DNA of 58,264 nt from Thermoanaerobaculum aquaticum (GTDB lineage: Bacteria > Acidobacteriota > Thermoanaerobaculia > Thermoanaerobaculales > Thermoanaerobaculaceae). Below the pieces are notes generated by a model. The model had not been told where the DNA came from, did no database searches, and saw nothing but the letters and a program-made list of their open reading frames with translations. The stretch's first letter is position 1; every line of letters begins with the position of its first letter. This document shows positions 1 through 58,264 of the stretch, one piece after another. Where the stretch lies: positions 70,836 through 129,099 of the forward strand of contig NZ_JMFG01000015.1 in the NCBI RefSeq assembly GCF_000687145.1, given 5' to 3'. Both the position numbers and the translations under genes were made by a program.

Positions 1-1
1 G

Positions 2-742
2 CACCTGGTCGTTCACCGCCACGACGAGCTGGGGGCGCTCACCCGGGAGTTCAACCGAATGGCCGACGAAATCCGCACCACCTACCTTGGCGTGATTTCC
101 ACGCTGGCCGAGGTGGTGGAAGCCAAATCCCACTACACCCGCGAGCACATTGAAAGGGTGGAGCGCCTGGCCATGGCCACCGCTCAGGTCCTGGAAGAAC
201 GGGGGTGGGCCCGCTGGTCTTCGCATCAGAAGTTCATCCTTTCGGTGGCTGCCATCCTCCACGATGTGGGGAAGATTGCCATTGGCAACGACATCCTGAA
301 CAAGCCGGGTCCGCTGTCGGGAAGCGAGCGCCAGGAGATCCTCTCCCATCCCGAGGTGGGGGGCAACATCGTGGAGCGCATGGGCAAGCTGGAGCGCGCG
401 GCGGAGATCATCCGCGCCTGCCATGAGCACTTCGATGGCAGCGGCTATCCCCGCGGTTTGAAAGGGGATCAAATCCCGTTGGAGGCCCGCATCATCCTCG
501 CGGTGGACGCCTTTGACGCCATGACCCAGGTGCGCCCCTACTCCCAGGCGCGGGCTCTGGAGGATGCCATTGCCGAGCTGCGGGCGGAAGCCGGAAAGCA
601 GTTCGACCCGGTGGTGGTGGAAGCACTCATTGAGGTGGTGCAACGAGAGGCCCGCGGGCAGCCGCTTTACAGCAAGGACTCTTCCGGTTTTTACCGCTCG
701 TTGACCGAAGACTCAGGCGAAACGCCGGTGGCTGCTGGCTAG
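2..742 (+). CDS. HAMP/HD-GYP domain signalling protein, 3' part
   Basis: The reading frame is open to the left edge, so this is the C-terminal part of a longer protein. The first codons read HDELGALTREFNRMADEI, the typical end of a HAMP linker, so a transmembrane sensor probably lies upstream. An HD-GYP domain follows: HDVGK at about 259-273, the HPEVGG helix near 350, the HEHFDGSGYP signature near 424-453, and a DAFDAMTQ segment near 508. HD-GYP proteins hydrolyse cyclic di-GMP, and the metal-binding His/Asp residues and the GYP triad are present, so an active phosphodiesterase is expected. The ATG at position 59 lies inside the HAMP domain and is not the true start. It converges with the mutase gene, and the two 3' ends overlap by 4 bases. 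Confidence 0.9.
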   Translation, partial: HLVVHRHDELGALTREFNRMADEIRTTYLGVISTLAEVVEAKSHYTREHIERVERLAMATAQVLEERGWARWSSHQKFILSVAAILHDVGKIAIGNDILNKPGPLSGSERQEILSHPEVGGNIVERMGKLERAAEIIRACHEHFDGSGYPRGLKGDQIPLEARIILAVDAFDAMTQVRPYSQARALEDAIAELRAEAGKQFDPVVVEALIEVVQREARGQPLYSKDSSGFYRSLTEDSGETPVAAG

Positions 743-2097
743 TTTTCCCGGCCCACCTGGCGGATCACCGCCTCCACGTCCTTCCGCCGCTCCGAAAGAA
801 GCCCCGGATCTCTCGCTTCCATCACCAGCCGCAGCAGGGGCTCGGTGTTGGAAGGCCTCACGTTGAACCACCAGTCGGCGAACTCCACGGTAATCCCGTC
901 CAAAAAGTCCACCTGGCCGTGCCCGAACTTTTCGGCAAGAGCAGTAATGACCTCCTCCTTGTTGGCCACGTGGAAGTTCACCTCACCGGTGCGGGCATAG
1001 CGGTCCAGGGGTTTCACCAGCTCCGAAAGGGGCTTTCCCTCCTGCCGGAGCAAGTTCAAAACCTCAATCATGGTGATGATGGCCGAGTCGGCGTAAAAGT
1101 TTTCGCGGTAGTAAAAGTGCCCCGCCAGCTCGCCACCGAAGGGGCTTTGCAGTTTGCGCATGGTGGCCTTCATGAAGGAGTGCCCAACCCTCTCCCGCAC
1201 CGGGACTCCCCCGGCCGCTTCAATGGCCTCGCGGGTAGCCCAGGATGACCGCACGTCGTACACGATGCTGGCGCCCGGAAAGCGCGCAAGGATGGCTTTT
1301 GCTAAAAGCGCTGTTAAAAGATCAGCGCCCACCACCTTTCCCTTCTCGTCCACCATCATGGCCCGGTCGGCATCGCCGTCAAAGGCCACACCCAAGTCGC
1401 ACCCCTGGGCCACCACCGCTTCCTGGAGGAAGCGGAGGTTCTCCTCCTTCAAGGGGTTGGCCTCGTGGTTTGGGAAGGTGCCGTCCAGGCCAAAAAACAG
1501 CGGCACCAGCTCAATGTTGAGCTGGGAAAACAGGGGTTCGTAAAGCGTGGCCATGCCGTTGGCCACGTCCACGGCCACCTTGAGGCGGGGCTCGCGAACC
1601 CGCAAAAACCGCAACACATGGGCTTCATAGGCCTGCCAGATCTCGCGGATTTGGTACGGCCCCTGGGGGTTTGGTTCCGGGGGTTTTTGCGTGCGAACCA
1701 GCTCCTCCAGCTTGCCAATGCCGGTTTCCGAGCTGACGGGAATAGCCTCCCGCCGGGAAAACTTAAACCCGTTGTAGCGGGCAGGGTTGTGGGAGGCGGT
1801 TACTTGAATGCCGCCGCTGGCCCCTAAAAAGCCCACGGCAAAGTAGTTCATGGGGGTGGTGGCGAGGCCGATGTCCCAAACGGCAAAACCGGCGGTACGC
1901 AAGCCCTTTTCGCAAGCGGACGCTAAGCCCGGTGAGGTTTGCCGCATATCCCGGCTCAACACCACGGCCTTCACCTTGGCCGTATCTTCGGCTTCGAGAA
2001 TCTGCGGGAAAAAATAACCAATGGCGTAAGCGTGTTCTTCGTTCAGCTCCTCGGGAACCACGCCGCGCACGTCGTAAGCCTTGAAGATCCCTGCCAT
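739..2097 (-). CDS. phosphomannomutase/phosphoglucomutase
   Basis: This is an alpha-D-phosphohexomutase that interconverts hexose 6- and 1-phosphates for nucleotide-sugar and cell-surface polysaccharide synthesis. It has 452 residues, normal for the bacterial PMM/PGM (AlgC-like) family. The catalytic phosphoserine loop TASHNP is at residues 100-105. The metal loop DGDADR, the sugar-specificity loop GGELAGH and the phosphate-binding RPSNTEP near the C terminus are all visible in order. The start at 2097 is chosen because GGAGGTG lies 6 bases upstream; a longer frame to 2190 has no such site and would add non-family residues. It is transcribed divergently from the aminotransferase gene. Whether mannose or glucose phosphate is preferred cannot be read from the sequence. 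Confidence 0.93.
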   Translation of the reverse strand: MAGIFKAYDVRGVVPEELNEEHAYAIGYFFPQILEAEDTAKVKAVVLSRDMRQTSPGLASACEKGLRTAGFAVWDIGLATTPMNYFAVGFLGASGGIQVTASHNPARYNGFKFSRREAIPVSSETGIGKLEELVRTQKPPEPNPQGPYQIREIWQAYEAHVLRFLRVREPRLKVAVDVANGMATLYEPLFSQLNIELVPLFFGLDGTFPNHEANPLKEENLRFLQEAVVAQGCDLGVAFDGDADRAMMVDEKGKVVGADLLTALLAKAILARFPGASIVYDVRSSWATREAIEAAGGVPVRERVGHSFMKATMRKLQSPFGGELAGHFYYRENFYADSAIITMIEVLNLLRQEGKPLSELVKPLDRYARTGEVNFHVANKEEVITALAEKFGHGQVDFLDGITVEFADWWFNVRPSNTEPLLRLVMEARDPGLLSERRKDVEAVIRQVGREN

Positions 2098-2117
2098 GCT
2101 GAGCACCTCCGCGCGGC

Positions 2118-2146
2118 AGTTTATCCGCCCGGAGCTGGCCCGCCAA
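2118..2146 (-). promoter_or_regulatory. candidate promoter of the hexose-phosphate mutase gene
   Basis: On the minus strand, TTGGCG (2141-2146) and TAAACT (2118-2123) are separated by exactly 17 bases. They lie about 20 bases before the ribosome-binding site GGAGGTG of the mutase gene. This is a reasonable sigma-70-type promoter, unlike the -35-less pattern in front of the divergent aminotransferase. Confidence 0.5.
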
Positions 2147-2193
2147 GGGGTCGTTGCTCCTAGCGGTCGGCAAGCCTTTTTTTGCAGCAAACG

Positions 2194-2208
2194 TATAATG
2201 CGTTTGTG
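2194..2208 (+). promoter_or_regulatory. -10 box and leaderless start of the aminotransferase gene
   Basis: A perfect TATAAT at 2194-2199 is followed by six bases and then a GTG at 2206. Initiation about 7 bases after the -10 box would place the start codon at the 5' end of the mRNA. The in-frame ATG at 2182 lies upstream of the -10 box and so cannot be on this transcript. No Shine-Dalgarno sequence precedes the GTG. Confidence 0.6.
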
Positions 2209-3105
2209 ACTGGAAGCACGGAGAACCCGCGCTGGGCCTACGTGGACGGCGTTTTCGTGCCGTTCGCCAGTGCTGCGGTGCCTTTAGAGGACCGCGGTTT
2301 GGAGTTTTCCGAGTCGCTTTACGAGGTGGTGGCGGTGATTAACGGCAAGCCCTTTCGCCTTGCCGACCACGTGGAGCGAATGCTGCAGGGGGCGCGGGAG
2401 CTGGGGCTTCAGGAAGGTGTGCCGCCGCTGGCCCGGTGGCAGCACGTGGTGGCCGACCTTTGGGCACGGGAGCGTTTTGACAGCGCCATCCTTTACGCCC
2501 AGCTCACCGGCGGCACCGCCGCCCGGGAGCACCTGCCCGGCCAACGCAAAAAACCGCTTTTTTTCGCGTACTTGCGGCCTTTTACATTTCCCGCCCCTAG
2601 CCTCATCGCCCAGGGCATTGCCGCTGTAACCGTCCCGGAGATGCGCTGGCAGCGGCGGGACATCAAAACCACTATGCTGCTCCCCGCTGTACTGGCCAAG
2701 CAGCAGGCGCGGCAAAAAGGCGCCCAGGAGGCGATCTTCGTCGGCCAGGACGGCTACGTCAACGAGGGTGCCTCCAGCAACGTGTGCGTGGTGCGCAGCG
2801 GTGTGGTGGCCAGCCCACCCCCTGGGGAGCGGCTTTTGGAAGGGGTAACGCTTAAGGCGGTAAGCGAGCTTTGCGCGGAACTTGGCCTTCCCTTCCACCG
2901 CCGCTGGGTTTCCCTTTCCGACCTGAAAGGTGCCGACGAGGTTTTCATTGCCTCCACGACCACCCTTATCATGCCGGTGGTGCGTTTAGATGGACAACTA
3001 GTGGGTGGTGGAAAACCCGGGCCCATCACGTTGCGCCTGGCTTACCACTTTCAAAAGCTCTTTACCGGAGAGCAAACCGCCGCTACGGACTCAAGACCGT
3101 TTTAA
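2206..3105 (+). CDS. class IV aminotransferase (BCAT/D-amino-acid transaminase fold)
   Basis: This is a PLP-dependent transaminase of fold type IV, with 299 residues from the GTG at 2206. The N terminus AYVDGVFVPFASAAV and the RGLEFSESLYEVV segment are typical. The probable PLP lysine is in the RDIKTTMLLP motif, and GYVNEGASSNV holds the Glu and Ser/Asn that contact the cofactor. Members include branched-chain aminotransferase, D-alanine aminotransferase and aminodeoxychorismate lyase. The sequence does not decide between them, though the length and RGLEF element lean toward D-amino-acid transaminase-like proteins. The start follows from the -10 box placement (TATAAT-N6-GTG). Its stop codon overlaps that of the convergent reductase gene. 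Confidence 0.85.
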   Translation: MTGSTENPRWAYVDGVFVPFASAAVPLEDRGLEFSESLYEVVAVINGKPFRLADHVERMLQGARELGLQEGVPPLARWQHVVADLWARERFDSAILYAQLTGGTAAREHLPGQRKKPLFFAYLRPFTFPAPSLIAQGIAAVTVPEMRWQRRDIKTTMLLPAVLAKQQARQKGAQEAIFVGQDGYVNEGASSNVCVVRSGVVASPPPGERLLEGVTLKAVSELCAELGLPFHRRWVSLSDLKGADEVFIASTTTLIMPVVRLDGQLVGGGKPGPITLRLAYHFQKLFTGEQTAATDSRPF

Positions 3106-3860
3106 GCTCCCACGCCCCCGTCCACGCGGATCACCGCGCCGGTGATGTAGCCGGCTTGGGGGGAAAGCAAAAAGCGCACCACCGAGGCCACCTCCTCCGG
3201 CTTTCCAAAGCGTCCCATGGGCACCGACTCCCGGGCCCGCTTTTTTCGGCTTTCGGGCAAGCCTGCCGTAAGGTCGGTTTCAATCCAGCCCGGAACCACG
3301 CAGTTGGCGGTAATGCCGTACCGCCCCACCTCCCGGGCCAGGGCCTTGGTAAAGGCCACCAACCCTCCCTTGGCGGCGGAGTAGTTGGTTTGACCGTGTT
3401 GCCCCAAAAGCCCGGAAAGCGAGCCGATGTTCACCACCCTCCCCCGCCCGGAGTGAAGCATGGAGCGCAAGCACCCACGGGTGAGCCGGTAGGCTCCGGT
3501 GAGCGCGGTGTCCACCACCCGCCGCCAGCGCTCTTCATCCATGAGCAGCAAGGTGCCGTCGGCAATGATGGCGGCGTTGTTGACCACCGCGTAAACCGGC
3601 TCGGCCAGCTGCGCTAGGAAGCTTTCCACATCCTCCCGGACCGAAACGTCGCAGCGGAAGCCCCGGGCGCTTCCACCCAGCTCCCGCGCTTGGATTTCCA
3701 CCTCCTGGGCGGCGTTTTGGTTTTGCCGGTATAGAAAGTCAACCTCGTAGCCTGCCTGGACCAGGGCCAAAACGATGGCCCGGCCGATGCCCCGGGACCC
3801 ACCCGAGACCACCACCCTGAGACCATGCCCTTCCTCTGCCGCCCAGGACCCATCACCCAC
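3102..3860 (-). CDS. SDR-family 3-oxoacyl-ACP reductase-like protein
   Basis: This is a short-chain dehydrogenase/reductase with a Rossmann fold. It has the NADP-binding SGGSRGIG near the N terminus, the NNAA motif, the catalytic set S..Y-x3-K (SLSGLLG, then NYSAAKGG), and a C-terminal FLLSPQAGYITGAVIRVDGG typical of FabG-like enzymes. It probably reduces a 3-oxoacyl group, but substrate cannot be assigned by sequence alone. The start is uncertain. The longest frame begins at 3890, but TAGCAT at 3869-3874 lies 8 bases before a GTG at 3860, which fits the leaderless pattern seen elsewhere here; a later GTG is also possible. It is not obviously in an operon with a fatty-acid synthesis gene. Confidence 0.85.
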   Translation of the reverse strand: MGDGSWAAEEGHGLRVVVSGGSRGIGRAIVLALVQAGYEVDFLYRQNQNAAQEVEIQARELGGSARGFRCDVSVREDVESFLAQLAEPVYAVVNNAAIIADGTLLLMDEERWRRVVDTALTGAYRLTRGCLRSMLHSGRGRVVNIGSLSGLLGQHGQTNYSAAKGGLVAFTKALAREVGRYGITANCVVPGWIETDLTAGLPESRKKRARESVPMGRFGKPEEVASVVRFLLSPQAGYITGAVIRVDGGVGA

Positions 3861-3935
3861 GGGAGGCCATGCTAGCCGTTCTTCGAGCATGGCTCAAGTT
3901 GCGCCCGTGAAGGCACCGGAATCGAGATGCCGCTT

Positions 3936-4694
3936 TTAGCCAGTTGACCCGCCGCTCACCGGCGGCAAGACCGGCAGCGCTTGCGCCAGAGGCCGAAAGA
4001 ACTCAGGCCCCGGATCCCAGCGGCGAACCCGCTCATCCACCTTGAAGGGGACCGCGGAAAAAACGATGTGTACGGTATCGGCCAGCGGACGGAAGTGGGA
4101 AACCTGGCCGTTGTAGATGACCCGCACCGGGACATGGGCAAAGGGCACCCGCATGCGTCCCGCCCGCACCAGGATCTCGGTATCCACCGAGTAGCGCCGG
4201 CCGATGAGCTCCATGCGCCGCAAAACCGCAGCGCGAACCAAGCGAAAACCGCACTGGGAATCCTCCAGGGGAAAGCCGGTCATCAAGCTCAGGGCCCGGG
4301 TGCCAATGTAGTTGGTCCAGAAGCGCTTGCCGGGAATGGCCTGGGGGGTATGGAGGCGATTGCCCACAATGAGGTCGTACTCGTGAGCTAAAGCCAGAAA
4401 GCCGGGAATATCGTTGGGGTCGTGTTGCCCATCGGCATCCAGCATGAGGATGTGCGTCCAGGGGCCAGCCAAAAGCCAGGGCAAGCCGGTGCGCACCGCT
4501 TCCCCTTTGCCGCGGTTTTCCTCCAGCCGCAAAACGTGGGCGCCGGCCTGCCGCGCCTGCCATGCGGTGTCGTCGGAAGAGCCGTCGTCCACTACCAGCA
4601 CCAGGGGAACATGCTGCAAAACACCAGCCACCACGGCTCCTACGGTGGCGCTGCAGTTGAACGCCGGGATGAGGGCTGCGATCTCCGACACCAT
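3936..4694 (-). CDS. family 2 glycosyltransferase (dolichyl-phosphate mannosyltransferase-like)
   Basis: This GT-A fold glycosyltransferase has 252 residues. The N-terminal IPAFNCSATVG, the VVDDGSSDDT nucleotide-binding segment, the DADGQHDP metal-binding DxD-type motif and the later EDSQCGFRL acceptor-side motif are those of polyprenyl-phosphate glycosyltransferases related to Dpm1/DesVII-type proteins. It has no C-terminal membrane helices, so it is probably cytosolic or peripheral. It likely transfers a sugar from a nucleotide donor to a lipid phosphate or other acceptor. The start at the second ATG (4694) is chosen because TAATCT (4701-4706) lies exactly 6 bases upstream; the first ATG at 4700 would abut the -10 box. 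Confidence 0.88.
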   Translation of the reverse strand: MVSEIAALIPAFNCSATVGAVVAGVLQHVPLVLVVDDGSSDDTAWQARQAGAHVLRLEENRGKGEAVRTGLPWLLAGPWTHILMLDADGQHDPNDIPGFLALAHEYDLIVGNRLHTPQAIPGKRFWTNYIGTRALSLMTGFPLEDSQCGFRLVRAAVLRRMELIGRRYSVDTEILVRAGRMRVPFAHVPVRVIYNGQVSHFRPLADTVHIVFSAVPFKVDERVRRWDPGPEFFRPLAQALPVLPPVSGGSTG

Positions 4695-4700
4695 GGCCAT

Positions 4701-4706
4701 AGATTA
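4701..4706 (-). promoter_or_regulatory. -10 box of a leaderless glycosyltransferase transcript
   Basis: TAATCT on the minus strand is 6 bases upstream of the ATG at 4694, and no Shine-Dalgarno sequence is present. It matches the TANNNT-N6/7-start pattern shared by other first genes in this window. Confidence 0.5.
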
Positions 4707-4716
4707 GCAGCCGGGC

Positions 4717-5862
4717 TTAAGCCCCGCCCTTTTTGAACTCGCCTTCCACCACCGGATAGGCGCAAAACTGACATTTCAGCGGGCCGTTAAAAAGCTGGAT
4801 TTTCTTGCACGCTTTAAGCCCCACCTGGCGAGCGAGACGTGGGTTGCCCAACAAAAGCCAGAGCGTAGAACCCGCCGCTTGCCTTTTCACCGCATCCCCC
4901 AGCTGGCGGTACAGGGCCACCAGCTCCGCTTCCTCCCCCAAACGCACCCCGTAAGGGGGGTTGGTGATGATTAACGTCCCGGCTGGCACCCTGGGAAGCT
5001 CCCGCACATCTCCCCTTTCCCAGCGCACCAGAGCGTCCACCCCGGCGGCTTTAGCGGCCTTGCGGGCCAGGTTCAGGGCTTGCTGCGCCAAATCCCGGCC
5101 AACAATGGGAGCCGCAGGCTTTCGCCGTCCCGCCAAGGCCTCAGCTCTTGCTTCTTTCAGGTGATGGGTGCTGGCAAAGGGCCAGCGCTCGAAGGCAAAG
5201 GAGCGCTTCCATCCTGGAGGGGTGCGGGACGCTAAAAGCGCTGCTTCCACGACGATGGTCCCCGAGCCACACATGGGGTCTAAAACTGGCTGTCGGCCAT
5301 CGTAGCCGGCCAACAGCAAAAGCCCAGCGGCCAGGCACTCAGAAAGCGGGGCTTGGGCTTGCCTTGGCCGGTACCCGCGGTGGCTTAAAGGTTCCCCGGA
5401 GGTGTCCAGGTAGAGCGCGCAAGCTCCCCGCTCCAGGTGCAATACCACCCGGAGGTCCGGGTTTTTTACGTCCACCGAAGGGCGAAAGCCTCGGTGCTCT
5501 CGCATGCGATCCACCAGCGCATCCTTCACAACCATAGCGGCAAAGTGGGTGTTGGCAAACGCTGCATGCCGCCCCGCCACCTGCACCGCCACCGTGGCTT
5601 CTCTCCACAGAAGCTCCTCCCAGCGAACGGAAAAAGCGAGCTGGTAAAGCTCTTCCCTCCCCGAGCAGGGGCCGGAGGCGAGAAAAACCAGCACGCGAAT
5701 GGCGGTTCGCAGCCACAAATTGGCCCGCGCCACCTGTTCCCAGGTGGCTGCAAACTCCACCGCTCCCGGTCGTGCTTGCCCGCGCACACCAAGGAGCTGG
5801 AGTTCCTGCAGCAAAACTTCTTCCAGCCCCCGGGAGCAGGTGGCCACACAGGTCAGTTCCAC
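4717..5862 (-). CDS. THUMP-domain RNA guanine-N2 methyltransferase (RlmL/TrmN-like)
   Basis: This SAM-dependent RNA methyltransferase has 381 residues. An N-terminal ferredoxin-like/THUMP region (about 1-160) binds RNA. The Rossmann-type catalytic domain carries DPMCGSGTIVVEAAL for SAM binding and NPPYG for the target amino group. This architecture is typical of the rRNA or tRNA m2G methyltransferases RlmL (N-terminal half), YpsC and TrmN, and the exact target nucleotide is not predictable. The GTG at 5862 is preferred because the family's characteristic N terminus (ELTCVATCSRGLEEVL) starts there. A longer frame to 5937 adds 25 residues unlike the family. It is divergent from hemA. Confidence 0.85.
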   Translation of the reverse strand: MELTCVATCSRGLEEVLLQELQLLGVRGQARPGAVEFAATWEQVARANLWLRTAIRVLVFLASGPCSGREELYQLAFSVRWEELLWREATVAVQVAGRHAAFANTHFAAMVVKDALVDRMREHRGFRPSVDVKNPDLRVVLHLERGACALYLDTSGEPLSHRGYRPRQAQAPLSECLAAGLLLLAGYDGRQPVLDPMCGSGTIVVEAALLASRTPPGWKRSFAFERWPFASTHHLKEARAEALAGRRKPAAPIVGRDLAQQALNLARKAAKAAGVDALVRWERGDVRELPRVPAGTLIITNPPYGVRLGEEAELVALYRQLGDAVKRQAAGSTLWLLLGNPRLARQVGLKACKKIQLFNGPLKCQFCAYPVVEGEFKKGGA

Positions 5863-6025
5863 GGGCAAGATTGTGGCACGGCCGGACTTTTCGAGATAGC
5901 GCGCAAAGCAATTTGCGATTCGGTTTTGAGATTGCAAAATTGTGGCACTTTGTACACGTTACTTTTACCACAAGCCCTTTACAGGTGACGGTGCGGAGCC
6001 GATGATACTTGCCGGAGGAGGACCT
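5863..6025. promoter_or_regulatory. divergent regulatory region between the THUMP methyltransferase and hemA
   Basis: This non-coding stretch is AT-richer than its surroundings. It holds two copies of ATTGTGGCAC (5870-5879 and 5939-5948), one near each end of the divergent promoter zone. It also has an imperfect inverted repeat CAATTTGC (5909-5916) / GCAAAATTG (5934-5942). A loose hemA promoter candidate is TTGCAA near 5933 followed by TACACG about 15 bases later. hemA has a strong ribosome-binding site, GGAGGA, 7 bases before its ATG. A shared operator for both genes is possible but inferred only from these repeats. Confidence 0.4.
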
Positions 6026-7282
6026 ATGAATACCCTCTTCGCCCTGGGCACCAACCACCGCCTGGCCACGCCGGAAGAGGTCGCTCAGGCCAGAATCCCC
6101 GAACACCTGCTGCCAGACGCCCTTCACACCATAGCCCAAAGGCTCAACGCCAGCGAGCTGGTGTACCTGGCCACCTGCCATCGCACCGAGTTTTACGTGG
6201 TTCACGAGGGCGATCTCTGCCCCGGCCGCCTCACCCAAGCGCTGCGGCAAGCATTAGCGGAGCTCACCGGCGGTGTAGCTTCGCTTCCCGAATCGTCCCG
6301 CTGCCTCTTGCTACAAGGAGCCTCGGTGGCCCAACATCTCTTTCGGGTCAGCGCGGCTTTGGACTCGCTGATGCTGGGGGAAAGCCAAATCCTCGGTCAG
6401 GTGAAGGAAGCGTTCCGGCAATCGGCGCAAGCGGGCCTCGCCAAGGCTAAGCTGCACACGCTCTTCGGCCAGGCTTTTCGGGCGGCCAAGAGGGTGCGCA
6501 CGGAAACCAGGCTTTCCCAGGGCGCCACCTCTCTGGTTTCCCTGGCGCGAAACATCATCCGGGAACGCCTGAGTCAGGACAGCCGCCCGGTGGCCATCGT
6601 GGGGGCCGGCGAAATGGCCGCTGCCGCTGGAAGCTTGGTGAGGAAGCTCGATGGCACCCGCGACATTGTGATTTTCAACCGCTCCCAGGAGCGGGGCCAA
6701 GCACTGGCGCAACAGCTCGGCGCCAGCTTTCAGCTGTTGTCCAACCTGTTTGAAGCCAGCAATGGCTTTTCCGTGGTGGTGCTGGCGGTGGCCAGCGAAG
6801 AGCCGGTTTTGAGCCCGGCGGTGGCGGCGCGGCTGGCCCCGGCGCTCATCGTGGACCTGGGCCTGCCCGCCAACGCCGCTCCCGAATGCGCCGCGGTCCC
6901 AGGGATCACGCTGGTCAACCAAACCACCCTCCACGCCGAGTCGGAAGCCAACCGCCAGGCGCGGGCGGCCGAAGTGGCCAAGGCCGAGGCCATCATCCGC
7001 GAGCAGCTTGAAGAACTCGGGCAAGAGCTTTTGGAGCACAACCTGGCGCCGGTGGCCAAGGCGTTGCGGCAGGTTTTCTACCAGTCCGCCCGCTGGGAGC
7101 TGCAGCAGGCCTTTTCCAACGGCCACGGCACGCTCCCCCAGGAGTTTTTGGACGAGCTGGCGGAGCGTTTGGCCCAAAGGCTGGTGCGCACCCCCATGAA
7201 GGGCTTACGCGAGGTGGCCTTCACCCACTCCCTGCAAGCGCTGGACACCTTCCTCTCCGCGGTGAGCGGCGAGCATGCCTAA
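6026..7282 (+). CDS. hemA: glutamyl-tRNA reductase
   Basis: This is the first enzyme of the C5 heme pathway. It reduces glutamyl-tRNA(Glu) to glutamate-1-semialdehyde with NADPH. It has 418 residues, a normal length. The nucleophilic cysteine is C51 in YLATCHRTEFY, the GESQILGQVK signature follows near residue 115-124, and the NADPH-binding VAIVGAGEMAAAAG lies near 190-205. The C-terminal dimerisation helix is present. The ATG at 6026 is chosen for its GGAGGA ribosome-binding site; a longer frame from 5942 would run through the likely promoter. It is the first gene of the heme operon and overlaps hemC by 8 bases. Confidence 0.97.
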   Translation: MNTLFALGTNHRLATPEEVAQARIPEHLLPDALHTIAQRLNASELVYLATCHRTEFYVVHEGDLCPGRLTQALRQALAELTGGVASLPESSRCLLLQGASVAQHLFRVSAALDSLMLGESQILGQVKEAFRQSAQAGLAKAKLHTLFGQAFRAAKRVRTETRLSQGATSLVSLARNIIRERLSQDSRPVAIVGAGEMAAAAGSLVRKLDGTRDIVIFNRSQERGQALAQQLGASFQLLSNLFEASNGFSVVVLAVASEEPVLSPAVAARLAPALIVDLGLPANAAPECAAVPGITLVNQTTLHAESEANRQARAAEVAKAEAIIREQLEELGQELLEHNLAPVAKALRQVFYQSARWELQQAFSNGHGTLPQEFLDELAERLAQRLVRTPMKGLREVAFTHSLQALDTFLSAVSGEHA

Positions 7283-8192
7283 GCCGTTGCGCATTGGCAC
7301 CCGAGGTTCCGACCTCGCCCTCTGGCAGGCCCGGAAGGTGGCCGAGCTCCTCTCTCAAAGGGCCGGGGCGGACTGCCAGCTGGTCATCATCCACACCTCC
7401 GGGGATCGCGACCGCAGCCGGGCCCTGCACGAGGTGGGCGGCAGCGGGTTTTTTACCAAGGAGCTGCAGCAAGCCCTGCTCCAGCGGGAAGTGGACCTGG
7501 TGGTGCACTCCCTCAAAGACCTGCCTACCCAGGAGCCGGAAGGCTTAACGTTGGGTGCGGTGTGTGTGCGGGAAGATCCCGCTGAGCTTTTGCTGGCGCG
7601 GCCGGCTGCCCTCGGTGACGGGCCTTTGGGACTCAAACCCAACGCCGTGGTGGGGACCTCGTCGCTGCGGCGTACCGCGCAGCTTTTAGCCTTGCAGGCG
7701 GACCTGCAGGTCAAGGCGCTGCGCGGCAACGTGCCAACCCGGGTTCGTAAGCTCCGCGAAGGGGAGTACGACGCCATCGTGCTGGCCTACGCCGGGGTCC
7801 ACCGCTTGGGGCTGGACCTCTCTGACCTTGTCGCCCGCAAGCTGCCGCTGGAGGTCCTGCTCCCCGCCCCGGCCCAGGGGGCCCTGGGGGTGGAGGTGCG
7901 CGCCGACGACACCGCGACCCGCAATTTGGTCGCCTGTCTTCACGAACCGCTCCTGGCGCAAGAGGTGGAGGCTGAACGTCAGGTGCTGGTGGGCTTGGGA
8001 GGGGGCTGCCACATCCCCTTAGGGGCTTACTGCCAGGCGCAAAACGGCTCGTTTTTCCTGCGCGCTGCCCTGGGCACCCTGCGCCCGGACCTGTCGCTGG
8101 TTTCGTTAGTTCGCAGTGAAGCACGTGCGGCGACCCCGCAGGAGGCAGCGGCCCAGGTGTTGCAGGTTTTACTGGGGAAGGCGTTGTCGTGA
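7275..8192 (+). CDS. hemC: porphobilinogen deaminase (hydroxymethylbilane synthase)
   Basis: It polymerises four porphobilinogen molecules into hydroxymethylbilane using a covalently bound dipyrromethane cofactor. It has 305 residues, standard for HemC. The N terminus RIGTRGSDLALWQA, the VHSLKDLPT segment, the GTSSLRRTAQL arginine cluster and the cofactor-attachment cysteine C245 in LGGGCHIPLG are all present. The start overlaps the end of hemA (ATGCC inside the last codons of hemA), suggesting translational coupling. The stop is TGA, sharing bases with the GTG of hemD. Confidence 0.97.
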   Translation: MPKPLRIGTRGSDLALWQARKVAELLSQRAGADCQLVIIHTSGDRDRSRALHEVGGSGFFTKELQQALLQREVDLVVHSLKDLPTQEPEGLTLGAVCVREDPAELLLARPAALGDGPLGLKPNAVVGTSSLRRTAQLLALQADLQVKALRGNVPTRVRKLREGEYDAIVLAYAGVHRLGLDLSDLVARKLPLEVLLPAPAQGALGVEVRADDTATRNLVACLHEPLLAQEVEAERQVLVGLGGGCHIPLGAYCQAQNGSFFLRAALGTLRPDLSLVSLVRSEARAATPQEAAAQVLQVLLGKALS

Positions 8193-8911
8193 AGGGTTGG
8201 GTTCTCATTACCCGGGAAGCCCAGGAGCTGCCGGAGCTTCAACCTTGGGTTCCGGAGGAGCTGGAGCTGGTGGCTTTTCCGGTGTTGCGGCAGGTACCCT
8301 GGGAGGAGCCGGCGGCCTGGGAGCGCCTGGCACGGCACCTGGCAGAGCTTGCCGTGATTGCCTGTACCAGCCGTCACGCCCCCCGTCCCTTCCTGGCCCA
8401 AGCCCAACGTCGGGGGCTGGACGCAGCTTTGACGCAGCTGCCGGTGGCTGCTGTGGGAGAGGCCACCGCAGCGGCGTGCCGGGAGGTGGGGCTTTCTGTG
8501 GCGTTGGTGGGCAGCCAAGGGGGCGCAGCGCTGGCCGAAACCATAAGCCAGCGGTTTACCGTTCCTTCCGCTGTGGTTTTCCCCTGTGGCCGGGAGCACC
8601 GGGAGGAGCTGGTGAGCCGCCTGCATGCGGCGGGTTTTGAGGTGTTTCCCCTGCCGGTTTATGCCATGGAACCTGCGAACCCCTCGCAGCTTCCACCCCT
8701 GCCCCCGGGTTCCCCCCGGGCGGTGGTGCTCACCTCACCCCGGGCCGCGAGCCACTACTGGCAGCTTACCCAGGGGCAGTTTTCCGCGGTGCCCCATTTG
8801 GCGTGGGGAGCGACCACCGCCCAAGAGCTGCAAAAGCTGGGGCTTGCCTTTGAGGTCTTGCCCCAGCCAAACCCCAAAGGCTTGAAGGAGGCGTTATGTC
8901 GGATCTTGTAA
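8189..8911 (+). CDS. hemD: uroporphyrinogen-III synthase
   Basis: It cyclises hydroxymethylbilane and inverts ring D to give uroporphyrinogen III. It has 240 residues. Sequence conservation in this family is always low, but the recognisable features are here: an opening VLITREAQEL, an AVVLTSPRAASHYW segment near residue 180, and a bilobed length. Position between hemC and hemB strongly supports the call. The GTG start at 8189 overlaps the hemC stop by 4 bases, and the 3' end overlaps hemB by 16 bases. Confidence 0.92.
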   Translation: MKGWVLITREAQELPELQPWVPEELELVAFPVLRQVPWEEPAAWERLARHLAELAVIACTSRHAPRPFLAQAQRRGLDAALTQLPVAAVGEATAAACREVGLSVALVGSQGGAALAETISQRFTVPSAVVFPCGREHREELVSRLHAAGFEVFPLPVYAMEPANPSQLPPLPPGSPRAVVLTSPRAASHYWQLTQGQFSAVPHLAWGATTAQELQKLGLAFEVLPQPNPKGLKEALCRIL

Positions 8912-9882
8912 ACCGTCCCCGTCGTTTGCGTTTTAACCCGGTGCTGCGGGATTTGGTGGCGGAAGCCCGCTTGGATCCCAGGCTGTTCGTGATGCCGCAC
9001 TTCGTCTTGCGGGATCCCCAACGGGTGGAGGACATTGCCGCTATGCCCGGGATCCAGCGCCAGGGCATCGAGCCTCTGCTCAAAACCGTGGAAAGCGACT
9101 TAAAGCTCGGTATTCGCTCGGTGCTGCTGTTCGGTGTGCCGGGCGACGACGAGCCCAAACACCCCGACGGACGCGGTGCTTACGACGAAAACGCCTTGAT
9201 CCCCCAGGCCGTGGCTGCCCTCAAAAAGCGCTTTGGCTCCGACCTTCTGGTCATCACCGACGTTTGCCTTTGCGCCTACACCGATCACGGCCACTGCGGG
9301 GTGATCAAAAACGGCAAGGTGGCCAACGACCCCACCCTGGAGCACCTGGCCCGCATGGCCCTGGCCCACGCCCGGGCGGGCGCCGACGTGGTGGCCCCTT
9401 CGGACATGATGGACGGGCGGGTGGCCGCCATCCGCGAGCTTTTGGACGAAGAGGGCTTTGTGGACACCCCCATCATGAGCTACTCGGTGAAGTACGCCTC
9501 CGGCTACTACGGACCCTTCCGGGAGGCCGCTCATTCCGCACCGCAGTTCGGGGACCGCAAGTCCTACCAGATGGACGCCCGCAACCGCCGGGAAGCGCTG
9601 CTGGAAGCCGAGCTGGACGTGGCGGAAGGGGCCGACATCCTCATGGTGAAGCCGGGGCTTGCCTATTTGGACGTGCTGCGCGATTTGAAGGAGAACTTCG
9701 TGCAGCCGGTGGCGGTGTACAACGTTTCCGGCGAGTACTCCATGGTGAAAGCGGCAGCCCAAAGGGGCTGGATTGACGAGCGGGCGGTGATCATGGAAAA
9801 CCTGCACGCCTTCCGGCGCGCTGGCGCCGACATCATCATCACCTACCACGCCCGCGAGGTTTTGGCCAACGGTTGGTTGTGA
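8896..9882 (+). CDS. hemB: porphobilinogen synthase (5-aminolevulinate dehydratase)
   Basis: It condenses two 5-aminolevulinate molecules into porphobilinogen. It has 328 residues. Both Schiff-base lysines are visible: K199 in YSVKYASGYYGPF and K252 in MVKPGLAYLD. The triple-cysteine zinc site is C124, C126 and C134 in DVCLCAYTDHGHCG, so this is a zinc-type rather than a magnesium-only enzyme. The ATG at 8896 lies inside the end of hemD and follows the purine-rich AAGGAGG near 8886. Confidence 0.97.
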   Translation: MSDLVNRPRRLRFNPVLRDLVAEARLDPRLFVMPHFVLRDPQRVEDIAAMPGIQRQGIEPLLKTVESDLKLGIRSVLLFGVPGDDEPKHPDGRGAYDENALIPQAVAALKKRFGSDLLVITDVCLCAYTDHGHCGVIKNGKVANDPTLEHLARMALAHARAGADVVAPSDMMDGRVAAIRELLDEEGFVDTPIMSYSVKYASGYYGPFREAAHSAPQFGDRKSYQMDARNRREALLEAELDVAEGADILMVKPGLAYLDVLRDLKENFVQPVAVYNVSGEYSMVKAAAQRGWIDERAVIMENLHAFRRAGADIIITYHAREVLANGWL

Positions 9883-9890
9883 GGGACACC

Positions 9891-11177
9891 ATGCGGATTG
9901 CCACATCCGAAGCACTTTACCGGCGAGCCTGCCAGCTCATGCCGGCAGGCGTGAACTCCCCGGTGCGGGCCTTTCGGGCGGTGGGCGGTACCCCCATCTT
10001 TTACCGGCAAGGCCAGGGCAGCCGCTTTACCGACGTGGACGGCAACACCTTCGTGGACTACGTGATGTCCTGGGGACCGCTGATTTTGGGTCACGCCCAC
10101 CCGGAGGTGGTGGAAGCCGTGAAAAAAGCAGCCGAACGGGGGCTTTCCTTTGGTGCCCCCTGCGAGGCGGAGGTGGCGCTGGCCGAAAAGGTGGTTGCCT
10201 CCTACCCAGGGTGCGAGCTGGTGCGCTTCGTGTCCTCCGGCACCGAAGCGGTCATGGCGGCCATTCGCGTGGCCCGGGGTTTTACCGGCCGCCCGCGGAT
10301 TTTGAAGTTCGAAGGTTGCTACCACGGCCACTCCGATTCGCTTTTGGTCAAAGCCGGCTCCGGGCTGGCCACCTTTGGGACTCCCTCCTCCGGCGGCGTC
10401 CCGGCGGCCCTGGCCGAGCTCACCGTAGTGGTGCCTCTGGACGATGAGCAGGCACTGGAGGAAGCCTTTGCCCGCTACGGGTCCGAGCTGGCCTGCGCCA
10501 TCATTGAGCCAATCCCCGCCAATGCCGGTTTGCTTTTGCAGCGGCGGGAGTTTCTCGCCAGGCTTGCGGATCTCTGCCGCGCGTCCGGGGCGCTTTTGAT
10601 CTTTGACGAGGTCATTTCCGGCTTCCGGGTCGCCCGGGGTGGCGCCGCGCAGGTTTTCGGCATTACCCCGGACCTGGCCACCTTTGGCAAGGTCATCGGC
10701 GGTGGCATGCCGGTGGGGGCCTTTGGCGGACGGCGGGACATCATGGAGCAGGTAGCCCCCCTGGGCTCCGTTTACCAGGCGGGGACGCTTTCGGGAAACC
10801 CGGTGGCCATGGCGGCGGGCCTCGCCACCCTGCAGGTCCTGGAGCGGGAGGCCGGGTGGGAAAAGCTCGAAAGGCTGGGCCAGGAGCTCGAACTAGCGTT
10901 GCTTCCCATCCTTTCCGGGCGTGGCCAGCTGGTGCGGTTGGGTTCCATTTTTTGGCTTTACCTGGATACTGCCTCGCCGGCGCCCCGGCGCTTTGACGCC
11001 ATTGCCCCCCACGCCGCCGAGCGTTACAGGGCGCTGCACCGGGCCCTTCTGGAGCGGGGCGTGTACCTGGCACCTTCGGCTTACGAAGTGGGGTTCCTGT
11101 CGCTGGCCCACACCAGCGATGACCTGGCCTTCACCGCCCAAGCCCTGCAGCAGGCCCTGGCGGAGGTTTACTGGTGA
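9891..11177 (+). CDS. hemL: glutamate-1-semialdehyde 2,1-aminomutase
   Basis: This PLP enzyme converts glutamate-1-semialdehyde to 5-aminolevulinate, completing the C5 route begun by HemA. It has 428 residues. The pattern VNSPVRAF near the N terminus, SSGTEAVMAAIRVARG for cofactor phosphate binding, and the PLP lysine K267 in TFGKVIGGGMPVGAFGG are diagnostic. The start at 9891 is chosen because GAGG lies about 6 bases upstream; a TTG at 9873 is less likely. It follows hemB after 8 bases and overlaps hemE by 4. Confidence 0.97.
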   Translation: MRIATSEALYRRACQLMPAGVNSPVRAFRAVGGTPIFYRQGQGSRFTDVDGNTFVDYVMSWGPLILGHAHPEVVEAVKKAAERGLSFGAPCEAEVALAEKVVASYPGCELVRFVSSGTEAVMAAIRVARGFTGRPRILKFEGCYHGHSDSLLVKAGSGLATFGTPSSGGVPAALAELTVVVPLDDEQALEEAFARYGSELACAIIEPIPANAGLLLQRREFLARLADLCRASGALLIFDEVISGFRVARGGAAQVFGITPDLATFGKVIGGGMPVGAFGGRRDIMEQVAPLGSVYQAGTLSGNPVAMAAGLATLQVLEREAGWEKLERLGQELELALLPILSGRGQLVRLGSIFWLYLDTASPAPRRFDAIAPHAAERYRALHRALLERGVYLAPSAYEVGFLSLAHTSDDLAFTAQALQQALAEVYW

Positions 11178-12187
11178 ACCGCTTCCTGGCTGCCTGCCGA
11201 AAGCAGAGGGTGGACCGCCCGCCGGTTTGGATCATGCGGCAGGCCGGCCGCTACCTCCCCGAGTACCGCGAGCTGCGGGAAAAGGCCGGGTCTTTCCTGG
11301 CTTTATGCACTACCCCGGAATTAGCCGCGGAAGCTACCCTTCAGCCCTTGCGGCGTTTCCCCCTGGATGCCGCCATTATCTTCTCCGACATCCTCTTGCC
11401 GCTGCAGGCCCTGGGGGTGAGCTTTTCCTTTTCCGAAAACGGCGGCCCGCGGCTTACAAAAGCTTGGGACAACCCGCAAGCGTGGGCCCAGCTCCAGCTG
11501 CCGGCAAGCTGGGAAAGCATGGCGCCGGTGGCCGAGGCCATTGGGCTGGTGCGGCAAGCCCTCACCCCCGAGGTGGCGCTTTTGGGTTTTTGCGGTGCCC
11601 CTTGGACACTCGCCTGTTACCTGATCGAAGGCCAGGGGAGCAGCGATTGGACCAACGTAAGAAAGGCCATCTATCGCTTTCCTTCGGAGCTGAAGGCGCT
11701 GCTCTTGAGCCTTGGCCAAGCCATGGGGAGCTACCTGGCCTTCCAGGTTCGGGCGGGGGCGCAAGCGGTGCAGGTTTTTGATTCCTGGGCCGGGGTCCTG
11801 CCGCTGGAGCGCTACCAGGCGTTCGTCGTCCCGGCTCTGGAAGCGCTTTTCCACACCCTTGACGGCCTGGATGTCCCCCGCATCCTTTACCTGGGCCACG
11901 GTTCCCATTTGTTGCCGGCGGTGGCCTCCCTGCCGGTGGAGGTGGTGAGCGTGGATTGGCGCACCGATTTGCAAATAGCGGCAGAGCGCACCGGCAAGGC
12001 CGTGCAGGGCAACCTGGACCCGGCGGTGCTGTTTGCCGAAACAAGCGAGGTCAGGCGCCAAACCCAGGCCATGCTCCAGCGTGCCCCGGAAGTGGGCTAC
12101 ATCGCCAACCTCGGCCACGGCATTTGGCCGGACACCCCCATGGCCGGCGTGGAGGCTTTTCTCGCCGCCATCCAGGAGAAGCCATGA
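11174..12187 (+). CDS. hemE: uroporphyrinogen decarboxylase
   Basis: It decarboxylates the four acetate side chains of uroporphyrinogen III to give coproporphyrinogen III. It has 337 residues. The N-terminal signature RPPVWIMRQAGRYLPEYRELR holds the active-site arginines. The GFCGAPWTLACYLIEG motif is the second family signature, and NLGHGI near the C terminus is also conserved. It starts with GTG sharing bases with the hemL stop and ends in an ATGA overlap with hemN, so coupled translation is expected. Confidence 0.97.
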   Translation: MNRFLAACRKQRVDRPPVWIMRQAGRYLPEYRELREKAGSFLALCTTPELAAEATLQPLRRFPLDAAIIFSDILLPLQALGVSFSFSENGGPRLTKAWDNPQAWAQLQLPASWESMAPVAEAIGLVRQALTPEVALLGFCGAPWTLACYLIEGQGSSDWTNVRKAIYRFPSELKALLLSLGQAMGSYLAFQVRAGAQAVQVFDSWAGVLPLERYQAFVVPALEALFHTLDGLDVPRILYLGHGSHLLPAVASLPVEVVSVDWRTDLQIAAERTGKAVQGNLDPAVLFAETSEVRRQTQAMLQRAPEVGYIANLGHGIWPDTPMAGVEAFLAAIQEKP

Positions 12188-13617
12188 CAGCGAAGTCTTT
12201 CGCGGCTACCGTGCCCTCTCACCTGCAAAACGAGGTGGACTTTTCGGCCATCACTCCCGAGCTCATCGCCAAGTACGACCGCCCTGGCCCCCGCTACACC
12301 TCCTACCCCACCGCCCCGCAGTTTTCCACCAGCTTCACCGCCCAGGACTACCGCAAGGCTTTGAGCCTGGCGGCCCAGCGGGAAAACGAGCCGCTTTCCC
12401 TTTACGTGCACGTGCCCTTCTGCGAGGCTCGCTGCACCTACTGCGGCTGCAACATTGTGATTTCGCCCCATCGCGGCCCGGAAGAAGCCTATCTGGACGC
12501 AGTTACCGCCGAGCTGGAGCTGTTAGCTCAAGCTTTGGGGAAAAGGCGGGCCCTTTCGCAAATGCACTGGGGCGGTGGCACCCCTACGTACCTCACGCCC
12601 TCCCAGTGCGCGCGTCTCTTCGAGGCCGTGGCCCAGCGTTTTACCTTTCTGCCCTCCGCCGAAGTGGCCCTGGAGGTGGACCCCTGCGTCACCACCTTTG
12701 AGCACCTGCGGGTGCTGCGCAGCCTGGGCTTTAACCGCATTTCCATGGGGCTGCAGGACACCAACCCCCAGGTACAGCAGGCGGTACGGCGAATTCAGAG
12801 CCTGGAGCTCACCAAAGCCATGGTGGACAAAGCCCGGGAGCTGGGCTTTTCCTCCGTGAACATTGACCTCATGTACGGCCTTCCCTACCAGACACCGGAA
12901 AGCTTTGCCATCACCGCGCAACAAGTGGTGGAGGAGCTTTCCCCCGACCGGGTGGCCATCTTCTCTTACGCCCACGTGCCCTGGATTAAGCCCCACCAGA
13001 AGGCTCTGGAGGCCATGCCCTTGCCGCGGGGCTTCGCCAAGTTTGCCATTTTTGCTGCTGCCGCCCAGGTTTTCCTCCAGGCCGGCTACCGCTTCATCGG
13101 CATGGACCACTTTGCCAAGCCCAACGACGAGCTTTCCCGGGCTTTAGATTCCGGCACGCTCCACCGCAACTTCATGGGCTACACCGTGCTCCCCGCTTCC
13201 GACCTTATCGGCGTTGGGCTGACCTCCATTGGCGATGTGGCCGGTGCGTACGTGCAAAACGAAAAGATCCTCGCCCGCTACCAGCGCACCGTGAAGGGTG
13301 GCGAGTTTGCGGTGGAGCGGGGCATTTGGCGAAGCGCCGAGGATGAGCTGCGCGGGGCGGTCATCCGCAAGCTCATCTGCACCTTCTCTTTACCTTTTTC
13401 CTGGGTGCGGGAGCGCTTTTCCGTGGACCCCGAGGTGACCTTTGCCCGGGAGCTTTCCGAGCTTTCCCCCTTCGTGGAGGACGGCCTGTTGCAAATCTCG
13501 AGCTGGGGCATCACCGTGCTCCCCCAGGGCCGGGTCTTCATCCGCAACATCTGCATGCCCTTTGACACCTACCTGCGCCGGGAAACCGGCAAGCCCATTT
13601 ACTCGCGAACCGTATGA
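12184..13617 (+). CDS. hemN: oxygen-independent coproporphyrinogen III dehydrogenase
   Basis: This radical-SAM enzyme converts coproporphyrinogen III to protoporphyrinogen IX without oxygen. It has 477 residues. The cluster motif is C80-x3-C84-x2-C87-x-C89 (CEARCTYCGC). The extra fourth cysteine and the N-terminal YDRPGPRYTSYPTA are typical of genuine HemN rather than the HemW heme chaperone. GGGTPTYLT and the MYGLPYQT segment follow. It starts in an ATGA overlap with hemE and ends in one with hemG. Its presence alongside HemG points to the classical protoporphyrin route rather than the coproporphyrin route. Confidence 0.95.
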   Translation: MTAKSFAATVPSHLQNEVDFSAITPELIAKYDRPGPRYTSYPTAPQFSTSFTAQDYRKALSLAAQRENEPLSLYVHVPFCEARCTYCGCNIVISPHRGPEEAYLDAVTAELELLAQALGKRRALSQMHWGGGTPTYLTPSQCARLFEAVAQRFTFLPSAEVALEVDPCVTTFEHLRVLRSLGFNRISMGLQDTNPQVQQAVRRIQSLELTKAMVDKARELGFSSVNIDLMYGLPYQTPESFAITAQQVVEELSPDRVAIFSYAHVPWIKPHQKALEAMPLPRGFAKFAIFAAAAQVFLQAGYRFIGMDHFAKPNDELSRALDSGTLHRNFMGYTVLPASDLIGVGLTSIGDVAGAYVQNEKILARYQRTVKGGEFAVERGIWRSAEDELRGAVIRKLICTFSLPFSWVRERFSVDPEVTFARELSELSPFVEDGLLQISSWGITVLPQGRVFIRNICMPFDTYLRRETGKPIYSRTV

Positions 13618-14987
13618 GCACCAACGCGGCATCGCTGGATGTCATCGTCATTGGGGGCGGCATTTCCGGACTGGCGGTGGGTTTTTTTGCCCGCCAAAAC
13701 GGAACATCCGTGCTGGTCCTCGAGGAAAGCACCCAGGCCGGAGGCAAAATCCGCACCGATTGGCAGGATGGGTTTTGCTGCGAATGGGGGCCCCAGGGGT
13801 TTCTGGACAACGTGCCCGAAACCCTGGAGCTGGTGCGCCTTTTGGGCCTGGAAAACCGCCTGGTGAAGGCAGGTCAGGCCGCCGCTGATCGCTTTATCCT
13901 CCGCAACGGCAAGCTGCGCAAGGTGCCCCTGTCGCCACCGGCGTTTCTGGTTTCGGATGTGGTTTCCCTCCCGGGAAAGCTGCGGGTATTGGCAGAGCCG
14001 TTCATGCCCCGGGGGCGCGCCGAGGACGAGTCAGTGCTGGACTTTGCCCGGCGGCGCATTGGCCGGGAAGCGGCGGAGGTGTTGGTGGACGCCATGGTCA
14101 CCGGCGTGTTTGCCGGTCGAGCGGCGGAGCTTTCGCTGCCCGCCACCTTCCCCAAGATGGCGATGATGGAACGCACCTACGGTTCGCTCACCCGGGCTAT
14201 GCTGGCCTTGCGGAAAAAAGGCGGTGGCGGACCTGCAGGTCCAGGAGGCACGCTCACCACCTTTGTTTCTGGAATGCAGGAGCTCACCGACCGCCTGGTG
14301 GCGGCCTTGGGACCTGACCTCCGTTTGCAAAGCCCGGTCGCGGCGGTGCAGTACCGGGAAAGCACCGCCAGCCCCTGGGTGGTTAAGCTCGCCAATGGAG
14401 AAGAGCTTTCCGCCCGCAACGTGGTGGTCACCGTGCCACCCCCAAAGGTTTCGGCGCTCTTTTCCCACCTCTTCCCGCCGAAAGCCCTGGAGGCCCTTGG
14501 GGAAATCCCCATGCCGCCGGTGGTGGTGGTGATGACCGCGTATAAATCGCCACAGCCTTTTGCCCATCCCCTTTCGGGCTTTGGCTTTTTGGTGCCTTCC
14601 CGGGAGCCGCGGCAGATCCTGGGCACGCTGTTTTGCCACTCCATCTTTCCCAACCAGGCTCCGGCGGGAACCGTGCTTCTGCGCACGATCCTGGGGGGTG
14701 CGCGGCAGCCGGAAGTCATTGCCTTTAGTGACGAGGAGCTGCTGCGGCTGGTGCGCCGGGAGCTCCACGCCATCCTGGGAGGCGATTCGGATCCCGATCT
14801 GGTCCGGGTTTTCCGCCACCCCGAGGGCATCCCCCAGTACACCCTGGGCCACCCCAAGCGCCTTGCGGTGCTGGACGAGACCGCCTCTCGCTTTCGTGGG
14901 CTTTACCTCACCGGTAACGCTTACCGTGGCGTAGCGGTCAACGCCTGTATTGCCGAAGCCAAGAAGGTGGCGGCTAGCTTACGCTGA
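13614..14987 (+). CDS. hemG: protoporphyrinogen oxidase (HemY-type)
   Basis: This FAD flavoprotein oxidises protoporphyrinogen IX to protoporphyrin IX. It has 457 residues. The N-terminal dinucleotide-binding fold VIVIGGGISGLAVGFFA, followed by a Glu-containing LEESTQAGGKI, is that of the monoamine-oxidase-like superfamily. The C-terminal GLYLTGNAYRGVAVNACI is the second FAD contact typical of HemY-type PPOX. In Gram-positive bacteria similar enzymes act as coproporphyrinogen oxidases (CgoX), but the upstream hemN argues for protoporphyrinogen here. It is the last gene of the operon and converges with the Fur-family gene, with a 9-base overlap. Confidence 0.93.
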   Translation: MSTNAASLDVIVIGGGISGLAVGFFARQNGTSVLVLEESTQAGGKIRTDWQDGFCCEWGPQGFLDNVPETLELVRLLGLENRLVKAGQAAADRFILRNGKLRKVPLSPPAFLVSDVVSLPGKLRVLAEPFMPRGRAEDESVLDFARRRIGREAAEVLVDAMVTGVFAGRAAELSLPATFPKMAMMERTYGSLTRAMLALRKKGGGGPAGPGGTLTTFVSGMQELTDRLVAALGPDLRLQSPVAAVQYRESTASPWVVKLANGEELSARNVVVTVPPPKVSALFSHLFPPKALEALGEIPMPPVVVVMTAYKSPQPFAHPLSGFGFLVPSREPRQILGTLFCHSIFPNQAPAGTVLLRTILGGARQPEVIAFSDEELLRLVRRELHAILGGDSDPDLVRVFRHPEGIPQYTLGHPKRLAVLDETASRFRGLYLTGNAYRGVAVNACIAEAKKVAASLR

Positions 14988-15470
14988 GCCTTTGGCAGCG
15001 CGGGAAGTTTGCCGCCAGAGACGGGGCTTGTTCTGCTTCCCTTGACAGGTTGGGCACACCCCCTGCAGCACCAGCTCCAGCCCGGTCACCCGGAAGCCGG
15101 TTTCTTCCTCCAGGTGCGGCCCAATTTCCACATGCACGCCGTCCTCGATGTCCACCATGGCCCCGCAGCGGGTGCAGAAGAGGTGGTGGTGGGGCGCCAG
15201 CGGCACGTCAAAACGGGCCCGGCCATCAGGGCTTGCCACCGCCCGCGCCAGGCCGATTTCCTCGAACACGTGCAGGTTTTTGTAAACGGTGGCCAGCGAC
15301 AGGTCCGGGGCATGCTCCCGCTGCAGCTCTTCGTAGAGCGCTTCAGCGGTGGGATGGTCGCGGTGGCGGGCCAGCGCCCGGAAGATCATCACCCGCTGCG
15401 ACGTGATGGAATGGCCGTGGGCCTTGAGAGCCTGTATCAGCCTTTCCAAGAGCATTTCCTCGTTGATCAC
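14979..15470 (-). CDS. Fur/PerR-family transcriptional regulator
   Basis: This metal-dependent repressor has 163 residues. An N-terminal winged helix (about 1-85) holds the recognition segment LSLATVYKNLHVFEE. Structural zinc cysteines are C99-x2-C102 and C139-x2-C142. The HHHLF histidines (94-96) and nearby acidic residues form the regulatory metal site. The zinc-cysteine pattern and the RARFDVPLAPHHH stretch resemble the peroxide sensor PerR more than classical Fur, but this is not certain. The start is a GTG at 15470 with GGAGGG upstream. Its position against the heme operon suggests it controls heme synthesis or the peroxide/iron response, as PerR does in Bacillus; that link is inferred. 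Confidence 0.9.
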   Translation of the reverse strand: MINEEMLLERLIQALKAHGHSITSQRVMIFRALARHRDHPTAEALYEELQREHAPDLSLATVYKNLHVFEEIGLARAVASPDGRARFDVPLAPHHHLFCTRCGAMVDIEDGVHVEIGPHLEEETGFRVTGLELVLQGVCPTCQGKQNKPRLWRQTSRAAKGSA

Positions 15471-15528
15471 TCCCCCTCACCCTCCGAAACTGCAAGTCTG
15501 TACTCAAAAACCCAAAAAGGCAAATCTC

Positions 15529-16179
15529 CTATTCCCGCTCCCCGGGAGCCCTGGAACCCACGGCTAAGGCTGCTGCCACCACGGTATCGGGCGGGTTTCC
15601 CAAGGCCTGCAATATGTCGCCTTCAAGATCCTGCGGATCGCACTCGATGGTGGCCGCCGCAACGATGGTTGGATCCGCTCCCTGGAAGTTTAAGCGACAA
15701 GGGGGTAAGACCTCCGCACCCCAGCGGCAGGGCAAGCCAAAGCTACGGCAGGAAAGCGGCCGGGCCTCGTAAAGCAAGCAGCGGCCGGAGGAAAGGTCCA
15801 AAGCCGGACAAGGTAAGTCCGCAAACTTCTGAAAGAAAGCCTCCCGTGCTTGCTCATCGGCAGCCAACGCGCCGGTGGTCCTGTCCCCGGGGAAATCCGC
15901 CTGCAACAGGCGCCACTGCTCGTAAGCCCGCTTTTTTACCTGAGCCGCCAGCTGCGGTTCCCGCAAGGCCAGCGCGGACAAACCCTGGCGCAAGCGCCAG
16001 GCATCCAGGCCGGAAATCTCAAAGACCCCGATGCAGCACTCGGTGCAGCCTATGCGGCAAGCCAGGTAAGGGCCGGCGGCAGCGGCACCGCTTTCCCAGG
16101 CCCGGCGGTAGCTTTCCAGCAGCTGCCGATCCAGGGCCGCAAAACGCGCGCTAGGAGCCGCTGTTTTTCGTTCCGCCAT
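15529..16179 (-). CDS. YkgJ-family cysteine-cluster protein
   Basis: This 216-residue protein has the pattern CRIGCTECCIGVFEI near residue 40 and later cysteines in LPCPALD, GRCLLY, LSCRSFGLPC and PPCRLNF. This arrangement matches the YkgJ/UPF0153 family of putative metal- or Fe-S-binding proteins, whose biochemical role is not established. The ATG at 16179 has GAAAGG about 6 bases upstream. The gene overlaps the end of rarA by 29 bases, so it is the downstream member of a rarA operon. A longer frame to 16644 is a shadow of rarA. Confidence 0.85.
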   Translation of the reverse strand: MAERKTAAPSARFAALDRQLLESYRRAWESGAAAAGPYLACRIGCTECCIGVFEISGLDAWRLRQGLSALALREPQLAAQVKKRAYEQWRLLQADFPGDRTTGALAADEQAREAFFQKFADLPCPALDLSSGRCLLYEARPLSCRSFGLPCRWGAEVLPPCRLNFQGADPTIVAAATIECDPQDLEGDILQALGNPPDTVVAAALAVGSRAPGERE

Positions 16180-17488
16180 GCTTGGCCTTTCGTCGGGCAA
16201 TGTCCGCAAGCCTTTCCCGGATCCGCTGCTCAAAGCCCTCCCCGCTGGGCTGGTAGAACCTTTCCCCCGCCAGTTCTTCCGGCAGGCACTCCATGGCTGC
16301 CACCTTTTCCTCGGTGTCGTGGGCGTACACGTAGCCCTGACCGTAGCCCAGGCGAGCCATGAGTGGTGTGACCGGGTTTCGCAAATGCAGGGGAACCGGG
16401 TACGGCTCTTTTTGCTGCACCACCTCCCGCGCCTTGCCATAGCCCGCATAGAGCGCGTTGGACTTGGGAGCCAACGCCAGGTACACCGCCGCTTGCGCCA
16501 AGGCCAAATCGCACTCCGGCAAACCCACGTGCTCCACCGCCAGAGCCGCTGCCGCCGCTTGCTCCAAAGCCCGGGGATCGGCCAGGCCCACATCCTCGCT
16601 GGCCACCCGCAGCAAGCGGCGGGCAATGAAGCGGGGATCGGCACCCCCTTCCAGCATTCTGGCCAGCCAGTAAAGGGCGGCGTCGGGGTCGGAGTTGCGG
16701 ATGGACTTGTGCAGAGCCGAAATGAGGTTGTAGTGCTCCTCCCCTTCTTTGTCGTAAAGGGCCAAGCGCCGCTGCGCCACGCGCTCCACCAGCTCCGGGT
16801 TCACCACCCCCTTGGGCCCGGCAAGCTCCGCGGCCAGCTCCAAAAGCGTGTAGGCCACCCGGGCATCGCCGGCCGCCAGGGAAACGATGCGGGCCAGCGC
16901 CCGCGCGTCCACCGAAAGCTCCATAGACCCCAGGCCCCGCTGGCGGTCGGTGAGCGCTTTGCGCAGCAGACCCTCCATGACCTCGGGCGAAAGGGGCTTC
17001 AGCACGTACACCTTCACCCGGGAGAGCAGCGCGCGGTTCAGCTCAAAGGAGGGGTTTTCGGTGGTGGCCCCCACCAGCACGATGTCGCCGGTTTCCAAGA
17101 ACGGCAGGAAAGCGTCCTGCTGGGCCTTGTTAAAGCGGTGCACCTCGTCCACGAACAGCACGGTCTTGCGGCCGGTGGCCTGGCGCAAGCGCTTGGCCTC
17201 ATCCATGACGGTTTTGGCTTCCTTCACCCCGGACAAAACCGCGGAAAAGCTCACAAACTGGGCGTTGAGGTGGGCGGACAGCAACCGCGCAATGGTGGTC
17301 TTGCCGCAGCCGGGAGGCCCCCAAAGCACCAGCGAAGGAAGCTCACCTCGGGCCAGAAAGCCCTTCAAAACCGCCACCACCTCATCCTGCCCCACCACCT
17401 CGTCCAGGCTTTTGGGCCGCATCCTCTCGGCCAACGGGGTGCCGGGAGCAAAGCTGGGCTCTTCCGGAAACAGCGTGCCCTCAGGCAT
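16151..17488 (-). CDS. rarA: replication-associated recombination protein RarA (MgsA), AAA+ ATPase
   Basis: This clamp-loader-like AAA+ ATPase acts at stalled replication forks. It has 445 residues. Walker A GPPGCGKT is at residues 57-64, Walker B is VLFVDEVHRFNKAQQDAFLP, sensor 1 is GATTENPSFELN, and the arginine-finger region is ALLSRVKVY. The C-terminal tetramerisation and SSB-binding part, with LRNPVTPLM, is also present. The start at 17488 overlaps the upstream aldolase-like gene by 8 bases, with GGGGAG about 9 bases upstream. Confidence 0.95.
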   Translation of the reverse strand: MPEGTLFPEEPSFAPGTPLAERMRPKSLDEVVGQDEVVAVLKGFLARGELPSLVLWGPPGCGKTTIARLLSAHLNAQFVSFSAVLSGVKEAKTVMDEAKRLRQATGRKTVLFVDEVHRFNKAQQDAFLPFLETGDIVLVGATTENPSFELNRALLSRVKVYVLKPLSPEVMEGLLRKALTDRQRGLGSMELSVDARALARIVSLAAGDARVAYTLLELAAELAGPKGVVNPELVERVAQRRLALYDKEGEEHYNLISALHKSIRNSDPDAALYWLARMLEGGADPRFIARRLLRVASEDVGLADPRALEQAAAAALAVEHVGLPECDLALAQAAVYLALAPKSNALYAGYGKAREVVQQKEPYPVPLHLRNPVTPLMARLGYGQGYVYAHDTEEKVAAMECLPEELAGERFYQPSGEGFEQRIRERLADIARRKAKHGGTKNSGS

Positions 17489-18041
17489 GGGGCCAAGCTC
17501 CCCGGCAAACGGCCGCTAAAAGCTCGGTGGTTTCCAGACGCCACAGGGCCTCGGTTACCGACGAGCCCACCGCCACCACCCCATGCCCGGGCAGCAGCAA
17601 AACGTTGCCACGTGCCACCGCAGCGGCAGCGGCCTGGGCCAGGGCCTGGGAGCCCGGAGGCAAATCCGGGAGCACCTCTAACCGCAAGGTTTCCGCTTCC
17701 TTAAGCACCGAGGGCTGCAGGGTCTGGCCCGCAAAAAGCGCCCGCAAGACCAAAGGCGGATGGGCGTGCAGAACCGCGGCCACCGTGGGATGAGCCCGCA
17801 GGATGGCTTGGTGCAAAAGCCCCTCGGAGGAAGCTTGCTCCGGTAACTCGCCCACCAGCGGTGCCCGTACCAGCTGCCAGGCGTGCAGAAAGCCTTTGGT
17901 ACAGCCCCGGGGGGTAAGCAAAAAGCTGGCCTCGTCCAGGCGAGCCGAAAAGTTCCCCTCCCCCGCCCGCACCAACCCCGCGCGGTAAAGCCGCTCGCCC
18001 ACGGCCACCAGCTCAGCCCGCAGCCTGGTTTCCCGGTTCAC
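17481..18041 (-). CDS. class II aldolase/adducin-family protein
   Basis: This 186-residue protein is short for the family but complete in outline. It has GNFSARLDEASFLLTPRGCTKGFL for the phosphate-binding part, a histidine pair in VLHAHPPLVL, and LLLPGHGVVAVG for the third metal-binding histidine. Such proteins include fuculose- and ribulose-phosphate aldolases, methylthioribulose-phosphate dehydratase and decarboxylases, and the substrate is not clear. The GTG start at 18041 is chosen because the frame upstream belongs to the preceding small gene and AGAGGGGAA precedes the start. A GTGA overlap joins it to that gene. Confidence 0.82.
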   Translation of the reverse strand: MNRETRLRAELVAVGERLYRAGLVRAGEGNFSARLDEASFLLTPRGCTKGFLHAWQLVRAPLVGELPEQASSEGLLHQAILRAHPTVAAVLHAHPPLVLRALFAGQTLQPSVLKEAETLRLEVLPDLPPGSQALAQAAAAAVARGNVLLLPGHGVVAVGSSVTEALWRLETTELLAAVCRGAWPHA

Positions 18042-18241
18042 TTCCCCTCTCCCTCGCAGCCGTCCCGGCACACGATCTTCACCCAGGGCCCAAAGCCCTT
18101 GACGGCTAGCTCCTCCGCAGGCCGTTGTTTCCCGCAGCGCTGGCACACGCCCACAGCACCGGAAAGACGGTGAAGCAGCCGATCGTGCTCCCTCTGGTGG
18201 CGACGGCCAAGGGCGTTGGCGACCCGCCACACCAGGTACAA
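18038..18241 (-). CDS. small Cys4 protein with an N-terminal hydrophobic segment
   Basis: This is a short gene of about 67 residues. It has CQRCGK and, about 23 residues later, CRDGC, which together could form a four-cysteine zinc or Fe-S site. The codons upstream of the TTG at 18241 read as a run of leucines in frame (VQLGLLLLLYLVW). The true start may therefore lie a little further upstream, inside the end of the TPR gene, giving a membrane anchor. It overlaps the aldolase-like gene by GTGA and follows the TPR gene closely, so it is probably co-transcribed. No family was recognised. Confidence 0.55.
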   Translation of the reverse strand: MYLVWRVANALGRRHQREHDRLLHRLSGAVGVCQRCGKQRPAEELAVKGFGPWVKIVCRDGCEGEGK

Positions 18242-18255
18242 AAGCAGGAGAAGCC

Positions 18256-18876
18256 CTAGTTGGACTTTGAGCCCAGACGTCGTGCGATCTCCCCTTCCAA
18301 GCCTGAAAGGTCGGGCACCTGCGGGTTGTTCAAGGCCTTGAGCTTCTCCAGCTCCACCTTGGCCCCGGCCGCATCGTTGAGGTCAAAAAGCCGCACCACC
18401 ACCGCGTTGTAGCGGGATTGCCAGTGCCCGGGTTTGAGGTCTGCGGCCTTATCGAAGAGCTCCAAAGCCTTCTGGTAGTTCCCGGTTTCCCGGTAACAGA
18501 CCCCCAGATCGGTGAGCACGTCCGGAGAATCGTCGCGGATGGCCCGGGCCTTTTCGTAGTAATCAATGGCCCGCAGGAAGTTGTTGAGGTCGTAAAGAAT
18601 ATTACCAGCTTGCACCAGGTGCTCGTAGTTGTTGGGATCCTTTTCCAGGAGCTTTTCCACCGCCCGCAGCTGCTCCATCAGTTGCGGATTACCGGTACCC
18701 GTGGTACGGCCCCCTTCCGGCGGTTGCTGGGGCTGTCCGGAAAGCGGCGGGGCCCCCGGTACCCCGGCGTGGGGATCGGAAAGCGCCGGCCTTGCCTGCC
18801 GCTCCCCAACCATGTAGCCCGCAAAAAAGCCCACCAGCAACCCCGCCAAGGCTCCCTTAATCAGTTGCATGTCCAT
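18256..18876 (-). CDS. membrane-anchored TPR protein
   Basis: This 206-residue protein has one N-terminal transmembrane segment (ALAGLLVGFFAGYMVGE, about residues 8-24) and a Pro/Gly-rich linker (about 30-65). Three or so tetratricopeptide repeats follow, including SPDVLTDLGVCYRETGNYQKAL, a clear TPR consensus. It likely acts as a periplasm-facing scaffold. The same plan occurs in the CcmH/CycH-like and zinc-ribbon TPR families, but nothing here proves a role in cytochrome assembly. Two ATGs (18876 and 18870) are in frame, and the second has the better spacing from GGAAGG. It lies between a secreted coiled-coil protein and a small Cys4 protein in one operon. Confidence 0.78.
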   Translation of the reverse strand: MDMQLIKGALAGLLVGFFAGYMVGERQARPALSDPHAGVPGAPPLSGQPQQPPEGGRTTGTGNPQLMEQLRAVEKLLEKDPNNYEHLVQAGNILYDLNNFLRAIDYYEKARAIRDDSPDVLTDLGVCYRETGNYQKALELFDKAADLKPGHWQSRYNAVVVRLFDLNDAAGAKVELEKLKALNNPQVPDLSGLEGEIARRLGSKSN

Positions 18877-18907
18877 GCCTTCCCCCAGGTCCTCTTACGT
18901 TGAACCG

Positions 18908-19633
18908 CTACTTTTTAGCTTCCCGCTGGGCCAGCCAGGTGCCCGCGCTGGGCAAACCGGCCGCCAGGTTTGTGGCCTGCCACGTCCCTTCGATCCGGCG
19001 CTCGCCGCCCCGGACCTCCAGGCGGCCAGTATAAACCGCCACAAACCCCAGCTGCGAGTCAATGCGCTCCAGCCGCACGGTGTTGCCCACTAGCGTACCG
19101 CGCAACGAGCCCTTCCATCCGCCGGCCAACTCGTACACCCCGGAAACCAACGTCCCAAAAAGCCGCAAATCAAAGGTTCCTTTGAGGCCACCGGGTTCGA
19201 TGGCCACCTGCCACCTTCCGGAAAGGTCGTCGCCGGTGGTTTGCAGGGTTTCCTCCAGGCGCTTCACCTCGGCGGTGAGCTGCTCGATGACCGCCCGCCT
19301 GGCCACAATCGTTGCCCGCAGCTGCTGGGAGCCGGCAATGAGCGCCGCCACCTCCGCCTCCGCCCGGCGCAGGTCGCCGGATCGGGAGGTGAGGGTCGCC
19401 GAGTCCTCGCCGTCCCGCTGGGTCCGCAGCAGGTCGTCGGCCAAACGGAGCATGCGATCGCAGGCCAGACGCAGATCCTCCTGGCCTTTCTCCAACTGCG
19501 AAAGCTCCGCGGAAATCAAGCGCTTTTCCAGCTCCAGCTGGGTGCGAAACACATCCAAAAGCACCGTATCCCCCGACTGCGCCCACAGCGGGGTGGCAAG
19601 CCAAACGCAAAGAAGCGATGCCAGGCGTTTCAT
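18908..19633 (-). CDS. secreted coiled-coil protein of unknown function
   Basis: This is a 241-residue protein with a signal peptide (MKRLASLLCVWLATPLWAQ). A long helical, probably coiled-coil, region runs over about 25-135, rich in Leu/Glu/Arg. The C-terminal domain has repeated beta-like stretches (GRWQVAIEPGG, GGWKGSLRG, RRIEGTWQA). The C-terminal pattern resembles small lipocalin-like or extracellular beta domains, but no family was recognised. The ATG at 19633 has GGGGGTG just upstream. The frame to 20275 is a shadow of the thioesterase and membrane genes. It heads an operon with the TPR gene. Confidence 0.72.
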   Translation of the reverse strand: MKRLASLLCVWLATPLWAQSGDTVLLDVFRTQLELEKRLISAELSQLEKGQEDLRLACDRMLRLADDLLRTQRDGEDSATLTSRSGDLRRAEAEVAALIAGSQQLRATIVARRAVIEQLTAEVKRLEETLQTTGDDLSGRWQVAIEPGGLKGTFDLRLFGTLVSGVYELAGGWKGSLRGTLVGNTVRLERIDSQLGFVAVYTGRLEVRGGERRIEGTWQATNLAAGLPSAGTWLAQREAKK

Positions 19634-19683
19634 AGCACCCCCTAGTTTTCCCCCATCAACGCTACCACAGGCCCGAATGCTGC

Positions 19684-19689
19684 TAAAGT
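19684..19689 (+). promoter_or_regulatory. -10 box of a leaderless thioesterase transcript
   Basis: TAAAGT is followed by 7 bases (ctcgggc) and then the ATG at 19697. There is no ribosome-binding site. Confidence 0.45.
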
Positions 19690-19696
19690 CTCGGGC

Positions 19697-20110
19697 ATGG
19701 GTGAGCGAGAACCTGCCATTCGCGTGACGTTGCTTCCCCGGGACACCAACCCCCACGGCACGATCTTTGGCGGGGTCATCCTCGCGTACATTGACCAGGC
19801 TGGCGCGGTGGTGGCCCATCAACACGGGGCAGCACGGGTGGTGACCGTGGCCATGGATAAGGTGGTGTTCCACGCTCCAGTATACGTAGGCGACCTGGTT
19901 TCCTTCTATGGCGAGCTGGTCCGCATCGGCAGGACGTCCATTACGGTGAAGGTGACGGTGGAAGCCGCGCCGCTCGGCGCTCCTGGCGAAGGCAGACGGG
20001 TCACCGAGGCGGTCATTACCTACGTGAACGTGGACCGTTATGGCGTCCCCACGCCCATCCCCAGAGTGACCGGCGACAGCCCCCCTCCGGAGACCCGAGA
20101 GACCTCTTGA
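19697..20110 (+). CDS. acyl-CoA thioesterase, hotdog fold (YciA-like)
   Basis: This 137-residue hotdog-fold enzyme hydrolyses acyl-CoA. The family block PRDTNPHGTIFGGVILAYIDQAG contains the Asn-x-x-Gly and catalytic Asp region of the YciA/BACH group, followed by KVVFHAPVYVGDLVSFYGELVRIGRTS. Length and motif order match small hexameric acyl-CoA thioesterases, and chain-length preference is unknown. The start fits the leaderless pattern. It is divergent from the secreted coiled-coil gene and followed by the NfeD-like gene. Confidence 0.88.
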   Translation: MGEREPAIRVTLLPRDTNPHGTIFGGVILAYIDQAGAVVAHQHGAARVVTVAMDKVVFHAPVYVGDLVSFYGELVRIGRTSITVKVTVEAAPLGAPGEGRRVTEAVITYVNVDRYGVPTPIPRVTGDSPPPETRETS

Positions 20111-20122
20111 CCGGACCTTTGC

Positions 20123-20128
20123 TACACT
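20123..20128 (+). promoter_or_regulatory. -10 box of a leaderless NfeD-like gene transcript
   Basis: TACACT is followed by ggcctt and then the GTG at 20135. There is no Shine-Dalgarno sequence. Confidence 0.5.
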
Positions 20129-20134
20129 GGCCTT

Positions 20135-20641
20135 GTGACCTGGGGCTTCTTCTTCCTCGCCTTTTTCCTGGTGGGTCTGGTCCTGGCGGCAATCTTTGGA
20201 ATTCTGGAAAGCCTCCCTAAAAGCCATGTGGCGCTGCCCCGCGCTGAGCTCGTCCGCCACCGGAGACAGGTTCACATTGCCCGCTTGGGTGTGGCGTTAG
20301 CTGGCTTTGGCGGTGCCGGTTTGATCTTGGTATCCTGGGGTCGGTACTCGTGGAAGGGCGTTATGGTTTCAGCCCTGGCGGTGGCCCTTTTCTGCTGGGT
20401 CGTTTGCCGCTGGCTTTTGCGGCTCCCCTGCGCCCCTTCCATCCTCCAGCAGAAGGCCACTGTGGTTCGGGAGATCCCTCCGGGAGGCTACGGCCAGGTG
20501 CGCGTGGAAGCCGGGGGCTCGTCTATGGTTTTGGCGGCGCAAAGCGAAGCCGAAGAAACCATACCGGCGGGCAGCGAGGTGGAAGTGGTGGACTGCCAGA
20601 GGTCCGTGGTTGTGGTGAGGAAAGTAAGCCCGCTGCAGTGA
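20135..20641 (+). CDS. NfeD-like membrane protein with C-terminal OB-type domain
   Basis: This 168-residue protein has an N-terminal transmembrane helix (WGFFFLAFFLVGLVLAAIFG). A helical hairpin follows near 50-90 (LGVALAGFGGAGLILV, then VMVSALAVALFCWVVC). The soluble C terminus GGYGQVRVEAGGSSMVLAAQSEAEETIPAGSEVEVV resembles the NfeD OB-fold, which acts with membrane proteases and flotillins. The resemblance is moderate and no stomatin or protease gene is adjacent. It ends in a GTGA overlap with maf, so the two are co-translated. Confidence 0.65.
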   Translation: MTWGFFFLAFFLVGLVLAAIFGILESLPKSHVALPRAELVRHRRQVHIARLGVALAGFGGAGLILVSWGRYSWKGVMVSALAVALFCWVVCRWLLRLPCAPSILQQKATVVREIPPGGYGQVRVEAGGSSMVLAAQSEAEETIPAGSEVEVVDCQRSVVVVRKVSPLQ

Positions 20642-21255
20642 GCAACGGTCTTCCCCTGGTTCTGGCTTCGGCTTCCCCCCGGCGACGGGAGCTTTTGGGT
20701 CGTTTGGGATTGGAGGTAGTTCCCGCCCCGGTGGATGTAGACGAATCGCCCCTGCCGGGGGAACCGCCGCTCACCGTGCCCCTGCGCCTGGCGCAACTGA
20801 AGGCTGCGGCCGCGCAAGAGCGATTTCCCAGCTTCCCGGTTTTGGCCGGAGACACGGTGGTGGTCTGCGACGGCCGCATTCTGGGAAAACCCAGGGACGC
20901 CGGGGATGCCAGGGAGATGCTTTTGACGTTGCGCGGCCGTTCGCATCTGGTGGCCACCGCCTCGGCGATTTCCTATGCTGGCAAAAGCGCAAGCGCCCTC
21001 GATGTGGTCAGGGTAACCTTTAACGCTTTTCCTCTCGTGCTTCTGGATTGGTACCTGGCCGGCAGCGAATGGCAGGACAAAGCCGGTGCTTACGCGCTGC
21101 AGGGTCAAGCGGCGGTTTTTGTGGAACGGGTGGAGGGGAACGTGCAGGCGGTGGTGGGCCTGCCGTTGGCCCGCCTCCCGCAGCTCTTTTCCCAGGTTGG
21201 GCTCGAGGTTAGCTTTTCCGGCTCACGCTTGCTTCTTCTTCCTCGTAGTGAATAG
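20638..21255 (+). CDS. maf: Maf-family nucleotide pyrophosphatase
   Basis: This 205-residue enzyme hydrolyses non-canonical or modified nucleoside triphosphates (dTTP/UTP-type in this family) and has been linked to septum control. The N terminus LVLASASPRRRELLGRLGL is the family hallmark, with DVDES, LAGDTVVVCDGRILGKP and AGAYALQGQA following. The GTG at 20638 overlaps the stop of the preceding gene. A longer frame is a shadow of that gene. The 3' end overlaps the convergent small gene by 47 bases. Confidence 0.92.
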   Translation: MSNGLPLVLASASPRRRELLGRLGLEVVPAPVDVDESPLPGEPPLTVPLRLAQLKAAAAQERFPSFPVLAGDTVVVCDGRILGKPRDAGDAREMLLTLRGRSHLVATASAISYAGKSASALDVVRVTFNAFPLVLLDWYLAGSEWQDKAGAYALQGQAAVFVERVEGNVQAVVGLPLARLPQLFSQVGLEVSFSGSRLLLLPRSE

Positions 21256-21529
21256 CCTCACCCAGCTCCTTCAAGCTGAAGTTGGCAAAAATATGGTGGC
21301 CGTTGAAATCCAGCACCCGCACATCCTCTCTTCCCACCAAATCGGCTGCCACCACCTCAAAGGGGGCGCCGTAAAGCTGTTTGGTCCGCTCCAGCGGCAC
21401 TTCGTACGCCAGAAACTTCTTAATGCCTTTGGCTTTGAGCTTTTCCACAAAGCGGGGGTCGGTTACCGAGGGGAAGGTGGTCAGCACGAGGATTGGCCCG
21501 GAACCGGTAAAGATGAGATATGCCCGCAT
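21209..21529 (-). CDS. conserved small protein of unknown function
   Basis: This 106-residue protein begins MRAYLIFTGSGPILVLTTF. A mixed alpha/beta pattern follows and the end is Glu-rich (EAIHYEEEEAS). The ATG at 21529 has GGAGG 6 bases upstream, a strong site, which supports a real gene. I did not recognise a named family with a known function, though its regular sequence looks like a folded cytosolic protein. It overlaps maf convergently. A TTGACA at 21584-21589 (minus strand) upstream could be its -35 box, but no good -10 follows. Confidence 0.65.
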   Translation of the reverse strand: MRAYLIFTGSGPILVLTTFPSVTDPRFVEKLKAKGIKKFLAYEVPLERTKQLYGAPFEVVAADLVGREDVRVLDFNGHHIFANFSLKELGEAIHYEEEEASVSRKS

Positions 21530-21661
21530 AGGCGCCTCCTCACTCCGAGTTCTCACCAGTAGGTTCCGCCAGGCCGCTGGCCTTGTCAAGTTCTACCAAA
21601 GACTCAGTTTTCCTACAGGAGCGCACCCAACGGAAATCTTTTGGCGGATGCCGGTTGCCTG

Positions 21662-22156
21662 TTAGCGGTGCTGCCTTTCCAGAGCCAAAAGCCTGGCTTT
21701 CACGGACAGGCCACCGGCAAAACCCGTAAGGGCTCCTCCACTCCCCAGCACCCTATGGCAGGGAACGAGGATGGGAATTGGGTTCACGGCACAGGCCGCC
21801 CCCACCGCTCGGGCCGCCCCAGCCCTGCCCAATTCACGTGCCAAAGCTCCGTACGTGGCGGTCTGGCCATAGGGGATTTCCAAGAGCTTCCGCCAAACCG
21901 CTTGCTGAAAGGGCGTCCCGTTGAGCAACAGCGGCACCGAAAACCCTCGCTGCCTTCCGGAAAAGTACGCTTCCAGCTCTTCTCTTGCCTGGCGGGCCCA
22001 AGCCAGCGCTTGACCGCTGCCCCCTTCACCCTCCTCTTCCCGAGCGCCAAACTCCACGGCCACAACCCCTTCCTCGCTGGCCCGCACCTCCAGCCACCCT
22101 ACCGGCGTCCGAAAACGGACCCACGCATTTACGTCCCGCGATTTTTCCTCCTTCAT
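21662..22156 (-). CDS. ogt: methylated-DNA--[protein]-cysteine S-methyltransferase (Ogt/AGT)
   Basis: This suicide repair protein removes alkyl groups from O6-alkylguanine and O4-alkylthymine. It has 164 residues. The acceptor cysteine is in PIPILVPCHRVLGSGG, the DNA-recognition helix is GTPFQQAVWRKLLEIPYGQTATYGALA, and the asparagine hinge is in CAVNPIPI. The ATG at 22156 has GAGAGG 7 bases upstream. Earlier in-frame ATGs extend into the divergent promoter region and are less likely. No ada-type regulator domain is attached. Confidence 0.93.
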   Translation of the reverse strand: MKEEKSRDVNAWVRFRTPVGWLEVRASEEGVVAVEFGAREEEGEGGSGQALAWARQAREELEAYFSGRQRGFSVPLLLNGTPFQQAVWRKLLEIPYGQTATYGALARELGRAGAARAVGAACAVNPIPILVPCHRVLGSGGALTGFAGGLSVKARLLALERQHR

Positions 22157-22321
22157 GTTCGCGCCTCTCCCTCTCGCCGGACCGGAACGACCGGTTGGAT
22201 TTCGATTGTAAGCTCCCCAGAATTGCCGGCGCTTTTCCTTGTCCCCGTCGTTGTCGCTGGGAAAATCAGCGTCAAAAGCGGGAGTTGTAACCTCAAGTCG
22301 CATTATGGCAAAGTAACGGGC
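22157..22321. promoter_or_regulatory. divergent intergenic region, ogt / Cys-rich secreted protein
   Basis: This 165-base gap contains CATAAT on the minus strand and CAAAGT on the plus strand, near 22305-22318, as possible overlapping -10 elements. No strong -35 boxes or clear operator repeats were found. Confidence 0.3.
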
Positions 22322-22639
22322 GTGCGGGTACTGACGATTTTCGGGCTGCTGCTGATGCTGGCGGTTCCCCATCCGCCAGCGCAAGCGGCGTTCCCAAGCT
22401 GCCAGCGGGCGGCCTGTTGCTGTGGGGATCGGCCGGCCTGTCCCTGCACCGCCGGTCCCCAGGAGCCAAAACCCGCCGAGCCCACCCACGTTACCGTGGA
22501 AGCACCGGCGCCCCAGGCGGAGGCGCAGGTGGAGGTGGCGGAGGCCGTGGCCCCCGAGCCGATCCTGGTGGAGCCCCTTCCCCTCTTTTCCCGGCCAGCC
22601 GTTGGCGTGTTTCTTTTAACCTGCACCTTCCGCTGCTAG
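22322..22639 (+). CDS. small secreted Cys-rich protein at the head of the metal-efflux island
   Basis: This 105-residue protein has a clear signal peptide (about residues 1-24, ending PAQA). A cysteine cluster C-x4-CCC-x5-C-x-C follows (SCQRAACCCGDRPACPC). Next comes a Pro/Glu/Val-rich spacer (PAPQAEAQVEVAEAVAPEP) and a hydrophobic C terminus ending CTFRC. It looks like a periplasmic or surface metal-binding protein, and its position just before the RND copper system supports that. No family was recognised. The GTG at 22322 lacks a ribosome-binding site; CAAAGT lies 7 bases upstream, so it may be leaderless. A longer frame from 21641 is a shadow of ogt. Confidence 0.6.
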   Translation: MRVLTIFGLLLMLAVPHPPAQAAFPSCQRAACCCGDRPACPCTAGPQEPKPAEPTHVTVEAPAPQAEAQVEVAEAVAPEPILVEPLPLFSRPAVGVFLLTCTFRC

Positions 22640-22643
22640 CAGC
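22632..22643. repeat. perfect 12-bp palindrome overlapping a stop codon
   Basis: GCTGCTAGCAGC spans the TAG of the Cys-rich gene, 15 bases before the -35 box of the efflux operon. It could be an operator for a metal-responsive repressor, or chance. Confidence 0.3.
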
Positions 22644-22657
22644 ACCTCCCGCCTTTC

Positions 22658-22686
22658 TTGCAACTGCTCCCCCTTTGAGCTTTACT
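22658..22686 (+). promoter_or_regulatory. candidate promoter of the copper efflux operon
   Basis: TTGCAA (22658-22663) and TTTACT (22681-22686) are 17 bases apart. They are followed by a short leader with GGAGGTGAT directly before the ATG at 22714. It fits a standard sigma-70 promoter. Confidence 0.45.
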
Positions 22687-22713
22687 TTGCTGTGATTTGT
22701 CTTTGGAGGTGAT

Positions 22714-23949
22714 ATGCGCAAAGCATTGCAGGTGCTTGTCCTGTTGGTGCCCTGGCCGCTGTGGGCCCAGTCGGCTCCCACTGTGGATGAGCTGGTTAAG
22801 GAAGCGCTCAAGGTCAACCCGAGCGTGGAAGAACTGCGCCTGCGGTTGGCTGAAGCCCGAGTGAACGAGGTTCCGGCGGGCACTTTGCCGGACCCCATGG
22901 TGGACTTCATGCTCACCGATGCCCGGTTTCCCCGCTTTACCGTGGGCAAAGAAGAAATGTCCATGCTGGGTGTAACGGTTAGGCAGGACTTGCGGTACCC
23001 GGGAAAGCTTTCATCGAGAGAAAAGCAGGCGCAAGCGGAAACCGGCGTGCGCGAACTGGAGCTGGCGCGCCTTAAGGCCGAGGTAGTGGCGGCCATCCGG
23101 GAGACCTACGCCGAGCTTTACGCCCTGGATGTGGAGCTGGAGAAGGTGGAGGAGGCTTTGGATCTCCTCCAGGTGCTCAAGGAAACCGCCCAGGCCCGCT
23201 ACGCCGCCGGCTTCACCAGCCAGGAAGCGGCGGTAAAGGCGGTACTGATCAAAACCCGACTTCAGGAACGAAAAGCTGACCTGGCTCGCCAGCGGGCGGA
23301 GTTGGTGGCGATGCTCAACCGCCTTTGCAACCGGCCCTTGAACAGCCCTTTGGGCCCGGTGCGGGGCTTGCCTCCATACCCGCCGCTTCCGCAAAACTGG
23401 CAGGATCTGGCCCTCGAGCAGGCACCGGAGGTTAAGGTCATGCAAGCCGAAGTGGCGGCCGCCGCCCGGGAGGTGGAGGTTGCTAAAGCCGAGCTCAAGC
23501 CCAACCTCTTTGCCACCGCCGGCCTCGGCACCCGTGGCTCCTTTGGTGCGGTGGCCACCTTGGGCTTCGGTTTGGAGTGGCCCTTTTGGCGGGAACGAAA
23601 ACAAAAACCGGAATTGGAAGCGGCGCAACTGCGCTTGAAGGCTGCGCAGGCGCGGCTGGAAGCGGTGCGAGCAGCAGTTCGGGAAGAAATCGAAAAGACC
23701 CAAGCGGCCTGGCGCAACGCCCAGGAGCAGCAAACCCGTTACCAGCAGGAGATCCTCCCCTTGGCCATGGCCGCCCTGGAGGCAGCCCGCGCCACCTTTT
23801 TAACCGGCCAGGTGGATTTTTCCACGGTCATCGAGGACTTTAACCTGTGGCTTGAAGCCGAAGTGGGTTTTGCCCAGCGTCAAGCCCAAGCTTTTGCCGC
23901 TTGGGCGCGCATTTCTTTGCTTTTGGGAGATTCGGGAGGTGAGTCATGA
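22714..23949 (+). CDS. outer-membrane efflux protein, TolC/CusC family
   Basis: This 411-residue outer-membrane channel subunit has a signal peptide (to about residue 19). The TolC-type repeated helical-hairpin architecture follows, with TVDELVKEALKVNPSVEELRLRLAEA as the first family block. A second block begins LALEQAPEVKVMQAEVAAAAREVEVAKAELKPNLF. It forms the exit duct of the tripartite RND pump encoded by the next two genes. It has GGAGGTGAT before the start and ends in an ATGA overlap with the adaptor gene. Confidence 0.9.
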   Translation: MRKALQVLVLLVPWPLWAQSAPTVDELVKEALKVNPSVEELRLRLAEARVNEVPAGTLPDPMVDFMLTDARFPRFTVGKEEMSMLGVTVRQDLRYPGKLSSREKQAQAETGVRELELARLKAEVVAAIRETYAELYALDVELEKVEEALDLLQVLKETAQARYAAGFTSQEAAVKAVLIKTRLQERKADLARQRAELVAMLNRLCNRPLNSPLGPVRGLPPYPPLPQNWQDLALEQAPEVKVMQAEVAAAAREVEVAKAELKPNLFATAGLGTRGSFGAVATLGFGLEWPFWRERKQKPELEAAQLRLKAAQARLEAVRAAVREEIEKTQAAWRNAQEQQTRYQQEILPLAMAALEAARATFLTGQVDFSTVIEDFNLWLEAEVGFAQRQAQAFAAWARISLLLGDSGGES

Positions 23950-25454
23950 AAGCTTTAGCCCGGGCCGCCCTGGCCCTCGTCTTTGTCGGGTTGCTGCTCT
24001 TTCTTGCCTGTGGAGGAAAGGAAACCGCGGGGGCCCGCTACCACTGCCCCATGCACCCCACCTACGTTTCTGACAAACCCGGCGACTGCCCTATTTGCGG
24101 CATGCGCTTGGTGCCCATCGAGGAAAAAACCGCACCCACCACGGTACCCGCGTACGTTTGCCCCATGCACCCGGAAGTGGTATCGGATAAGCCCGACCGC
24201 TGCCCCAAGTGCGGCATGAAGCTGGTGCCCAAGACCGAAACGGAACAGCCAGCTCCCGCCACCAGCGGTACCCCGAGCGGTGAGCGAAAGATCCTCTACT
24301 ACCGCAACCCCATGGACCCCACCGTCACCTCGCCGGTGCCCATGAAGGACAGCATGGGCATGGATTACGTGCCGGTGTACGCCGATGAGCTGGAAGCTTC
24401 CAAAGAACGCGCGGTAACCGGCTACGCCCCAGTGTCTTTGGAGCCGGAAGGCCTCGCCCGCTCTGGTATTCAAACGGTGGTCGCCGAGGCGGGAAGCCTG
24501 GGGCAAGCTATCCGCGCGGTGGGCACGGTGGTTCCCGACGAGCGCTTGCTCACCCACGTGCACACCAAGGTTTCCGGTTGGATTGAAAAGCTTTATGTGA
24601 ACTTCACCGGTCAGTACGTGAAAAAGGGCGAGCCGCTTTTGGAAATCTACTCCCCGGAGCTTCTGGCGAGCCAAGAGGAGTACCTGCGGGCCAAGGCGTT
24701 AGCCCAGCGCCTGGCCAGCTCCGCCTCTGCAGAAGCCAAAAAGGCCGCCGAAGAGCTTGCGGAGGCAGCCGCCAAGCGGCTCCTGCTCTTTGATGTACCC
24801 CAGGACTTCATGGCCCACCTGGACGCCACGGGTACCCCATCGCGCACCGTCATGCTTCGCGCCCCTACCGCCGGTTACGTGCTGGCCAAGGACATCTTCG
24901 CCGGCAAGCAGGTGGAACCGGGCATGGAGCTCTACATGGTGGCTGATCTGTCGCGGGTATGGGTGGAGGCGGACTTTTACGAACAGGAAGCGGCGCTCCT
25001 CAAGCTGGGGATGCCCACCCAGGTCACGCTCCCCTACCGCCCCGGGGCCGTTTTCACCGGGCCCATCACCTACATCTACCCCTGGGTGAACCCGGAAAGC
25101 CGCACGGTGCGGGTGAGGGTGGAGCTTCCCAACCCCAAGGGCGAACTCAAACCCGACATGTACGCCAACGTGGAGGTCATGCCGGCAGAGGTTCCCGGCG
25201 TGGTCATCCCCGATTCGGCGGTGATGGATACCGGCACCAGACAAATTGCCTTTGTGGAGGAAAAACCAGGCTTTTTCGTGCCGCGGGAGGTCACCGTGGT
25301 GCGGCGGGCAGCCGGAAAGGCGCTGGTTACCCAGGGGCTTACCGCTGGTGAAAGGGTGGTGGTGAAGGGCACGTTCCTGTTGGATTCCGAATCGCGGCTA
25401 CGCGCGGCCCTCGCTGCGCCCCAGGGAGGCACCAATGATCAAGCGCATCATTAA
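23946..25454 (+). CDS. RND efflux periplasmic adaptor with heavy-metal-binding domains (CusB-like)
   Basis: This 502-residue membrane-fusion protein has a signal/lipoprotein-like N terminus (LLLFLAC). Two heavy-metal-binding domains follow (YHCPMHP...CPICGMRL at about 32-56; YVCPMHP...CPKCGMKL at about 70-94), then a third degenerate YYRNPMDP...MGMDYVPVY at about 118-145. The adaptor proper, with lipoyl-like and beta-barrel parts (TKVSGWIEKLYVNFTGQYVKKGEPL, APTAGYVLAKDIFAGKQVEPG), runs to the C terminus. Met/Cys/His richness at the N terminus indicates Cu(I)/Ag(I) capture for CusA. The start shares ATGA with the upstream gene, and the end overlaps cusA by 20 bases. Confidence 0.92.
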   Translation: MKALARAALALVFVGLLLFLACGGKETAGARYHCPMHPTYVSDKPGDCPICGMRLVPIEEKTAPTTVPAYVCPMHPEVVSDKPDRCPKCGMKLVPKTETEQPAPATSGTPSGERKILYYRNPMDPTVTSPVPMKDSMGMDYVPVYADELEASKERAVTGYAPVSLEPEGLARSGIQTVVAEAGSLGQAIRAVGTVVPDERLLTHVHTKVSGWIEKLYVNFTGQYVKKGEPLLEIYSPELLASQEEYLRAKALAQRLASSASAEAKKAAEELAEAAAKRLLLFDVPQDFMAHLDATGTPSRTVMLRAPTAGYVLAKDIFAGKQVEPGMELYMVADLSRVWVEADFYEQEAALLKLGMPTQVTLPYRPGAVFTGPITYIYPWVNPESRTVRVRVELPNPKGELKPDMYANVEVMPAEVPGVVIPDSAVMDTGTRQIAFVEEKPGFFVPREVTVVRRAAGKALVTQGLTAGERVVVKGTFLLDSESRLRAALAAPQGGTNDQAHH

Positions 25455-28400
25455 GTTCTCCGCAGAAAACCGCATCCTGGTGCTGCTTGGGGTGGCGGCC
25501 CTGTGCGTTTTTGCCTGGCAGACCCTCCACCGCATCCGCCTGGACGCCCTCCCGGACCTGTCCGACACCCAGGTCATCATTTACTCGCGCTGGGACCGCT
25601 CCCCCGACATCATCGAGGACCAGGTCACCTACCCCATCATCACCGCGCTTTTGGGAGCTCCCAAGGTTAAAGCCATCCGCGGCTACTCGGACTTTGGCTT
25701 TTCCTACGTGTACGTGATCTTCCAGGACGGCACCGACCTTTACTGGGCCCGGTCCCGGGTGCTGGAGTACCTCTCCAAAATCCAGCCCCAGCTCCCCCAG
25801 GGGGTTCGCACCGAGCTGGGGCCCGACGCCACCGGCGTAGGGTGGGTTTTCCAGTACGCCTTGGTGGACCGCTCGGGCAAGCACAGCCTGGAAGAGCTGC
25901 GGGCGTTCCAGGACTGGACCTTGCGTTACGCCCTGCAATCGGTTCCCGGTGTGGCGGAGGTGGCTTCCATTGGCGGGTTCGTCAAGCAGTACCAAATTAC
26001 CGTGGATCCCAACCGCTTGGCAGCCTTCAATCTGCCCTTACGGGACGTGGTGGAAGCTATTCGCAAAGCCAACAACGAAGTGGGTGGGCGCTTGCTGGAG
26101 TTTGCCGGCGCCGAGTACATGGTGCGGGGAAAGGGCTACGCCCGCAGCATTGCCGATTTTGAAAGCATCGTGCTCAAGACCACACCCCAGGGGGTGCCGG
26201 TGCGCCTTTCCGACGTGGGGCGGGTGGAGCTGGGACCGGAAATCCGTCGCGGGGTGGCCGATCTCGATGGACTGGGCGACCACGTGGGTGGCATTGTGGT
26301 CATGCGCCACGGGGAAAACGCCCTAAACGTCATCAAGCTGGTGAAGGCCAAGCTGGAAGAGCTCAAGCCCTCCCTGCCGGAAGGGGTAGAGGTGGTCACG
26401 ACGTATGACCGCTCCGACCTCATCCAGCGGGCCATTAAAACCCTTACCCACGAGCTCACCGTGGAAATGATCATCGTGGCCGCGGTGATCTTAATTTTCC
26501 TCTGGCATATCCCCTCGGCTCTGGTCCCCATTTTCACCATTCCCATTTCTGTGCTCTTGGCGTTCATCCCGCTCTACTGGATGGGTGTCACCGTGAACAT
26601 CATGTCGCTGGCGGGCATCGCGATTTCCATTGGTGTGCTTGTGGATGGGGCCATCGTGGAGGTGGAAAACGCCTACAACAAAATCCACCGCTGGATGGAG
26701 GAAGGACGACCGGGGGACTTTCACCAGGTCCGGCTTTCAGCGTTGCAGGAAGTTGGGCCCTCGGTGTTCTTCTCGCTGCTGGTCATTGCGGTTTCTTTCA
26801 TCCCCATTTTTGCGCTGGTGGAACAGGAGGGGCGGCTCTTCAAACCCCTGGCCTACTCCAAGAACCTGGCCATGGCTCTGGCCTCCCTTTTGGCCATCAC
26901 CCTGGATCCGGCCATGCGCATGCTGTTTGCCCGCATTGAGCCCTTTTCCTTCCGCCCGCGGTTTTTGGCCAAGCTTGCCACCAGCGCCTTTGTGGGGACT
27001 TACTACGCCGAGGAAAAGCACCCCATCAGCCGCGTGCTTTTGAAGATTTATGAGCCGGTTTGCCGCTTCGTGTTACGGCACCCGAAGACAATCATTGCCT
27101 TCGCGTTGGCCCTCGTGCTGGGCAGCTTGCCCATTTACTTCCGGTTAGGCCGGGAGTTCATGCCGCCCCTGGCCGAAGGCACCATCCTTTACATGCCCAC
27201 CACCCTCCCGGGCATTTCGGTCACCGAGGCGCAAAGGCTTTTGGAAGCCCAAGACCGCATCCTCAAATCCTTCCCGGAGGTGGAGAGGGTTTTTGGCAAG
27301 GCTGGACGCGCCGAAACCTCCACCGATCCGGCCCCCTTTTCCATGATGGAAACCACCGTGATCCTCAAGCCGGAAAGCCAGTGGCGGAAGAAACCCCGCT
27401 GGTACTCCTCCTGGGCCCCCGAATGGCTTGCCTCCTTTTTCCGTCCCCTTTGGCCGGATCACATCAGTTACGACGAGCTTGTTGACGAAATGGACCGCGC
27501 CCTTCGCTTTGCCGGCGTGACCAACGCCTGGACCATGCCCATTAAAGCCCGCATTGACATGCTTTCCACCGGCGTGCGCACCCCTGTGGGCATCAAGGTT
27601 TTTGGCGCCGACTTGAAGGAAATCGAACGCATTGGCACCGAGCTGGAAACGCTGCTGCGCCAGATTCCCGGAACCCGCAGCGTGTACGCCGAGCGGGTCA
27701 CCGGCGGTTACTTTGTGGACTTCGTTCCCGACCGCCAGCTCCTTGCCCGCTACGGGCTCACCATCGAGGACGTGCAAATGGTGATCATGTCGGCCATCGG
27801 TGGGGAAAACATCACCACCACTGTGGAAGGCCGGCAGCGCTTCCCCGTGAACCTGCGTTACCCTCGGGAGTTGCGGGATGACCTGGATCGCCTCCGGCGG
27901 GTGCTGGTCCCCACCCCTTCCGGGTCCCAAATTCCGCTGGGTCAGCTGGCCAGTATTGAGCTGGTGCAGGGCCCCAGCATGATCCGCGATGAAAACGGCT
28001 TTCTGGCCGGCTACGTCTACGTGGACATTGCCGGCCGAGACGTGGGTTCTTACGTGGACGAGGCCAAGAAGGTCGTGAGGGAGAAGCTGGCCCTCAAGCC
28101 CGGCTACGTGCTCCAGTGGTCCGGGCAGTACGAAAACATGCTGCGGGTCAAAGAGCGCCTCAGGCTGGTGGTGCCGGTTACCCTGGCGTTGATCTTCCTG
28201 CTGCTTTACGCCAACACCCGGTCAGCGTTCAAAGCTACGCTGGTGATGCTGGCGGTGCCGTTTTCCGCCATTGGCGCCATTTGGCTTTTCTACCTTTTGG
28301 ACTACAACGTATCCATTGCCGCCTGGGTAGGGATGATTGCGCTCTTGGGCCTAGACGCGGAAACCGGGGTTTTCATGCTGCTGTTTTTGGACCTTTCCTG

Positions 28401-28695
28401 GGACGAGTACAAGCGCAAGGGCCTCATTACCGACGAAGCCGGCGCCGACGAAGCCATCGTGCACGGGGCGGTGAAACGGCTGCGTCCTAAGCTCATGACG
28501 GTGGTGGCCGCCTTCTCCGGTCTTTTGCCGATTATGTGGTCCACCTCCGCTGGAGCCGACGTCATGAAGCGCATTGCTGCACCCATGATCGGAGGGCTGG
28601 TGACCTCGTTCCTCTTGGAGCTCATGGTTTACCCTGCCATTTACAAGCTTTGGAAGCGGCGCACCGAGCTTCGCGCGTTTGTGACAGGGAGGTAA
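25435..28695 (+). CDS. cusA: CusA/CzcA-family heavy-metal RND transporter
   Basis: This 1086-residue inner-membrane proton-driven pump has the usual 12-helix RND plan. It begins [16 protein letters not shown] and has two large periplasmic loops. The three methionines that form the CusA copper relay appear conserved: M587 in [10 protein letters not shown]637 in APFSMMETT and M709 in [15 protein letters not shown]. This supports Cu(I)/Ag(I) rather than Zn/Co/Ni specificity. The charged TM4 element [16 protein letters not shown] is also typical. About 20 extra residues lie between M637 and M709 compared with the E. coli protein. It overlaps the adaptor gene and is followed after 2 bases by the P-type ATPase gene. 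Confidence 0.94.
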
Positions 28696-28697
28696 GC

Positions 28698-31043
28698 ATG
28701 GACAAACACCACCAGCCAAAGATGATGCTTCCCACCGCCCAAGCTGGCGTCCGCGATCCCGTTTGCGAGATGACTGTGGACCCGGAAAAAACGCCCCACC
28801 GTTTTGCGTACAAGGGCGTTACCTACTTTTTCTGCTGTGAGCACTGCCTCGCCAGGTTCTCTGCAAATCCCGATGCTTACTTACAGGCTGCCCCCGCCCC
28901 GGGGGCAGCTCATACCCACGCCGCTCCTGCTCCCCAGGCCCCTGCGGCCGCCCACGCCATGTACACCTGCCCCATGCACCCGGAGGTGCGAAAGCCTGGC
29001 CCCGGGAGCTGCCCCCTTTGCGGCATGGCCCTGGAGCCTCTAGAAGTTGCCGCCGAAGAGCCGGAAAACCCTGAGCTGGCCGACTTCAAGCGGCGCTTTT
29101 GGGTGGCCCTGGCCTGCTCCCTTCCCCTCTTCGCCTTGGCCATGGGTCCCTCCCACTGGGGGTGGCATTTGCCGGTGAGCCCGGAGGCCCTCACCTGGCT
29201 CCAGGCCCTGCTGGCCACTCCGGTGGTGCTGTGGGCCGGCTGGCCGCTGCTGCAACGGGCTTGGCAGTCCATCCTTTTGCGGGCCCTCAACATGTTCACG
29301 CTCATTGGCGTGGGCGTGGTGGCGGCCTATGCTTTTAGCCTTGCCGCCACCGTTTTTCCTGGCGTTTTTCCTGCTTCTCTACGCCTGCCGGACGGATCCC
29401 TACCGGTTTACTTCGAAGCCGCCGCTGGCATCGTCACCCTGGTGCTTCTGGGCCAGGTTCTGGAGCTTCTGGCTCGCGGCCGGACCAGCCAGGCTATCCG
29501 TTCGCTCCTGAAGCTTGCCCCACCCACGGCCCGGCGCCTCAAGGAAGACGGCTCGCTGGAAGAAATCCCTTTGGGTGAGGTGAAGGTAGGCGACCACCTG
29601 CAGGTCCGCCCCGGAGACCGGGTGCCGGTGGACGGTGTGGTGATTTCCGGCCAGTCGCAGGTGGACGAAAGCATGATGACCGGCGAAAGCGTGCCGGTGC
29701 CAAAAAAGGCGGGAGACCGGGTCTTCGCCGGTACCGTAAACAGCCACGGGGCGCTGGTCATCCGCGCGGAGAAGGTTGGTTCTGACACGCTCCTGGCCCA
29801 CATCGTGCAGCTGGTGGCGGAAGCCCAAAGGTCCCGGGCGCCGGTGCAGCGGCTGGCGGACAAGGTGGCAGCGGTTTTTGTGCCGGTGGTCTTAGCGGTG
29901 GCCGCGGTGACCTTCGTGATCTGGGCATGGGTAGGCCCGGAACCACGCCTCGCCCACGCTTTGGTAAACGCCGTGGCGGTGCTCATCATTGCCTGCCCCT
30001 GCGCTCTTGGCCTTGCTACCCCCATGAGCGTGATGGTGGCCATGGGGCGTGGGGCGCGCGCCGGAGTTTTGTTCCGTAACGCCGAAGCCATCGAGCTTTT
30101 GGCCAAGGTGGATACCCTGGTGGTGGACAAAACCGGCACCCTCACCGAAGGCAAACCCAGCTTGAAAGCCTCCCACTTCTCCCCTGGCGTAAGTGAGGAA
30201 CAAGCGTTGCAGTTGGTGGCGTCCGCGGAAAAGCCCTCCGAGCACCCGCTGGCTTCCGCGCTAGTGGCGGAAGCGCAAAAACGGGGACTTGAGCTGCTCC
30301 CTTGCGAGGGTTTCCAGGCCCACCCCGGCCAGGGCATTGAAGCCACCGTCCACGGCCAAAAGGTCCTGGTGGGTTCCGCTGCATTTTTGGAAAAACACGG
30401 CGTTTTGCTGCCGGAAGCGGCCAAAAGCGGGGATGCTTCGGTGTTTTTGGCGGCCAATGGCGTTTTCCTGGCAAGCTTCAGCTACGCCGATCCCATCAAA
30501 CCCACGGCCGTCAAAGCCATTGCCGAGCTCCAAAGGGAAGGCGTGACGGTGGTCATGGCCACCGGCGACCGTCGGGAAATCGCCCAGCGGGTGGCCTGGG
30601 AGCTGGGAATTTCCCGGGTTTACGCGGAGGTTTCGCCCCAGGGCAAGGTCGAACTGGTGGAAAAGCTCAAAGCCGAGGGGAAGATCGTGGCCATGGCCGG
30701 GGACGGCATCAACGATGCCCCCAGCCTTGCCGCCGCTCACGTGGGCATCGCCATGGGGACCGGCACCGATGTGGCCATGGAAACCGCACCGGTCACCCTG
30801 GTGAAGGGCGATCTCACCGCCATCCTCCGCGCCCGCAGGCTGGCGAAGAAAACCATGGCCAACATCAAGCAAAACCTCTTTTGGGCTTTCATTTACAACA
30901 CTCTGGGCGTTCCCATTGCGGCCGGCGTCCTGTACCCGGTTTTTGGCTTGGCTCTGAGCCCGGTGATTGCCGCCGCCGCCATGAGCTTTTCCTCGCTTTC
31001 GGTGGTGGGCAACGCCTTGCGGTTGCAAAGGACCGCACTGTGA
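28698..31043 (+). CDS. copA: copper-translocating P-type ATPase with YHS and heavy-metal-binding domains
   Basis: This 781-residue P1B-1 ATPase exports Cu(I)/Ag(I) from the cytosol. The N terminus is unusual in lacking a GMxCxxC HMA domain. It has a YHS domain (about 19-62: [10 protein letters not shown]...FFCCEHC) and a heavy-metal-binding domain (about 89-115: YTCPMHP...CPLCGMAL). The transmembrane copper site is C433-P434-C435 ([11 protein letters not shown]), the phosphorylated aspartate is D477 in DKTGT, and [14 protein letters not shown] and GDGINDAP follow. The start at 28698 has GGGAGGT just upstream; an earlier in-frame start lies inside cusA. It shares the operon with the RND pump, so cytosolic and periplasmic export are co-ordered. 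Confidence 0.94.
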
Positions 31044-31112
31044 AAGCGGGAATACCGAGGGCGAGTAGCCTGGTTGCCTCAACTGGCAAAGTAAATGATA
31101 GGAGGACCCACA

Positions 31113-31565
31113 ATGAAAGGAGGCATCATGAAAAAGGTCTTGAGTTTGGTTGCGGTTGGGTTTTTTGGTTTGGTTTTGGCGCAGGCAGCCGAAAAGCAGC
31201 CAGGAAAGCCGCAAACGGCCTGTCCGGTTTCCGGCAAACCCATTAACAAAGAGGTCTACGTGGACTACCAGGGCCAGCGGGTTTATTTCTGCTGCAACGC
31301 CTGCCCCGACAAGTTCCGCAAGGACCCGGAGAAGTACTTTGCCCAGTTCGAAAAGGAAGGCATTGAGCTGGAAAATATCCAAAAGGCCTGCCCGGTTTCC
31401 GGAGAAGAGCTGGGGGAGCACGGCGAGCCTTCGGTGATCCACTACAAGGGCCGCACCGTGAAGTTCTGCTGCCCCGCCTGCGAAAAGCCTTTTAAGGCGG
31501 AGCCTGAAAAGTACCTCAACGGCATGCCTGGGGAGCAGTCCAAGGCCGGAAAGAAGACTACTTAA
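31113..31565 (+). CDS. secreted double-YHS-domain metal-binding protein
   Basis: This protein of about 150 residues has a signal peptide (KKVLSLVAVGFFGLVLAQA). Two tandem YHS domains follow: ACPVSGKPINKEVYVDYQG...YFCCNACPDKF, then ACPVSGEELGEHGEPSVIHYKG...KFCCPACEKPF. Each carries a CPVSG loop and a C-C-x2-C cluster. YHS domains bind transition metals, and the same domain opens the neighbouring ATPase, so a periplasmic copper-binding role is likely. Two in-frame ATGs each have a strong GGAGG site: 31113 (7-base spacing, used here) and 31128 (4-base spacing). It is the last gene of the island and is followed by a terminator. Confidence 0.85.
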   Translation: MKGGIMKKVLSLVAVGFFGLVLAQAAEKQPGKPQTACPVSGKPINKEVYVDYQGQRVYFCCNACPDKFRKDPEKYFAQFEKEGIELENIQKACPVSGEELGEHGEPSVIHYKGRTVKFCCPACEKPFKAEPEKYLNGMPGEQSKAGKKTT

Positions 31566-31628
31566 AACCGCTGGCGTCACTAAGGGACTGCTTGGCGTTG
31601 TAAACCCTGAAGGTTTCCCGGCTTTTGA

Positions 31629-31659
31629 GGAGCGCATGATTGTGCGCTCCTTCTTTTTT
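31629..31659 (+). terminator. rho-independent terminator after the copper island
   Basis: GGAGCGCA (31629-31636) pairs perfectly with TGCGCTCC (31643-31650) around a 6-base loop and is followed by ttctttttt. It lies 64 bases after the double-YHS stop codon and is the clearest intrinsic terminator seen in the window. Confidence 0.9.
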
Positions 31660-31672
31660 GCGCCTGCTGCAG

Positions 31673-31678
31673 TAGCAT
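31673..31678 (+). promoter_or_regulatory. -10 box of a leaderless membrane glycosyltransferase transcript
   Basis: TAGCAT is followed by gctctc and then the ATG at 31685. It lies directly after the preceding terminator, so this gene must start a new transcript. Confidence 0.55.
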
Positions 31679-31684
31679 GCTCTC

Positions 31685-33232
31685 ATGCGGGGGCTGGCAG
31701 CCGCTATCGGTAGCGCCGTTCTTCTCACCTACGGGTGGATGATCGCCCAACAGGGCCCGGCGGTGGCTTCGGGGGCGGACAACAGCGGGTACATGAACCT
31801 GGCGCGGCTTTTTCTGGCCGGGAAGATCCGGGATGAGCTGCGAGTGCCTGAAGGATTTTCCGCCGGGCAGTTGCGCCCCTGGCTTTTTACACCGCTGGGT
31901 TTTCAGCCGGATGCTGCGGGGAAAAGTTTGGTTCCGGTGTATCCCCCCGGACTCCCGCTGCAACAAGCGGTTTGGGCGTGGTTTTTGGGGTCGGTGGAGA
32001 AGGGTGCGGCAGCGGTCAACGTGTTTTGTGGGGTCCTCTTCCTCTGGCTTTGCTACCGCCTGGCGCGGCTTTTGGCTTTGAGCCGCACGGCAGCCGGGAT
32101 TGCCGCTCTGATTTTGGCGGTAAACCCGGTTTCTCTGCGGTTTTTCACCTGGAACATGAGCGACGGGCCCGCCGCTACCTGGGCGGTGGCTGCCGTCTAT
32201 TTCGCGTTGCGGGCGCAGAAGAAGCCGAGCTTTGCCGCACTGGGTGGCTTTTTCTTTGCCCTGGGTGTGGCCACCAGACCCACAAACGCTTTGCTCCTCC
32301 CTGCCATCGTTTACGCCCTATGGCGGCGACCCAAGGCACAAAAGGCTTTTGTGCTGGGTGCAGCTCCGCTTCTGGCCGCGTTTTTCTGGTACAACCACGT
32401 TCAATACGGGGCCTTTTGGCGAACCGGCTACGGCTCCATGGCCCGGGAGTTCAAGCTGCGCTACTTTCTCCCCACGGTGCGACATTACGGCCTCTGGCTT
32501 GCCCGCTTTTTCTCCCCCCTGGTTTTGTTGCCTTTTTTAAGCCACCTCCTGGCCCTCCGCCGCCGGGAAACTCGCCACCTCCTGCTTGCCCTCTGGTGGG
32601 TACCGTTTTTTGGCTTTTACGCCTTTTACAAGTACACCAACGACACCTGGTGGTACCTGCGCTTCGTCTTGCCGGCCTTTCCCGCTTTGGTTTTGGCCGG
32701 CGTCGCTGCCTTTCCCGAGCTTTCCCGGTATGTGAAGGAAAGGCTTCGTTTGCGCCGGGTTTTTGTTCTTCCCACTCTTTTCGTGCTGCTGGCTCTCGGA
32801 GCCAACCTCTTTTGGTTGAATAAGCTCCGGGTTTTAGCCCTCACCAAGGACGAAGCCATCTACCGCGAAGGGGTGCAGTGGGTTTGCCGCGAAACCCCGG
32901 AAAAATCCCTGCTTTTCGCCAGCCAGCTTTCCGGGGCGTTTTACTTTTACAGCTCCCGCGCCATCGTGCGGCACGACTTGATAACGTCCCGGGAGCTGAG
33001 CGAGGTGTTTGGCCAAAGCGACCTGCTGGGTCTGCCGGCTTTCATGGCGCTTTTAAACGATGAGGCTCAAACCTTTGTCCGGCGAAACCCAGGGTTGGTG
33101 GAACCTTCAGGCAACTTCGGCCGGGTTTACCTGTTCCGCGTTCGCCAGGGGGCTGCCGAAGCTGTGGGGAAAACCGTAAGCTCACCCCCTTCCCGCCGTC
33201 CCTCGGTTGTTCCCGATGCCAAAAAGCCTTAA
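31685..33232 (+). CDS. multi-pass membrane glycosyltransferase, GT39/ArnT-like
   Basis: This 515-residue integral membrane protein has roughly ten hydrophobic helices. The first periplasmic loop has [15 protein letters not shown], an acidic motif typical of polyprenyl-phosphate-sugar-dependent GT-C transferases. [15 protein letters not shown] and the [25 protein letters not shown] segment are also characteristic of the PMT/ArnT-type clan. The C-terminal soluble part (from about residue 400) is periplasmic. It probably moves a sugar from a lipid carrier onto protein or lipid, with unknown acceptor. Its 3' end overlaps ribBA by 4 bases. Confidence 0.75.
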
Positions 33233-34452
33233 ACCATCTTCAAAATGTGGCCGAGCTTTTCTTTTTTAGCCCGCAGGTACTTGCGGGAATGGGGTGTGGG
33301 CGGCACTTCCAGCGGGATGCGTTCCACGATTTCCAGGCCATACCCGGAAAGCGCCACGTACTTGGACGGGTTGTTGGTCATGAGCCGCATCCTGCGGACC
33401 CCCAGCTCCCGGAGGATTTGCGCACCCACCCCGTAGTCCCGCTGGTCGGCTCCAAAGCCCAGGCGGTGGTTGGCTTCCACCGTGTCCAGACCTTCATCCT
33501 GGAGCTGGTAGGCTTTGAGCTTGTTGAAAAGCCCAATGCCACGGCCCTCCTGCAGGAGGTACAGGAGCACCCCCTTGCCTTCGGCGGCAATTCTGGCCAT
33601 GGCCGCCTCCAGCTGGGCCCCGCAGTCGCAGCGGGCCGACCCAAAAACGTCGCCGGTGAGGCACTGGGAGTGCACGCGTACCAGCACCGGCTCTTCCGGC
33701 GAGATCTCCCCCATCACCAAAGCCAGGTGCTCCTCGTTGGTGACCGTGCTGCGAAAACCGTAAACCCGGAATTCCCCAAAACGCGTGGGAAGCTGGGGAG
33801 AAGCCACCAGCTCCACCAGCCTTTCGGAACGCAAGCGGTAGGCAATGAGGTCGCGAACGGTGAGGATCTTGAGGCCGTGCTCTCGGGCCAGCTCGACCAG
33901 GCGGGGAAGCCGCGCCATGCTGCCGTCTTCGTCCATGATTTCGCAAATAACCGCCGCCGGATAAAGGCCAGCAATGCGGGCCAGGTCCACCGAAGCTTCG
34001 GTGTGGCCGGCGCGCTTTAACACCCCTCCCGGTTTGGCCCGCAGCGGGAACATGTGCCCTGGGCGAATGAGGTCCTCGGGTTTGGTCTTGGGGTCAATGA
34101 GGGCCTGCACGGTGGCTGCGCGATCGGCAGCGGAAATGCCGGTGGTTACCTTCCCGCGGGCTTCCACCGAAACGCAAAAGGCGGTGCCGTGAGGGGAGGT
34201 GTTGCGCTCCACCATGAGCGGGAGGTCCAGCTCGTTGCACCGTTCCTCGGTGAGGCTCACGCAAATGAGCCCCCGGGCGTGGGTGGCCATGAAGTTGATG
34301 GCTTCCGGCGTCACCTTTTCCGCGGCAATGGCTAAATCGCCTTCGTTTTCCCTCTCCTCGTCATCCACGATGATGACGAAGCGGCCGCGGCGGAACTCCT
34401 CCGCGGCCTCTTCCACCGTGGCAAAAACGTCGGTTGCGGGTTGGCGGCTCAC
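33229..34452 (-). CDS. ribBA: bifunctional 3,4-dihydroxy-2-butanone-4-phosphate synthase/GTP cyclohydrolase II
   Basis: This enzyme supplies both precursors of riboflavin from ribulose-5-phosphate and GTP. It has 407 residues. The N-terminal RibB domain (about 1-205) has [12 protein letters not shown] and the GHT in [11 protein letters not shown]. The C-terminal RibA domain has the zinc motif C-x10-C-x-C ([14 protein letters not shown]), RGIGL and TNNPSKY. The GTG start at 34452 shares bases with the stop of the upstream GWxTD-type gene. No FMN riboswitch was seen upstream, and other rib genes are absent from the window. Confidence 0.96.
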
Positions 34453-35891
34453 TGCACCGTGATCGAAAGCGGGATGCGAGCTGTGCGCTCGACGTTGGCG
34501 CGAGCATCCCGCAAACGGACCTCCAAAACATAGTCACCGCTCTTGCGGAACACCGAAAGCGGCAGGCCGTTGCCAAACATCCAAAGGTCGGGAGCCACCT
34601 GCGAGAGGTTCACCGGCTGATCGGCGTTTTCGTTGAGCTTCTTGTCGTCCTTGTAAACCGCCAGGCTCACGCGATAGTCGGCCTTGCCGTTCTCGTCCAT
34701 GGTCGGATGCAGGATGTAGCAGAAGTAGGCCAGGTTCTCCTTGGACGTGTAGGCGTTGCTGGCGCGGGGAATGACGTGCCAGCCGCCGATGTTAAAGGGA
34801 TCCCCCAGGTGCGCCGTGGCTTCCTGGCGCACATCCACGCCCCAGTAAAAGGGCGAAATCACCGTGCCGGTTTCCGGCACCCCCGAGAGCTCGAAGCTGA
34901 AGGTTTTGGCCACCAGGAGGTTTTTAGCAGCATCCAGGAGGGCAATTCGCAGCTGGTAGTTACCCGCATCCAAGGGGATGCTGAACTCGTACCCGCGGCC
35001 GCCGCTTACCGATAAAGGGGTGATGTCCTTCACAAAGGTACCCACCTCGCCACCTTCTGCCTTGCTCACGCGCCCTACCACAGAGGCGGCCGGACCTACC
35101 GCATCGGGAAGCTGGAGGTACAGCCAAACCGGGTTCAAGCTGGTGGAAACCACACCCTCGGCCACAAAGCTCAAAGCTCCCTCGGGCCAGACCTCGCCCT
35201 TGTCGAGCAAAGCCAGATCTTCAGGTTTGGCCGCTTTGGAGCCCGGTAAGAGACCCAGGCGGGGCACTTCCGTAAGCTTTGGGTTTTTCACCAGCGCTTC
35301 GGGCATGTCCGCCAGAACCTTCATCACCGCCACGTTTCGCGGGTCAGTGCGGTCCAGGATGAACTCGTTGCTGCCCACCCGAGTTTCGATAAACACCGCC
35401 CACACTTCCTCGGCCTTCACCAGCCCCTGGGGCAAGCGGTCCTTGGTGTAAACCCAGATTTCCGTGGCCCCCCGATCTTCGTAGGGACCCGTATCCCGCT
35501 GGGCACCCTGCACCGCCGCTCCTGCCGGGAGGTTGGAAGCGCGGGTGGGACGGCCCAGCAGGATAAGCACCTTTCCGCGATCGGTGAGGCTTCCCGGGGT
35601 GGAACCCACGGCAAACATCTTGTCCGCAGCCTTGACCCGGGCCTCAAAATCAGCTTTGAACTCGTTCACCTGGGTGTTAAGGTCAGGATCCCTCTTGGCC
35701 CAGAACAACTCCATGAACTTGTTGACCTCTGGCTCGCTGCCGAGCTTTTCCAGGGCCTTTTTCTCGTCCTTGGTGAAGAGGTAGCCCGTGGGGCTCTTAA
35801 GGATGTCTTTTACCAACGGGAGGGTCTCGGCCTGCAACCCGCAGACACCCAGACCTACCACCAAAAGTGTGACCAACAAACGCTTGCTCAT
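34449..35891 (-). CDS. secreted GWxTD-domain-like protein
   Basis: This 480-residue protein has a signal peptide ([21 protein letters not shown]). The segment [20 protein letters not shown]...[20 protein letters not shown] corresponds to the GWxTD domain, although the Gly-Trp is replaced. The remaining C-terminal two thirds look like beta-rich, possibly Ig-like, domains. Such proteins are common in Acidobacteriota and related groups, with no proven function. The ATG at 35891 has AGGAGA 9 bases upstream. It follows tamA in the same direction and overlaps ribBA by 4 bases. Confidence 0.75.
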
Positions 35892-35911
35892 CGGATATGT
35901 TCTCCTCATCT

Positions 35912-35945
35912 CGCCCCGCGCTGCCGGCGGGGCGGCAGCATCATA
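35912..35945 (-). promoter_or_regulatory. -10 box and overlapping inverted repeats before the GWxTD-ribBA unit
   Basis: TATGAT (minus strand, 35940-35945) resembles a -10 box about 50 bases before the ATG. Next to it are two mutually exclusive inverted repeats. CGCCCCGC (35912-35919) pairs with GCGGGGCG (35927-35934). GCTGCCG (35920-35926) pairs with CGGCAGC (35933-35939). A transcript starting near 35933 would carry only the first hairpin at its 5' end. Read-through RNA from tamA could form either one. Confidence 0.4.
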
Positions 35946-35974
35946 CACCTTTTTGGCGCTCCCGACGCACCCGC

Positions 35975-38707
35975 TTAAAACGGATTGCCAAAGGCCAGGA
36001 AAAGCTCACCCTTGGACTCGCCGGGCAAGCGGTCCAGCTTCCAACCGTACTCCAGCCGCAGCGGCCCCACGGGCGTCTCAAAACGCAAACCCAGGCCGGC
36101 CCCCCAGCGGAGGTCCCCCAGGGCTACCTGGGATACCCCAGCCCAGGTGTTGCCGGAGTCCACGAAAACCGTGGCGCCCAGCGATCCCGAAAGCGGCACC
36201 CTCCACTCCAGGTTCGCCAGAAGCTGCGCGGCTCCCCCCACTGGCTCCAGCTCGCCAGTGGTGCAGTTGGGCTTGCTGGGGGGGCAGAGGAGGGTTTGCC
36301 CGGGAACGCCCAGGCGGTCGGTGGCAAAGGCCCGGTGGGAAACCCGCCCGCCGGCAAAGAACCGCACGGCAATGGGGACCCGCAGGTTGTCGGGGGTGGC
36401 CGCGCTTCCCTGGTACGGCTTGACCACGCCGGCGCGAAGCCCCACCGCTACCACGCTGTCCCCTGCGGGCTTAAGCCAGGAAAAGCCGGCGGTGAGCTTG
36501 GTAAACGATGCATCCGCCAAAAACACCGGAAACGCCCGTTGCAACTGCAATGAGAGCAGCAGCCCGCGGGTGGGCGAAAGGACATCATCGCGGGTGTCCC
36601 ATTCGAAGATTGGCGTAAGTGACGCCATGCGGAGCTTTTGCTTGGCGCGCTCCAGGCTTGAAAGCACTTCCTCCGGTGCATCCGGAGCAATGATCTGGTA
36701 GTCGTACCGCAGCAGAAAACGCCGGGGTCGTACCAGGTGATCTCCCAGCTCCACCCACATCCCCCGCCGCAGCAAGGAGTAGGTGGGAAAGGTTTCCTGG
36801 GTGCGGTAAATGGCCACCCAGGTGGGCTGGCCCAAAAGGCCTAAGCGGGCAGGCTCCCGGTAGTTGATTTGAAAGCGCTTGGTGCGGGCGGAAAAACGCC
36901 CCTCAAAGGAAAGAGTCCGCGCTTTGCCCCAGAGGTTGAGCTCGGACCAGCTTCCGGAAAGCCGCAGCTTCTCCTCGGTGTCCCAGCCGATGCCGGCGCT
37001 CAACGAACGCGAGGGGGCTTCCACCGGCTCCACCACCAGCCCCCGTTGGAGGCCAAAGTCCTGGCCGGAGATTTCCCGAACCGTCACTTTCTCAAAAACC
37101 CCCAAGCTCAAAAGCCGCCTTTGGGCCTGCAGGACGTTGTCGGGAGCAAACGGCTCCCCCGCCTGCAAACCCACCACCCGCTCCACCACCGCCGGGTCGG
37201 TGCGCCCCAGGGCAGCCACCACCACCCGGGCGATGTTGACCCGCGGTCCCGGCTGCACCTCGAAGGTGACATCGCAGGTGCTCTCCCGGCACTGGTGGGA
37301 GGCTTTCACCGAAGCGTTGGGGTAGCCGGCGTTGATCAGGTGATCGGCCAGCAGGGACTGGCCATCGCCTTCAGCCCCCTGGCTCCACGGCTGCCCGGTG
37401 GCTAAAGGCAGAGGCGGCAAAGGCACCCCTTCCGGCCATCCCGTAACGTTCACGGTTCCAAGCACGAAACGTGGCCCCAGCTCTACTGGAAACTCCAGCA
37501 TCACGCCCCGCCCTTCGGGTACCAGCCGCGGCCCGTCCACCCGCGCTTGGGCGTAGCCCAGGGCCTGCAGCGCCTGGCGGATGGCGTCGCGGTCGGCGGC
37601 TAAGGTGTCTTCGTCCACGGTGTGGCCGGCGAGCCTGCGCAGCTGCCCGGGGGCGGCGGCCACGTGTTCCCGCAACGTGGCCGCCAATCTCTCATCCTCG
37701 GGGAGGCCGGGGAAACGCACGGCCACAATAGGCAGCTTCCCTCCCCGCTTCACCCCCACCACTAGCCGACGCCCGGAAGGGGCCACCTCCTGGGTCACGC
37801 TCACCTGCGCCAACAGGAAGCCACGATGCTGAAGCGCCAGGCGCAGGCGACCTGCCAGCCATTCTTCGGAGCCCTCACCGAAGCCGTCCTCCCCGGAAAC
37901 GAAAGGCAGCGCCTCGGACAACGCGTCTTTGGGAATCGGGTCACCGGTTAAGGCCAGGGTAAAGTGATCCCCCGGGCGGACCTCAAAGCGCGCCAGCGTC
38001 CCGCAGCTTTTTGGCTCCAGAAAAGGGCCTTCAGCTTCCGCTTGCCAGTACCCCGCCCGACGCAAGGCGCTTAGAAGCTTGCGCCGCATGCCCTCCCGGG
38101 TGCCCAGGGTAAGCCGGCGCCCCGGCTTGACATCGCAGGCCTGCCAGAGTTTGGCTTGCTCCCAGGGCAAACCGGTGGCTTCCAGCTGGCAAAGCACCAG
38201 CGGCGGACCCAGCTGGCCGACGATGCGAACGTCCACCGTGCCCCGTTTCACATCGAAGTCCAGCTCCGGCTCCAGGCTGGCATTAGGGTAGCCGTCAGCT
38301 TTCAGTGCCTCGGAGGCCCGCGCCAGGGCTTGCTCCAGGTGCGCCACGTGAAGGGGAGCCCCTACCTTAATTTCCAGCTGTTGTGCCACCAGCTCCTTGT
38401 GGCGGGCGGGAAGCCCGGAAAACTCCAGGCGGGAAACCCGGGAAGCCACCTGGGCGTGGATCACCAGGGCCAGCCCGTCGCCCTCGGGGGTCAGCTCCAC
38501 CTGGGCGTCTTCCACCTCCCGCGAGGCCAGAAGGGCCTGCACACCCTGGCGAAGCGCTTGCCGGTTCAAGACGTCGCCGGGTTGCACACCAAAAATGCGG
38601 GTCAAGCGGGCGGGATCGCGGGCTCCGGGAGCCACCACCCGCACCGCGGTGACCGGCGCTTGCCCCCAGGGGATGGCCGCCAAGAGCACTAGTACCGCCG
38701 GCGCCAC
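35975..38707 (-). CDS. tamA: BamA/TamA-family outer-membrane assembly protein
   Basis: This 910-residue Omp85 protein has a short signal peptide and several POTRA domains. GVQALLASREVEDAQVEL and LLSLGVFEKVTVRE are typical POTRA strands, and there seem to be more than the three of E. coli TamA. The C-terminal 16-strand barrel carries the family signature near the end (GLRFETPVGPLRLEYGWKLDR) and a terminal phenylalanine. It inserts or exports outer-membrane proteins. The tamB gene directly upstream, overlapping by 19 bases, suggests the TAM system rather than the BAM complex. The GTG at 38707 is used. Confidence 0.9.
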   Translation of the reverse strand: MAPAVLVLLAAIPWGQAPVTAVRVVAPGARDPARLTRIFGVQPGDVLNRQALRQGVQALLASREVEDAQVELTPEGDGLALVIHAQVASRVSRLEFSGLPARHKELVAQQLEIKVGAPLHVAHLEQALARASEALKADGYPNASLEPELDFDVKRGTVDVRIVGQLGPPLVLCQLEATGLPWEQAKLWQACDVKPGRRLTLGTREGMRRKLLSALRRAGYWQAEAEGPFLEPKSCGTLARFEVRPGDHFTLALTGDPIPKDALSEALPFVSGEDGFGEGSEEWLAGRLRLALQHRGFLLAQVSVTQEVAPSGRRLVVGVKRGGKLPIVAVRFPGLPEDERLAATLREHVAAAPGQLRRLAGHTVDEDTLAADRDAIRQALQALGYAQARVDGPRLVPEGRGVMLEFPVELGPRFVLGTVNVTGWPEGVPLPPLPLATGQPWSQGAEGDGQSLLADHLINAGYPNASVKASHQCRESTCDVTFEVQPGPRVNIARVVVAALGRTDPAVVERVVGLQAGEPFAPDNVLQAQRRLLSLGVFEKVTVREISGQDFGLQRGLVVEPVEAPSRSLSAGIGWDTEEKLRLSGSWSELNLWGKARTLSFEGRFSARTKRFQINYREPARLGLLGQPTWVAIYRTQETFPTYSLLRRGMWVELGDHLVRPRRFLLRYDYQIIAPDAPEEVLSSLERAKQKLRMASLTPIFEWDTRDDVLSPTRGLLLSLQLQRAFPVFLADASFTKLTAGFSWLKPAGDSVVAVGLRAGVVKPYQGSAATPDNLRVPIAVRFFAGGRVSHRAFATDRLGVPGQTLLCPPSKPNCTTGELEPVGGAAQLLANLEWRVPLSGSLGATVFVDSGNTWAGVSQVALGDLRWGAGLGLRFETPVGPLRLEYGWKLDRLPGESKGELFLAFGNPF

Positions 38708-41700
38708 TTGACCTCCAGGGAGTAAGAGCCGTCGGTATCGCGGGTGGCCTCCAGGAACAGGTCCTTACCCACCCGCCATCGGCTTTGAATGACCTCCTCG
38801 CGGTTGGACGAGAGGTTTGAGGAAACCGTCACCGACCAATCAGGGGAAAGCTGCTTCACCATGGTCACCCGGGCGGTGGGGGTGCCCGCCTCGGTGGTCA
38901 CGAAAGGATCAATGCGCAGCTGATCCAGGGCTAAAAGCGTGCGGGTGCGGCTGGTCACCGCGCCGGTGAGTTGCTCGGTGATAAACGAGGAAGCCATGGC
39001 AGAGGCCGACGCGGCACCGGTTCCGGTGGAGGTGGGCGAAACCCCTAATGCCACCAGCGCCAGGATGTCGCTTTCCGGCAGCGGAGGGTCCGAGGAAAGC
39101 GTGGGGACCAGCCGGTCCAGCGTACCCGAAAGGCCCACCGTGACCGTGAAGTTCTGCACCAGCCCCCGGGCCTGCAGGTCAACCACCGGGCGGATGCGGT
39201 TGGCGTCCACAAAGCGGATGGAGGCCCTCTCCACCTCGTAGGTGACACCGGCGAGCTCCAGTTCGCCACCGGGAAGCAGCTCCACCTGCCCCAAAAGCCC
39301 CGGCTGGGACGAATCTCCCACCAAACGCAGCTCCCCTTGCGCCACCACCCGCGCCAAGGGGGTGTGAACCTCCAGCGTGCCAGGAATGGCAATGCGCACA
39401 TCAAAGCCCACCAGCCCGCGCTCGCCCGCGGCCGCCCGTTCGGGGGCCGCCAGCTCTTCCAAAACCAGGCGCTGGAGGCTCACATCCCGGCGGTACACCG
39501 ACCGGCGAAGCGAGAGCTGGCCGGAAAGCTGCAAGCTCGATAAATCACCGCCTAAACGCAGCTCACCGTCCAGGCTGGGTTCAAAACCCTGGGTCAGCGG
39601 CCAGCGCACCCCCGAAACGTTTAGGGCCAGGTCCAGCTCCAGGGCCGGCCACAGACGCAGCTGCCCGGAACAGGTGCCGGTTCCCCCTTGAAAGGCAAAG
39701 CGCACCTTTCTGAGGCTCATGACGTCCCCGGCCAACTCCGCCACCCCGTCAATGCCGGTCACCGGCGCCGGCAAGCCGGGGATGCGCAGGCTTCCCCCTT
39801 CCAAGCGCAAGACGCCCTCCACGCGGGGGGCTGCCTCCGTGCCTGAAATTTCCCCCACAACCTCCAGGCGGCCCCGGGGGGCGGCTTCCCGCCACAGAAT
39901 TCCCACCAGCGATGCCGGAACGCTGGCGGAGATGTTCCCCGAAAGGCTCCCATCCAGCTGGCGCGAACCGCGCAGGAAAAGCTGCGCTGAAGGCCCGGAA
40001 AGATCCAAGCCCGGAAGCTCAAAGTGCAGGCCCTGGAGGGTAAAGGGAGCTGGGTTCGTGAGTGACACCTTCTCCCCTTCCGCCACCAGCACCGCTTTGG
40101 TGATGGTGCCAAAAAGCGAAGGTGGGCCCGAAGGACCCAGGGCCAACCTCATCTGCGCTTCCAGCTCCCCTTCCACCGGCACCTCGCTGCCCAAAAGGTC
40201 CTTGAGCAAAAGCGAAAGGGAATCCACCTGCAGCGTTGCCGAACCGCTGTAGGACCGCTTTTCTTGCTTGACTTCGGCGGAAAAGCTCCAGCGATTGGGC
40301 CGCCGCAGGGAGGCCACCAGCCCCTGGGACCCCAGCGTCACCTCCCCCGCCACCCCCTGGGCTGACTCAAGGGTAAAGCGGCCCGCCGGTTCCTCCCAGG
40401 GAAAATCGCCCACGAACTCCGCTTCCACCTGGCCACCCAGGAGCCGGGCCAGCACCGGCGACAGCGGCTCAAGCCCCAGACCCCGCACCCTGGTGATCAC
40501 GGAAACCCTGTGGGTGGCAAAGTCCACCTCCAGAGAGCCGGAAACGCCACCCAGCGTGAGCGGCTCCACGCGCAGCACCTGATGCTGCAGGGTGGCGTGA
40601 GCCTCCCCTTGCCCCAAGGGCAGCCCCACCACGCTCACCCCCTCGAACTTCAGCTGGGCGTCCAGCTCCGGCCGGTCCAGGTTGCCCGAGAGCACGCCGG
40701 TAACCGCACCGGTCCCTTCCAGGGGAAACTTCAACCCGGCCCACCGGGCAAACCGCGAAAGCGGCAGCGAACGCCCGGCGTAGTCAAGCCTCAAACCCGG
40801 CGATGCCTGCTTGAGATCCAGCTCGCCCGAAAAGCGAATGGTGCCGCTGCCCAAAGCCAGCTTGCCATGGGAAAAGCGCAACGCCCCCTGGCTGAGGTTG
40901 ATTTCCCCCTCCAGGGCATCAGCTTCTATGGGCCCGAGACAAACCGGAGAAAGGGCCACCGGCCCTGCTACCGTCAAATCCGTAAAAGGACCGGAAATCG
41001 TAAGGTCAAAGACCGCAGTACCCGACAAGCTTTCCGGCAGGAGCGGTTGCCCCACCCATCCTGCAAGCAAACTCGAAACGGCTTCCAGCGGAACGCCGGG
41101 GCTTGCCACCGACCACTGGGGAATCCAGCTGCCCAGCGCCAAAGTTCCCTGCCAGGAAACGGAGCCGCCGCTCAAGGCCAGGTTCCTGGCCTCGAAGTGC
41201 AGGGCGTCGTCGCCCCGCAAGGCCACCACCAGCTGCCCTTCCGCCGGCACCCCATCCCCCGCCGGGGAAAGCCGTACCACGGCTACACCCTTCCCCTGCC
41301 CAATTTGAGAGCCTTCCCACGCCAGCTCGGCGTTGACGCTGGCCCTAGCCGCAAGGCCCCCTCGCCCAATCCCCAAAAAGCTCAAGAAATCGTCAATACC
41401 CACCCCGTGACCGCGTAAAGCAACCCGGTGGTTAAAGGTGGGACCGAAATCCGCAAGCTGGTAGGAGCCCTCCACCTGCCCACCGGCAAAGCGCCCGGAA
41501 TCCAGCGTGGCTTCCACCCCATCCGGGGAAACGTGAACTCTGCCCGCTAGCTCGTTGACCTCAAAGCCCACCACCCGCACCGCTTGGCTTGCCACCTCGG
41601 CATCCACCGCAAAACCGTCACCGCTCACCGTGATGGTGCTGTGGGCCTGGACCTGCCCGGCAAGCCCGATGCCGATGCCGAAAAACTCGTCCACCTGGGC

Positions 41701-42441
41701 CAGGTCACCCATCACCAGCCCCGCCAGCCGAACGGCCACCGCCGGCGTCCAGGCAACCTCGCCGCTCACGTTCGCGTTCACCCCGGAAGCCTGCAAAATC
41801 AAGCGCCGCAACTCGATCTTTCCCGGAAAAACCCTGCCCCAGGCTTCAAGGCTTCCCGAAAGCGGCTGCCCACCGGTGCCTTCCAGCTTGAAGGCTCCGG
41901 CCCGTAAGAAAGCTCCCTGGAAGCCCCGCTCCGGCCGGCCGCTGACCATCAGCTGAAAATCGCTCACCGAAAGCAGAAAACCCGGGGCGAGCTGTAGCTG
42001 GTCTAAGCTCGCGTCTTGCACCACCAGCTGCCGCACGCTCACCCGCAGTGGGGTTCCACCGCCGCCGGAGGAAACCCCAAAAGCGGCCTGGGAACGGACC
42101 CGCAACCCTTTGACTTGGACAAGGTTCAGCCCAATTTCCCGGTCTGCCAGCTGGAAGCTTCCAAGGTTGACCTGAGCCCCAGCGATCTCCACCGCGGGAT
42201 GCGACTCCGGCCCCACGCGCAAGTTCTGCACCGAAAGCTGCAAGGGCAAAAGCTGCAGGCGAACATCCCCCACCGCCACCGGCTGACGCAAGCTATTGGC
42301 CAGCTTTTCGGCCACCAGGCGAGCCAGCGCTGCCCGGCCTTTGGCGCTTTCCAGCCACAGCACCAAAGCCTGCAGGGCGAGCAGCAAAATCGCCACCGCC
42401 GCCGCGCCAATTTTGGCCCGACGCCACCACCGCCCAGCCAC
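38689..42441 (-). CDS. tamB: TamB-like translocation and assembly module protein
   Basis: This 1250-residue protein has a single N-terminal membrane anchor (KIGAAAVAILLLALQALVLWL). A very long beta-rich periplasmic region of AsmA/TamB-type repeats follows, then a C-terminal DUF490/TamB domain, recognised by SDPPLPESDILALVALG and DWSVTVSSNLSSNREEVIQSRW. It forms a lipid- or protein-conducting bridge between membranes together with TamA. The GTG at 42441 is chosen because GGGGGAG lies 5 bases upstream and it comes right after the nadK stop. The longer frame to 42546 overlaps nadK. Confidence 0.88.
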   Translation of the reverse strand: MAGRWWRRAKIGAAAVAILLLALQALVLWLESAKGRAALARLVAEKLANSLRQPVAVGDVRLQLLPLQLSVQNLRVGPESHPAVEIAGAQVNLGSFQLADREIGLNLVQVKGLRVRSQAAFGVSSGGGGTPLRVSVRQLVVQDASLDQLQLAPGFLLSVSDFQLMVSGRPERGFQGAFLRAGAFKLEGTGGQPLSGSLEAWGRVFPGKIELRRLILQASGVNANVSGEVAWTPAVAVRLAGLVMGDLAQVDEFFGIGIGLAGQVQAHSTITVSGDGFAVDAEVASQAVRVVGFEVNELAGRVHVSPDGVEATLDSGRFAGGQVEGSYQLADFGPTFNHRVALRGHGVGIDDFLSFLGIGRGGLAARASVNAELAWEGSQIGQGKGVAVVRLSPAGDGVPAEGQLVVALRGDDALHFEARNLALSGGSVSWQGTLALGSWIPQWSVASPGVPLEAVSSLLAGWVGQPLLPESLSGTAVFDLTISGPFTDLTVAGPVALSPVCLGPIEADALEGEINLSQGALRFSHGKLALGSGTIRFSGELDLKQASPGLRLDYAGRSLPLSRFARWAGLKFPLEGTGAVTGVLSGNLDRPELDAQLKFEGVSVVGLPLGQGEAHATLQHQVLRVEPLTLGGVSGSLEVDFATHRVSVITRVRGLGLEPLSPVLARLLGGQVEAEFVGDFPWEEPAGRFTLESAQGVAGEVTLGSQGLVASLRRPNRWSFSAEVKQEKRSYSGSATLQVDSLSLLLKDLLGSEVPVEGELEAQMRLALGPSGPPSLFGTITKAVLVAEGEKVSLTNPAPFTLQGLHFELPGLDLSGPSAQLFLRGSRQLDGSLSGNISASVPASLVGILWREAAPRGRLEVVGEISGTEAAPRVEGVLRLEGGSLRIPGLPAPVTGIDGVAELAGDVMSLRKVRFAFQGGTGTCSGQLRLWPALELDLALNVSGVRWPLTQGFEPSLDGELRLGGDLSSLQLSGQLSLRRSVYRRDVSLQRLVLEELAAPERAAAGERGLVGFDVRIAIPGTLEVHTPLARVVAQGELRLVGDSSQPGLLGQVELLPGGELELAGVTYEVERASIRFVDANRIRPVVDLQARGLVQNFTVTVGLSGTLDRLVPTLSSDPPLPESDILALVALGVSPTSTGTGAASASAMASSFITEQLTGAVTSRTRTLLALDQLRIDPFVTTEAGTPTARVTMVKQLSPDWSVTVSSNLSSNREEVIQSRWRVGKDLFLEATRDTDGSYSLEVKWRRRY

Positions 42442-42442
42442 G

Positions 42443-43324
42443 CTAGCTCCCCCAGTCACCCCATTTGAGCTTATCGTGGAGAATGGCAAAGAAGCTCGCG
42501 TTGGGTGGACGCACAACCAAGAGCGGGTCGCCTTCCGGAAGCACACGAACGACGTGGCGATCGGTTAAGGGAAGCCCGTACTGCCCATCCAAGGTCAAGT
42601 ACACGTCCTCGTCCCCGGGGTGCACCCGCACCGCCACCTGGAAGTTCAACGGCACCACCAGGGGCCGGTTGGAAAGGGTATGGGAGCAGATGGGGGTAAT
42701 GATCAGCGCGGAAAGCTCAGGGTGGACGATGGGTCCCCCCGCCGAAAGGTTGTAGGCGGTGGAGCCGGTAGGGCTGGCAAGGATTAAGCCATCGGCGCGG
42801 TAGCGCGAAAGGAACTCCCCTTCCACCTCCACATCGATGGTCAGAATGCGGGCGAGGGTGGCCTTGGCGATCACCACGTCGTTGAGCACCAGGAACTCCT
42901 GGGGAGAATCGTCGCCTTCCACCCGGCACAGCAGGCGGTCGCGCTTTTCACACTGCACGTTGCCGGCCAGCAGATCGTCCACAAGCTGCCAGACGCGTTC
43001 CGCCGGATGCTCGGTCAAAAACCCCAGGGTCCCCAGGTTGACCCCCGCTACCGGGGTGGTAGCCGGGCAGCCGCGGGTCACCGAGAGGAACGTGCCGTCA
43101 CCACCCAGCACCAAAACCGCGTCCACCTCGCGGCCCAAGGCGGCCCGGGAGGGGCCAGGTTCAGCGTGCAAAAACGGGGCGCTTTGGGCGTCCACCACCA
43201 CCTCCACGCCCTTTTCTTTCACCCGGGAAAGCACCTGTTGGCCCAGAGCGATGGCCTGGGGGCTGGAGGTTTTGACCACCAACCCCATCTTCTTTGGCGG
43301 TAAACGGAGCGGAGGGGCGCTCAC
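42443..43324 (-). CDS. nadK: NAD kinase
   Basis: It phosphorylates NAD to NADP using ATP or polyphosphate. It has 293 residues. The nucleotide motif GGDGT is at residues 74-78, and NLGTLGFLTE and ASPTGSTAYNLSAGGPIV are the other family blocks. The GTG at 43324 has no ribosome-binding site, but TACAAT lies exactly 6 bases upstream, so the transcript is probably leaderless. It heads a minus-strand run that continues through tamB, tamA, the GWxTD gene and ribBA. Confidence 0.95.
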   Translation of the reverse strand: MSAPPLRLPPKKMGLVVKTSSPQAIALGQQVLSRVKEKGVEVVVDAQSAPFLHAEPGPSRAALGREVDAVLVLGGDGTFLSVTRGCPATTPVAGVNLGTLGFLTEHPAERVWQLVDDLLAGNVQCEKRDRLLCRVEGDDSPQEFLVLNDVVIAKATLARILTIDVEVEGEFLSRYRADGLILASPTGSTAYNLSAGGPIVHPELSALIITPICSHTLSNRPLVVPLNFQVAVRVHPGDEDVYLTLDGQYGLPLTDRHVVRVLPEGDPLLVVRPPNASFFAILHDKLKWGDWGS

Positions 43325-43330
43325 GGTGAG

Positions 43331-43336
43331 ATTGTA
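43331..43336 (-). promoter_or_regulatory. -10 box of the leaderless nadK transcript
   Basis: TACAAT is followed by CTCACC and then the GTG. The sequence CTCACCGTGAG, spanning the start codon, is itself a palindrome and recurs at plsC. Confidence 0.55.
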
Positions 43337-43360
43337 CCGCTAATCCACAAACTTCTGACC

Positions 43361-43384
43361 CCGCAAATGGGCCCCGCTTTGCGG
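43361..43384. repeat. inverted repeat between the selenoprotein gene and nadK
   Basis: CCGCAAA (43361-43367) and TTTGCGG (43378-43384) are perfect complements around a 10-base GC-rich loop. On the minus strand the T-run comes before, not after, the stem, so it is not a canonical terminator for the selenoprotein gene. It may be an operator or RNA structure. Confidence 0.4.
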
Positions 43385-43439
43385 AAAAAAAGCCAGCTTC
43401 ACCCGGGATTCACGCGGAAAAACTTGTGTTTTGCGAGGG

Positions 43440-43658
43440 CTAGCCGCGGATTTTAGCGAGGATTTCCTCGGGTTCGGGGAACCGCCCCTCGTGGTGCTTA
43501 GAAAAAACCCGGCGGCCGTCCACCTCCACATCAAAAACACCGCCCGAGCCTTTCACCAGCTCCACCTTGGCCCCCAGTTGCTCCTTCAGAAAGGCCGCCA
43601 ACCTGGCAGCTCTTGGCTCGTAGTTTCAAACCACGCAGTAGGTAATGCGAACGTTCAT
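43440..43658 (-). CDS. SelW-like (Rdx family) selenoprotein; in-frame TGA read as selenocysteine
   Basis: The frame from ATG 43658 reads MNVRITYCVV, then TGA (43628-43626), then continues without another stop to TAG at 43440, giving 72 residues. With the TGA as Sec, residues 8-11 are C-V-V-U, the CxxU redox motif of the SelW/SelT/SelH (Rdx) thioredoxin-like family. The rest fits the family: NYEPRAARLAAFLKEQLGA, VELVKGSGGVFDVEVDGR and the C-terminal VFSKHHEGRFPEPEEI. GAGGGGGTG lies just before the ATG, and TACAAT in the end of the MFS gene may be its promoter. TGA ends other genes here (hemC, for example), so it is not a reassigned codon. A hairpin after the TGA matches a bacterial SECIS. The role is probably thiol redox. 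No sel genes are in the window. Confidence 0.85.
43594..43628 (-). promoter_or_regulatory. predicted bacterial SECIS element
   Basis: Fifteen bases after the TGA, GCTGCC (43610-43605) pairs with GGCGGC (43599-43594), with one G-U pair, around the loop AGGTT. The apical loop with GGU resembles the SelB-binding loop of E. coli fdhF. It starts 21 bases after the TGA, in the usual bacterial range. It supports Sec insertion. Confidence 0.65.
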
Positions 43659-43667
43659 AGCACCCCC

Positions 43668-44894
43668 TCAGCGCGAGGATTGTACATCACGCGCCGGAAG
43701 CAGTTGCAGCAACGCCGCGGCCACGCAAAGGCCGGCCCCCAAACCAATGGCCACCGGAACCCCCAGGCGCTCGGCCAAAAAACCGGCCAAAAGTCCGCCC
43801 AGCGGCGCTCCCCCGGAAAAAACCCAAATGTAAAGCGAGATGAGCCGGGCCCGTAAGTGGTCCGGGGAGGTGGTTTGAATGTAGCCATTGGTGGTGGCCA
43901 GTTGCGCGGCCACGGATAGACCCGCCACCACCAGGGCCAGGCACGCCAGGAAAAGCCCCTTGCTCAAAGCCAAAGCCGCCAGGGAAAGCCCTAAAAGCAG
44001 CTGCGAGCGAAACACCGTACCCCGCCTCCGGCCTGTAGCCGCCACCCCCAGGGAACCCACCATGGCCCCCAAACCGGAGGCAGCCAAAAGCAAACCGTAA
44101 CCGCGGGCGTCGGTACCCAGCACCGAGCTGGCCAGGGCGGGAAGCAGGGTACTGTAGGAAAGCCCAAAAACCGCGGTGACCAGCACCGCCATCAGTAGCT
44201 TCCGTACCTTTCGGTGCTGCCACGCAAACTGCAAACCCTCCAGAAGCTGGGGGATCACCTGCAGGCGCTGCGCCGGTACCGACGCCTTTTCCTGCACCGA
44301 AAGGACCGCCAGCAAGAACGGCACAAAGCTCGCCGCGTTCAGGGCAAAGCACCAGCCCTCCCCGGCTTCCGCCACCATCAGCCCGGCCAACGCCGGTCCC
44401 GCCAGCCTCCCCGCGTTAAACACCGTGGAGTTCAAAGAAACCGCGCTTTGCAAATCGGCAACCGGCACCAGCTCCACTTGAAAGCTCTGGCGGGAAGGCA
44501 TGTCCACGGTGTCAATGAGCCCCTGCACCAGGGCCAAAATGAAAACGTGCCAAACCCGCACCTGGCCGGTAAGTGTCAGAAACGCCAAAAGCCCCGCCTG
44601 GAAGATGCCGGCGCTTTGCGTGAAGATCAGAAGCTTGCGGCGGGGGAAGTAGTCGGTAAGCACGCCGGCAAAGGGCAAACCGAAGAGCGAAGGGCCAAAG
44701 CGCAGGGCGGAAAGGATCCCCAAAGCTTGCGCCGAGTTGGTTAAGCGAAACACCAGCCACCCCTGGGCTAAGGTTTGCATCCAGCTCCCCAGCACCGAAA
44801 TGGCCCAACCCACCCAGTAGCGCCGGAAAGGTGGATGGCGCAACGCCCGAAAAGCGGAACGCCAGGACGTCTTCACGCTCCCCAAATTCGCCAA
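43668..44894 (-). CDS. MFS transporter (EntS/MFS_3-like exporter)
   Basis: This 408-residue protein has twelve hydrophobic segments. The N terminus RALRHPPFRRYWVGWAISVLGSWMQTLAQGWLVFRLT and the TDYFPRRKLLI motif between helices 2 and 3 are typical of the MFS_3 group, which includes siderophore and drug exporters. Substrate is unknown. The start is uncertain. A TTG at 44894 is the longest, and a GTG at 44876 is a possible alternative with a poorly spaced GGGGA. It lies 6 bases after rmuC and 9 bases before the selenoprotein gene on the same strand. Confidence 0.85.
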   Translation of the reverse strand: MANLGSVKTSWRSAFRALRHPPFRRYWVGWAISVLGSWMQTLAQGWLVFRLTNSAQALGILSALRFGPSLFGLPFAGVLTDYFPRRKLLIFTQSAGIFQAGLLAFLTLTGQVRVWHVFILALVQGLIDTVDMPSRQSFQVELVPVADLQSAVSLNSTVFNAGRLAGPALAGLMVAEAGEGWCFALNAASFVPFLLAVLSVQEKASVPAQRLQVIPQLLEGLQFAWQHRKVRKLLMAVLVTAVFGLSYSTLLPALASSVLGTDARGYGLLLAASGLGAMVGSLGVAATGRRRGTVFRSQLLLGLSLAALALSKGLFLACLALVVAGLSVAAQLATTNGYIQTTSPDHLRARLISLYIWVFSGGAPLGGLLAGFLAERLGVPVAIGLGAGLCVAAALLQLLPARDVQSSR

Positions 44895-44900
44895 AGGCAG

Positions 44901-46082
44901 CTAGCCCTTCCTTGCCGGCAGAGGGACCTGGTCGGGTTCGGGCAGCTCACCAGCGGCAGTTTGCTGCAGGCGATCGGCAAAGCGGCCCGCCAGCTTATCC
45001 GCCTCCTGGTACTGGTTTACGGCGTTGCCCAAATGGCGACCCAAAAGCCGCAAGGTTTCGGCCAGCTTCTCGAAGTCAACCTGCAGGCGGGAAAGCTCCG
45101 CCAGAATTTGCGCCGCCCGCGCTTCCACCTGCATGCCTTTAAGCCCCAGCACAATGGTCATGAGGTAGGCGTAAAAGGAGTTGGGGGAAACCGGGATGAC
45201 CTTGCGCGCGGTAGCGTACGCCAGCACCGGCTCCTCCCCTTCCCCCTCGCCCCGCAACAGGATCTCGTAGTACACGTTTTCCGAAGGCACGAACATCAAC
45301 GCAAAGTCAAAGGTGCCTTCCGCCGGTCGGATGTATTTGCCGGCAATTTCGTCCACCCTGGCCTTGACCGTGCGCACAAAGTCCCGCCGCGCCTGCCGCC
45401 GGGCCTGGTCATCTTCCGCCCGCAAAAGCCTTTGGAACGCCTCCAGCGGGAACTTGGCATCCACCGGCACCAAGTGGTCGCGCAAGCGGATCACCGCATC
45501 CACCACCTGTCCGTCCCGAAAGCGGTACTGGCTCTGCCAGAACTTTTCCGGCAGAACCTGAGCCAGAAAAGCCTCCAGCTGCATTTCTCCCAACTGCCCC
45601 CGGAGCTTGGGGGCTTTAAGGATGTCCTGCAGCTCCTGGATTTCCTTGCCCAGGTTTTCCATGCGGGTAGCCATTTCCGCCACCTGCCCCAGCTGCCCCC
45701 GCAGCTCACCAAAGATGCGGGTGGCACCCTCAAACCTTTCCCCCAACTGCGCTTGGGCTTGCGTCAGCTGGTTGTTCACCGCGGCAATGAGCTCAGCGAG
45801 CTGCCGGGAAAGCGTCTGCCTGGCCGCCTCCAGCTCCTGTTGCTGGCTGGATTGCACTTTTTGCCCAAAATCCGCCAGAGCTTGGTGGAAGCGCTCCACG
45901 GTTTGTCCCACCTGAGAAAGCGCGGCCGTCAAAGCGTTTTGCTGGGCCAGAGCCACCTCGGTGGTTACCCGGGCGAGCTGCTCCTCCAGCCGGCGCGTGG
46001 ACCGGCTTTGCAGCAACAACAGCACCAGCAAGACAGCAACCACCGCCGCCACCGCCAACAGCAACCACGAAAGCGAGCTCAC
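44901..46082 (-). CDS. rmuC: DNA recombination protein RmuC
   Basis: This 393-residue protein has an N-terminal transmembrane helix (LSWLLLAVAAVVAVLLVLLLL) and a long coiled coil (about 25-160). The RmuC nuclease-like domain follows: KLRGQLGEMQLEAFLAQVLPE, VVDAVIRLRDHLVPVDAKFPLEAFQRLL (a PD-(D/E)xK-like core) and ALMFVPSENVYYEIL. RmuC limits inversions and short-repeat recombination. The GTG start at 46082 shares bases with the plsC stop, so the two are translationally coupled. Confidence 0.93.
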   Translation of the reverse strand: MSSLSWLLLAVAAVVAVLLVLLLLQSRSTRRLEEQLARVTTEVALAQQNALTAALSQVGQTVERFHQALADFGQKVQSSQQQELEAARQTLSRQLAELIAAVNNQLTQAQAQLGERFEGATRIFGELRGQLGQVAEMATRMENLGKEIQELQDILKAPKLRGQLGEMQLEAFLAQVLPEKFWQSQYRFRDGQVVDAVIRLRDHLVPVDAKFPLEAFQRLLRAEDDQARRQARRDFVRTVKARVDEIAGKYIRPAEGTFDFALMFVPSENVYYEILLRGEGEGEEPVLAYATARKVIPVSPNSFYAYLMTIVLGLKGMQVEARAAQILAELSRLQVDFEKLAETLRLLGRHLGNAVNQYQEADKLAGRFADRLQQTAAGELPEPDQVPLPARKG

Positions 46083-46903
46083 AACGCCCCCCTTTCCTGC
46101 GCCGCCTCGCGCCCCACCCGCCGCGGGCGTGTGCCCGGCGGCAAACCCAAAAGCCGGAAAACCTCCCCCTCCGCCCAGGCGGCAAGCTCCCGCCGGTCGG
46201 GATGGGGTGGCCAGCGGGGCTCCCCCAGGCGGATACCCACCTCTACGTGCCGGCGGCTGCCCAGCCGAACCAGATGTTTGAGGAACGCTTCCCCCTGAAA
46301 CCAGCCCACCAGGCTCCGGGTTCCTTCGTTTAAAGGCTTACCGTCCAGCTCCAGGTAACGGATGGCGGCCGGCACCACCGGCGCCTGGGCATCCACGGCA
46401 GCTTGAAAAACCCCGGTTCGGAACGGCAAAAGCCCGCTGCCATCGGTGGAGGTCCCTTCGGGAAAGGCAATCACCGTGGCCCCCACCTTGAGCGCCTCCC
46501 GAACCTGCGCCACCCCCCGCACGCCCGCGCGCTTGTTGTCTCGGTTAAAAAAAATCGTGGCGCCGGAAGCGGCCAGCTGGCCAAAGAGCGGCCATCGGCG
46601 CATGTCGTGGCGAGCCACAAAAATGCAGGGGAAAAGCGAACCCAGGGAAACGATGTCCACGTAGCCCTGGTGGTTGGCCACCACCAGGGACCCGGGAGGC
46701 GGCAGCTGGCCTTCCACCCTTACCCTCACCCCCAAACAACGGGCCCCCAGCCGCGCCCATCGGCAAATGTAAGGGGCGGTTTTTTGCCACCGGCGGGGAA
46801 AGGGGGTGAGCACCGCATGCAAGCCGGAACCCACCACCAGCCACGAACCCACCGCAAACGTTTGCAAACGCCAAAAAGCCCGAAGCCGATTTTCCTCACT
46901 CAC
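46079..46903 (-). CDS. 1-acyl-sn-glycerol-3-phosphate acyltransferase (PlsC-like)
   Basis: This 274-residue membrane-associated acyltransferase transfers an acyl group to lysophosphatidate or a related lipid. The catalytic NHQGYVD (residues 77-83, the HX4D motif) and FPEGTSTDG (substrate phosphate binding) are both present, and the N-terminal third is hydrophobic. The GTG at 46903 is chosen because TACAAC lies exactly 6 bases upstream. The frame to 47203 is a shadow of rtcB. It overlaps rmuC by 4 bases. Confidence 0.88.
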   Translation of the reverse strand: MSEENRLRAFWRLQTFAVGSWLVVGSGLHAVLTPFPRRWQKTAPYICRWARLGARCLGVRVRVEGQLPPPGSLVVANHQGYVDIVSLGSLFPCIFVARHDMRRWPLFGQLAASGATIFFNRDNKRAGVRGVAQVREALKVGATVIAFPEGTSTDGSGLLPFRTGVFQAAVDAQAPVVPAAIRYLELDGKPLNEGTRSLVGWFQGEAFLKHLVRLGSRRHVEVGIRLGEPRWPPHPDRRELAAWAEGEVFRLLGLPPGTRPRRVGREAAQERGAL

Positions 46904-46909
46904 GGTGAG

Positions 46910-46915
46910 GTTGTA
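46910..46915 (-). promoter_or_regulatory. -10 box of the leaderless plsC-rmuC transcript
   Basis: TACAAC is followed by CTCACC and the GTG at 46903. Positions +1 to +11 around the start are identical to those at nadK (CTCACCGTGAG). Confidence 0.5.
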
Positions 46916-46947
46916 CCACAAACGAAAGCTTGTGGACGCCCGGCCTG

Positions 46948-48387
46948 CTACCCCTTCACCACGCCAATGGGCCGCAACTTGGCCACAGCTTTGGCAATGC
47001 CGGCTTCCTCCACCGCTTCCACCACCAGGCTCACGTCCTTGTACGCCTCGGGCATCTCTTCGGCCAGCGTTTTGGGCGAGCGGGCCGCCACGATGACCCC
47101 CTGCTCTCCCATTTCCTTCACCAGGTTGCGGTGCCCGGCAGTTCGACGGGCGGCGGTGCGGGACAGCATGCGGCCGGCACCGTGAGCGGAAGAGCCCCAG
47201 CATTCGCTCATGGCCTTCTCCGTGCCCACCAGCACGTAGGAGGCCCTCCCCATATCGCCGGGGATCAGCACCGGCTGGCCAATTTCTTTGTAAGGAGCGG
47301 GCGTTTCCGGGTGATGGGCGGGGAAAGCCCGGGTGGCCCCTTTGCGGTGGACGATGACCTTCTTTTTCTTGCCGTCCACCACGTGCTCCTCCACCTTGGC
47401 GATGTTGTGGGCCACGTCGTAAACCAGCCGGAAACCCAGGGACCTGCGATCCCCACCCAGAACCCGCACCAGGGCCCTTTCCACCAACGCCATGATCACC
47501 TGCCGGTTGGCCCAGGCGAAGTTGGCCGCGGCGCGCATGGCCCCCAGGTACCGCTCCCCTTCCGGAGAGCTCACGGGAACCGAAACCAGCTGCGGATCGG
47601 GCAAATCAATCCCGTACTTCTTGGCCGCCAGGCGCATGAGGTCCAAAAAGTCATCGCACACCTGGTATCCCAGGCCCCGGGAGCCGCAGTGGATCATGAA
47701 GGTCACAAGCCCCGGAGCCAAGCCAAAGGCTTTGGCCGCTTTTTCGTCGTAAACCTCCTCCACCACCTGGATTTCGCAAAAGTGGTTGCCGGAGCCCAGA
47801 GTCCCCACTTGCGGGGCCCCCCGCTCCCGGGCCCGGGCCGAAACGTACTGGGGCTTGGCTTCGGGCAGGGCGCCACCGGCTTCGGTGAAGGCCAGGTCTT
47901 CCTCCTGCCCAAAACCCCGCTCCACCGCCCAGCGGGCGCCCTTCACCATGACCTCGTCCAGGTCGCGATCGGAAAGCGTGAAGATGGCACCTTCACTGCC
48001 CACACCGGCGGGCACATCCCGCTGGAGCTGATGCACCAGCTGCTTGAGCTTGGGGTCCAGCTCCTCCCGGCTGAGATCGGTGCGGATCAAGCGCACCCCG
48101 CAGTTGATGTCGTACCCCACCCCGCCGGGAGAAATGACCCCGTCCTTGAGGTCAAAGGCCGCCACGCCGCCAATGGGAAAGCCGTAGCCCTCGTGCACGT
48201 CGGGCATCACCAGGGAAGCCCGCACGATGCCAGGCAGGTGCGCCACGTTGCAGGCCTGCTGCACCGATTGATCCTTCTTGATGGCCTCCACCAGCTTCTC
48301 GGTGGCAAAGATGCGGGCCGGCACCCGCATGCCGCCCACAGGGGCCACCTCCCAAACTCCCGGCCTCACCCGCTTCAGCTCGCTCAT
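46948..48387 (-). CDS. rtcB: RNA-splicing ligase RtcB
   Basis: This GTP- and Mn-dependent ligase joins RNA 2',3'-cyclic phosphate (or 3'-phosphate) ends to 5'-OH ends. It has 479 residues. MPDVHEGYGFPIGGVAAF, GGVGYDINCGVR, GSGNHFCEIQ, HCGSRGLG, HRKGATRAF and GSSAHGAGRMLSR are the family's metal- and GTP-binding blocks, all intact. The ATG at 48387 is preceded by TATATT with a 6-base spacer. No rtcA, archease or RtcR gene is adjacent, so it appears to be a stand-alone transcription unit. Confidence 0.96.
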   Translation of the reverse strand: MSELKRVRPGVWEVAPVGGMRVPARIFATEKLVEAIKKDQSVQQACNVAHLPGIVRASLVMPDVHEGYGFPIGGVAAFDLKDGVISPGGVGYDINCGVRLIRTDLSREELDPKLKQLVHQLQRDVPAGVGSEGAIFTLSDRDLDEVMVKGARWAVERGFGQEEDLAFTEAGGALPEAKPQYVSARARERGAPQVGTLGSGNHFCEIQVVEEVYDEKAAKAFGLAPGLVTFMIHCGSRGLGYQVCDDFLDLMRLAAKKYGIDLPDPQLVSVPVSSPEGERYLGAMRAAANFAWANRQVIMALVERALVRVLGGDRRSLGFRLVYDVAHNIAKVEEHVVDGKKKKVIVHRKGATRAFPAHHPETPAPYKEIGQPVLIPGDMGRASYVLVGTEKAMSECWGSSAHGAGRMLSRTAARRTAGHRNLVKEMGEQGVIVAARSPKTLAEEMPEAYKDVSLVVEAVEEAGIAKAVAKLRPIGVVKG

Positions 48388-48393
48388 GCTTCC

Positions 48394-48399
48394 AATATA
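48394..48399 (-). promoter_or_regulatory. -10 box of the leaderless rtcB transcript
   Basis: TATATT is followed by GGAAGC and then the ATG at 48387. CCGTTG-AG-CAACGG (48414-48427) is a perfect inverted repeat about 15 bases upstream, where the -35 region would be. Confidence 0.5.
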
Positions 48400-48469
48400 A
48401 GGCCTGGGCCACGCCGTTGAGCAACGGGGCCTTTGCAGACCCCGCCCGGGCCGCTCCGCCTTGGGGGGA

Positions 48470-51400
48470 TCAGGGCTTTCCGGCGGTTTCCTCCAGGAAA
48501 AGCTCCTTTTCCCGGAAAACCACCTTTTGCCCGGACCACAGAAACCACAGCTCAAAGCGGGGGGGATGCTCCAGCTCCAGCGCCTGGGCCACGGCTCGGG
48601 CATAAAGGGCGCCCTGGGACCGGTAAGCCCGGGCGCGAGCCATAAGCTCTTCGCCCTCCACCGCATCGGTCTTGAAATCCGCCACCACCACCTGCCCGTT
48701 GTCGCGGTACACAAGGTCAATGGCGCCGGTGTAAAAGCCTGCAACCTTCGTGCTGTCCCCGGCAAGCAGCACCGGCACCTCCCGTCCCAGAACCCGATCG
48801 CCCAGGGCGCAAAACTCCAAAAAGAGGGGAGACGCACGGAACCGCGTAAGCAAGGCTCTGGCCCGCTCCACGCCGGCGGTAACCTCTTGGGGATCGGCAT
48901 CTACGGGGGCGTAGGTGGCAAGAAGCTGCAGTTGCCTTTCCAGCTCCTGGTCTTGGTCGCGGCTGAAGTCCCACGCCTGCAGGACCCGGTGCACCACGGT
49001 TCCCGCCACCGTGGCCGCATTGTGCCCGGCCAAGGGCTTTTCTTCTCCGGCGGCCAAAAGCTCCCGTAGCTCTTCGTGAGCTTCCGCGGAAACCGCCTGG
49101 CCCAACGGCAGCTGCTGCCGCCGCTGCGCTTGCTGTTGCTCTTGTTCCAGCCGCATGACGTGTTGCTTGAGTTCTTCCACCGGCAAAGCAGCGGCTTGCT
49201 TTTTTTGCGCCTTCACTTCGGGAAGCCGCACTGCCCCGGGGAAAACCCAAAGCGCTCCCCCGGCCTCCACCCGGTCGCTGCCGTCCAGCTTGGCCGCCAG
49301 GCTTTCCAAATCGGGGAGGTTTTCCCGGCGGCTCAAAAGGCCCACCAGTGCCTGGCTTGCCGGTTGCTCCGGCCAATGCCCGGATACCACCAGGCGCTCC
49401 TTCGCACGGGTGAGGGCCACGTACAACAAACGCACGGCTTCCGCCTCGGCCACCTGCTCCTGCCACGCCCAAAGGTGAAAGATGTTGGGGGTGGCCAGCT
49501 TTCCCACCTTGAGCACCAGGTCGGCGCTGCTCTCGCCGCTTCCCAGCCACCAGGCACCGGCCACCGGTCCGCGGTTGCCGCGGCTCCCCCGGGCCACATC
49601 GGCCAAAAACACAAAAGGAAAATCCAGGCCCTTGGCTTGATGGATGGTGGTGACCAGCACCGCTTCGTCCGCTTCCGGAGGCCGGCTTCCCCCTTCCCTT
49701 TGCGCTTCCTCCACTGCCCGGCGCAAGGCCTGCACCAGCTCCTTCGGGGTTGGGAAGGAAGGCAGCCCGCTCAGGACGAAGCGGAAGAAGCGCTCGAGGT
49801 TGGCAACCCGCACCCGCCCGGGAAAACGAGCGGCTTCCGTAGCCTCCGGCAAAAGCCAGGACTGCACCCGGGCCACAAAGACATCGGCCGGGTCCTGATG
49901 GAAGCTCTGGCGCAACACCCCAAGGCAAAGCAGAGCCCAAAGCGCCGCTTGCTCCCAACCGCGGATGCGGTCCTTTCCCGGCATGAGCGCCGAAAGCCCC
50001 TGCGCCACTTCCGCAAGCATGCGCTGAAGCTGGGAAAGCCTTTCCCCATCCACCCCGTAAAGCTCCCGCACCAGCGGGAAAAACCCCCGTTTTTTCAGCT
50101 CCCACCACGCCGCGTCGGGAATCCCCGCCCAAGCTGAGCGCAAAAACCCCACCAGGGCCAGCTCGTCTTCGGGATCGGCCACCGCCTGCAGCAGGCAAAA
50201 GGCGTCCAGAACCTCCCGGCGCTGGAAGTACGTGGGATCGTGGGTGGTGGCGTAGGGGATGCCGTGCTGGCGCATGGCCTCCAGGTAAACGTCGGCGTCG
50301 GAAAAGGCCCGCAGCAGCACCGCCATGTGGCTGTAGGAAACACCGTAAAGCTCGTGGAGCTCAAAGATATGGTGCGCCAGGGCGTTGGCCTCCAGCTCCC
50401 GAGAGTCCGCCATGCGCGTTTTCCGGTTGGCAACCCCGCCGTCAAACTCCCAGCAAACCCAGTACTCCACCGGGCGGTGCTTTCCCTCCATAAACCCCGT
50501 GTCTTCGGGCCGCGAGCGGAAGGGCGCCAGCTCCTGAAAGGCCGGCTGCATGCCCGGCTCTTCCTGCATCACCGGCCTCACCGCCCGCTCCACCTCGTCG
50601 AGGATCACCGGCACCGAGCGGAAGTTCACCACCAATGGGCAAACCTCGCCGCCAGCTTTTTTCACCTTTTCCTTGAATCCGTCGTACACCGCCAGATCAG
50701 CAGAACGCCACCCGTAGATGGACTGCTTGGGATCCCCCACCAGAAACAGCCCCGGCCTGGGGTCCTCGTCGGCCAGCGCCAAAAGGCTCACAAGCCTGCC
50801 CTGCCAGCGGTCGGTGTCCTGAAACTCGTCCACCAACAGCTGCTTGATCCTGGTCCTTTCCCTTCTGGCAATGTGGGGGTGCTCGGAAAGCAACCGCACC
50901 GAGCCGGTGAGCAGGTCCTGATAGGTTACGAGGCCAGCCTCCCGCAGGCGCCTGTAAATTTCCGCCAGGAAAGATTCGCCCAGCAAAAGAAAGGCCCGCA
51001 GGGTTTGCGGCTCGCTCAAACGGGCGGCCTTCCACAGACCCACCAGCCACAGCGAAAGCATCTGCACGGCTAGAGCGTTTTCAGCCAGCACGCTCACTTC
51101 CGTTTGGGCAAACTTCCCCCGCCCCCAGTCGTTGAGCTTGGGAAGCACGCCCTTGGCTTCCAGCTCGGCCACCACCTGCTGCAAGAACTCCTCCGTGGCG
51201 CCGGTGTGGCTGGCCCAAGTGCTTGCTAGCTCCCAAAGCTCCCCGGCTTTTTTGAGGCGCTTTTCCTGCGCTAAGGGTGCGATGGTTTGCGCCAGCTGGC
51301 CGAGCTTTTCCTTAAGCTCCCGGGCCAACCATTCCAGCTGCTCCTCCAGCGGAAACTTCGCCACCGCCTCGGGGCTCACCCCCTGTTGCACCGCAGCCAC

Positions 51401-52033
51401 TAGCGCTTCGGTGAGCTCCTCGGGACCAATTTGCCGCAGGCCCAAAACCTGCCAGGGCGCCATCAGGGAAGAGTCGGGGTTGGCCAGGAAATCGGCAACC
51501 ACGTCCTCCACCACCCGGGAAACCCCGAAGCCCTCGGCATCCACCTGAAAACCCGGGGCCAGCCCCGCTTCCAGCGGGTAGCGGGCCAAAAGGCGCAGGC
51601 CAAAGGCGTGGATGGTGCAGAGCACGTAGCGGTCCAAAACCGACAGAAGCGCCCGGCTGCGCTCCCGGCAAACCTCCGGTTCCGGCAGCTGGGCCAGCTC
51701 CAAACCGTGGGGGAGCTTGCCGGCCAAAACCGTGGCCAGGCCTTCCGCCAGGCGCGTGCCCATTTCCGCTGCGGCTTTCTCGGTGAAGGTAATAGCCACC
51801 ACCCCCGAGGCCACCCGTCCCGCTATGTCCTGTGCTGATCCCCCGGCTTCAGCTTCCGCCTGCTCCCAGCCCGGACCTAAACTCCACGCCAGAATCCTGG
51901 CCACCAAGAGCGCCGTCTTTCCTGTGCCGGCGCCCGCTTCCACCAAAAGCGGGCGGGAAAACTCGGTCACCGCCAGGGTACGGGTTTTGGTGTCCTGTTC
52001 CCGGAGAGCCCGAAAGCGTTCCGTTTGCCCCAC
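48470..52033 (-). CDS. AddA-like UvrD-family helicase/nuclease
   Basis: This 1187-residue double-strand-break repair protein has Walker A EAGAGTGKT at residues 32-40. ITFTEKAAAEM, LLVDEFQDTD, LVGDPKQSIYGWR, NFRSVPVIL, TTIHQAKGLDFPFVFL and LLYVALTRAKERL are the ordered superfamily 1A helicase motifs. The C terminus has a RecB/AddA-type PD-(D/E)xK nuclease (GAIDLVYRDNGQVVVADFKTD). The GTG at 52033 has AAGGAG with an 8-base spacer; the longer frame to 52057 overlaps the upstream gene. It is co-transcribed with the AddB-like gene. Confidence 0.9.
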   Translation of the reverse strand: MGQTERFRALREQDTKTRTLAVTEFSRPLLVEAGAGTGKTALLVARILAWSLGPGWEQAEAEAGGSAQDIAGRVASGVVAITFTEKAAAEMGTRLAEGLATVLAGKLPHGLELAQLPEPEVCRERSRALLSVLDRYVLCTIHAFGLRLLARYPLEAGLAPGFQVDAEGFGVSRVVEDVVADFLANPDSSLMAPWQVLGLRQIGPEELTEALVAAVQQGVSPEAVAKFPLEEQLEWLARELKEKLGQLAQTIAPLAQEKRLKKAGELWELASTWASHTGATEEFLQQVVAELEAKGVLPKLNDWGRGKFAQTEVSVLAENALAVQMLSLWLVGLWKAARLSEPQTLRAFLLLGESFLAEIYRRLREAGLVTYQDLLTGSVRLLSEHPHIARRERTRIKQLLVDEFQDTDRWQGRLVSLLALADEDPRPGLFLVGDPKQSIYGWRSADLAVYDGFKEKVKKAGGEVCPLVVNFRSVPVILDEVERAVRPVMQEEPGMQPAFQELAPFRSRPEDTGFMEGKHRPVEYWVCWEFDGGVANRKTRMADSRELEANALAHHIFELHELYGVSYSHMAVLLRAFSDADVYLEAMRQHGIPYATTHDPTYFQRREVLDAFCLLQAVADPEDELALVGFLRSAWAGIPDAAWWELKKRGFFPLVRELYGVDGERLSQLQRMLAEVAQGLSALMPGKDRIRGWEQAALWALLCLGVLRQSFHQDPADVFVARVQSWLLPEATEAARFPGRVRVANLERFFRFVLSGLPSFPTPKELVQALRRAVEEAQREGGSRPPEADEAVLVTTIHQAKGLDFPFVFLADVARGSRGNRGPVAGAWWLGSGESSADLVLKVGKLATPNIFHLWAWQEQVAEAEAVRLLYVALTRAKERLVVSGHWPEQPASQALVGLLSRRENLPDLESLAAKLDGSDRVEAGGALWVFPGAVRLPEVKAQKKQAAALPVEELKQHVMRLEQEQQQAQRRQQLPLGQAVSAEAHEELRELLAAGEEKPLAGHNAATVAGTVVHRVLQAWDFSRDQDQELERQLQLLATYAPVDADPQEVTAGVERARALLTRFRASPLFLEFCALGDRVLGREVPVLLAGDSTKVAGFYTGAIDLVYRDNGQVVVADFKTDAVEGEELMARARAYRSQGALYARAVAQALELEHPPRFELWFLWSGQKVVFREKELFLEETAGKP

Positions 52034-52035
52034 AG

Positions 52036-55000
52036 CTAGTTCTCCTTGGGAAGCCACCAGTGACGCCAGGCCAGTTCCGCCGCCGGGCCACCGGTGGGAG
52101 CGGTTTCGCCCCAGCGCTTGAGCCGCCGCCGGGCCCCCGACTCCCCCCGGGAACAGGCCAACCGCACCTGACAGCGCTCGCAGGCGTCCGGCTCCTTCCC
52201 GGCCACCGGGTCAAAGAGCCGGGGAAAAAAGACCCCCCATCGGGCCCTGGTGAAAAACGCTTGAAACGTCGTCACAACAGCTTTGCGCAAAACGGGCGAA
52301 TCCGTGATCGGAAACACGCGCCCCTTGTCCCAGTCGGGCTGCAAGAAAACGTAGCAGCCTATGCTACCGGTGGCCGTAGCGTAAACGGCCCCCTGCAAAA
52401 GCTCTCCCCGCCGCACCCGGGCTGCCAACTCGGTTTTTTTCTCAACATACGGCTCGGGGCTTCCGGTTTTGAAATCCAAAAGCACAGGCACTCCGTCCTT
52501 CTGGACCGCAGCATCGAAGCGGAAGTGCCACTGTGGCGAACCAGGCCCGGTTTCAATCCAACCGGAACCCTCGCTGGCCACCACGTTCCCCAACTCCCCT
52601 TCCACGAGCAGGCGCCGGGCCACCGCCAGGAAAGGTTGGGCTGCCGCAAACAGCGCCAGCATCAAACCCGGGTACACCACGCCCACCCGCCGGAGCCGGT
52701 CGTTGGTCACCTCTTTCAAGATGCCAATAAACTCCCGCTGGGACGGCCACTGCAAAGGTGACCCCTGGCCTGACTCTCCCTCCCCCTGCCGCCGCTTCTG
52801 CTCCTGGAGGTGGGCTTTGAGGATCCTCTCCAGCACCCCGTGCACCACATCCCCCAGCAGGCGAGGGGTCAGATCGGTGCCCTCGCTTTCGCCTGCGTAA
52901 AGGTTTTGCAACCTCAGCACCCGCTCCACAAAGGTCTTCCAGGGGCACTGGGCGTAGGCTTCCATGCTGGTCACCGCCCAGAGGCTGGTGGTCTCCTCCA
53001 CCCACGGGCTGGGCCCCAAGAAGCCCAGATAAGGGGAAAGAGCGCGTTCTTTGGCTTCCCACGGGGGTGGGTCCCACTCCCTGAGCACGCGCTGCCGGGC
53101 CTCGGTGAGCTTCCCTGGGGAAAAACCCACGGTTTCGGCCACGGTGGCGCTTGCCTTTTCCAGCGCCAGCTGGAAAGCGGCTCGCCACGCCTTTGCATCC
53201 TCGTGCAGCCCGGCGTACACCGCCCATTCGCCAGCCGGCGCCGGTCGGAAGCTGCCTCCCCAGACCAGCGCCTGCCGTCCCGGGATCCTTTGCACAGAAA
53301 GCTCCGGGTACGCCACCACCAGCTCGTCCACAAACGGCGAGCGGGCCAAAGGCCTTCCATCGGGATCGTGAGCCGGCCACGAAAGCCACACCGAAGGGGC
53401 CGAGGCTAACAACAATCCAAAGAGGTACCGCTCCTCGCTTGCCCCCCGCTCGGCCAGGGGGATATCGGGCAGGAGCACCGCAAGCTTTTGCCGCACGTGG
53501 TCCGGGAGCAGGGGGTCTTCCCTGGGGACCCGGGGGAAGATGTCCCTCTGCAAGCCCACCAGGTAAAGCCGTTCGAACGTGCGAAAGCGGGCTTCCATGG
53601 CGGAAAGCACCGCCACGCCCCCGCCGTTGCCCCCCAGGGGCAGCGAAGGCCGCTGGCGCAGCTCCTCGCTCAGCAGGAAACACAGCTCCCGGCGAGAAAG
53701 GGAAAGATTGCCCACGCTCTCGCTCACCGCCGGGAGAGCATCCGCTAAAACCCCTGCAGCTTCCCCGCCGGGATCACAGAGCGCCGCCAGCGCCCGCAGC
53801 CTTTCACCAAACCCCGCGGCGCTGGGGGCGTCCCCAAGGGAAACCAAAACCGTCTGCAGTTGGGAAAGCCAGGCGCTTGCCTCTGAAGCAGGCCACTGGC
53901 CGAAAAGAGCCGTGTTTCCCTGCTCCTGCAAAAGACCAGGGGCCCTTTCCACAAGCTGGCCCGCCGTGCGGGCCCCCACCGCCCCCGAAAGCCGCAAAAG
54001 CGCGGAAGCCAAAGCCCGAGTTTTGCCGTCGCCCCGGGGAATCGCTGAAAGAAGCCTGGAAACCGGGGCCTCCAGACCTTCCGCTGCCAGGCCCACCAGC
54101 GCCCGCATGCGGGCCAAAAGCGGCGGCGGTGCAGGTGCCGGCTGGTACGCCGAAAACGGCACCCCCAAAGCCGAAAAGCACTGCCGGACGGCCAAAGCGT
54201 AAGGCTCGAGGCTGCGCGCCACCACACCAATGCGCTCCGGCTTAACCCCTGCCGCTATTTGCTTCTTAATGTCCTCGGCTACCCAGCGAATTTCCGCTTC
54301 CAGCTCCGGCGCCTCCCAGAGGGAAAGCTGGGAAAGGGGTGAAGGTCCTTTGCTGCCCTTGCTTTCCACCCCCGGCACCCGACGAAGCAGACGGCTCAAA
54401 AACGCCTCTCCGGCTCCCCGCTGGCGGTCAATGGGGTCGGGGGGCTGCACCAAGACCAGCTCCCCGTCACTGGCGGCCAGCAGCGCCTCCAGGAAATCGG
54501 CGGCCACGCCGGTGACGTCCGCAAACCCATAGACCAGCAGGGGGCGAGCCGGCCACGGAGAAGCCCCTCGGGTCTTGAGGAGGTGTGTGGCCAAGCTCAA
54601 AGCGTCGTTGCGGCGAAACACGCCGTTGGTGCGGAGGGCCCCATCCACCGCGGCCGCCACCTGTAAAAGCGCCGTGGCCCGCTCGCCCAAAGCGTCCTTG
54701 ACTTCGGCATCGATGAGCTCGCAGGCTGCTTCCAGATGGTCAGGGGAAAACCCCGCGTCCAAAAGGTCGCGAACCGTAGCCACCAGCGGCTGAACCCGCT
54801 CCACAGGCGAAAGCAGCTGCAAGAAGCCGTACCGCTCCTGAAACGCCTGCGCCACCCGGCTCACCACCACCGGAAAAAGCGGCTCCCCCGACCGAAACGC
54901 AAAACCTGCTTGCTGGAGGACGCTGTACGCCACCCCCTGCAGGGTCCGCACCTCCACGCCCAGCCAGGCAGTTCGCCGCTGGAGCAGCGCTTGCACCAGC

Positions 55001-55146
55001 CCCTCCCGCACGCTCCGGGAAGGCACCACCACCAGAGCTTGTGAGCCGGAAAAAAAGCCGCCGGCCCAAGTACTTTGAAGTTTGGAGGCCATGTAGTCCT
55101 CAGCTTCCAGCGGCGAGGAGAGGCTAACGCAGCGGGGACCCGGCAT
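52036..55146 (-). CDS. AddB-like PD-(D/E)xK nuclease subunit
   Basis: This 1036-residue partner of the AddA-like protein has a degenerate helicase-like region. A C-terminal nuclease domain (RFDAAVQKDGVPVLLDFKTGSPEPY) and four cysteines follow, consistent with the AddB iron-sulfur staple: one in AQCPWKTF and three in ACERCQVRLAC (C-x2-C-x5-C). In AddB this cluster stabilises the nuclease domain. The ATG at 55146 is used because TAAGAT lies 7 bases upstream; the earlier ATG at 55155 overlaps the -10 box. It precedes the AddA-like gene by 2 bases, the usual addB-addA order. Confidence 0.87.
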   Translation of the reverse strand: MPGPRCVSLSSPLEAEDYMASKLQSTWAGGFFSGSQALVVVPSRSVREGLVQALLQRRTAWLGVEVRTLQGVAYSVLQQAGFAFRSGEPLFPVVVSRVAQAFQERYGFLQLLSPVERVQPLVATVRDLLDAGFSPDHLEAACELIDAEVKDALGERATALLQVAAAVDGALRTNGVFRRNDALSLATHLLKTRGASPWPARPLLVYGFADVTGVAADFLEALLAASDGELVLVQPPDPIDRQRGAGEAFLSRLLRRVPGVESKGSKGPSPLSQLSLWEAPELEAEIRWVAEDIKKQIAAGVKPERIGVVARSLEPYALAVRQCFSALGVPFSAYQPAPAPPPLLARMRALVGLAAEGLEAPVSRLLSAIPRGDGKTRALASALLRLSGAVGARTAGQLVERAPGLLQEQGNTALFGQWPASEASAWLSQLQTVLVSLGDAPSAAGFGERLRALAALCDPGGEAAGVLADALPAVSESVGNLSLSRRELCFLLSEELRQRPSLPLGGNGGGVAVLSAMEARFRTFERLYLVGLQRDIFPRVPREDPLLPDHVRQKLAVLLPDIPLAERGASEERYLFGLLLASAPSVWLSWPAHDPDGRPLARSPFVDELVVAYPELSVQRIPGRQALVWGGSFRPAPAGEWAVYAGLHEDAKAWRAAFQLALEKASATVAETVGFSPGKLTEARQRVLREWDPPPWEAKERALSPYLGFLGPSPWVEETTSLWAVTSMEAYAQCPWKTFVERVLRLQNLYAGESEGTDLTPRLLGDVVHGVLERILKAHLQEQKRRQGEGESGQGSPLQWPSQREFIGILKEVTNDRLRRVGVVYPGLMLALFAAAQPFLAVARRLLVEGELGNVVASEGSGWIETGPGSPQWHFRFDAAVQKDGVPVLLDFKTGSPEPYVEKKTELAARVRRGELLQGAVYATATGSIGCYVFLQPDWDKGRVFPITDSPVLRKAVVTTFQAFFTRARWGVFFPRLFDPVAGKEPDACERCQVRLACSRGESGARRRLKRWGETAPTGGPAAELAWRHWWLPKEN

Positions 55147-55153
55147 GGCCCCC

Positions 55154-55159
55154 ATCTTA
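55154..55159 (-). promoter_or_regulatory. -10 box of the leaderless addBA transcript
   Basis: TAAGAT is followed by 7 bases and then the ATG at 55146. The upstream ATG (55155) lies inside this box and so is unlikely to be transcribed. Confidence 0.45.
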
Positions 55160-55200
55160 GCCGAGGCTTAATGACAGCTGCTTGCGGGGACGCGATTGGC

Positions 55201-55286
55201 TGGTGCCGGAGGTGGGAGTCGAACCCACACGCCCTTGCGGACACGGGATTTTGAGTCCCGCGCGTCTGCCATTCCGCCACTCCGGC
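55201..55286 (-). tRNA. tRNA-Leu(CAA)
   Basis: A complete 86-base class II tRNA on the minus strand. The acceptor stem GCCGGAG pairs with CTCCGGC, discriminator A and an encoded CCA end follow, and the T-loop is GGTTCGA. The anticodon loop CTCAAAA gives anticodon CAA, reading UUG leucine codons. A long variable arm (TGTCCGCAAGGGCG region) confirms a leucine type. Confidence 0.97.
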
Positions 55287-55295
55287 GCGCTGCGC

Positions 55296-55324
55296 ATTAT
55301 TCCCCGCTCTTTTTGAACTGTCAA
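55296..55324 (-). promoter_or_regulatory. strong promoter of tRNA-Leu
   Basis: TTGACA (55319-55324) and AATAAT (55296-55301) are separated by exactly 17 bases and lie about 10 bases before the tRNA. It is the best sigma-70 match in the window. Confidence 0.85.
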
Positions 55325-55387
55325 CGTTGGCCTGCCAAGGAAAGCTCCCTTCGCTGGCGTGCTAGCATTCCTGGCCTTGGAGGACCT

Positions 55388-57103
55388 ATGCAGTCTCTGG
55401 TTCCTGCCCACGGGGGCAAGCTCGTCAACCTGCTCGTGACTCCAGAGCGGGCGCAAGAACTCAAGGCAGCATCTCTTAACTTCCCATCCTGGGATCTTAC
55501 GCCCCGGCAGCTCTGCGACTTGGAGCTCCTCCTCAACGGCGGTTTTTCGCCCCTTCAAGGCTTCATGACCTCCGAAGAGTACAAAGCGGTGCTTCAAAGC
55601 ATGCGCCTGCCCTCCGGGCTCCTCTGGCCCATTCCCATCGTGCTTGACGTCTCGGAGGAGCTGGCCTCCCAGCTTGCGCCGGGGAAACCCTTGGCTTTGC
55701 GGGACCCTGAAGGCGTTTGTTTGGCTGTGCTCCACGTGCAGGACATCTGGCGGCCGGAAAAGCGCGAAGAAGCCCAGCGGGTTTACGGCACCGACTCCCA
55801 AGAACACCCCGGGGTCGCGGCGCTTTTCCACCACACCCATCCGGTGTACGTGGGCGGCCCGGTGGAAGGGCTGCAACTCCCCACCCACTACGATTTTGTC
55901 GCCCTCCGCCATACCCCGTCCCAGCTCCGCAGCGAGTTTGCTCGCCTGGGCTGGAAGAGGATCGTGGCTTTTCAAACCCGCAACCCCATGCACCGCGCCC
56001 ACGTGGAGCTCACCATCCAAGCGGCCAAGGAAACCGGGGCCTCGGTGCTGATCCATCCCGTAGTGGGAATGACCAAACCTGGGGACGTGGACCACTACAC
56101 CCGGGTGCGGTGTTACCAGGCCCTGCTCCCCCATTACCCTCCCGGCATGGCTACCCTCTCGCTTTTGCCTTTGGCCATGCGCATGGCAGGTCCCAGGGAA
56201 GCCCTTTGGCACGCCATTATCCGCAAGAACTACGGCTGCTCCCACTTCATCGTCGGGCGCGATCACGCCGGCCCCGGCGCGGATTCCCAGGGAGTGCCCT
56301 TTTACGACCCCTACGCGGCCCAGGAGCTGGTCAAGAAACACGAAGAAGAGCTGGGCATCCGTTTGGTGCCTTTCAAGAACATGGTCTTTGTGGAAGAGCT
56401 AGCCAGTTACGTGGAGGAAGACAAGGTTCCACCGAAAAGCACGGTACGAAGCCTTTCCGGCACGCAGCTGCGGCAACTCCTTAACCAAGGAAAGCCCATC
56501 CCCTCGTGGTTCACGTACCCAGAAGTGGAAGCAGAGCTGCGCCGGACGTACCCGCCGCGCGCCAAACAGGGCTTCACGGTGTTCTTTACCGGGCTTTCAG
56601 GCTCGGGGAAGTCAACGCTGGCACGGGTCCTTCAGGTCAAGCTTTTGGAAATTGGCGGTCGGTCTGTCACCCTTTTGGACGGGGACCTGGTTCGCAAGCA
56701 CCTCTCCTCCGAGTTGGGGTTTTCCAAGAACGACCGCGACATCAACATTCGCCGCATTGGGTTCGTGGCCAGCGAAATCACCAAGGCTGGAGGCATCGCC
56801 CTGTGTGCCCCCATCGCCCCTTACGACAGCGTCCGCAAGGAGATCCGGCGGGAAATCAGCCGCCACGGAGGGTTTGTGCTGGTCTACGTCAGCACCCCCC
56901 TGGAGGTGTGCGAAGCCCGGGATCGCAAAGGCCTTTACGCCAAGGCGAGAGCCGGCCTCATCCCCGAGTTCACCGGGATTTCCGACCCCTACGAGCCCCC
57001 CGACGACGCCGAGCTCGTCCTCAACACGGCCGATATGAGCCCCGAAGAAGCCGTCCACGAAATCCTGCTTTACCTCGAGCGGGAGGGGTTCATTTCCGCC
57101 TGA
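55388..57103 (+). CDS. bifunctional sulfate adenylyltransferase/adenylylsulfate kinase
   Basis: This 571-residue fusion activates sulfate to APS and then phosphorylates it to PAPS. The N-terminal ATP sulfurylase (about 1-390) has QTRNPMHRAH and GRDHAGPG. The C-terminal APS kinase has the P-loop GLSGSGKST at residues 402-410, DGDLVRKHL, and GFSKNDRDINIRRIGFVA. This order (sulfurylase then kinase, Sat-CysC) differs from the CysN-CysC fusion of enteric bacteria. The ATG at 55388 has GGAGG 5 bases upstream, and TAGCAT at 55363-55368 is a likely -10 box. The longer frame to 55196 runs through the tRNA. No other sulfate-assimilation genes are in the window. Confidence 0.95.
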   Translation: MQSLVPAHGGKLVNLLVTPERAQELKAASLNFPSWDLTPRQLCDLELLLNGGFSPLQGFMTSEEYKAVLQSMRLPSGLLWPIPIVLDVSEELASQLAPGKPLALRDPEGVCLAVLHVQDIWRPEKREEAQRVYGTDSQEHPGVAALFHHTHPVYVGGPVEGLQLPTHYDFVALRHTPSQLRSEFARLGWKRIVAFQTRNPMHRAHVELTIQAAKETGASVLIHPVVGMTKPGDVDHYTRVRCYQALLPHYPPGMATLSLLPLAMRMAGPREALWHAIIRKNYGCSHFIVGRDHAGPGADSQGVPFYDPYAAQELVKKHEEELGIRLVPFKNMVFVEELASYVEEDKVPPKSTVRSLSGTQLRQLLNQGKPIPSWFTYPEVEAELRRTYPPRAKQGFTVFFTGLSGSGKSTLARVLQVKLLEIGGRSVTLLDGDLVRKHLSSELGFSKNDRDINIRRIGFVASEITKAGGIALCAPIAPYDSVRKEIRREISRHGGFVLVYVSTPLEVCEARDRKGLYAKARAGLIPEFTGISDPYEPPDDAELVLNTADMSPEEAVHEILLYLEREGFISA

Positions 57104-57229
57104 ATTGGAGTTTTTGTCTCGCTCCTGGGTAGGGCCCACGACCCCTTGCCGAAGACTACTATTACCCTTGCTTAATTATGTTGGCTTGATCAAGGCGAAG
57201 TCCCGAATACGGCTGGTCGGAGGAAGAAA

Positions 57230-57286
57230 ATGAACACTAAGTGCGGCCTTTGGGAAGGTTGGATTAGTAAAAGAAGAAGCGGTTAG
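57230..57286 (+). CDS. possible 18-residue peptide
   Basis: ATG at 57230 follows GGAGGA with 5-6 bases of spacing, and the frame reads MNTKCGLWEGWISKRRSG before TAG. The ribosome-binding site is the only support. It may be chance in non-coding DNA. Confidence 0.15.
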   Translation: MNTKCGLWEGWISKRRSG

Positions 57287-57812
57287 CGAAGAGGGTGGAG
57301 TTGGCGGTGGCCGAGACACCTAGGGCCCCCGGACCTTTCCATTGAGCGAGAAGTTTCCGCATTTAAAGCGGATAACGTAAAGGCGTAGCACGCGGAAATA
57401 GTAGAAGGCTTCTTGCTCTTACTGCCCCGCGCTGAAAATTGTGTCGACGGCCATGAGACTTACGGTAAAACGTGGTAGCGCAGTCTTCGGTTGGCATCCT
57501 CTACCATCGCTTAGAGCTGGGTAAGATTTCCCGGATTTACTCGCTCTTTGGGGAGGAATGTTGTTTGTGAAGCGGGGGCAACAGGTTTTTCTTGGTTTAC
57601 AGCTTGTTGCGAAGTATTTCTGGGTAAACATATTGCTTCACGACGTCGTGGAAGACTTCCCGAAGCTGACACGTGATTTGCGGCTTTCGTGCTCGTTCCA
57701 AGCGTTTGCGGCTTCTAGTGCTTTCCTTGCGCGGAAGCCCGGTGCACTATCCCCTCGGACAGGTGGTCGAGGGAAGCCACTCGCTTGGAGGTAGGGCCTG
57801 CTCCTTGACTGC

Positions 57813-57836
57813 ATAGATGCAGAGATGCATAGATGG
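57813..57836. repeat. three tandem 8-base repeats
   Basis: ATAGATGC, AGAGATGC and ATAGATGG follow each other without gaps, so GATG recurs every 8 bases. They lie in the gene-poor stretch at the right end. Function unknown. Confidence 0.5.
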
Positions 57837-58048
57837 ATTAATGCGCTGCCTACATCTGGGCATTGATCTTTAAAGCACCATTCCCCGGCTCGAGAAAAAC
57901 CTAGCTCACAGAAAAGTTACTCCACGCTTACTCTGTTTGCCCCCCAAGACACTCTTCTAACGCCTTCTATCTCAAACCCGAACACTTCCCTCCCTTACCC
58001 TCCTAAGCACACCCTCTCCGCGTCCCGCTATTTCGGGATCCCACTCAT

Positions 58049-58264
58049 CTACCGACGCCTGCTAATTTCTTGTTCTGCTCTTTCAAGTACGTCCGAGATC
58101 CACCCCCAAACGCCAATCTTATTGAGGAAAGAAAAGAGTTTGCTGCGACGTACCGCTAGTAACTCACCCAGAACTTCTCGGAGCCTATCAATGACCTCTT
58201 TCTGAATCAACAGATCGGCCTCAAGCGTTCGAATCTCCTCTGCTTGCCGCTCAATCACCTTCAA
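58049..58264 (-). CDS. C-terminal part of a coiled-coil protein (partial)
   Basis: The frame is open to the right edge, so only the last 71 codons are visible and the first one (TTG) is not a real start. The residues form a charged helix, probably a coiled coil (IERQAEEIRTLEADLLIQKEVIDRLREVLGELL), and end in LFSFLNKIGVWGWISDVLERAEQEISRRR. Similar tails occur in glycosyltransferases and methyltransferases of surface-polysaccharide clusters, but this cannot be confirmed from the fragment. A short hairpin TCCCG/CGGGA (58023-58038) lies after the stop, without a T-run. Confidence 0.6.
   Translation of the reverse strand: MKVIERQAEEIRTLEADLLIQKEVIDRLREVLGELLAVRRSKLFSFLNKIGVWGWISDVLERAEQEISRRR

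Follow-up and report, generated by a model that had tools for sequence, protein, structure and literature searches.

Bacterial SelW-like selenoproteins were described between 2005 and 2008 (PMC1794560, PMC1088965, PMC2398784) and constitute one of the commonest selenoprotein families of bacteria (PMC2398784), ranking as the largest family tabulated for the GOS data with 427 SelW-like members (PMC2398784). In epsilonproteobacteria, SelW genes were completely missed by annotation (PMC4607533). Acidobacteria with a few selenoproteins have been mentioned (PMC1794560, PMC12013277), and our literature search for Thermoanaerobaculum together with selenoproteins (including SelW) found no paper that treats both. 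The stretch of Thermoanaerobaculum aquaticum DNA analysed here (58,264 nucleotides; hereafter, the window) had been proposed in a preliminary description to carry an unannotated SelW-like gene that is read through an in-frame TGA.

On the basis of the reading frame, homology, the conserved TGA, the selenocysteine (Sec) gene set, a comparative SECIS signal and the predicted fold, all obtained by computation, we are nearly certain that the gene encodes a SelW-like Rdx selenoprotein (that is, a thioredoxin-like redox protein) in which UGA codon 11 is recoded as Sec in a SECIS- and SelB-dependent manner. Recoding of the UGA is strongly supported by these computations, and we infer actual Sec insertion from known biology. 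The protein shares with described bacterial SelW-like selenoproteins a CxxU motif in the N-terminal region, a small single domain, a SECIS-like hairpin after the UGA and a scarcity of Cys homologs among Sec users (PMC1794560), and differs from them only in its host lineage. The earlier expectation that such proteins are known in bacteria is borne out by the literature (PMC1794560, PMC2398784, PMC4607533) and by a dedicated NCBI model (NF041051), and the gene is a correct, well-supported and ordinary addition to this group. It adds a selenoprotein gene, one of the kind cut short in standard gene calling, to a lineage in which few selenoproteins have been described.

The SelW-like frame and its family

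The SelW-like frame occupies positions 43440–43658 on the minus strand and, with TGA translated as Sec, encodes 72 residues (MNVRITYCVVUNYEPRAARLAAFLKEQLGAKVELVKGSGGVFDVEVDGRRVFSKHHEGRFPEPEEILAKIRG). It opens with ATG (43658–43656), closes with TAG (43442–43440) and has a single interruption, the TGA of codon 11 (43628–43626). The C-V-V-U motif (residues 8–11; 43626–43637, minus strand) is placed by translation, by TGA conservation among homologs and by alignment to CxxC. A purine-rich putative ribosome-binding site (GAGGGGG; 43663–43669, minus strand) precedes the ATG with a gap of 4 nt and shares bases with the stop codon (TGA) of the upstream major facilitator superfamily (MFS) transporter gene.

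By its profile matches, which cover the whole domain, the product is a member of the SelT/SelW/SelH (Rdx) family: Pfam Rdx PF10262 (E = 2.1e-21; 76.3 bits against a cut-off of 22.6), NCBIfam TIGR02174 (68.5 bits against 34.2) and the SelT/SelW/SelH equivalog NF041051 (96.6 bits against 88, with model positions 1–69 of 70 aligned) all score above their cut-offs. The last of these, SelTWH_Campy, is a curated equivalog model named after Campylobacter, whereas the gene analysed here is acidobacterial. In sequence searches of the PDB, U11 aligns with the second Cys of the CxxC motif in the solved relatives 2ljk, 2fa8 and 2oka. An AlphaFold2 model built with 28 homologs as input (pLDDT 96.3) predicts a thioredoxin-like SelW/Rdx fold in which CVVU (C8 and U11) sits between the first strand (E2–8) and the first helix (H14–28). 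Its best structural match in the PDB is the SelW-related 2fa8 (TM 0.92), and mouse SelW (2npb) is among the lower-ranked matches. Mouse SelW, Atu0228 (2fa8) and MIEN1/C17orf37 (2ljk) share the fold and carry the redox pair in the same place; the sequence similarity to mouse SelW is low (E 0.11), and 2fa8 and 2ljk have Cys where the Thermoanaerobaculum protein has Sec. The preliminary description therefore holds in its account of a complete Rdx/SelW-like protein (sequence, frame and coordinates being exact), of C-V-V-U at the family's CxxU/CxxC site and of a ribosome-binding site, here termed putative, before the ATG.

The preliminary description is likewise accurate in calling TGA an ordinary stop in other genes of the window, where it terminates 13 of 38 long open reading frames. 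The window DNA is G+C-rich and a TGA is often followed by a long open run (at least 61 open codons after 269 of 1,100 TGA triplets), so the open run after codon 11 is unremarkable alone, and the case rests on homology rather than on the open frame. The full-length family match and the conservation of TGA, and not of a sense codon, in all covered relatives are far beyond chance.

Conservation of the in-frame TGA

In 60 related genomes, 53 of 54 matching places have exactly one TGA, and the fifty-fourth is a fragment that starts past the site. TGA is likewise present at all 30 GTDB loci with coverage of the site, which come from several phyla (by record title, Thermoanaerobaculum, Planctomycetota, Myxococcales, Gemmatimonadota, Actinomycetota and others). 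The closest of these are two Thermoanaerobaculum metagenome-assembled genomes (90% and 82% protein identity), which match the two same-genus genomes of the 60-genome search. Homologs in several phyla share about 43–90% identity in the frame after the TGA, and little or no change is seen at Cys8, in the G-x-F-x-V core and at other residues.

These comparisons bear on whether the TGA is simply a true stop, leaving either a pseudogene or a 10-codon peptide followed by dead sequence. Such a reading would agree with the normal use of TGA as a terminator in the window and with the frequency of long open runs behind it. Dead sequence would not stay conserved, however, and the downstream frame keeps Cys8 and its core across phyla while the TGA is retained and never swapped for another stop, so that the true-stop reading is contradicted and, in our estimate, highly improbable. 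The preliminary description had named close homologs as one of its checks, and the same in-frame TGA is present in all that cover the site.

Cys-containing forms of the family do occur in the phylum. Among 149 genomes sampled, 56 have a SelW-like match, nearly all with one TGA, and three stop-free matches read CTQC, with TGC (Cys) at the Sec codon; Cys and Sec are thus exchanged at this site, distant homologs carrying TGC where the SelW-like gene has TGA. It might be supposed from these forms that the real genome has TGC or TGT and that the TGA reflects a sequencing or assembly error in a Cys-form Rdx protein. Yet close homologs share the in-frame TGA, which occupies the same codon in two further Thermoanaerobaculum species and in dozens of independent genomes, and the codon choices in the downstream hairpin (see below) are sensible only with Sec insertion; the probability that we assign to such an error is close to nil.

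Several genomes of the phylum encode a divergent second SelW-like type (L100, L101 and L102; G047:C6:156161, G060:C1:149585 and G125:C77:14971), which has the motif YC(D/P)TU, is likewise interrupted by an in-frame TGA and sometimes accompanies the main type in one genome. Separately, a mostly actinobacterial group of SelW-like sequences (L034–L038, L040 and L043) reads YCVPUDYS and keeps the TGA, with a different putative hairpin and loop codon.

Selenocysteine machinery and the putative SECIS hairpin

The preliminary description had pointed out that the gene implies a working Sec system, and the T. aquaticum genome (2.66 Mb; 95.8% completeness) carries the full set by sequence search: selA (contig C11; 464.8 bits), selB (contig C2; 340.7 bits), selD (contig C4; 344.4 bits) and a tRNA-Sec gene (selC; contig C7) with anticodon TCA (UCA). 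SelD is itself a selenoprotein with one in-frame TGA in the motif SCAGU (L011:1501-2424, equivalent to G000:C4:1976-2899), so that, beside a complete Sec system, the genome encodes two or more selenoproteins. Matches resembling formate dehydrogenase and AhpD (CMD) in the same genome have no in-frame TGA. Related genomes carry selA in 57 of 60 cases, and since these include some complete genomes that lack this SelW, the machinery does not depend on the gene. By eye, a hairpin (GGTCC-GGC-GGACC) was also observed after the selD TGA.

The minimal SECIS hairpin that has been described for bacteria carries an invariant G in its loop (PMC4607533). In the SelW-like gene, a putative bacterial SECIS spans 43594–43610 on the minus strand (nucleotides 19–35, numbered from the U of UGA), with the stem GCTGCC/GGCGGC and the loop AGGTT (43600–43604). 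The hairpin fits a bacterial SECIS with G in the apical loop, a candidate assignment with comparative support that is weak on the single sequence. For the window sequence itself, the stability of the hairpin is unexceptional (z −0.68 over 43 nt), another fold is preferred over 59 nt and 15% of synonymous recodings do equally well, so that the assignment rests on comparison.

The comparative signal was evaluated in 51 distinct homologs, leaving out the mostly actinobacterial subtype noted above (seven loci), whose hairpin differs. The loop codon (residue 19) is AGG in 14 of 14 homologs with Arg, AGT in 16 of 16 with Ser, and GGT or GGG in 21 of 21 with Gly, far above the 1.2, 0.9 and 8.8, respectively, that the codon usage of these loci would predict. 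The joint log10 probability of these choices is −45.7 if the homologs are independent, an assumption that overstates the case given that they are related. Codons 15–23 are more stable than the mean synonymous recoding in 48 of the 51 homologs (mean z −1.7). Across 32 sequences, standard pairs fill 94.8% of pair cells, a share reached by none of 500 shuffles and by no slid register. The pair between columns 21 and 33 (CG 23, GC 4, GU 2, UG 2 and UA 1) is never broken in these 32 homologs and joins two third codon positions, those of codons 17 and 21 (mostly Ala/Ala); its covariation is not forced by the protein sequence. The synonymous-site signal in the loop codon gives a clean test of Sec insertion in bacteria that can be used again elsewhere. 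When the genome was searched with a covariance model of the SelW hairpin, no further SECIS rose above noise, not even that of SelD; the model is therefore one of the SelW family rather than a general SECIS model.

A third alternative is readthrough of the UGA as another amino acid (that is, by near-cognate suppression or as Trp) without Sec. We found nothing in its favour, and the full selA/selB/selC/selD set, the occurrence of both Cys and Sec at this position and the SECIS-like hairpin all speak against it; we give it scarcely any credence. Like the true stop and the sequencing error, this reading was rejected.

For the favoured reading, recoding as Sec, the most likely scheme is as follows. 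SelA and SelD would make Sec, and the SECIS hairpin would recruit SelB with Sec-tRNA(Sec) to the UGA, such that codon 11 would be decoded as Sec. At the point where the first strand of the thioredoxin-like fold ends, Cys8 and Sec11 would then make up a redox pair of the selenenylsulfide type. By analogy with the SelW/Rdx family, on which any view of its redox activity, electron donor or substrate is based, the protein would most likely be a small thiol oxidoreductase or a redox relay fed from a cellular thiol or thioredoxin pool.

Genes around the SelW-like gene

Upstream, a gene for an MFS transporter (MFS_3; 43668–44894, minus strand) stops 9 nt short of the SelW start codon, and the two are possibly in one operon. 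An NAD kinase gene (42443–43324, minus strand) lies downstream; both neighbours were assigned by Pfam and by synteny in relatives. In flanks of about 1.5 kb, both genes stand beside SelW at 10 of 14 loci from the same genus and GTDB family (L054–L065, L067 and L068) and one of the two at the other four, and neither was detected near SelW among the compared loci outside the GTDB family.

The link to NAD kinase could suggest NADPH-dependent redox work, or the adjacency may merely reflect shared ancestry inside one family. It seems unlikely to us that, in this bacterial family, the neighbouring transporter and NAD kinase have SelW as a dedicated partner in an unrecognized NADPH-linked redox module; if true, the gene order would point to the function of bacterial SelW, and the conserved neighbours are one lead on its physiological role. 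As a further observation, the order MFS transporter, SelW, NAD kinase and a large 1,285-residue protein (38689–44894 in the window) is conserved in the GTDB family, the large protein being TamB-like by inspection only.
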